Part shown: piece after piece, positions 1 to 35,254 of the stretch
Layout: every line of letters begins with the position of its first letter
Position numbering within the stretch: position 1 is the stretch's first letter
NCBI GenBank assembly: GCA_945861105.1
Contig: CAMASU010000001.1
Coordinates: 1-35,254, forward strand
Source of the DNA: Synechococcus sp. UW140
GTDB taxonomy: Bacteria; Cyanobacteriota; Cyanobacteriia; PCC-6307; Cyanobiaceae
Length of the DNA stretch: 35,254 nt
Direction: 5' to 3'
The notes under the pieces: model-generated
Told to the model about the DNA's origin: nothing
The model's database searches: none
The model's input: the letters and a program-made list of their open reading frames with translations, nothing else
Position numbers and translations under genes: made by a program

Positions 1-356
1 GCGGCGGGGGGCGCGGGCACCTTTGCCGCCGGAGGCTTCGCGGCGGGCACCTTCACCGCCGGCGGCTGAGCCACGGGCGGCCCGGCCACCGGAGGCTGAG
101 CCACCGGAGGCTGGGCCGCCTTTCGAACCGTCAGGATCTGGGCAGCCGGGGCCGGCTCCGACGGCCGCGAGGGGCCCGTCTGGCCTCCGCGGGCCTTCAG
201 CTCGGCTCGGATGCGGTGGGCTTCGTCATCGCTGATCGAACTGCTGTGGCTGCGCACCGCGATCGACAGCTTTTCAGCCGCCTCCAGCACATCGCGATTG
301 TCGAGACCGAGGTCTCGGGACAGTTCATAGATCCGGACTTTGCCGCCGCTCGTCAT
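1..356 (-). CDS. infB: translation initiation factor IF-2, N-terminal part (truncated by window edge)
   Basis: Only the first 118 residues are inside the window; the GTPase domains lie beyond position 1. The protein begins [18 protein letters not shown], the typical cyanobacterial IF-2 start, and continues with the small IF2N fold ([10 protein letters not shown]..., about residues 5-58). After that comes a Pro/Ala/Val-rich linker with imperfect [10 protein letters not shown] and [14 protein letters not shown] repeats, as expected for the flexible IF-2 linker. IF-2 is the GTPase that brings initiator tRNA to the 30S subunit and promotes 50S joining. The ATG at 354-356 is preceded by GGAG. The ylxR coding region runs 32 bp into it, so infB is the last visible gene of the rimP-nusA-ylxR-infB operon. 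Confidence 0.93.
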
Positions 357-708
357 GCAGGTCTCCAATGGACGGGGCACGGGGTGCCTCCGTTCCCGTC
401 AGCTGGACGGGACGGTATTCATCTTGCCTGAGAGGTGGGTCCCCCTCCAGCGACAGTCGTTCGACCAGGAGGTCCAGGATGGCGTCGGGGACGGGAACCC
501 GGAGGGCCCGTTGCAACCTTCGACGCCGGCGGGCCTCATCCAGACAGGCCGATCGACGACAGACATAGGCCGAACGGCCCATGCCTGAATCCAGTGTGAC
601 ACTGCCGTCACCCGCCTGGCGGATCAGCCGCCACAGATGCCGCCGATCGTGCAGCTCCCGGCAGGAGACGCAGCGCCGCAGCACCGGCCGAGGCTCATTC
701 CACGTCAT
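325..708 (-). CDS. ylxR: YlxR family RNA-binding protein (DUF448)
   Basis: This 127-residue basic protein carries the YlxR signature: RRCVSCRE at residues 11-18, then [26 protein letters not shown] at about 44-69 (split here into [18 protein letters not shown] and RRRLQRAL). Homologues are small nucleic-acid-binding proteins almost always encoded between nusA and infB, as here; their exact role is unsettled. I chose the ATG at 706-708. It gives a 14-bp overlap with the end of nusA, suggesting translational coupling, whereas a longer frame upstream would lie entirely inside nusA. The 3' end overlaps infB by 32 bp. The C-terminal tail (about residues 95-127) is charged and unlike the core, and may simply be lineage-specific. 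Confidence 0.88.
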
Positions 709-2110
709 CCACCGCAGTCTCCGCAGGTGACGTGGCTTCCTCGGTTCCCTCCTCCGGCTCGGCTTCTCCCTGGGGGCTCCCTTCGTCTTCTGACCACTCC
801 TCTCCCTCCGCCAACCCATCCTCTTCCAGGGGGTACAGCTCCCGCAGACGGGCATCCTCCTCAGCCCGGGCCGCCTGCTCCGCCGCCAGCCGCGCCTCCG
901 CTTCGGCCTGCAGCCGCTCGTCTTCCTGGCGGAGGCTGATCAGTTCAGCGACCTTCTCGTCTTCGGAGACCTGGTCGTACTCGCCGGCGTTCTTGATGTC
1001 GATCTTCCAGCCGGTGAGTCGGGCCGCCAGCCGCACGTTCTGCCCCTCCCGGCCGATGGCCAGGCTCAGCTGGTCCTGCGGGACCAGCACGTGGGCGTGG
1101 TGGCCTTCGGGATCCACCAGGCGCACCAGTTCAACCCGTGCCGGACTGAGGGAGTTGGCGATGTACTGACCCGGATCCGGTGACCAGCGGATCACGTCGA
1201 TCTTCTCTCCGCGTAGCTCATTGACCACCTGCTGGATCCTCGATCCCCGGGCGCCGATGCAGGCACCGACGGGATCCACTTCCCGCTCGACGCTGTCCAC
1301 GGCAACCTTCGTGCGTGGTCCCACCGCCCGGGAGGGTGGGTTGGCCTCGCGGGCCACCGCCACGATCCGCACCGACCCCTCCTGGATTTCGGGGACTTCG
1401 TTTTCGAACAGGTAAACCACGAGGCCGGCATTGGCCCGGCTCACGAACAGCTGCGGACCCCGCCGGGCGACCTCGGACACCTCCTTGAGGAACACCTTGA
1501 ACGTTGCATTGGCGCGGTAGTTGTCGTTCGGCAGCTGATCGCGCCTGGGCAGCTCAGCCTCCACCTCGGGGCGACCGAGGCCCGAGCTCACAGCCATGAT
1601 CACCGACTGGCGCTCAAACCGGATCACCCGTGCCGTGAGCACCGGATCCTCCAGATCGGCGAACTCCTCCTGGATCATCCGTCGCTGCTGATCCCGCAGC
1701 TTCTGGGCCAGCACCTGCTTGGTCTGGGCCGCCGCCATGCGACCGAAGTCGTCCTTCTCTGGCGTCACGTCAAGGACAACCGTGTCGCCCAACTGGGCGT
1801 CATCGGTCACCTGTTCCACCTCTGCCAGGGAAATCTGATGATCTTCGCTCTCGACTTCCTCCACGATGATCTTGCTGGCCAGCACCCGGAATCCCTCTTC
1901 ATCAAGATCCAGGGCCACATCAAAGTTGCTGAAATATTCCTCGTCAAATGGATCCTGGCCGTAGCCCAGATAGAGGGTCCGGCGGTAGCGTTCATAGCCC
2001 TTCAGCAGCGCCTCTCTGAGGGCCGCCTCAACGACGCTGGCGGGGAGTTTCTTCTCCTCGCTGATGTCCTCGATCAGGGTCGCAAGACCAGGGAGCATCA
2101 CGAGTGCCAT
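695..2110 (-). CDS. nusA: transcription elongation/termination factor NusA
   Basis: The protein has 471 residues. It starts [20 protein letters not shown], with the NusA N-terminal RNAP-binding domain (about 1-125). An S1 domain follows (about 130-205), then KH domains with the motifs [16 protein letters not shown] and [21 protein letters not shown], the classical NusA KH signatures. From about residue 395 the tail is a strongly acidic, Glu/Ala-rich, probably coiled or disordered segment, and there are no C-terminal AR repeats, which is usual for cyanobacteria. NusA binds RNA polymerase and nascent RNA and modulates pausing, termination and antitermination. It lies 43 bp downstream of rimP and overlaps ylxR by 14 bp, consistent with one operon. 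Confidence 0.96.
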
Positions 2111-2153
2111 GGGCGTGTCATCCGTAAAGGGAACAGGATTCGGGGCTGCCGGG

Positions 2154-2618
2154 TCAGCCTTCGGGGGTGATGAGGCGAACCTCGATCACGGTGTCACGGG
2201 GGATGCGCAGGATCTTCCCTCGCTGGTTGATCTCCACGACGCTGTCGTCGCGGCCGAGCAGAGATCCTTCGCGCTCCGTCTCGAGCTCACCCTCCCGGCA
2301 ACGCACCCGCACCGGGAAACCCCGGAAGCTGCGGAAGTCGCGGTCATCCTCGAGGTCGTCATCCAGCCCGGGGCTGGTGATCTCGAGGACGTAGGCCCCG
2401 GGAAGCAGTTCTTCCCGCTCAAGGGCCTCCCCGATCACCTGGCTGAAGGCCGCACAATCGTCGAGGTTCACGTCCCCACCGCCCCGGTGGCGCAGGGCGA
2501 TCACCAGGGCGTTGGGCTGACGGTGGGTGTGCAGACAGACGGAAACCACCTCCAGACCCTGGAGTTCGGCCGTGGCAGAGGCCAGGGTCTCGATGGGGGG
2601 AAGCAGGGGGTGACTCAA
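2154..2618 (-). CDS. rimP: ribosome maturation factor RimP
   Basis: RimP assists maturation of the 30S subunit. The core shows the family pattern: a segment ending VSVCLHTHRQPNALVIALRH, then VNLDDCAAFSQVIGEALE, YVLEITSPGLDDDLEDDRDF, the FRGFPVRVR strand of the second domain, and a closing VIEVRLITPEG. Position immediately upstream of nusA is the standard one. The start is uncertain. I prefer the TTG at 2616-2618, giving LSHPLLPPIETLA, because related cyanobacterial proteins begin with a similar HPLLP segment; this gives 154 residues. An ATG at 2708 would add 30 residues of low-complexity sequence running through an inverted repeat. No convincing ribosome binding site decides between them. Confidence 0.86.
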   Translation of the reverse strand: MSHPLLPPIETLASATAELQGLEVVSVCLHTHRQPNALVIALRHRGGGDVNLDDCAAFSQVIGEALEREELLPGAYVLEITSPGLDDDLEDDRDFRSFRGFPVRVRCREGELETEREGSLLGRDDSVVEINQRGKILRIPRDTVIEVRLITPEG

Positions 2619-2693
2619 GCGTTCGGGGGGGGGTGAACCCGGCCCGTTCGTGAGGTCGCTGCGCCCTCCGCAGGGATGACGCAGTCGAAGGCA

Positions 2694-2714
2694 GAACGGG
2701 TGGAGCACCCGTTT
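2694..2714. repeat. inverted repeat (8-bp hairpin) upstream of rimP
   Basis: AACGGGTG at 2695-2702 and CACCCGTT at 2706-2713 form a perfect 8-bp stem with a 3-nt loop, extendable by a G-T pair. It sits in the 152-bp gap between the small cysteine-bearing gene and rimP, both on the minus strand. It could be a weak terminator for the first gene or a leader structure for the rimP operon; no T-run follows on the minus strand, so a classical intrinsic terminator is not supported. Confidence 0.45.
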
Positions 2715-2770
2715 CGCCGATGCCCGCCGGGCATGAGGTCATCGTATGGGATCGCCGGACCGAAGGGGCG

Positions 2771-3034
2771 TCAACCCTGGGGCGGAGGGAAGGGCGCCGA
2801 AGGCAGGCTGATGGCCGGTGCCTCACCGTAGAAATCCGAAGGGGCGGGGGCCTGCCGTTGGCCCGCATCAGCATTGATGCAGCCGCCGCGATCCTGCACG
2901 AACTGGCACACCCGCGCCCAGAGCTTCGTGCGGGTTCCCCCGGGACCGTTACTGAAGCGCACTTCCTGGAGGGGCCCCAGGTTCGGGTCGATGATCACCC
3001 GGCACAGGGGGCATGTCCGCGGGGCCTCGGCCAT
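2771..3034 (-). CDS. small cysteine-motif protein, possible zinc ribbon (unknown function)
   Basis: This 87-residue product begins MAEAPRTCPLCRVIIDPNLG. Four cysteines are visible: C8 and C11 as a CPLC knuckle, then C43 and C52, the two halves separated by 31 residues. The spacing could bind a metal but is not a family I can name. The last 30 residues are Pro/Ala/Ser-rich and probably disordered. I believe it is real because a strong ribosome binding site GAGGTGA (3039-3045) lies 4 nt before the ATG, and the motif-bearing half has ordinary protein composition. It lies upstream of rimP on the same strand and diverges from the phosphoesterase gene. Function unknown. Confidence 0.62.
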   Translation of the reverse strand: MAEAPRTCPLCRVIIDPNLGPLQEVRFSNGPGGTRTKLWARVCQFVQDRGGCINADAGQRQAPAPSDFYGEAPAISLPSAPFPPPQG

Positions 3035-3038
3035 CGAG

Positions 3039-3045
3039 TCACCTC
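3039..3045 (-). promoter_or_regulatory. strong ribosome binding site for the 87-residue protein
   Basis: On the minus strand GAGGTGA lies 4 nt upstream of the ATG at 3034. It is one of the better Shine-Dalgarno matches in the window and is the main support for calling that small gene real and for choosing its start. Confidence 0.6.
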
Positions 3046-3102
3046 ATCTGATTGGCAACTTAAGTCCCTCCGGCCAGGCTGGTCACGGCCACGGCGGAGT
3101 TG

Positions 3103-3840
3103 ATGGTGTCGACGCTGCTGCAGCTGAGCGACCTGCATCTGCTCGCAGATCCGGACGCGCTCTATCGGGGCATCCGGCCCGGCGACGCCCTGGCGACTGC
3201 CTTGCACAACGGTGCTGCAGCAGCCTCTGGCGCCTCCCTGCTCCTGCTCACCGGTGATCTGGTGCAGGACGAGTCATGGCAGGGCTATGCGCGGCTGCGG
3301 GACCTGCTGGAGCCCCTGGCGGTGGCGGTGGCCCTGCTGCCCGGAAACCACGACCGACCAAGCTTCCTGCGGGGCTGCCTCGGCCGTCGCGGCACCATCG
3401 CGCCGGCCCTTGTGCCCTTCGGTGACTGGTGGCTGCTGCTGCTCGACAGCCACTGTCCCGGTCGCATTGAGGGATGGGTCTCCCCTGGGCAGCGACGCTG
3501 GGCCAGCGCCGCCCTGCGTCAGGTGCGGGGGCCGGTGCTGCTGGCCATGCACCACCCGCCCGAGGATCAGCACGACGGTGGGGGCCTCCTCGACGGGCTT
3601 GCCACCGCCGGCGACCTGCGCCTGGTCTGTTACGGCCACGTTCACCGCCACGAGCAACGGCAGCGGGGAGCGGTCACCCTGCTCGCCTGTCCATCGACGG
3701 CCAGTCAGTTCAGTCCGCGCCAGCCCTGTCCCCTGGGCCGTCCCGACGATCCGGGGGGGCGTCTGCTGCAGCTGGGACCGGGAGACCGCTGGCAGCAGCA
3801 GCTCCTGCGCTGGTCCTCGCGGCCGACCGAACCTGTCTAA
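3103..3840 (+). CDS. calcineurin-like metallophosphoesterase, Icc/CpdA type
   Basis: The 245-residue protein contains the full dinuclear metallophosphoesterase signature: SDLHLLAD (D10, H12), TGDLVQDE (D52), GNHD (N82, H83), MHHPPED (H150) and YGHVHRHE (H179, H181). Length and motif spacing fit the class III cyclic nucleotide phosphodiesterase (Icc/CpdA) group. In that group some members hydrolyse cAMP while others act on different phosphoesters, so the substrate here is not settled. No signal peptide is seen, so it is probably cytoplasmic. The ATG at 3103, preceded by GGAG, is preferred over a TTG three bases upstream. The gene is followed after 11 bp by the DegQ-type protease. Confidence 0.85.
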   Translation: MVSTLLQLSDLHLLADPDALYRGIRPGDALATALHNGAAAASGASLLLLTGDLVQDESWQGYARLRDLLEPLAVAVALLPGNHDRPSFLRGCLGRRGTIAPALVPFGDWWLLLLDSHCPGRIEGWVSPGQRRWASAALRQVRGPVLLAMHHPPEDQHDGGGLLDGLATAGDLRLVCYGHVHRHEQRQRGAVTLLACPSTASQFSPRQPCPLGRPDDPGGRLLQLGPGDRWQQQLLRWSSRPTEPV

Positions 3841-3845
3841 CGTGA

Positions 3846-5000
<1,155 letters not shown>

Positions 5001-5048
5001 GGGTGGGCCGGTGGATTGCTAGGTTCCCGCGCAGATTCATCCCATCCG

Positions 5049-5762
5049 ATGGCCGAGCTGCAGGACCGCATGAAGCAGGCCGTGGCCCTCGCCGCCGTGG
5101 ATCAGATCAAGGACGGCATGGTGCTGGGCCTTGGCTCCGGTTCGACGGCAGCGCTGATGATCCGCGAGCTGGGCGCCCGCCTGGCGGACGGTCGCCTGCG
5201 GTCCATCACCGGGGTGACCACCTCGTTCCAGGGGGAGGTGCTGGCGGCCGAACTGGGGATCCCCTTGCTGTCCCTCAATGCGGTGGACCGGATCGATCTG
5301 GCCATTGACGGCGCTGATGAGGTGGATCCGGCGTTCCAGCTGATCAAGGGTGGGGGAGCCTGCCATGTGCAGGAGAAGCTCGTGGCCTGCCGGGCCGAAC
5401 GGTTTGTGGTGGTGGTCGACGCCACAAAGCTGGTCTCCCGCCTCAACCTTGGCTTTCTTCTGCCTGTGGAGGTGTTGCCCGGTGCCTGGCGGCAGGTCAA
5501 CGCCCAGCTGACGGACCTCGGTGGCACGGCCGAGCTGCGCATGGCGGTTCGCAAGGCCGGACCTGTGGTCACCGACCAGGGCAACCTTGTGCTGGATGTC
5601 CGTTTTGACGGAGGCATCTCCGACCCGCGGGACCTGGAGACCCGCATCAACAATCTCCCCGGCGTGCTTGAGAACGGGCTCTTCGTCGATCTCGCCGATC
5701 AGGTGCTGGTGGGCGAGATTGTCGATGGTGAACCACGGGTGCGGGATCTTCCCCGGGCCTGA
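5049..5762 (+). CDS. rpiA: ribose-5-phosphate isomerase A
   Basis: RpiA interconverts ribose-5-phosphate and ribulose-5-phosphate, serving both the oxidative pentose phosphate pathway and the Calvin cycle. The 237-residue protein has the conserved loops GLGSGSTA (27-34), DGADEVDP (87-94) and [11 protein letters not shown] (100-110, with the catalytic Glu in QEK), and VVVDATKLV. The ATG at 5049 is used because it gives the usual [10 protein letters not shown] start and family length; a TTG 33 bp upstream would add an unconvincing leader. The gene begins 48 bp after the protease gene and ends 2 bp from the convergent hisD. Confidence 0.96.
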
Positions 5763-5764
5763 CC

Positions 5765-7066
<1,302 letters not shown>

Positions 7067-7159
7067 GGGTCCCTCTCCCGATGGTCTGACGCTATCGCCA
7101 GGACCCCGGCGAAGGCCTGCGCTAAGATCGTCGTTTGCTCCCTCGGCATCGAGTCCTGA

Positions 7160-7474
<315 letters not shown>

Positions 7475-7523
7475 CCGGCCAGACTGCAGCAGTCTTGTCC
7501 ACGGCGACTGCGGTCCCACTGCC

Positions 7524-8333
7524 ATGGCTTCTTCGGCGCCCCTCCTGATCGACAGCCATTGCCATCTGGTCTTTCGTCAGTTCGACGACGACCTGGAGGT
7601 GGTTGCCTCCCGTTGGCGGGAGGCGGGTGTGCGCCTTCTCCTTCACGCCTGTGTCGAGCCCGGAGAAATTCCAGCGATCCGGGCCCTCGCTGACCGCTTC
7701 CCCGAGCTCCGGTATTCGGTCGGTGTCCATCCCCTCGACGCTGGCCATTGGCAGGCTGATACGCCAGCGGTGCTGCGAGAGGCAGCTCTGGCCGACAAGC
7801 GTGTCGTGGCCATCGGCGAGCTGGGCCTCGATCTCTACCGTGCGGACAACCTGGAGGAGCAGCTGGCGATGCTGTTGCCGCAGCTTGACCTCGCCGAAGA
7901 GCTCGACCGACCCGTGATCATCCACTGCCGTGATGCGGCGGCACCCATGCTTGATCTGCTGCGCGGTCGCCGCCGAGCCGGTCGGAGCCTCAGGGGTGTG
8001 ATGCACTGCTGGAGCGGCACGCCGGACGAGATGGACGGCTTTCTCGACCTGGGACTCTTCATCAGCTTCAGCGGGAACGTCACCTACCCTTCGGCCCACG
8101 ACACCCACGCCTGTGCCCGCCGGGTGCCCGCTGACCGCTACCTCGTGGAGACCGACTGCCCGTTTCTGGCACCCGTGCCTCGACGGGGGAAGCGCAACGA
8201 ACCTGCCCTGGTGCGGTTGGTGGCTGAACGGGTGGCCGAGCTGCGGCAGGAATCGCTGGCGGCCGTCGGTCAAGCCAGCAGCGCCAATGCTGCAGCCCTG
8301 TTCCGGCTGGAGTTCCCGGATCAAGAACCTTGA
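7524..8333 (+). CDS. tatD: TatD-family metal-dependent hydrolase/DNase
   Basis: The 269-residue TIM-barrel hydrolase has the TatD metal-site motifs in order: IDSHCHL (H12, H14), IGELGLDLY (E99), VIIHCRDA (H134), MHCWSG (H161) and VETDCPFLAP (D211). TatD proteins are Mg-dependent 3'-5' exonucleases or DNases implicated in repair of oxidised DNA and in DNA degradation. The start at 7524 (ATG, MASSAPLLIDSHCHL) gives the family length; an open extension to 7443 overlaps rpsT. It begins 49 bp after rpsT and is probably cotranscribed with it. Its TGA stop (8331-8333) forms part of the -35 box of the next promoter. Confidence 0.94.
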   Translation: MASSAPLLIDSHCHLVFRQFDDDLEVVASRWREAGVRLLLHACVEPGEIPAIRALADRFPELRYSVGVHPLDAGHWQADTPAVLREAALADKRVVAIGELGLDLYRADNLEEQLAMLLPQLDLAEELDRPVIIHCRDAAAPMLDLLRGRRRAGRSLRGVMHCWSGTPDEMDGFLDLGLFISFSGNVTYPSAHDTHACARRVPADRYLVETDCPFLAPVPRRGKRNEPALVRLVAERVAELRQESLAAVGQASSANAAALFRLEFPDQEP

Positions 8334-8359
8334 CAGGTGTCGTCTGTTGTTGGTATGGT
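8330..8359 (+). promoter_or_regulatory. sigma-70-type promoter for the rpoB-rpoC1-rpoC2 operon
   Basis: TTGACA (8330-8335, a perfect consensus -35) is followed after an 18-bp spacer by TATGGT (8354-8359) as a -10, with a TGG just before it resembling an extended -10. The -35 overlaps the tatD stop codon. Transcription would start near 8366, leaving about 220 nt of leader before rpoB. It is the best promoter match noticed in the window. Confidence 0.72.
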
Positions 8360-8440
8360 CGGCTATTGGCCTGGTGATGTCCCCTCGATGCAGCGGGAAC
8401 CGTCGTCGTCCATGATCCGTTCTCTGGCCGTCCTGGCAGG

Positions 8441-8456
8441 GCCCCCGCAACGGGGC
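8441..8456 (+). repeat. small GC-rich hairpin in the rpoB leader
   Basis: GCCCC (8441-8445) and GGGGC (8452-8456) can pair across a CGCAAC loop. It precedes the larger leader hairpin by 19 nt, and its GGGGC arm could instead pair with the CCCC at 8471-8474, so alternative structures are possible. It overlaps the end of a 23-codon open frame (8388-8459). Real function is unproven. Confidence 0.35.
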
Positions 8457-8475
8457 TGATCCTCTGAGAACCCCG

Positions 8476-8506
8476 GACCGCTTCCCGTCCCATGCGGGGA
8501 GCGGTC
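8476..8506 (+). terminator. 12-bp hairpin in the rpoB leader, candidate attenuator or terminator
   Basis: GACCGCTTCCCG (8476-8487) pairs with CGGGGAGCGGTC (8495-8506) around the 7-nt loop TCCCATG. All twelve positions pair, one as G-U. It lies between the promoter at 8330-8359 and the rpoB start at 8587. The following bases (TGTGTCGTGG) are only moderately U-rich, so this is not a textbook intrinsic terminator. It could limit readthrough into rpoB, end a short leader RNA of about 140 nt, or act as a protein or processing site. Feedback control of rpoB is known in other bacteria, but the mechanism here is inference. Confidence 0.5.
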
Positions 8507-8586
8507 TGTGTCGTGGTCTGCGACCTCTGCCTCGGGCAGCTTCGCCACCACGGTCCGCCGTCCCCCAACCCCCTTCAGGTCTCCGC

Positions 8587-11500
8587 ATGAGCAGCGCGAT
8601 CCAGGTCGCCAAGACCGCCACTTATCTCCCCGATCTGGTGGAGGTGCAGCGGGGAAGCTTCAAGTGGTTTCTGGAAAAAGGCCTGATCGAGGAGCTTGAA
8701 AGCTTCTCGCCGATCACGGATTACACCGGCAAACTCGAACTCCATTTCGTTGGCAGCGAGTATCGCCTGAAGCGACCCCGCCACGATGTGGAAGAAGCAA
8801 AACGGCGTGATGCCACCTTTGCTTCTCAGATGTATGTCGTCTGCAGGCTTGTCAACAAAGAGACAGGCGAGATCAAGGAGCAGGAGGTGTTCATTGGGGA
8901 GCTTCCCCTGATGACCGAGCGGGGCACTTTCATCATCAATGGTGCTGAGCGTGTCATCGTCAACCAGATTGTTCGCAGTCCTGGCGTCTACTTTAAGGAT
9001 GAACAAGACAAAAATGGGCGCAAGACATTCAATGCAAGCCTGATTCCTAACCGCGGAGCCTGGCTGAAATTTGAGACAGACAAGAACGATCTTCTCCATG
9101 TGCGCGTCGATAAAACGCGCAAAATCAATGCCCACGTCATGATGCGGGCGATTGGCCTGTCAGACAACGATGTGCTCGATAAGCTCCGCCATCCGGAGTA
9201 TTACCGAAAATCAATCGAAGCGGCCAACGAAGAGGGCATCAGCTCTGAAGATCAAGCGCTGCTTGAGCTTTACAAAAAGCTTCGTCCTGGCGAGCCGCCC
9301 TCGGTGAGCGGTGGCCAGCAGCTCTTGCACAGTCGTTTCTTCGATCCCAAGCGCTATGACCTTGGACGGGTCGGCCGATACAAGATCAACAAAAAGCTGC
9401 GGCTCACCATCCCGGATTCAGTGCGGACCCTCACCGCTGAAGACGTGTTGAGCACCATTGATTACCTGATCAACCTTGAGCTGGATGTGGGGGGCGCCAC
9501 CCTTGATGACATTGACCACCTGGGGAACCGTCGCGTGCGGTCTGTCGGCGAGCTTCTGCAGAACCAGGTCAGGGTTGGCCTCAATCGTCTGGAGAGAATC
9601 ATCAAGGAACGGATGACGGTTGGTGAAACTGACTCCCTGACTCCTGCACAGCTGGTGAACCCAAAGCCCCTGGTGGCGGCCATCAAGGAGTTCTTTGGTT
9701 CCAGCCAGCTCAGCCAGTTCATGGATCAGACCAATCCCCTGGCAGAGCTGACCCATAAGCGGCGCATCAGCGCCCTCGGCCCTGGTGGTCTCACCCGTGA
9801 ACGCGCCGGTTTCGCGGTCCGTGACATTCACCCATCCCACTACGGTCGGATCTGTCCGATCGAAACACCTGAAGGTCCTAATGCAGGCTTGATCGGCTCC
9901 CTGGCCACCCACGCGCGTGTCAACGAGTATGGGTTCATTGAGACCCCATTCTGGCGTGTCGAGAACGGTCATGTGCTCAAGTCGGGTGACCCCATTTATC
10001 TTTCCGCTGACCTCGAGGACGAGTGCAGGGTTGCCCCTGGCGATGTGGCCACCGATTCCGATGGTCGCATCACTTCGGACATGGTCCCCGTCAGATACAG
10101 GCAGGACTTCGAAACAGTTCCGCCTGCCCAGGTGGATTATGTTCAGCTCTCGCCGGTTCAGGTCATTTCGGTTGCCACATCATTGATTCCTTTCCTGGAG
10201 CACGATGATGCCAACCGTGCCCTGATGGGCTCGAACATGCAGCGTCAGGCTGTTCCCCTGCTCAGGCCTGAGAGGCCCTTGGTCGGCACTGGTCTTGAAC
10301 CCCAGGTTGCCAGGGATTCAGGGATGGTCCCCATCACTCGGGTCAACGGTGAGGTGGTATTTGTTGATGCCACACAAATCATTATCCGCGATGAAGATGG
10401 CCAGGATCACTATCACCTGCTGCAGAAATACCAGCGTTCCAATCAAGATACTTGTCTTAACCAGCGTCCAATCGTCAGGTTGGGCGATCAGGTGATTGCG
10501 GGGCAAGTCCTCGCCAATGGTTCAGCCTGCGAAGGAGGAGAGATTGCGCTGGGGCAGAACGTCCTGGTCGCTTACATGCCTTGGGAGGGCTACAACTATG
10601 AGGATGCCATTCTCGTCAGTGAACGCCTTGTCCGCGATGATCTCTACACCTCCGTTCATATCGAGAAGTACGAGATTGAGGCCAGGCAGACCAAGCTTGG
10701 TCCTGAGGAAATCACGCGAGAGATCCCCAATGTGGCCGAGGAAAGCCTGGGCAATCTTGACGAGATGGGGATCATCCGTATTGGTGCCTTTGTTGAATCA
10801 GGTGACATCCTTGTTGGCAAGGTGACTCCAAAGGGTGAGTCGGATCAGCCTCCTGAAGAAAAGTTGCTGAGGGCGATCTTTGGCGAAAAGGCCAGGGATG
10901 TCAGGGACAATTCCTTGCGAGTCCCTAATACTGAGCGGGGTCGTGTTGTTGATGTCAGGATCTACACCCGTGAACAGGGAGATGAGCTGCCTCCCGGAGC
11001 GAACATGGTTGTTCGCGTCTATGTTGCTCAGCGGCGAAAGATCCAGGTCGGTGACAAGATGGCCGGTCGTCATGGCAACAAGGGCATCATCAGCCGCATC
11101 CTGCCGCTGGAAGATATGCCCTACCTGCCAGACGGCACTCCGGTTGACATTGTGCTGAACCCTCTGGGGGTCCCCAGTCGCATGAATGTTGGCCAAGTGT
11201 TTGAGTGTCTGATGGGTTGGGCTGCAGACAATCTCAGCGCTCGCATCAAGATCGTTCCCTTTGACGAGATGCATGGCGCTGAAAAGTCCAAGGAGACTGT
11301 TCAGCGTTACCTCGAAGAAGCAAAAGCGCTGCCAGGCAAAGACTGGGTGTACGACCCCAGCAACCCAGGCAAGATCCAGCTCATCGATGGCCGATCGGGA
11401 GAGCCATTTGACCAGCCCGTCACGGTTGGTCGTGCCTACATCCTCAAGCTGGTGCACCTTGTCGATGACAAGATTCATGCCCGCTCAACAGGTCCTTACT

Positions 11501-11877
11501 CCCTGGTGACCCAGCAACCCCTTGGTGGCAAGGCGCAGCAGGGTGGCCAGCGTCTTGGAGAAATGGAGGTATGGGCCCTCGAAGCGTATGGCGCTGCTTA
11601 CACACTGCAGGAGCTCTTGACGGTCAAGTCAGACGATATGCAGGGACGGAACGAAGCACTTAATGCCATCGTGAAAGGTAAGCCCATTCCTCGCCCTGGC
11701 ACTCCCGAGTCGTTCAAGGTGTTGATGCGCGAACTGCAGTCCCTGGGCCTCGACATCGCGGTCTATACGGATGAAGGTGCAGAAGTTGATCTCATGCAGG
11801 ATGTCAACCCCCGTCGCAGCACCCCCAGTCGTCCGACCTATGAGTCCCTCGGCGTTGCCGATTACGACGAGGACTGA
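8587..11877 (+). CDS. rpoB: DNA-directed RNA polymerase subunit beta
   Basis: The 1096-residue beta subunit is of normal cyanobacterial length. Visible landmarks include the N-terminal lobe ([21 protein letters not shown]) split as [11 protein letters not shown] and [10 protein letters not shown]. The rifampicin-pocket region has [20 protein letters not shown] with [10 protein letters not shown], followed by [19 protein letters not shown]. Then come [42 protein letters not shown] (from K824) and the C-terminal [18 protein letters not shown]. The Asp, His, Arg and Ser positions at which rifampicin resistance usually arises look wild type. It is the first gene of rpoB-rpoC1-rpoC2. Base composition is visibly less GC-rich than in flanking genes, as is common for highly expressed conserved genes. 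Confidence 0.99.
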
Positions 11878-11936
11878 ACCTCCCCCGGATTTCCATTTCG
11901 TTTCGCTGATCCATTCCCCCCGTCCGAACACAGGTC

Positions 11937-13841
11937 ATGACCAACAGCAACCTCCGTACGGAAAGCCACTTCGACTACGTCAAGATCACCTTGGCATCCC
12001 CCGACCGCATCATGCAGTGGGGCCAGCGGACTCTCCCAAACGGTCAGGTCGTCGGTGAAGTCACCAAGCCGGAGACCATCAACTACCGGACTCTTAAGCC
12101 CGAGATGGACGGTTTGTTCTGCGAAAAGATCTTTGGCCCGTCAAAAGATTGGGAGTGCCACTGCGGTAAGTACAAGCGTGTCCGTCACCGTGGCATTGTT
12201 TGTGAACGATGTGGTGTTGAGGTGACCGAGAGTCGAGTCCGTCGTCACCGTATGGGCTTCATCAAGCTGGCAGCCCCCGTCTCCCATGTCTGGTATCTCA
12301 AGGGTATCCCGAGCTATGTGGCCATTCTTCTTGATATGCCCTTGAGGGACGTTGAGCAGATTGTTTATTTCAACTGCTACGTGGTTCTTGATGCCGGCGA
12401 TCATAAGACCCTCAAATACAAGCAGCTGCTGACCGAAGATGAGTGGCTTGAGATCGAGGATGAGATTTTTGCAGAAGACTCTGAAATTGAGAACGAGCCG
12501 GAGGTCGGTATCGGAGCCGAAGCTCTGAAGCGACTTCTCGAGGACCTTGACCTCCAGCAGATCGCTGAAGAGCTGAGGGAAGAGATCAATGGCAGCAAGG
12601 GGCAGAAGCGAGCCAAGCTGATCAAGCGTCTTCGGGTCATTGACAACTTCATTGCAACGAACGCACGACCTGAATGGATGGTGCTGGATGCCATCCCAGT
12701 GATACCGCCTGACCTTCGGCCGATGGTCCAGCTTGATGGTGGTCGATTCGCTACCAGTGACCTGAATGACCTCTATCGCAGGGTGATCAACCGGAACAAC
12801 CGGTTGGCACGTCTCCAGGAAATCCTCGCTCCTGAAATTATCATCCGTAATGAGAAGCGGATGCTGCAGGAGGCGGTAGACGCGCTGATTGATAATGGCC
12901 GCCGTGGCAGAACTGTTGTTGGTGCCAATAACAGGCCTCTCAAATCGTTGAGCGATATCATTGAGGGCAAGCAGGGGCGTTTCCGGCAGAATTTGTTGGG
13001 CAAGCGTGTTGATTACTCTGGTCGTTCAGTGATTGTCGTCGGTCCTAAGCTGAAAATGCACCAATGTGGCCTTCCTAAAGAGATGGCCATCGAACTCTTT
13101 CAGCCGTTTGTGATCCACCGTCTGATCCGCCAGAATATCGTCAATAACATCAAGGCTGCCAAGAAACTGATTCAGCGTGGTGATGATGAAGTGATGCAGG
13201 TGCTGCAAGAGGTCATTGATGGTCACCCAATCCTGCTGAATAGGGCGCCAACGCTTCACCGTCTTGGTATCCAGGCTTTCGAACCCAAGCTTGTTGATGG
13301 TCGAGCCATCCAGTTGCATCCTTTGGTCTGCCCAGCGTTCAACGCTGACTTTGACGGTGACCAGATGGCTGTGCATGTGCCCCTGGCACTTGAATCTCAG
13401 ACCGAGGCTCGAATGTTGATGCTGGCCAGCAACAACATTCTCTCACCTGCCACCGGCGAGCCGATCATTACCCCCTCCCAGGACATGGTGTTGGGTGCGT
13501 ACTACCTCACTGCTACTCGTCAGGAGAAAACGCTTCCTGCATTTGGTGATCGGAAGCTGACTTTTGCCAGTCTTGCTGATGTTTGCAATGCCTACGAAGA
13601 AAAACTCCTGGGGTTGCATGATTGGATCTGGGTTCGGTTCAGCGGTGAAGTTGACGACGAAGACGATTCCCGTGAGCCTGTCTCATCAGATGTTCTCAGT
13701 GACGGATCCCGCATTGAGCAGTGGAAGTTCCGCCGTGATCGCTTTGATGAGCACGGGGCACTGATCAGCCGGTTCTTGCTGACGACAACCGGTCGCGTAC
13801 TGATGAATCGCACCATCATGGATGCCGTTGCGGCACATTGA
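11937..13841 (+). CDS. rpoC1: DNA-directed RNA polymerase subunit gamma (beta' N-terminal part)
   Basis: In cyanobacteria and plastids beta' is split; this 634-residue gamma subunit is the N-terminal part. It contains the zinc ribbon C74-x-C76...C89-x2-C92 ([20 protein letters not shown]). Also visible are the rudder/clamp region ([18 protein letters not shown]), [15 protein letters not shown], and the absolutely conserved [12 protein letters not shown], whose D471, D473 and D475 hold the catalytic magnesium. It starts 59 bp after rpoB and ends 65 bp before rpoC2, in one transcription unit. The start [17 protein letters not shown] is typical for the family. Confidence 0.99.
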
Positions 13842-13861
13842 GGTTCATCCTCCGTTGTTGA

Positions 13862-19270
<5,409 letters not shown>

Positions 19271-19298
<28 letters not shown>

Positions 19299-20539
19299 GC
19301 CCCGCGCACCGTGGATTGATTCCATGGCGCGAGCACCGCCAGCAGCAGGGCGCTCGGCACAGCGGCGACCACGGTGAACAGAAAGAACCGTTCCCAGCCG
19401 AACGCAGAAGCCAGGTAGCCCGCCGGAGCGGCGAGCAGGGAGCGGCTGAGGGCATACACCCCAGACAGCAGGGCGTACTGCGTGGCGGAGTAACGGGGAT
19501 GGCAGAGGGTCATCAGCAGCGCCAGGAAGGCGGCCGTGAGCATGCCGTGGGCGAAATGTTCGACACAGACGGTGATCAGCAGGGCCTGGATGCCCCCCCC
19601 TGAGCGAGCCAGCGCCCAGTAGGTCAGGTTCGTGAGGGTCCCACCGATGCCGAACAGCCAGAGGGAGCGGTTGAGCCCCAGGCGGGTGAACACCAGTCCG
19701 CCGAAGGCGGTCCCGGCCATGGTGGCGGCGATGCCCCAGCCCCCGTTGACGACGCCGATCGTGCCGGCGGAGTAACCCTTCTGGAGCATGAAAGGCACGG
19801 CCATGCCGTTGAGCAGGCCATCAGGCCAGCGGTAAAGCATCACCAGCAGCAGCAGCAGCCAGGCCCGCCGGCCCCCTGTCCGGCCGATGAATTCCCGGGC
19901 GGGACCGACCACCGCCTGCCTCAGGCTGCGCACGGGCTGGTCCACCGGTCGCAGCCTCGGACCCGCCAGGGTCACCGGAATCACGGCAGCCACCAGCAGC
20001 GCAGAGGCCAGGAACGCCAGGGGCCAGCCCAGGGCGCCAGCCACCAGAAAGCCACCGGCCCCCACGGCCAGCATGGCCGCCCGGTAGCCGAGGGCGGCCG
20101 CCGCTGCCCCGGCCCCCCGCTCTTCCTCCGGAAGCAGGTCGGTGCGATAGGCATCCACGACGATGTCCTGGGTTGCGCTCACCACCGCCAGCAGCACGGC
20201 CGCCAGGCCCACCAGGGTGAGGCTGCTGGAGGCCCGGCTCGGCTGCAGCAGCGCCATCGCGGCGATCCCCAGGGCCAGCAGCACCTGCAGCACGAGCATC
20301 CAGCCGCGCCGGCGGTCGGGCCAGGCGATCGGCCACCGATCCAGCAGCGGTGCCCAGAACAGCTTGAGGGTGTAAGGCAGTTCGGCCAGACCCAGCAGAC
20401 CGATCAATCCGAGGGGGACCTGGCTGGCCGTCAGCCACCCCTGCAGCAGCTTGCTGCCGACCATCAGGGGAACTCCGCTGGCCACCCCCTCAGCGCCCAC
20501 GGTCATCAGGCGGTGCCAGCGGTCAGCACGAATGGCCAC
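19271..20539 (-). CDS. MFS transporter, AmpG (muropeptide permease) family
   Basis: About 422 residues with roughly twelve hydrophobic segments. The region [20 protein letters not shown] followed by [20 protein letters not shown] and [21 protein letters not shown] is the AmpG-like pattern. AmpG carries anhydromuropeptides into the cytoplasm for wall recycling in proteobacteria; related proteins in other bacteria may carry other solutes, so substrate is not certain. [15 protein letters not shown] is a family-typical loop. I chose the GTG at 20539 ([11 protein letters not shown]); the ATG at 20507 is the alternative and a longer frame upstream has arginine-rich, non-protein-like sequence. It is convergent with rlmN (28-bp overlap) and divergent from the small membrane peptide. 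Confidence 0.85.
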
Positions 20540-20628
20540 GGCGACCCTGCAACGGATGCGGCGCACCCTAGGGGCAGCCAGGTCATCGACAATGGAGCGG
20601 TCTGCCCTGCGGCTGCTGCCCCCGCCCG

Positions 20629-20754
20629 ATGTCCTTCTTCCGCTCCCGCGTGTTGCCGGCGCTGATCGTGCTGCTCTTCGCCCTGGCCCTGCTGGCGGTG
20701 AGCGCCAGGATCTGGTTGCCCGGTGACATGGCAGCTCCGGCCCCTCTCCCATGA
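20629..20754 (+). CDS. 41-residue single-span membrane peptide (unknown function)
   Basis: The peptide MSFFRSRVLPALIVLLFALA continues LLAVSARIWLPGDMAAPAPLP. It has a positively charged N-terminus (two Arg), one hydrophobic helix of about 17-20 residues (9-25), a conserved-looking ARIWLPGD segment and a Pro/Ala-rich tail. Its stop overlaps the ATG of the HEAT-repeat gene as ATGA (20751-20754), a strong sign of translational coupling and of being a real gene. I do not recognise a named family. Topology by charge would place the N-terminus in the cytoplasm. It could be an assembly or anchor subunit for the HEAT protein, but this is inference. Confidence 0.62.
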   Translation: MSFFRSRVLPALIVLLFALALLAVSARIWLPGDMAAPAPLP

Positions 20755-21569
20755 GCCCGTCCCCCGATCAGCCCCCGCGGCTGCCCCTGGACCCCTCGCT
20801 GCTGGCAGGGGAGCTGCAGGCCGAGGAGGCCCCTGATCCCCTCGACCTGCTGGTGGCCGACCTGGACCTGCAGGCCGCGGGGGAACCCAGCCTGCCGATC
20901 GCAACCCTCGATCGGGAGACTGCCCTGCGGCAGCTGCTGCAGGGGGACCACGACGCCCGCCTGGAGGCCCTGAGGCTGTTCTGTGAGCAGCGGGAGCCCC
21001 GGGCTGTGCCGGCGCTGCTGGAGGTGCTCGGCGACCCCTGCCCGATCCTGCGCATGAGTGCGGCCTATGCCCTTGGGCGCACCCCTGACGAGCGGGCCTT
21101 CACCAGGGTGCTGCAGCAGCTGGACCTCGATGCCAATGGTTTTGTGCGCAAGGCCCTGGTCTGGACGGTGGCCAATTTCGGCCGTCCGGAGGTGGTGCCG
21201 GTGCTGGTGCGCTCCCTGGCCGGTGACATCGCCGCGGTGCGGTTGATGGCGGCCACCTCGCTGGCCGATGCCTGCCTGGACCTTGAGGATCAGCGCGCTG
21301 AGGCGGTGGGACCCCTGGTCCAGAGCCTGCGCATCGACGGGGAGCCCCTGGTGCGCAGCAACTGCGCCTGGGGGCTCGGGCGGCTGCATCCGCTGCTGCC
21401 CCCCGAGCTGGCCGGCCCCGTGGGGGAAGCGCTGCTGGAGGCTCTGCTGCAGGATCCCGATCCGGGGGTGCGTGACGACGCCCGGAGTGCCCTCGAGCAG
21501 CTGGAAGATCCCGACCTGCTGGGCCGCCTGCAGACCCTTGGCGATGAGGGACTGCTGAGCTGGACCTGA
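20751..21569 (+). CDS. HEAT-repeat protein (PBS-lyase-like repeats)
   Basis: A 272-residue protein. After an acidic, Leu/Pro-rich N-terminal region (1-50) it is built from about five to six HEAT-like helical repeats. Typical units are DARLEALRLFCEQREPRAVP, CPILRMSAAYALGRTPDERA, GFVRKALVWTVANFGRPEVV, AAVRLMAATSLADACLDLED and PLVRSNCAWGLGRLHPLLPP, ending with PGVRDDARSALEQLEDPDLL. Related cyanobacterial proteins include bilin lyases (CpcE/F, PecE/F), NblB and protein-binding scaffolds. This one is not adjacent to phycobilisome genes, so I do not assign lyase activity. Its ATG overlaps the stop of the small membrane peptide upstream, pointing to a functional pair. Confidence 0.85.
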   Translation: MSPSPDQPPRLPLDPSLLAGELQAEEAPDPLDLLVADLDLQAAGEPSLPIATLDRETALRQLLQGDHDARLEALRLFCEQREPRAVPALLEVLGDPCPILRMSAAYALGRTPDERAFTRVLQQLDLDANGFVRKALVWTVANFGRPEVVPVLVRSLAGDIAAVRLMAATSLADACLDLEDQRAEAVGPLVQSLRIDGEPLVRSNCAWGLGRLHPLLPPELAGPVGEALLEALLQDPDPGVRDDARSALEQLEDPDLLGRLQTLGDEGLLSWT

Positions 21570-21621
21570 CCGCCGATTTCAGTCCAGACTCGTTACCATA
21601 AGCAGTACCTGATCCGCCACC

Positions 21622-21834
21622 GTGCCCCAGCAGGTCCTCCGCTACCGCATCCGACCGGATGGACGGGTGGAGGAGCTTGTTGAAGGTCTGGTGGGTCCTG
21701 CCTGCACAGCCCTCACGGCTGCCATCGAGGCCCGCCTTGGACCTGTCGTCTCCACGGTGCCCACGACGGACCACTACGCCGCGCAATCCTCCGCCACCCT
21801 TTCCGATGTCGCACTTCAGCACAGTCCGCACTGA
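21622..21834 (+). CDS. DUF2997 family protein
   Basis: A 70-residue protein starting at GTG: MPQQVLRYRIRPDGRVEELV, then EGLVGPACTALTAAIEARLG. The pattern of an N-terminal strand pair (YRIRPDGRVEE) followed by a helix with GxxCxxLTxxIE is that of the DUF2997 family, found in cyanobacteria and plastids beside ycf35. The function is unknown. The 3' end overlaps ycf35 by 29 bp in another frame, so the two are probably translated together. The 52 bp upstream contain TACCAT (21594-21599), a possible -10 box, without a clear -35. Confidence 0.78.
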   Translation: MPQQVLRYRIRPDGRVEELVEGLVGPACTALTAAIEARLGPVVSTVPTTDHYAAQSSATLSDVALQHSPH

Positions 21835-22198
21835 GCTCCGCGACCGGAGCTCCCTGCTGTCGGCCCTCCGGGATCTTGGTTTTGACCCGAAGGAAGGTCA
21901 GACCCCAGTGCGTGGGTATCGGGGCCAGCAGGTGTCGGCTGATGTGGTCTGCCTCGAGCCCCAGGGCAGCGACATCGGTTTCCGCTGGAATGACCAGGCA
22001 GGCCACTACGACCTGGTCACGGATCTGGACCTCTGGAACCGTCCGGTGCCGGTGGAGCGGTTCCTGTCCCAGCTGCATCAGCGCTATGCCCTGCAGGCCA
22101 TCCTGGCCGGCTCGGCCAGTGAAGGGTTCAGTGTCACGGAGCAGCGCACCAGCCAGGACGGCAGCATCGAGCTGGTCGTCACCCGCTGGCAGGACTGA
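21806..22198 (+). CDS. ycf35: Ycf35 / DUF1257 family protein
   Basis: A 130-residue protein, MSHFSTVRTELRDRSSLLSA, with LRDLGFDPKEGQ, VRGYRGQQVSADVVC, DIGFRWNDQAGHYDLVTDLD and a C-terminal EQRTSQDGSIELVVTRW. This is the Ycf35 (DUF1257) family, encoded in many algal plastids and nearly all cyanobacteria; its function is unknown. The ATG at 21806 gives the family's standard MSHFSTV start. The frame is open upstream to 21659, but only inside the DUF2997 gene. The adjacency DUF2997-ycf35-ferredoxin suggests the three proteins work in one process, perhaps redox related, but no catalytic residues are recognisable. Confidence 0.92.
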   Translation: MSHFSTVRTELRDRSSLLSALRDLGFDPKEGQTPVRGYRGQQVSADVVCLEPQGSDIGFRWNDQAGHYDLVTDLDLWNRPVPVERFLSQLHQRYALQAILAGSASEGFSVTEQRTSQDGSIELVVTRWQD

Positions 22199-22233
22199 AG
22201 CCCACCACGACGGAGACCCCCGGGGCAGAGGCT

Positions 22234-22614
22234 ATGGATCCCGCTCTGCTCTTTGAAGTTGATCCTGATCCAGACCGCCAGCGCACCGGTCTCGAACCCC
22301 TGCTGGGGGGAGACCTGCGTGATCGTGCGGTGTGGGTCGATGAAGCGGTGTGCATCGGTTGCCGTTACTGCGCCCATGTCGCCTGCAACACCTTTGTCGT
22401 GGAGCCCAGCCTGGGGCGCTCCCGGGTGATCCGTCAGGACGGCGACAGCCCGGAGCGGATCCAGGAGGCGATTGAAACCTGTCCTGTGGACTGCATCCAC
22501 TGGGTCGAACCCGAGCAATTGCCCGACCTGCGGCGGCGCCTCGACGATCAGGATCTGTTACCCCTTGGCCTCCCCAATCCCAGTCGCCCGCGACGGCTGC
22601 TGCCCCGGCGATGA
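22234..22614 (+). CDS. small [4Fe-4S] ferredoxin-like protein
   Basis: A 126-residue protein with one ferredoxin-type cluster motif: C40-IG-C43-RY-C46 near the start of the domain and C83-P in ETCPVDCIHW. Two more cysteines, C51 (in HVACNTF) and C87, lie close by; C51 occupies a spot that is often not cysteine in related proteins. VWVDEAVCIGCRYCAHVACN and the downstream SRVIRQDGDSPERIQEAIE match the cyanobacterial ferredoxin found beside ycf35. It is likely a soluble electron carrier; the partner is not known. GAGG precedes the ATG. Its stop overlaps the aldo/keto reductase start (ATGA, 22611-22614), a strong hint that the reductase is its partner. Confidence 0.88.
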   Translation: MDPALLFEVDPDPDRQRTGLEPLLGGDLRDRAVWVDEAVCIGCRYCAHVACNTFVVEPSLGRSRVIRQDGDSPERIQEAIETCPVDCIHWVEPEQLPDLRRRLDDQDLLPLGLPNPSRPRRLLPRR

Positions 22615-23828
22615 TCCCCACCCGCCGCTTCGGCCGCACCGGCCTGCCCATGCCGGTGCTGTCCCTGGGGGGCATGCGGTTCCAGCAGAGCTGGAGCGAT
22701 CTGCCCCCGGGGGAGCTGCGGGATGACTCCCAGGCCGGGGTCGAAGCGGTGCTGCACGCCGCCCGTGATGCCGGACTGCACCACGTCGAGACGGCCCGGC
22801 ATTACGGCACCTCCGAACGGCAGCTGGGTCTGGCCATGGCCCGCTGTCCTGATCCCCGCCGCCTGCTGCAGACCAAGGTGCCCCCCGATGCCGACCCGGC
22901 ACGCTTCGAGGCCGACCTGCGGCTCAGCTTCGAGCGCCTGCAGGTGGAGCGTGTCGACCTGGTGGCCGTGCATGGCATCAACCTGCCCGAACACCTCCAG
23001 CAGACCCTGCGACCGGGGGGCTGCCGGGAGGTGCTGGCCCGCTGGCAGGGCCAGGGACGCATCGGCCATGTGGGCTTCTCGACCCACGCCCCCCTGGCGT
23101 TGATCCTCGACGCCATTGCCAGTGATGCCTTCGATTACATCAACCTGCACTGGTATTACATCCGTCGCGACAACACGCCGGCCCTGCAGGCGGCCCGGCG
23201 CCACGACATGGGGGTGTTTCTGATCAGTCCCACCGACAAAGGCGGCCATCTGCACAGCCCGTCGCCGCGACTGCAGGAGCTGTGCGCTCCCCTGCATCCG
23301 ATCGTCTTCAACGATCTGTTCTGTCTGTCGACCCCCGAGGTGCACACCATCAGCGTCGGTGCCGCCCGCCCCTCCGACCTTGATCTGCACCTGGAGGCCG
23401 TGCGCTCGCTGGATCAGGCGGCGACCCTGCTGCCGCCCGTGGATGCCCGCCTGCAGGCGGCTCTGCTGGAGCGCCACGGCCAGGCCTGGCTGACCAGTTG
23501 GAGTGAGGGATTGCCCGCCTGGTCCGACACCCCCGGCGAGATCAACCTGCCGGTGCTGCTCTGGCTGCACACGCTGCTCGAGGGCTGGGATCTGCAGAGT
23601 TTCTGCCGTGCCCGCTATGGACTGCTGGGGCAGGGGGGGCACTGGTTCCCGGGGCGGAATGCCGCCGCCTTCGTTGATCCCGGCAAGGGGGATCTGCCAG
23701 CGGTGCGTGCAGACGACCTGCACAGGGTGCTGGTCGCCAGTCCCTGGCGGGAGCGGATTCCGGCGCTGCTGCACGATCTGCACCACCGCCTGGCCGGCCC
23801 TTCCGTGGGACGCCTGGGCGGCGATTAA
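22611..23828 (+). CDS. aldo/keto reductase (COG1453-like) with cysteine-free C-terminal domain
   Basis: The 405-residue protein has an aldo/keto reductase TIM barrel: RRFGRTGLPMPVLSLGGMRF at the start, ETARHYGTSE (E60 at the usual Asp position, Y65), a catalytic-position lysine in LLQTKVPP (K89) and AVHGIN (H121). GHVGFSTHAP and FNDLFCL are further family features. The C-terminal part (about 300-345), GEINLPVLLWLHTLLEGWDL and RARYGLLGQGGHWFPG, resembles the ferredoxin-like tail of COG1453 reductases. The cysteines that would bind iron-sulphur clusters are absent. Substrate unknown. The start overlaps the ferredoxin stop, and the end shares a TTAA with the convergent rsmG. Confidence 0.85.
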   Translation: MIPTRRFGRTGLPMPVLSLGGMRFQQSWSDLPPGELRDDSQAGVEAVLHAARDAGLHHVETARHYGTSERQLGLAMARCPDPRRLLQTKVPPDADPARFEADLRLSFERLQVERVDLVAVHGINLPEHLQQTLRPGGCREVLARWQGQGRIGHVGFSTHAPLALILDAIASDAFDYINLHWYYIRRDNTPALQAARRHDMGVFLISPTDKGGHLHSPSPRLQELCAPLHPIVFNDLFCLSTPEVHTISVGAARPSDLDLHLEAVRSLDQAATLLPPVDARLQAALLERHGQAWLTSWSEGLPAWSDTPGEINLPVLLWLHTLLEGWDLQSFCRARYGLLGQGGHWFPGRNAAAFVDPGKGDLPAVRADDLHRVLVASPWRERIPALLHDLHHRLAGPSVGRLGGD

Positions 23829-24550
23829 CCGGGGAGTTCCCCCAGGGGATGCTTCCCCGGGACTCCGACCGGACGGGGATAGCCGGGGGGGCAGGGGGCC
23901 AGGGGGGTGAGGGCGACGGCATGGCGGCGGCCCCGTCCCCCGGGAAGATCGAGGGCCCGCGGGGGCTCGACCCGCACCTGCAGAGTCGCTGCCGCCCGCT
24001 CGAGCGCGGCCGCATCCTCGGGGGTCCACTGGCCCCTGTACAGCAGCGCCGTGCCCTGGCTGGCCAGCAACGGCACCAGGTATTCGGCCACCACCGGTGC
24101 GGCGGCCACGGCCCTCGCCACCGCCAGCTGGAAGCGGCCCCGGCAGTCCCTGGCCCTGCCGGTCTTCTCTGCCCGTTCACAGCGCAGCACCACCCGCTCG
24201 GCCAGGCCCAGGGCCGTGGCCATCGCCCGCACGGCCTCCAGCTTGCGTCCCACCGAATCGACCAGGGTCAGCCGGGACCCGGGCAGGGCGATGGCGATCG
24301 CCAGGCCGGGAAAGCCGCCGCCGGTGCCGACATCAATGACCTCCAGGGGGGTCGGGGGATCGGCTGCCCCCTGCAGCCAGGGCACCACCGGCCAGAGACT
24401 GTCGAACACCTGGCCGATCCAGTAGTCCTCCCCCTCCACCAGGCGGGTGAGGTTCAGCCGACCGTTCCACAGCCGCAGCTCCTCCTGCAGCTGTTGCAGC
24501 AGGGACAGCTGCTCCCCCGTGGGGGACCAGCCGAGCAGGGACCAGGGCAT
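23825..24550 (-). CDS. rsmG: 16S rRNA (guanine527-N7)-methyltransferase
   Basis: RsmG (GidB) methylates N7 of G527 in 16S rRNA using S-adenosylmethionine. The 241-residue protein has the SAM motif VIDVGTGGGFPGLAIAI and TLVDSVGRKLEAV. It also has the substrate-site pattern LWNGRLNLTRL near the N-terminus and AVARAVAAAPVVAEYLVPLL. I chose the ATG at 24550 (MPWSLLGWSPTGEQL); no clear ribosome binding site is seen, and a longer frame extends to 24763, overlapping the divergent J-domain gene. The C-terminus, with GYPRPVGVPGKHPLGELPG, matches the family's conserved YPR/KxG.P ending. Loss of function is linked to low-level streptomycin resistance in other bacteria. Confidence 0.92.
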   Translation of the reverse strand: MPWSLLGWSPTGEQLSLLQQLQEELRLWNGRLNLTRLVEGEDYWIGQVFDSLWPVVPWLQGAADPPTPLEVIDVGTGGGFPGLAIAIALPGSRLTLVDSVGRKLEAVRAMATALGLAERVVLRCERAEKTGRARDCRGRFQLAVARAVAAAPVVAEYLVPLLASQGTALLYRGQWTPEDAAALERAAATLQVRVEPPRALDLPGGRGRRHAVALTPLAPCPPGYPRPVGVPGKHPLGELPG

Positions 24551-24622
24551 GGAGGTGGACAGATGCGGCAGGGCGCCAGGCCGGGCGAATCTTCTTAGGA
24601 TTGCAGCCGACAGCCAGCGGTC

Positions 24623-25060
24623 GTGTCTCCCCCCGGGTCCACCCATTACCAGCGGCTCGGTCTGTCCCCCCTGGCCAGCCCGGAGGAGGTCCGCCAGGCC
24701 TTCCGTCGACTCAGCAAGCAACTGCACCCCGACACCGCCCTGCTGCCTCCGGCCGAAGCCCACCGGGCCTTCAGGGACCTGCAGGAGGCCTACGCCATCC
24801 TCAGTGACCCCGACCGCCGCCGGGCCTACGACCGCCAGCTGGCCCTCGCGCCGCCGGCGATCCTGCCGACCCCGCCGCCACCCTCCCCACCATCGTCTGC
24901 GCCACGGTCAGCGGAGCTGTCCTCCCGCCGCCCCCTGTCGGGCGGGGAGTGGTTTGCCCTGGTGCTGCTCGGCGGTGCCCTCGGCTTTTCCCTGGTGCTG
25001 GGGGTCGGCCTGGCATGGTGGCGGGGCATGGCGCTGCTGCACGATGCTCCCCTCCCCTGA
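24623..25060 (+). CDS. membrane-anchored J-domain protein
   Basis: A 145-residue protein starting with GTG. Residues 8-70 form a J-domain (HYQRLGLSPLASPEEVRQAF, SKQLHPDTAL with the essential HPD at 35-37, LQEAYAILSDPDRRRAYD) that would stimulate a DnaK-type Hsp70. A Pro/Ser-rich linker follows (80-105), then one transmembrane helix (about 110-132, FALVLLGGALGFSLVLGVGL) and a short tail. There is no G/F region or zinc finger, so this is a type III J-protein that recruits Hsp70 to a membrane. Its last 17 bp overlap the next gene, DUF3143. It diverges from rsmG across a 72-bp gap. Confidence 0.83.
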   Translation: MSPPGSTHYQRLGLSPLASPEEVRQAFRRLSKQLHPDTALLPPAEAHRAFRDLQEAYAILSDPDRRRAYDRQLALAPPAILPTPPPPSPPSSAPRSAELSSRRPLSGGEWFALVLLGGALGFSLVLGVGLAWWRGMALLHDAPLP

Positions 25061-25304
25061 GACGCCGCTGTACCACCATTCCCTACCGGCCCTGGAGGAT
25101 TGGCTCGGCGCGACTGGTTTCAGGCGTCATCCCGAAGATGTCGCCTGCTGGGAGCTGCAGCGGGATCCCTGGAGCGCCCGTCTGGAACTGCTCAGTGACG
25201 GTCTGGTCGTGCACTGGACCACGGAGGCGGGCACCACGACCCGCCAGTTTTCGTATGGCCTCAGCCGTGCTGATCTGGAGGCGGCCCTGCAGGCCGGCCC
25301 CTAG
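25044..25304 (+). CDS. DUF3143 family protein
   Basis: The 86-residue protein MLPSPETPLYHHSLPALEDW contains LGATGFRRHPEDVACWELQR, LELLSDGLVVHWTT and a C-terminal FSYGLSRADLEAALQAGP. This is the compact, cyanobacteria-restricted DUF3143 pattern; function unknown. The ATG at 25044 lies inside the end of the J-domain gene (17-bp overlap), suggesting coupled translation and a related role. The stop is part of a CTAG palindrome that also encodes the bioA stop on the other strand. Confidence 0.83.
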   Translation: MLPSPETPLYHHSLPALEDWLGATGFRRHPEDVACWELQRDPWSARLELLSDGLVVHWTTEAGTTTRQFSYGLSRADLEAALQAGP

Positions 25305-26584
25305 CCCGGATCCAGTTGGGTCAGGGCCTGCTGCACGGCGGCATAGCAGCGGTCGAGCTCGGCGGCCGTGATGGTCAGCGGCGGCATCAGGTACACCACC
25401 GAGCCGAGGGGCCGCAGATAGACCCCCTGGGCCAGGCAGAGCCGCTGCAGCTCCCGCCCGATGGGCTGCAGGTAGCCGCCAGGGCCCCGCAGGTCGAAGG
25501 CGGCGATGGTCCCCAGCAGCCGGGGCCGCTGCACCAGCGGATGGCCGGCCAGGATCTGCAGCCGCGTTCGGTGCAGCTGCTCGAGGCGGCGGGGCCGGTC
25601 TGGATCGGCGTCCAGCAGGTCGAGGCTTGCGAGGGCTGCCGCACAGCCCAGGGGGTTGGCAGTGAAGCTGTGGCCGTGGAAGAACGTGGTTGCCGGGTCC
25701 TGACCGCAGAAGCTCCCATGCAGGGCTTCGCTGGCCAGGGTCACGGCCATCGGCAGAAACCCCCCTGTGAGCCCCTTGGAGAGGGCCACCAGGTCGGGGG
25801 TCAGGCCGGCGCGGTGGCAGGCGAACAGGTCACCCGTGCGGCCGAAACCGGTGAGCACCTCGTCGGCGATGAGCAGGGCACCGGCGGCCCGGGTGCGTTC
25901 GGCGACGGCCTGCAGGAACGACGGCCGCACCATCGCCATGCCGCCTGCCCCCTGCACCAGGGGTTCGAGGATCACGGCCACCGTCGGGGTCTGCAGCAGG
26001 GCCTCGAGGGCCTGCAGGGCGCTGGCTTCGCGGCCCTCCACCCCGTCGTCATCCCACCAGGTGGCGGGCCAGGGGGCCCGGGCCACCGGAAAGAGCAGCG
26101 GCTCGAACGGGGCGTTGAACAGGCCCCGGCTGCCCACAGCCATCGCCCCGACGGTGTCTCCGTGGTAGGCGCCCTCGAAGGCGATCAGCTGCCGCCGGTC
26201 GGGATCCAGCCGTTGCTGGTGCTGCCAGGCCAGCTTCAGCGCCACCTCAATGGCGGTGGAGCCGTCATCGGAGAAGAACACCCTGTCCAGGCCGGGCCAG
26301 TGGACGCAGAGCCGTTCCGCCAGGCGGGCCGCCGGGCCGTGGCGGAAGTCGGCGAAGATCACCTGCTCGAGGGTGCGGGCCTGGGCGGCGATGGCCGCGG
26401 CGATGGTGGGTTCGCCATGGCCGTGCAAGGTCACCCACCAGCTGCTGATGGCATCGATCAGCTGCCGGCCGTCCTCCAGCTCCAGCCAGACCCCGCAGCC
26501 CCGGCGCACGGCCAGGGGCGCCGGGCCGTCGCCGGTGCGGCGGAGGGGATGCCAGAGATGGGGATGCCAGCTAGGGTCTGCCAT
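25301..26584 (-). CDS. bioA: adenosylmethionine-8-amino-7-oxononanoate aminotransferase
   Basis: BioA converts 7-keto-8-aminopelargonate to 7,8-diaminopelargonate in biotin synthesis, using S-adenosylmethionine as amino donor. The 427-residue PLP enzyme shows AISSWWVTLHGHG (W49-W50 substrate pocket), FFSDDGSTAIEVALK, the YHGDT loop (Y140) and LIADEVLTGFGRTG with D241. The PLP lysine is K270 in LVALSKGLTGGFLP, and FFHGHSFTANPLGCAAA follows. These features separate BioA from general class III aminotransferases. It starts 4 bp after the fumC stop, forming a two-gene operon with no obvious metabolic link; other biotin genes are not in the window. The last 4 bp overlap DUF3143. Confidence 0.95.
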   Translation of the reverse strand: MADPSWHPHLWHPLRRTGDGPAPLAVRRGCGVWLELEDGRQLIDAISSWWVTLHGHGEPTIAAAIAAQARTLEQVIFADFRHGPAARLAERLCVHWPGLDRVFFSDDGSTAIEVALKLAWQHQQRLDPDRRQLIAFEGAYHGDTVGAMAVGSRGLFNAPFEPLLFPVARAPWPATWWDDDGVEGREASALQALEALLQTPTVAVILEPLVQGAGGMAMVRPSFLQAVAERTRAAGALLIADEVLTGFGRTGDLFACHRAGLTPDLVALSKGLTGGFLPMAVTLASEALHGSFCGQDPATTFFHGHSFTANPLGCAAALASLDLLDADPDRPRRLEQLHRTRLQILAGHPLVQRPRLLGTIAAFDLRGPGGYLQPIGRELQRLCLAQGVYLRPLGSVVYLMPPLTITAAELDRCYAAVQQALTQLDPG

Positions 26585-26588
26585 GGGG

Positions 26589-28001
<1,413 letters not shown>

Positions 28002-28105
28002 GGGGCGGAATCTTTTTCGGTTTGGAAGCAATCCTGGCGGGTTGCCGGGAGCATTGGTTCCCTTCCCTAGCACGGTGGTAACCCTTCGCGTCGCCACCCA
28101 GGGAG

Positions 28106-28609
28106 ATGCTGGACCACCTGCTCCCCCCGCTCAACGACCACAACCTGCCCTGGATGGACACGATCCACCCGATCGTTGTTCATTTTGTGATTGCCATGGC
28201 ACTGATCAGTGTCGTGTTTGACCTGGTAGGGGTGCTGATGCGGAAGCCTCAACTTTTTGAGGTCAGTTTCTGGAATCTGATTGTGGCCACAGTGGCCATT
28301 TTTGTCGCCATCATCTTCGGGCAGGTCGAGGCCGGTCTGGCGGATCCCTACGGGGCCTCCCGTGACATTCTCAACCTGCACAGCACCATCGGTTGGAGTC
28401 TTGCCGGGGTGCTGGGCGTGCTCACTGGCTGGCGCTATGTGGTGCGCCAGGGTGATCCCCTCAGCCTTCCCCGTGGGGTGCTGGTGCTCGATGGGGTGCT
28501 GGCCCTGCTGGTGGTCACCCAGGTCACCCTCGGGAACCAGCTGATCTGGACCTATGGCCTGCACACCGTCAAGGTCGTTGAGGCCATGAGGGCCGGGGTG
28601 CTGTCATGA
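28106..28609 (+). CDS. DUF2231 membrane protein, first of a tandem pair
   Basis: A 167-residue protein with about four hydrophobic helices and no signal peptide. Near the N-terminus is the DUF2231 signature MDTIHPIVVHFVIAMAL, with two histidines at the start of helix 1. Then come FWNLIVATVAIFVAIIFGQV and EAGLADP, NLHSTIGWSLAGVLGVLTGW, and a final helix followed by YGLHTVKVVE. The function is unknown; such proteins often flank respiratory oxidase genes in cyanobacteria. A GGGAG lies directly against the ATG at 28106, unusually close. The stop overlaps the next gene (ATGA, 28606-28609), which is a paralogue. First gene of the predicted oxidase operon. Confidence 0.87.
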   Translation: MLDHLLPPLNDHNLPWMDTIHPIVVHFVIAMALISVVFDLVGVLMRKPQLFEVSFWNLIVATVAIFVAIIFGQVEAGLADPYGASRDILNLHSTIGWSLAGVLGVLTGWRYVVRQGDPLSLPRGVLVLDGVLALLVVTQVTLGNQLIWTYGLHTVKVVEAMRAGVLS

Positions 28610-29220
28610 CCCCCGTCGCGCCGGCCCCCGCCTTGGAGATCGCCTCCTCCCTCGGGCCCAACGACCTTCCTTACGCCCTGCCGCTGCACCCCAACCTGGT
28701 GCACTTCACGATCGGCCTGTTTGCCATTGCCATCGCCTTTGATGTGGCCGGTGCCCTGTACCCCGCCGAGAAGCGGGTCTTCCGCTGGCTGGCCCTGCCA
28801 GTGACCCGCAGCGGATTCCACGATGTCGGCTGGTACAACCTGCTGGCCTGTGCCGTCGTCACCTTCTTCACGGTGGCGGCCGGCTTTTTTGAGATTCTGC
28901 TGGCAGATCCGATCCCCGGCGTTCGCAGCACCCTGGGACTGGGGGCCACTGTGACCATGCTCTGGCATGGCGTCGGTGGTGTGCTGCTGCTGCTCACCAT
29001 CGTTGCCATGACGGTGTGGCGTGGCTTTCAGCGTTTTGTCTGGCGCCGCGACTATGGCCGTCAGGTGTCCTGGTCCTATCTGGCCCTGGGGGTGGCCCTG
29101 CTGCTGGTGCTCGGGCTGCACGGCACCCTCGGCGCCGAACTGGCGGCGGAGTTCGGGGTGCACATCACCGCCGACCAGATGCTGGCCTCCGGCGTCAATC
29201 CCCGCACCGCGCTGCCCTGA
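28606..29220 (+). CDS. DUF2231 membrane protein, second of a tandem pair
   Basis: A 204-residue protein related to its neighbour: LPLHPNLVHFTIGLFAIAIAF matches the HPxxVHF signature. WYNLLACAVVTFFTVAAGFF and EILLADP match FWNLIV...EAGLADP, and WHGVGGVLLLLT matches LHSTIGWSLAGVL. About four transmembrane helices are expected. It has an N-terminal extension and a longer loop after helix 1 (YPAEKRVFRWLALPVTRSGF). Histidines near the membrane faces could bind heme or quinone, but this is speculation. The start overlaps the previous stop as ATGA, and the oxidase subunit II gene begins 9 bp after its TGA. Confidence 0.87.
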   Translation: MTPVAPAPALEIASSLGPNDLPYALPLHPNLVHFTIGLFAIAIAFDVAGALYPAEKRVFRWLALPVTRSGFHDVGWYNLLACAVVTFFTVAAGFFEILLADPIPGVRSTLGLGATVTMLWHGVGGVLLLLTIVAMTVWRGFQRFVWRRDYGRQVSWSYLALGVALLLVLGLHGTLGAELAAEFGVHITADQMLASGVNPRTALP

Positions 29221-29229
29221 GACGATCCC

Positions 29230-30174
29230 ATGACTCCGACGTTCCAACGCCCGTCGCGGCCATCTGCGATCGGCCTGCTGCTGATCGCCGCGGGCCTGCT
29301 GCTGAACCTGCTGATCAGCCTGGCCATGGCCCGCGCCTCCCATGGTTGGCTGCCGGTGCAGGCCTCCTCGGCAGCCCCCCACGTGGATGGGCTCTTCGCC
29401 CTGGAGACAGGAATCGGTACCTTCATTTTCCTGGGATGCCTGAGTGTCATCGCCTGGACGCTGCTGTTCAACCGTGCGCCCCGATACGACCTGGTCGATG
29501 GCGATCCGATTGAGGGCAATCTGCGCCTTGAGATCACCTGGACCGTCTTGCCATTTGTGCTGGTGATGCTGATCGCAGCCCATACGATCCGGGTGAATCA
29601 CACCCTTGCCACCCTGGGCGGCAAGGAGCGGGTGGCCGAGAATGGTGCAGCGCCAGCATTGACCGCCAGCGACCGTGCCGCCGGCACCAGCTTCGGACCG
29701 ATCGAGGTGATTGCCCGCCAGTGGTCATGGGAGTTTGTCTATCCGAATGGGGTGCGCAGCACCGAGCTGCATCTGCCCCTTGATCTTCGAGCCGACCTGC
29801 GGTTGACCTCCATGGATGTGCTGCACAGCTTTTATGTGCCGGCCTTCCGCCTGAAGCAGGATCTTGTGCCGGGCAGCGTCATCCGCTACGCCCTCACCCC
29901 CACCCGCGAGGGGCGTTACCGCCTGCGGGACGCCATGTTCAGCGGTGGCTACTTCGCCACCAATCAGACCGATGTGGTGGTCGAGGCCTCTGAGACCTTT
30001 GATGCCTGGCTGACTGCCGCCGCCCGTCAACCCCTGGTGGAGGCCCCCAATCTGGCGGTGGAGATGCACCGCAAACGACTGGCCGACGGCGACCACGGCT
30101 GGGCGACGGTGCCGCCGGCACCACCCCCCCGGGTGAATGTCACCACCGCTGTTGATGCTCCCCACGAGGCCTGA
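29230..30174 (+). CDS. ctaC: cytochrome c/quinol oxidase subunit II lacking CuA ligands (ARTO type)
   Basis: The 314-residue protein has two N-terminal membrane helices (about 13-35 and 60-80, with a further hydrophobic stretch at 103-119) and a periplasm/lumen-facing cupredoxin domain. RQWSWEFVYPNG (163-174) and SMDVLHSFYVPAFRLKQDLV (194-213, H199) are typical subunit II features. However, the segment where the CuA ligands C-x3-C-x3-H-x2-M should be reads YRLRDAMFSGGYFATNQ (230-246), with no cysteine. A CuA centre is therefore not possible. This is the hallmark of the cyanobacterial alternative respiratory terminal oxidase, proposed to oxidise quinol. It is followed 4 bp later by subunit I. 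Confidence 0.93.
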   Translation: MTPTFQRPSRPSAIGLLLIAAGLLLNLLISLAMARASHGWLPVQASSAAPHVDGLFALETGIGTFIFLGCLSVIAWTLLFNRAPRYDLVDGDPIEGNLRLEITWTVLPFVLVMLIAAHTIRVNHTLATLGGKERVAENGAAPALTASDRAAGTSFGPIEVIARQWSWEFVYPNGVRSTELHLPLDLRADLRLTSMDVLHSFYVPAFRLKQDLVPGSVIRYALTPTREGRYRLRDAMFSGGYFATNQTDVVVEASETFDAWLTAAARQPLVEAPNLAVEMHRKRLADGDHGWATVPPAPPPRVNVTTAVDAPHEA

Positions 30175-30178
30175 GATC

Positions 30179-31870
30179 ATGTCTGATTCCATTGTTTTTG
30201 ATCCTCGGGTCTTGCGGGCCCCCCATCCAGTCCCCGGAGCCCCCGATAACTGGAAGCGGTTTTTTGGCTTTAACACTGATGCCAAGGTGATTGGCATTCA
30301 ATATATTGTACTGTCGTTATTCTTCCTGCTAGTGGGAGGGCTGCTGGCCATGATTATCCGGGGTGAGCTGATTACGCCGCCCTCTGATCTCGTGGACCCA
30401 ACCGTCTACAACGGGCTGTATACGATGCATGGAACAGTGATGCTGTTCCTGTTCTTGTTTCCGATTCTCAATGGCTTGAACAACCTGTTGATCCCGCCGA
30501 TGATCGGGGCTCCGGACATGGCATTCCCGCGTCTGAATGCTGCCGCCTTCTGGCTTGTTCCTGTGTTTGGGGTGCTGCTGATGGCCAGCTTTTTTGTGCC
30601 TGGCGGTCCGTCATCCTCGGGCTGGTGGGCCTATCCACCCGTCAGCACCCAGAATCCGCTTGGTCATTTGGTGAATGGCCAGTTTCTATGGATTTTGGCG
30701 GTCGCTATTTCCGGCGTGTCATCGATCATGGGGGCGATCAATTTCACGACAACCATCCTGCGGATGCGAGCCCCCGGCATGACGTTCTTTCGCATGCCGA
30801 TTTTCTGCTGGACGGCGGCTGCGGCCCAGACGATTCAATTGATAGGCCTGCCTTCGTTGACCGGCGGCGCGATCATGTTGCTTTTTGACCTCAGCTTCGG
30901 CACCAGCTTTTTCAAGCCGGAGGGAGGTGGTGATCCGATGTTGTATCAACACTTCTTCTGGTTTTACTCCCATCCGGCGGTGTACGTAATGGTGCTACCG
31001 GTCTTTGGTATCTTCTCTGAGCTGCTGCCGGTTTATGCCCGCAAGCCTCTCTTCGGATACAAGGTGGTTGCCGTCGCCTCGTTCGGGATCACATTCCTGG
31101 GTTTGATCGTGTGGGTGCATCACATGTTCTACAGCGGTACCCCCCAGTGGATGCGCAACTTATTCATGGTCACCACGATGTTGATTGCGGTGCCCACAGG
31201 CATCAAGGTATTTGCCTGGTTGGGTACCCTGTGGCGTGGTAAGTTGCGGCTGGCAACGCCGATGTTGTTCTGCCTTGGTGGCATTGTCAACTTTATCTTT
31301 GCTGGTATCACGGGCGTGATGTTGGCGACAGTGCCGATTGATATTCATGTTGGCAACACCTATTTTGTGGTCGGTCACTTTCACTATGTGATCTTCTGTA
31401 CAATCACCCTTGGGGTGTTCGCTGCCATTTATCACTGGTTTCCCAAGTTCACCGGCCGCATGTACTACGAAGGGCTTGGTCAGCTGCACTTCTGGATTAC
31501 CTTCGTCGGTAGTGCTCTTAACTTCCTGCCGATGCATTGGTCTGGACTGATGGGCATGCCGCGACGGGTCGCGTCCTACGACCCTGAGTTCGCCCTTGCC
31601 AACGTGCTGGCAAGCCTTGGGGCCTTCCTGCTCGGTGTGGCCATGATCCCCTTCCTTCTGAACATGGTCAGTTCCTGGGCTCGGGGGCCCCGGGCCCCGG
31701 CCAACCCCTGGAATGCCATCGGCCTCGAATGGTTGTTGCCTTCCCCTCCACCGGCCGAAAACTTTGAGCACGACGTTCCCACGGTGATTGCCGGTCCCTA
31801 TGGCTATGGGCTTGGTGAACCACTTGTGGCAGACCAGGACCGATTCATTGCCCGCTCCGAAGAGGCCTGA
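30179..31870 (+). CDS. ctaD: heme-copper oxidase subunit I
   Basis: The 563-residue catalytic subunit has twelve or more membrane helices. Heme and copper ligands are intact: H84 (YTMHGTVML, low-spin heme), H265, H314 and H315 for CuB (FYSHPAVYVMVLP, VWVHHMFY), and H400/H402 (VVGHFHYVIF) for the high-spin and low-spin hemes. Y269 is in place for the His-Tyr link. The D-channel Asp (D113, GAPDMAFPRLN) and the K-channel Lys (K343, PTGIKVFAW) are present. The D-channel Glu of A1-type oxidases is replaced by Ala (HPAVY), with Tyr-Ser before the His, as in A2-type oxidases. The gene is visibly less GC-rich than ctaC. The ATG at 30179 is chosen over a GTG at 30137 inside ctaC. Confidence 0.96.
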   Translation: MSDSIVFDPRVLRAPHPVPGAPDNWKRFFGFNTDAKVIGIQYIVLSLFFLLVGGLLAMIIRGELITPPSDLVDPTVYNGLYTMHGTVMLFLFLFPILNGLNNLLIPPMIGAPDMAFPRLNAAAFWLVPVFGVLLMASFFVPGGPSSSGWWAYPPVSTQNPLGHLVNGQFLWILAVAISGVSSIMGAINFTTTILRMRAPGMTFFRMPIFCWTAAAAQTIQLIGLPSLTGGAIMLLFDLSFGTSFFKPEGGGDPMLYQHFFWFYSHPAVYVMVLPVFGIFSELLPVYARKPLFGYKVVAVASFGITFLGLIVWVHHMFYSGTPQWMRNLFMVTTMLIAVPTGIKVFAWLGTLWRGKLRLATPMLFCLGGIVNFIFAGITGVMLATVPIDIHVGNTYFVVGHFHYVIFCTITLGVFAAIYHWFPKFTGRMYYEGLGQLHFWITFVGSALNFLPMHWSGLMGMPRRVASYDPEFALANVLASLGAFLLGVAMIPFLLNMVSSWARGPRAPANPWNAIGLEWLLPSPPPAENFEHDVPTVIAGPYGYGLGEPLVADQDRFIARSEEA

Positions 31871-31874
31871 ACCG

Positions 31875-32471
31875 ATGACCACCGCCCATCCCCCCGCATC
31901 TGCCCCCGCTGCCGAGCATTCGCATGGTGGCTACAATCTGACAGGATTTATCATCTTTCTGTGCTCTGAAAGCATCATCTTCCTGGCATTCTTTGCGGGT
32001 TTTACTGTTCTCAAGCTAAGCTCCCCTGTCTGGTTGCCCGAGGGCGTCGAGGGGCTTGAGGTGCGCATGCCCTTCATTAACACTGTCATTCTTGTCAGCA
32101 GTAGCTTTGTGGCCGTTCTGGCGGAGAAAGCCCTGCACCGCCGTGCCCTCTGGAGCTTCAGGGGATGGTGGTTGCTGACCATGCTGATGGGGGCCTATTT
32201 TGTCTATGGGCAGTATGTCGAATGGTCTGAACTGGCCTTTGGTCTTGGTAGCGGTGTGTTTGGCTCCACTTTCTATTTGCTGACCGGTTTTCATGGTCTG
32301 CATGTCATCACTGGCATCCTGCTCATGGGGCTGATGCTGCTGCGCTCATTTCGGCCAGGTAACTACAACGGTGGCGAGGCTGGCGTGGCATCAGTCTCGT
32401 TGTTCTGGCACTTTGTGGATGTGATCTGGATCATTCTGTTCCTGCTCATCTACGTCTGGCAGAGACACTGA
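31875..32471 (+). CDS. ctaE: heme-copper oxidase subunit III
   Basis: A 198-residue membrane protein with five helices and the subunit III pattern: YNLTGFIIFLCSESIIFLAF (SE on helix 1), MPFINTVILVSSSFVAVLAE, FGSTFYLLTGFHGLHVITGI and SLFWHFVDVIWIILFLLIYVW (split by position: SVSLFWHFVDVIWIILF then LLIYVW). The conserved Glu and the FHGxHV and WHFVD motifs are present. It starts 4 bp after ctaD (ATG at 31875; an open extension lies inside ctaD) and completes the C-D-E set. Subunit III stabilises the enzyme and its proton uptake. Base composition resembles ctaD rather than the flanking genes. Confidence 0.95.
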   Translation: MTTAHPPASAPAAEHSHGGYNLTGFIIFLCSESIIFLAFFAGFTVLKLSSPVWLPEGVEGLEVRMPFINTVILVSSSFVAVLAEKALHRRALWSFRGWWLLTMLMGAYFVYGQYVEWSELAFGLGSGVFGSTFYLLTGFHGLHVITGILLMGLMLLRSFRPGNYNGGEAGVASVSLFWHFVDVIWIILFLLIYVWQRH

Positions 32472-32537
32472 TCACGGTCATTCTGGCTGTTTCTTGTTCC
32501 CATCCCCTGCCCCCCACGCCATCACCAGACTGCTGCC

Positions 32538-34058
32538 ATGATCATCGACGACACCCATTACGACGTCATTATCATCGGCAGTGGTGCTGCCGGGGGAACG
32601 CTGGCTGGCCGGCTTGCGGGCCGTGGTCGCCGGGTGCTTCTGCTCGAACGAGGAGGCCAGTTGCCCCTGGTGGACCAGAACGTCGCCGACGTCGACCTGT
32701 TTCGCAAGGATCGTTATCACCCAGCCCGGGAGACCTGGATGGGCCCCGATGCTGATCCCTTTGCCCCCCAGGCCATCTACGCCCTGGGGGGCAACAGCAA
32801 GATCTGGGGCGGGGTGCTTGAGCGTCTGCGGGAGGGTGACTTCCAGGAGCATCCGCTGCAGGAAGGCACCGCCCCCGCCTGGCCCTTGAGCTACCAGGAT
32901 CTGGCCCCTTGGTACGACGCTGCCGAGCAGCTCTATCGCGTGCATGGCGCTGCAGGTGCCGATCCCACCGAGCCCCCCCGCCAGGGGGCCTACGCCCAGG
33001 CCCCGCGTCCCATCGAACCCTTCCTCACCCCGGTGGGCGAGGCCCTCGAGCGGGCAGGTTGTCATCCCTACCGGTTGCCGATCAGCTGGTCAGATCAGGC
33101 CGAAGACCCCAGCGGCGATGCCGAGGTGTTCGGTGTCACCGCTGCGGTGGCCGATCCGCAACTGCAATTGCAGACCGATGCCATCGTCACGCGGCTGCAT
33201 GTGAATCCGGCTGGCACCAGGGTCAGCGGTGTTCAGGCCAGCGTGCGGGGTCAGGAGTGGCTGTTCCGTGGAGATCAGATCGTGCTGGCCGCCGGTGCCG
33301 TCAACACCGCGGCTCTGCTGTTGCGGTCCGTCAGCGATCGCCATCCCCGCGGCCTGGGCAATGGCTCCGATCTGGTGGGCCGCCATCTGATGCGCCCGCA
33401 GCTGACGTCGATCCTGCAGCTCACCGCGGTGGCCAACTCGGGACGGTATGGCCGCAGCTGGGCGGTCAATGACTACTACTGGGGCGATCGCAACGTCAGC
33501 TATCCCCTCGGCCAGGTGCGCTCGGCCGGTGGGGTGCTCCAGGATCCGCTGTTTGCCGAGTCGCCGCCGGTGCTGTCGCTGGTGACCCGGCTGCTGCCCG
33601 GTTTCGGCCTCGACCAGCTGGCCTCCCGGTCGCTGGCCTGGTGGGCCAGCACCCCCGTCGCCCCTGATCGACACAACAAGGTGTGGCTCAATGGCGAACG
33701 CCTGCATATCAACTATCTGGCGAACAACCGCGAGGCTCACGACCGCCTCGTCTACCGCTGGCTCGACACCCTCAAGGCGGTGGAGGCTGATCCGCTCGTA
33801 CACGTGCTGCAGTCTGCACCGGTGCATCCCCGCGGGGAGGCGCCGATCCAGGTGATGGGTTACGCCTGCGGCACCTGCCGCATGGGCGATGATCCGACCA
33901 CGTCGGTGGTTGACAGCAGCGGCCGTTGCCATGAATTGGAGAATCTCTACGTCGCCGATGCCAGCGTTTTTCCCAGTTGTCCTGCGGTGGGGCCGGGGCT
34001 GACCGTCATCGCTCTTGCCCTGCGTCTGAGCGACCACCTTGCCGGGGCCACGTCATGA
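32538..34058 (+). CDS. GMC-family FAD-dependent oxidoreductase
   Basis: A 506-residue flavoprotein. YDVIIIGSGAAGGTLAGRLA (8-27) is the dinucleotide-binding Gly-box, E37 ends the second strand, ALGGNSKIWGGVLERL is the FAD-contact loop, and QIVLAAGAVNTAALLL is the second FAD motif. The C-terminal GMC block is YACGTCRMGDDPTTSVVDSS, then NLYVADASVFPSCPAVGPGL. At the position of the usual catalytic His before GTC there is Tyr442. In the second active-site position (usually His or Asn, as in VNPxLT) there is Gly485. Substrate unknown; it resembles sugar or alcohol dehydrogenases. There is no signal peptide. It starts 66 bp after ctaE and overlaps the next gene (ATGA). Confidence 0.88.
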   Translation: MIIDDTHYDVIIIGSGAAGGTLAGRLAGRGRRVLLLERGGQLPLVDQNVADVDLFRKDRYHPARETWMGPDADPFAPQAIYALGGNSKIWGGVLERLREGDFQEHPLQEGTAPAWPLSYQDLAPWYDAAEQLYRVHGAAGADPTEPPRQGAYAQAPRPIEPFLTPVGEALERAGCHPYRLPISWSDQAEDPSGDAEVFGVTAAVADPQLQLQTDAIVTRLHVNPAGTRVSGVQASVRGQEWLFRGDQIVLAAGAVNTAALLLRSVSDRHPRGLGNGSDLVGRHLMRPQLTSILQLTAVANSGRYGRSWAVNDYYWGDRNVSYPLGQVRSAGGVLQDPLFAESPPVLSLVTRLLPGFGLDQLASRSLAWWASTPVAPDRHNKVWLNGERLHINYLANNREAHDRLVYRWLDTLKAVEADPLVHVLQSAPVHPRGEAPIQVMGYACGTCRMGDDPTTSVVDSSGRCHELENLYVADASVFPSCPAVGPGLTVIALALRLSDHLAGATS

Positions 34059-35254
34059 CGGTCCCAGCGGATCCGTCGCAGGCACCGACGTCGGGACACC
34101 CCAGCAGCGAGCATGGCCGCATCGCCGAGCGCGATCGGGGTGGCGTGCCATGGCACGTGTGGGGCAGCTACCTCTCCGACCGCCAGTGGGGCACTGTGCG
34201 GGAGGACTACTCCGCCGATGGTGACGCCTGGTCTTCATTTCCCCATGACCACGCCCGTTCCCGTGCCTACCGCTGGGGGGAGGATGGTCTGCTGGGCATC
34301 TGCGACAACCAGGGTCGCCTCTGTTTCGGCCTGGCGCTCTGGAACGGCGTTGATCCGATCCTCAAGGAACGGGCCTTCGGGCTGGGCAATGGCGAGGGCA
34401 ACCATGGCGAAGACATCAAGGACTATTTCTTCCATCTGCTCAACACCCCCACCCACAGCTTCATGCGGGGGCTCTACAAATACCCCCAGGGGCAGTTCCC
34501 CTATGCCGATCTGCTGGACAGCAACGCCCGGCGCAACCGTCTTCAGCCCGAGTACGAACTCGTCGACACCGGCATCTTTGATGACCACCGCTACTACGAC
34601 GTGGTGGTTGAGTACGCCAAGGCCGACTGGAACGATCTGCTGATTCGCATCCGAGTCGTTAACCGTGGGCCTGAACCTGCGCCATTGCATCTGCTGCCGA
34701 GCCTGTGGCTGCGCAACACCTGGTCATGGGGTTACGGCGATCCTGACCTGGCGCGGCGATCGATTCGCCAGCAGGGGAACGGGGTGGTCTGTGATCCACT
34801 GCCGGCCCTCGGCTCCTACCGCCTGGTCTGCCGTGAGCAGGGGCGCTGGCTGTTCACCGAGAACGAGACCAACAGCGAACGTCTCTATGGCATTGCCAAC
34901 GTCTCCCCCTGGCAGCGGGATGCCTTTCACCGGCTGCTCATTGATGCTGAAGAGGGGGCCGTAAACCCGGCCGGCGAGGGGACCCGCACCGCCCTCTGGC
35001 TGCAGCGCACCCTGGCACCCTCGGAGGAGTGGGTGGTGGATCTGCGGCTGGCGGCCACCCTGCCGGAAGATCCCTTCGATGGCTCCTTCGCCGATGCCAT
35101 GACAGCACGGGAACAGGAGGCGAACCAGTTCTTTGGTGTGGTCGGCCAGGGCCTGCCCGACGAGGATGCGCACATCTTCAGGTCGGCGGCCAGTGGCCTG
35201 CTCTGGTGCAAGAAGCATTACCACTGGAGTGTGATCCGCTGGCTGAGTGGCGAT
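34055..35254 (+). CDS. GH63-like glucosidase, N-terminal 400 residues (truncated by window edge)
   Basis: The frame from the ATG at 34055 stays open to the window end. The first 400 residues show the N-terminal beta-sandwich of large GH63-like glucosidases: VWGSYLSDRQWGTVREDYSA, WSSFPHDHARSRAYRWGEDG, FGLGNGEGNHGEDIKDYFFH, THSFMRGLYKYPQGQFPY and YYDVVVEYAKADWNDLLIRI. Then LLPSLWLRNTWSWG and the beginning of the catalytic (alpha/alpha)6 domain (HYHWSVIRWLSGD) appear at the edge. The catalytic acids are outside the window, so activity is predicted only. No signal peptide is seen. Members hydrolyse alpha-glucosides or alpha-mannosides, including compatible-solute glycosides. It overlaps the GMC gene by 4 bp. 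Confidence 0.85.
   Translation, partial: MTVPADPSQAPTSGHPSSEHGRIAERDRGGVPWHVWGSYLSDRQWGTVREDYSADGDAWSSFPHDHARSRAYRWGEDGLLGICDNQGRLCFGLALWNGVDPILKERAFGLGNGEGNHGEDIKDYFFHLLNTPTHSFMRGLYKYPQGQFPYADLLDSNARRNRLQPEYELVDTGIFDDHRYYDVVVEYAKADWNDLLIRIRVVNRGPEPAPLHLLPSLWLRNTWSWGYGDPDLARRSIRQQGNGVVCDPLPALGSYRLVCREQGRWLFTENETNSERLYGIANVSPWQRDAFHRLLIDAEEGAVNPAGEGTRTALWLQRTLAPSEEWVVDLRLAATLPEDPFDGSFADAMTAREQEANQFFGVVGQGLPDEDAHIFRSAASGLLWCKKHYHWSVIRWLSGD

Follow-up and report, generated by a model that had tools for sequence, protein, structure and literature searches.

The locus and its gene content

The stretch of DNA analysed (hereafter, the window) comprises 35,254 nucleotides from Synechococcus sp. UW140 (contig CAMASU010000001.1). 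An aldo/keto reductase (AKR) gene, designated akrA, is located between a small ferredoxin gene, fed7, and the convergent rsmG gene. The features relevant to this work are as follows.

21622-21834, + strand: DUF2997 gene, a member of the published cluster g (PF11211, E 1.2e-15)
21806-22198, + strand: ycf35 (DUF1257), which has long accompanied fed7 (PF06868, E 3.1e-35)
22234-22614, + strand: fed7 (fdx), predicted single [4Fe-4S] ferredoxin of 126 aa (PF13370 Fer4_13, E 4.2e-16; ferredoxin I 1dax, E 6.5e-13)
22611-22614, + strand: ATGA overlap of the fed7 stop and the akrA start, read from the sequence
22611-23828, + strand: akrA, aldo/keto reductase of 405 aa with a COG1453-type tail lacking the cluster cysteines (PF00248, E 1.1e-15)
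22611-23465, + strand: AKR barrel of akrA, residues 1-285, tetrad Glu60, Tyr65, Lys89 and His121 (Foldseek matches AKRs)
23466-23825, + strand: tail of akrA, residues 286-405, predicted helical ferredoxin-like domain without cluster ligands (HHalign against the akrB tail)
23490-23531, + strand: first of the two former cluster motifs, residues 294-307, with L294, W297, G300 and T307 at the Cys positions (alignment columns 446, 449, 452 and 459)
23670-23741, + strand: second of the two former cluster motifs, residues 354-377, with hydrophobic residues now at 354, 370 and 373 and S377 in place of the last Cys (columns 514, 542, 545 and 549)
23825-24763, - strand: rsmG (16S rRNA methyltransferase), convergent with akrA and used as adjacency control (PF02527, E 9.3e-30)

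The protein sample contains 146 distinct akrA proteins, 30 akrB proteins and 12 tail-bearing outgroup proteins. The designation akrB refers to a second COG1453-type AKR, found in the same genome (L004:784-1941), which displays eight tail cysteines and Pfam dicluster matches. The outgroup consists of proteins of further classes within the phylum, together with two from Clostridia (L235-L243, L245, L247, L248); plasmid searches retrieved distant AKRs only, from which the two Clostridia proteins were taken. The window belongs to family f1 of the whole-genome set, whose named relatives are Synechococcus and Cyanobium.

The reductase barrel

The akrA protein scores 58 bits against PF00248, the curated cut-off being 24, and can thus be assigned to the aldo/keto reductase superfamily. 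Its putative catalytic tetrad, E60/Y65/K89/H121, is invariant in the alignment (146/146 akrA and 30/30 akrB proteins). AKRs mostly carry Asp at the first position of the tetrad. This usual catalytic residue is present in 13/13 outgroup sequences, whereas Glu is found throughout the cyanobacterial akrA and akrB proteins, the other three positions being kept in akrA. The E60 codon lies at 22788-22790 of the window. An AlphaFold2 model of akrA, computed from an alignment of 49 sequences, reaches a mean pLDDT of 91 and a pTM of 0.89, and Foldseek places AKRs at the top of its matches, L-galactose dehydrogenases foremost.

A tail homologous to a [4Fe-4S] domain

The sequence-only reading had described the tail of akrA as COG1453-like, containing a single cysteine and lacking CxxC, and had noted a small [4Fe-4S] ferredoxin gene upstream with an ATGA overlap; both descriptions hold. 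The only cysteine of the tail, C332, coincides with none of the eight ligand positions. When profiles of the tails alone are compared using HHalign, akrA matches akrB with 99.7-99.8% probability (E 5e-26 to 3e-30) and the outgroup with 91-92%, so the similarity to the cluster domain, whose absence would have spoken against that reading, is present. The same comparison with Fed7, performed as a control, yields 0.4%, and a relationship between the tail and Fed7 was rejected. As its match to the tail of akrB, the cysteine-bearing paralog of the same genome, shows, the akrA tail is a former cluster domain, i.e. a ferredoxin-like domain homologous to the COG1453 [4Fe-4S] domain from which all eight ligands have been lost.

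The alignment with cluster-bearing COG1453 proteins proposed by the sequence-only reading allows exact placement of the lost ligands, at akrA residues 294, 297, 300, 307, 354, 370, 373 and 377. The two CxxCxxCxxxC-type motifs with eight cysteines are complete in 30/30 akrB and 12/12 outgroup proteins. The window akrA retains 0/8 of these cysteines and the 146 akrA proteins 0-1/8 (none in 107, one in 39). At position 297, all 146 akrA proteins carry Trp, whereas the 42 paralogs and outgroup proteins all carry Cys. The remaining replacement residues are nearly as constant across the 146 proteins: L370 in 142, T307 in 138, S377 in 135 and G300 in 131. Cys373 is retained in 35/44 akrA proteins from outside the family (non-picocyanobacterial) in a gap-free stretch (CLARSPH versus CLPRCPH).

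Timing of the cysteine loss

The akrA proteins form a single clade, with an SH-aLRT support of 100 both for full-length proteins and with the tail left out. Cyanobacterial akrA and akrB group together, away from the outgroup. Both trees are quick ones whose long outgroup branches make the exact position of akrB uncertain, the single akrA clade being recovered in both. Since the cysteines are present in both akrB and the outgroup and akrA forms one clade, the simplest history would place their loss on one branch, at the stem of the cyanobacterial akrA clade. Most sampled cyanobacteria carry the cluster-free akrA paralog.

Proposed function of akrA

The reading that we regard as probable is that akrA reduces carbonyls with NAD(P)H and contains no cluster, that its tail, whose ligands were lost once, plays a structural role, and that Fed7 is a later, separable neighbour. 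Cyanobacteria possess two COG1453-type AKRs, of which akrB keeps the two four-cysteine [4Fe-4S] motifs in its tail and akrA does not. All or all but one of its cluster cysteines disappeared in a single loss that predates the split of the sampled akrA lineages. The tail would have persisted as a folded domain free of clusters, the ligands having given way to conserved Trp, Leu, Gly, Thr and Ser, a replacement that can be read directly from the alignment; Trp, Leu and Ser may fill the former cluster sites. The protein itself most likely reduces carbonyls or sugar aldehydes in the ordinary way, with NAD(P)H as the donor. Since the tetrad and the barrel fold are intact, hydride would pass from the nicotinamide to the carbonyl of the substrate within the barrel, with no electron relay through a cluster. 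The tail probably stabilises or shapes the mouth of the active site or an oligomer.

In this interpretation, akrA would be a natural case of an enzyme domain outliving its iron-sulfur clusters, the cluster-bearing and cluster-free versions coexisting in the same oxygen-producing cells and one leftover cysteine persisting in most lineages. The akrA/akrB pair would allow a direct test of the role of the clusters in COG1453 enzymes. Cluster-less relatives of Fe-S proteins are a generally known phenomenon. The literature searched (COG1453, AKRs with rpiA, cluster-loss paralogs) contained nothing on the akrA family and no description of the cyanobacterial akrA/akrB pair.

Alternative readings

A possible though doubtful refinement of the proposed function ties akrA to rpiA, and thus to pentose phosphates, with sugar phosphates or sugar aldehydes as its substrates. 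In 13/40 loci outside the family (among L175-L214), rpiA (PF06026) precedes akrA and shares its strand, and the closest folds are those of L-galactose dehydrogenases. The gene is however absent from this position in the other 27 loci, the gaps range from 73 to 1634 bp, and in the window rpiA (5070-5756) lies about 17 kb from akrA; moreover, fold similarity among AKRs is no predictor of substrate. Sugars or small aldehydes remain the first substrate candidates because of this linkage and of the fold similarity.

The sequence-only reading had suggested that the cluster function moved to a partner protein. In a two-component reductase of this kind, Fed7 would replace the lost clusters, dock on akrA and relay electrons to or from the barrel, a reading that we consider very unlikely. 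Fed7 displays the features of a genuine [4Fe-4S] protein and has been placed in electron transfer chains (PMC4284462). The fed7 gene is directly upstream of akrA in 98/98 close picocyanobacterial loci, with a gap of -4 to +47 (some loci repeat one genome), and the stop/start overlap is observed in 58 of the 98 (gap of -4 in 33 and of -1 in 25). Such an overlap suggests that the two genes are co-transcribed. Its occurrence in many genomes also implies co-translation, often a mark of partners, and counts against the preferred reading of Fed7 as a separable neighbour.

Adjacency was compared with that of other genes, the unrelated rsmG serving as control. In picocyanobacteria, rsmG is convergent beside akrA in 73/74 loci, and dnaJ, HEAT and ycf35 are neighbours of akrA in 71/72, 73/73 and 76/76 loci, respectively. 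Because these genes are equally conserved beside akrA, the fed7-akrA adjacency is part of a generally frozen picocyanobacterial gene order, is no better conserved than akrA-rsmG, and was rejected as evidence in itself. That a start codon overlaps the stop of a ferredoxin gene can thus be a poor indicator of partnership. The conservation of the adjacency, on which the sequence-only reading depended, stands for most picocyanobacteria and fails beyond them: in 39/40 loci outside the family, the flanks of akrA (up to 6 kb where contigs allowed) contain no fed7, and in the fortieth (L184) a methyltransferase gene separates the two. In these 40 loci akrA faces rsmG, within 7-1215 bp, in six.

The genes are also lost separately. 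Among 90 class members outside the family (counted from tables), 79 carry both genes, three akrA without fed7 and eight fed7 without akrA; G147, G177 and G183 keep akrA and show no PF13370 match at E 0.001 in their genomes. Within the family, fed7 is present in 151/151 genomes and intact akrA is missing or broken in 10. A clean deletion has removed akrA from between fed7 and rsmG in G239, G257, G328 and G344 (loci L215, L257, L259 and L260). In G259, an akrA pseudogene that carries an in-frame stop and changes of frame and has lost parts of its sequence (L258:3826-4876) lies directly downstream of an intact fed7, and in G256 (L256) a sugar-transporter-like gene occupies the place of akrA. In G245 and G315 an intact akrA has been relocated to a site some 10 kb away from fed7, and in G306 to another contig; the seeming separation in G351 is only a contig end. 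The two genes are therefore not kept and lost together across lineages as a two-component AKR-ferredoxin system would imply, separate losses being found in both directions.

The transfer of the cluster to Fed7 was rejected on timing, separate losses and the synteny control: the cysteine loss falls at the root of the akrA clade, before the adjacency arose and in lineages whose akrA has no such ferredoxin beside it, akrA exists without Fed7, and genomes with a deleted, decayed or relocated akrA still have Fed7. In addition, Fed7 carries one cluster versus the former two of the tail, the two being dissimilar, and its published partners are DnaJ and FTR, with a glutaredoxin in the pathway and no AKR (PMC4284462). 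In the preferred reading, fed7 came to lie beside akrA at a later time, within the picocyanobacterial lineage, and probably shares no more than a transcript with it. There is only a slim chance that picocyanobacterial Fed7 secondarily became a redox or regulatory partner of akrA, binding at the old cluster-domain site; the two genes would then have been brought together long after the cysteine loss.

It is similarly improbable that the tail of akrA is a decaying, functionless relic. All eight ligands are lost and residues 349-400 are more variable than the barrel (conservation of 0.577 versus 0.728). Residues 286-348 are however conserved like the barrel (0.716 versus 0.728), W297 and L370 vary little or not at all, and the tail is present and alignable in all 146 akrA proteins and is modelled by AlphaFold2 as ordered helices with high confidence. 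The comparison with the nearest relative gives a dN of 0.105 and a dS of 0.641 for the tail (dN/dS about 0.16), and the tail is thus under purifying selection.

Finally, binding of a metal cluster through other cysteines of akrA, for instance C138, C225 and C238 of the barrel, is very unlikely: C238 is present in 146/146 and C138 in 143/146 akrA proteins, with neither in akrB, and C225 in 143/146, but these are three residues only, far apart in sequence and without CxxC, and C225 is also common to akrB and outgroup proteins, which possess clusters of their own. C138 (window 23022-23024) and C238 (23322-23324) are replaced by other residues in akrB. Their near or full invariance would nevertheless count against the preferred reading of a cluster-free reductase, which leaves both unexplained.

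Comparison with known systems

The ferredoxin upstream of akrA can be identified as Fed7, with its own conserved neighbour ycf35. Its presumed ligands are C40, C43, C46 and C83, with C51 and C87 as extra cysteines. The single Fer4_13 [4Fe-4S] motif with an extra cysteine (C40, C43, C46, C83 and C87) has the spacing of Synechocystis Fed7, C53/C56/C59/C96/C100 (PMC4284462), the extra cysteine four residues past the last ligand being common to both. Like Fed7 (sll0662) of Synechocystis PCC 6803, the window protein is a Fer4_13 ferredoxin encoded directly downstream of ycf35, which ends 35 bp before fed7. The two genes adjoin in 20/20 loci fetched around fed7, of which 19 are outside the family of the window and one (G239) within. 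This arrangement belongs to the conserved cluster g, duf2997-ycf35-fed7 (PMC4284462); a HEAT gene is also found upstream of the fed7/akrA pair, with DUF2997 and ycf35. The difference lies downstream, where picocyanobacterial fed7 is followed by akrA and fed7 elsewhere is not.

The Fed7 of Synechocystis, a [4Fe-4S] protein, is required during iron, oxidative and metal stress; its two-hybrid partners are DnaJ sll1384 and FTRc, a glutaredoxin acts in the same pathway, and no AKR is mentioned (PMC4284462). In the DnaJ-Fer proteins of plants and Thaumarchaeota, the Fer domain groups with single-domain ferredoxins of cyanobacteria (PMC3564930), termed Fed7-like (PMC4284462). Unlike the window Fed7, these proteins are fused to a J domain and have no link to an AKR. 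Synechocystis Fed7 binds a DnaJ protein and its plant relative is fused to a J domain (PMC4284462, PMC3564930); in the window, a dnaJ gene (24623-25060), syntenic in 71/72 loci, is the third gene after fed7. Some genomes additionally encode a shorter ferredoxin of about 110 aa that resembles Fed7 (G201:C11:229749-230009, G205:C1:2122090-2122332, G346:C4:13517-13759 and G364:C2:200140-200379), the G201 copy containing an in-frame TGA.

The L-galactose dehydrogenases (8usu, 9w6y and 7ezl) are the best structural matches of the akrA model and share its barrel fold, but display about 20% identity and, judged from their length, no ferredoxin-like tail. The PDB sequence and fold searches returned no solved structure with a cluster-bearing tail among their matches. 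Among the closest known systems are the two-cluster COG1453 AKRs, akrB and the outgroup, which have the barrel, the tetrad positions, the domain order and a homologous tail in common with akrA; akrB also shares the change from Asp to Glu in the tetrad. From these cluster-bearing enzymes akrA differs by its 0-1/8 cluster cysteines and by a short insertion within the former first motif.

Follow-up and report, generated by a model that had tools for sequence, protein, structure and literature searches.

We analysed a 35,254-nucleotide stretch of DNA from Synechococcus sp. UW140 (assembly GCA_945861105.1, contig CAMASU010000001.1, positions 1 to 35,254), hereafter the window, in which two short membrane-protein genes head an operon with ctaC2, ctaD2 and ctaE2, the genes for ARTO, an alternative oxidase of cyanobacteria. 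The two genes, DUF2231-A (28106–28609, 167 amino acids) and DUF2231-B (28606–29220, 204 amino acids), referred to below as A and B, lie on the forward strand, and each encodes a protein with four transmembrane helices in AlphaFold2 (AF2) models. Both were present as the preliminary description of this DNA had stated, with an ATGA overlap at 28606–28609. They are followed on the same strand by ctaC2 (29230–30174), encoding an oxidase subunit II without the CxExC motif of CuA; ctaD2 (30179–31870), encoding a subunit I that retains the metal-ligand histidines and lacks the quinol-site residues of bo3 oxidase; and ctaE2 (31875–32471), encoding subunit III. The listed frames of ctaD2 and ctaE2 open earlier, at 30137 and 31788, and the likely ctaD2 start is the methionine at 30179, after the end of ctaC2. 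The operon ends with a gene for a GMC-family flavin oxidoreductase (32538–34058, forward strand), which is kept in the relatives of the window and in some other genomes.

Upstream of A, fumC (26589–28097 as listed) is encoded on the opposite strand. Its listed start is 8 bp from A, while an in-frame methionine near 28001 leaves 104 bp and is the more likely start. The divergent intergenic region thus defined (28002–28105, no strand) presumably holds the operon promoter; a promoter scan found no sigma-70-like site within it, and promoter and terminator scans gave results near chance level. The draft genome from which the window comes (76% complete) has exactly two DUF2231 matches, namely A and B.

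That two unnamed reading frames belong to this operon is already published for Anabaena and is not new. The ARTO (Qox, Cox3) operon of Anabaena sp. PCC 7120 has, by its published description, two membrane ORFs followed by subunits II, I and III, and the arrangement alr2729-alr2730-coxB3-coxA3-coxC3 is given in the accessible text of PMC6616624. The corresponding text of PMC4390870 and PMC7065334 calls alr2729 and alr2730 "hypothetical" or "putative membrane" proteins, co-regulated with the cox3 genes. Neither ORF is given a function, a cofactor or an analysis of its residues in these texts. Compared with Anabaena, the Synechococcus/Cyanobium-type operon of the window adds the GMC oxidoreductase.

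Linkage of the DUF2231 pair to ARTO

We assessed how closely the pair follows the oxidase across 292 genomes of the phylum, 91 of which had a DUF2231 match and 151 of which matched the CtaC of the window. CtaC2 was defined by a score of 184 bits or more, separated by a gap from ordinary CtaC (~150 bits or less); one partial 141-bit hit was added, its genome having a full hit as well. This gave 79 places outside the window and 70 genomes including that of the window. At least two DUF2231 genes were found in all CtaC2 genomes (70/70) compared with 3/222 of the others (Fisher's test ignoring shared ancestry, P = 1.6e-64). Two of these three have the pair beside a cbb3 oxidase, and the third (G062) has a tandem of the solitary type.

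At 75 of the 79 loci, A and B lay on the same strand immediately upstream of CtaC2. One exception (L130) is a CtaC2-D2-E2 cluster without an adjacent pair that represents the second CtaC2 of its genome, G060; elsewhere that genome has another A-B pair, with CtaC2 beside it. The other exceptions (L136, L138 and L140) belong to a single genus: in each of these three genomes CtaC2 is on its own and the two DUF2231 genes stand together at another place (L142–L144). At L073, tblastn showed A, B, CtaD and CtaE and not CtaC, and CtaC2 was placed there by the CtaC search. Within a collection of named genomes, A and B occurred together at 79 of 80 loci, with the remaining contig stopping just after A; these loci include a record titled Prochlorococcus HNLC1. 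An oxidase gene was not found at two of the 80, L214, which is on a short contig, and L225, which is not. A cyanobacterial ARTO operon was also present in a record titled as a Bifidobacterium breve metagenome-assembled genome (L174, CALPNT020000109.1), the label of which looks wrong.

We regard the association between A-B and ARTO as established: the pair belongs permanently to the ARTO system, and its link to this CuA-less oxidase is near-obligate in the genomes compared. The suggestion that the two proteins make up an additional membrane module associated with the oxidase has strong support from phylogeny and from the conserved synteny.

Sequence conservation and phylogeny

Both proteins match Pfam DUF2231 (PF09990) well above its cut-off of 26.4 bits (A, 119.2 bits; B, 131.2 bits), and show four transmembrane helices in AF2 models, with one histidine where helix 1 begins and another within helix 3. 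A search of NCBIfam yielded no informative name for either protein. The motifs attributed to both in the preliminary description are real: HPIVVHF in one and HPNLVHF in the other, the WNL/YNL...G..E..LADP block and a histidine in helix 3. The proposed origin by duplication is also strongly supported, as A and B align by BLASTP with E = 4e-12 (28% identity over 183 columns) and form one clade.

Conservation was assessed among 79 homologues each of A and of B, encoded beside CtaC2 or as displaced pairs. The anticipated conservation of histidines and acidic residues was borne out at five positions in each protein, with H21, H26, E75, H92 and H153 of A and H28, H33, E96, H121 and H186 of B present in 79/79. 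Also invariant (79/79) were E52, W56, W97, W109, R110 and W148 of A and D46, W76, W138, R139, R143 and Y158 of B, and H172 of B was found in 76/79. Alignments mixing A and B yielded a common set, in A numbering, of H21, H26, D39, N57, E75, H92, W109, R110/R114 and H153. Judged from these alignments, such conservation is far beyond chance. A and B had mean pairwise identities of 0.656 and 0.628, respectively, values that lie between those of CtaC2 (0.528) and CtaD2 (0.732), and the ATGA overlap was seen again in 56 of 78 A-B pairs.

A tree of 71 rows, comprising 21 of the 78 ORF pairs, the window pair, three cbb3-linked pairs, one NDH-2-linked pair and 19 other DUF2231 proteins, resolved A (support 90/84) and B (100/98) as one clade each and united them in a single clade (100/96) separate from the other DUF2231 proteins. 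The cbb3-linked members fell near the base of both the A and B clades. H21 and H92 were present in all 71 rows, a count that holds for that row set only, and E or D occupied position 75 in 70 of 71. The tree did not include four alphaproteobacterial sequences (Novosphingobium, R. leguminosarum, Aurantiacibacter and Bradyrhizobium sp. 183), in some of which motif histidines have been lost, or four from non-photosynthetic organisms (L238, L240, L242 and L243). H26 was found in 52/52 A and B rows versus 3/19 of the other DUF2231 rows, and H153 in 52/52 versus 0/19, these two histidines being largely specific to the A-B clade. Solitary DUF2231 proteins, whether of the cyanobacterial GHPxHP type or proteobacterial, share the family, H21, H92 and E/D75 with A and B, but fall outside the A-B clade, lack H153 and mostly lack H26.

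Predicted structure and topology

The AF2 monomer model of A (pLDDT 84.7, pTM 0.78) contained helices at residues 20–44, 50–79, 83–116 and 123–150; that of B had a pLDDT of 78.6 and a pTM of 0.73. The side bearing the conserved histidines and glutamate was poorer in lysine and arginine in 78/79 homologues of A and 79/79 of B, and that side is therefore probably periplasmic or lumenal. On a helical wheel, H21, D39, N57, E75, H92 and R110 shared the conserved face, while H26 lay opposite; the helical moments were weak (0.13–0.38).

Neither model had a Foldseek match with E ≤ 0.001. VIA-align gave similar Z scores (~10–13) to designed bundles, CyoC/COX3, cytochrome b561, bd oxidase and unrelated FAT domains. 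These matches are generic four-helix bundles that do not discriminate, constituting neither support for heme nor a sign of a new fold. A sequence search against solved structures returned nothing for A and chance-level matches only for B (E 0.36 or worse). Cytochrome b561-type diheme proteins have two bis-histidine heme sites, one near each membrane face. Chains of b561 were among the generic-bundle matches (Z ~10). The conserved histidines of A and B lie on one predicted side of the membrane, and we therefore set aside a b561-like two-sided heme pair as apparently unlikely.

Electron-entry sites of the oxidase

The CxExC motif of CuA was found in none of 78 CtaC2 ORFs, the one at L073 among the 79 loci not having been extracted. 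We compared CtaD2 with CyoB of E. coli K-12 using 67 of 73 CtaD ORFs, after dropping six short pieces, together with that of the window. H106, H284, H333, H334, H419 and H421 (CyoB numbering) were kept in 68/68 sequences. R71, D75, H98 and Q101, which we take to be the quinol-site residues of bo3, were all changed in 68/68, with replacements of R71 by V, I, F or L, of D75 by F, L or M, of H98 by V, L or F, and of Q101 by G, A, S or V. The oxidase thus has the features of ARTO, a subunit II without CuA ligands and a subunit I with heme-copper oxidase metal ligands, and the replaced residues separate it from bo3-type quinol oxidases (Cyo/Qox).

The oxidase resembles E. coli bo3 (CyoABCD) in that the six compared histidine ligands are kept and CtaC2, like CyoA, is without CuA, but differs in the replacement of all four quinol-site residues and in the two DUF2231 proteins encoded in place of CyoD. 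The neighbouring oxidase had been called "quinol-type"; the implied lack of CuA held, whereas with the bo3 quinol-site residues missing the type is not established by sequence. With both the CuA motif and these residues missing, ARTO shows neither of the known routes by which electrons enter. In the accessible text of PMC6616624, ARTO is presented as a bo3-like quinol oxidase, and whether these oxidases have further subunits is said to be unclear.

Other gene contexts

Among the loci inspected for contexts beyond the ARTO operon, 30 were selected for their similarity to a cbb3-linked A, a set biased toward odd contexts. Four genomes (G036, G111, G308 and G388) had the order CcoN-CcoO-A-B, followed in three by a gene for a type-II NADH dehydrogenase (NDH-2); in G036 and G111, the genes ahead of the pair encode CcoN and a c-heme CcoO, and NDH-2 comes after it. 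This S. elongatus-like cbb3 operon resembles the ARTO operon in carrying the same DUF2231-A/B pair, with NDH-2 next, and differs in encoding a C-type oxidase with a c-heme subunit. The cbb3-linked B proteins (L251, L252, L309 and L312) have ~100 extra C-terminal residues, an extension without a Pfam match in L251 and L252, and the A proteins of G036 and G111 have HA rather than HP at H21. The cbb3 genes of PCC 7942 are mentioned in the accessible text of PMC13208690, where their function in cyanobacteria is considered unclear.

NDH-2 was encoded in 16 of 83 fetched stretches. One locus (L304) has A-B-NDH2-CtaC2-D2-E2 on a single strand, and a Fischerella plasmid carries protoheme farnesyltransferase (heme O synthase)-ndbC-A-B-CtaC2-ctaDII-ctaEII, with A and B annotated as hypothetical proteins. 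Two Nostocaceae plasmids have A-B-C-D-E-GMC-cydAB; there (L226 and L315), a BlaI/CopY-type regulator and an M56 peptidase are encoded upstream of the ARTO operon, with GMC and cydAB downstream. Some pairs accompany NDH-2 among glycogen and stress genes with no oxidase nearby. Three such pairs (L302, L303 and L308), near which no oxidase was found, lie with NDH-2 in islands containing glycogen, sucrose or glucan enzymes, a CLC channel or two-component genes. A pair on a Gloeothece plasmid had neither an oxidase gene nor NDH-2 nearby. At L310 (G368 contig 244), A-B is followed directly by CtaD, and CtaC and CtaE were not detected.

Among 15 non-cyanobacterial plasmid DUF2231 loci inspected, four were in oxidase clusters, six preceded a sorbosone dehydrogenase gene and five (Azospirillum, Sinorhizobium, Microvirga, Pelagibacterium and Rhizobium BG4) were in neither setting; two distant DUF2231 queries gave no matches in plasmids. 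CopD and an oxidase assembly protein accompany the single DUF2231 in the oxidase clusters of Alteromonas, Sulfitobacter, Pararhizobium and Paracoccus. Subunit II lacked CxExC in three of these four clusters and kept it in Alteromonas. In the three (L262, L263 and L265, from Sulfitobacter, Pararhizobium and Paracoccus plasmids), a long ctaD product (~820–840 amino acids) is encoded beside DUF2231, CopD and the assembly protein, and SAEYNG or SAEFSG stands where CxExC would be; they possibly represent a second family of CuA-less oxidases. Of the six loci with sorbosone dehydrogenase, that of Mesorhizobium adjoins oxidase subunit genes, and that of Aurantiacibacter has a COX1 gene a few kilobases off.

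Discussion

Electron entry from quinol is the best-supported role for A and B, because the oxidase is missing both CuA and a bo3-type quinol site and both paralogues have a conserved outer-side His/Glu site. As a candidate function, to which we assign a probability of about 0.45, A-B would be a portable, quinol-oxidising electron-entry module, chiefly for ARTO. That A and B might bind heme, metal or quinone, as previously suggested, is plausible, given that the residues never vary and occupy a single side of the membrane. We envisage that the two proteins are duplicated four-helix subunits of a membrane module serving cyanobacterial heme-copper oxidases. This module would oxidise plastoquinol, itself supplied in reduced form by NDH-2 or other flavin dehydrogenases. 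A P-side site may be made of H21, E/D75 and H92 in each subunit, and the pair-specific H26 and H153 could then form the rest of a b-heme (or metal) site, perhaps where A and B meet. From there, electrons would reach the low-spin heme in CtaD2 or, in cbb3 operons, the c heme of CcoO, and protons would be released to the P side; the module would thereby stand in for CuA as well as for the bo3-type quinol site.

Several patterns are consistent with electron entry through A-B: near-obligate ARTO linkage together with reuse beside a different oxidase class (cbb3), NDH-2 as a probable quinone-side partner, invariant His/Glu positions in proteins more conserved than CtaC2, and the CxExC-less subunit II in three of four proteobacterial clusters with a single DUF2231. 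Others argue against it, including H26 on the face opposite H21, E75 and H92 (with weak moments), the L130 cluster without an adjacent pair, the separation of CtaC2 and pair in three genomes of one genus, pairs with NDH-2 but no nearby oxidase, the plasmid pair with neither, and the one proteobacterial cluster that keeps CuA. It is also possible that a non-canonical quinol site lies inside CtaD2.

We considered it unlikely that A-B is instead a dedicated assembly or copper-insertion factor whose histidines on the outer side bind copper and pass it on to CuB in CtaD2. The histidine-rich P-side site, the occurrence with two oxidase classes that have CuB in common, and the proximity of proteobacterial DUF2231 to CopD and a cytochrome oxidase assembly protein in four clusters would all fit such a factor. 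However, ordinary CuA-type oxidases also need CuB, yet only 3/222 genomes without CtaC2 have two DUF2231 genes; there is no cysteine in the conserved set, and copper delivery has no obvious use in NDH-2 pairs without a nearby oxidase or in DUF2231-sorbosone dehydrogenase pairs. A general CuB factor was put aside, the pair being mostly missing from genomes without CtaC2. Structural accessory subunits of ARTO without a cofactor, like CyoD or other small oxidase subunits, would account for the tight synteny and the short overlapping genes, and the four-helix models fit oxidase subunit III no worse than any other match; such a role is nonetheless rather improbable, as it would not be expected to preserve five His/Glu positions in each protein of an anciently duplicated pair, or to place that pair beside cbb3 oxidases and in NDH-2 operons. 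A ferric reductase module passing electrons to periplasmic Fe(III) is very unlikely: it would explain the impaired Fe reduction and uptake of Synechocystis with ctaD2 and ctaE2 inactivated (described in the accessible text of PMC10119275 and PMC7676907) and fits the probably periplasmic histidine side and the pair in the record titled Prochlorococcus HNLC1, but that phenotype came from removing the oxidase rather than A-B, no iron-uptake gene was seen adjacent across loci, and the NDH-2 and cbb3 contexts fit respiration.

Extending the electron-entry reading, A-B might plug into both A-type (ARTO) and C-type (cbb3) oxidases without CuA or a bo3-type quinol site, form minimal NADH-to-oxygen chains with NDH-2 and be the electron outlet of ARTO-dependent iron reduction, a combination that we regard as doubtful when taken as a whole. 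ARTO has been linked to the way in which ocean phytoplankton acquire iron, and it also counts among the oxidases of heterocysts. Within the open PMC literature searched, subscription papers being outside its scope, DUF2231, PF09990, COG4244 and IPR019251 are almost unnamed, no function is assigned to DUF2231, and no match was found for DUF2231 together with cyanobacteria. Based on the comparisons made here, A and B are good candidates for the electron entry point of ARTO; the pair supplies named genes and conserved residues with which electron entry into ARTO becomes directly testable, and offers a possible function for the widespread family DUF2231.
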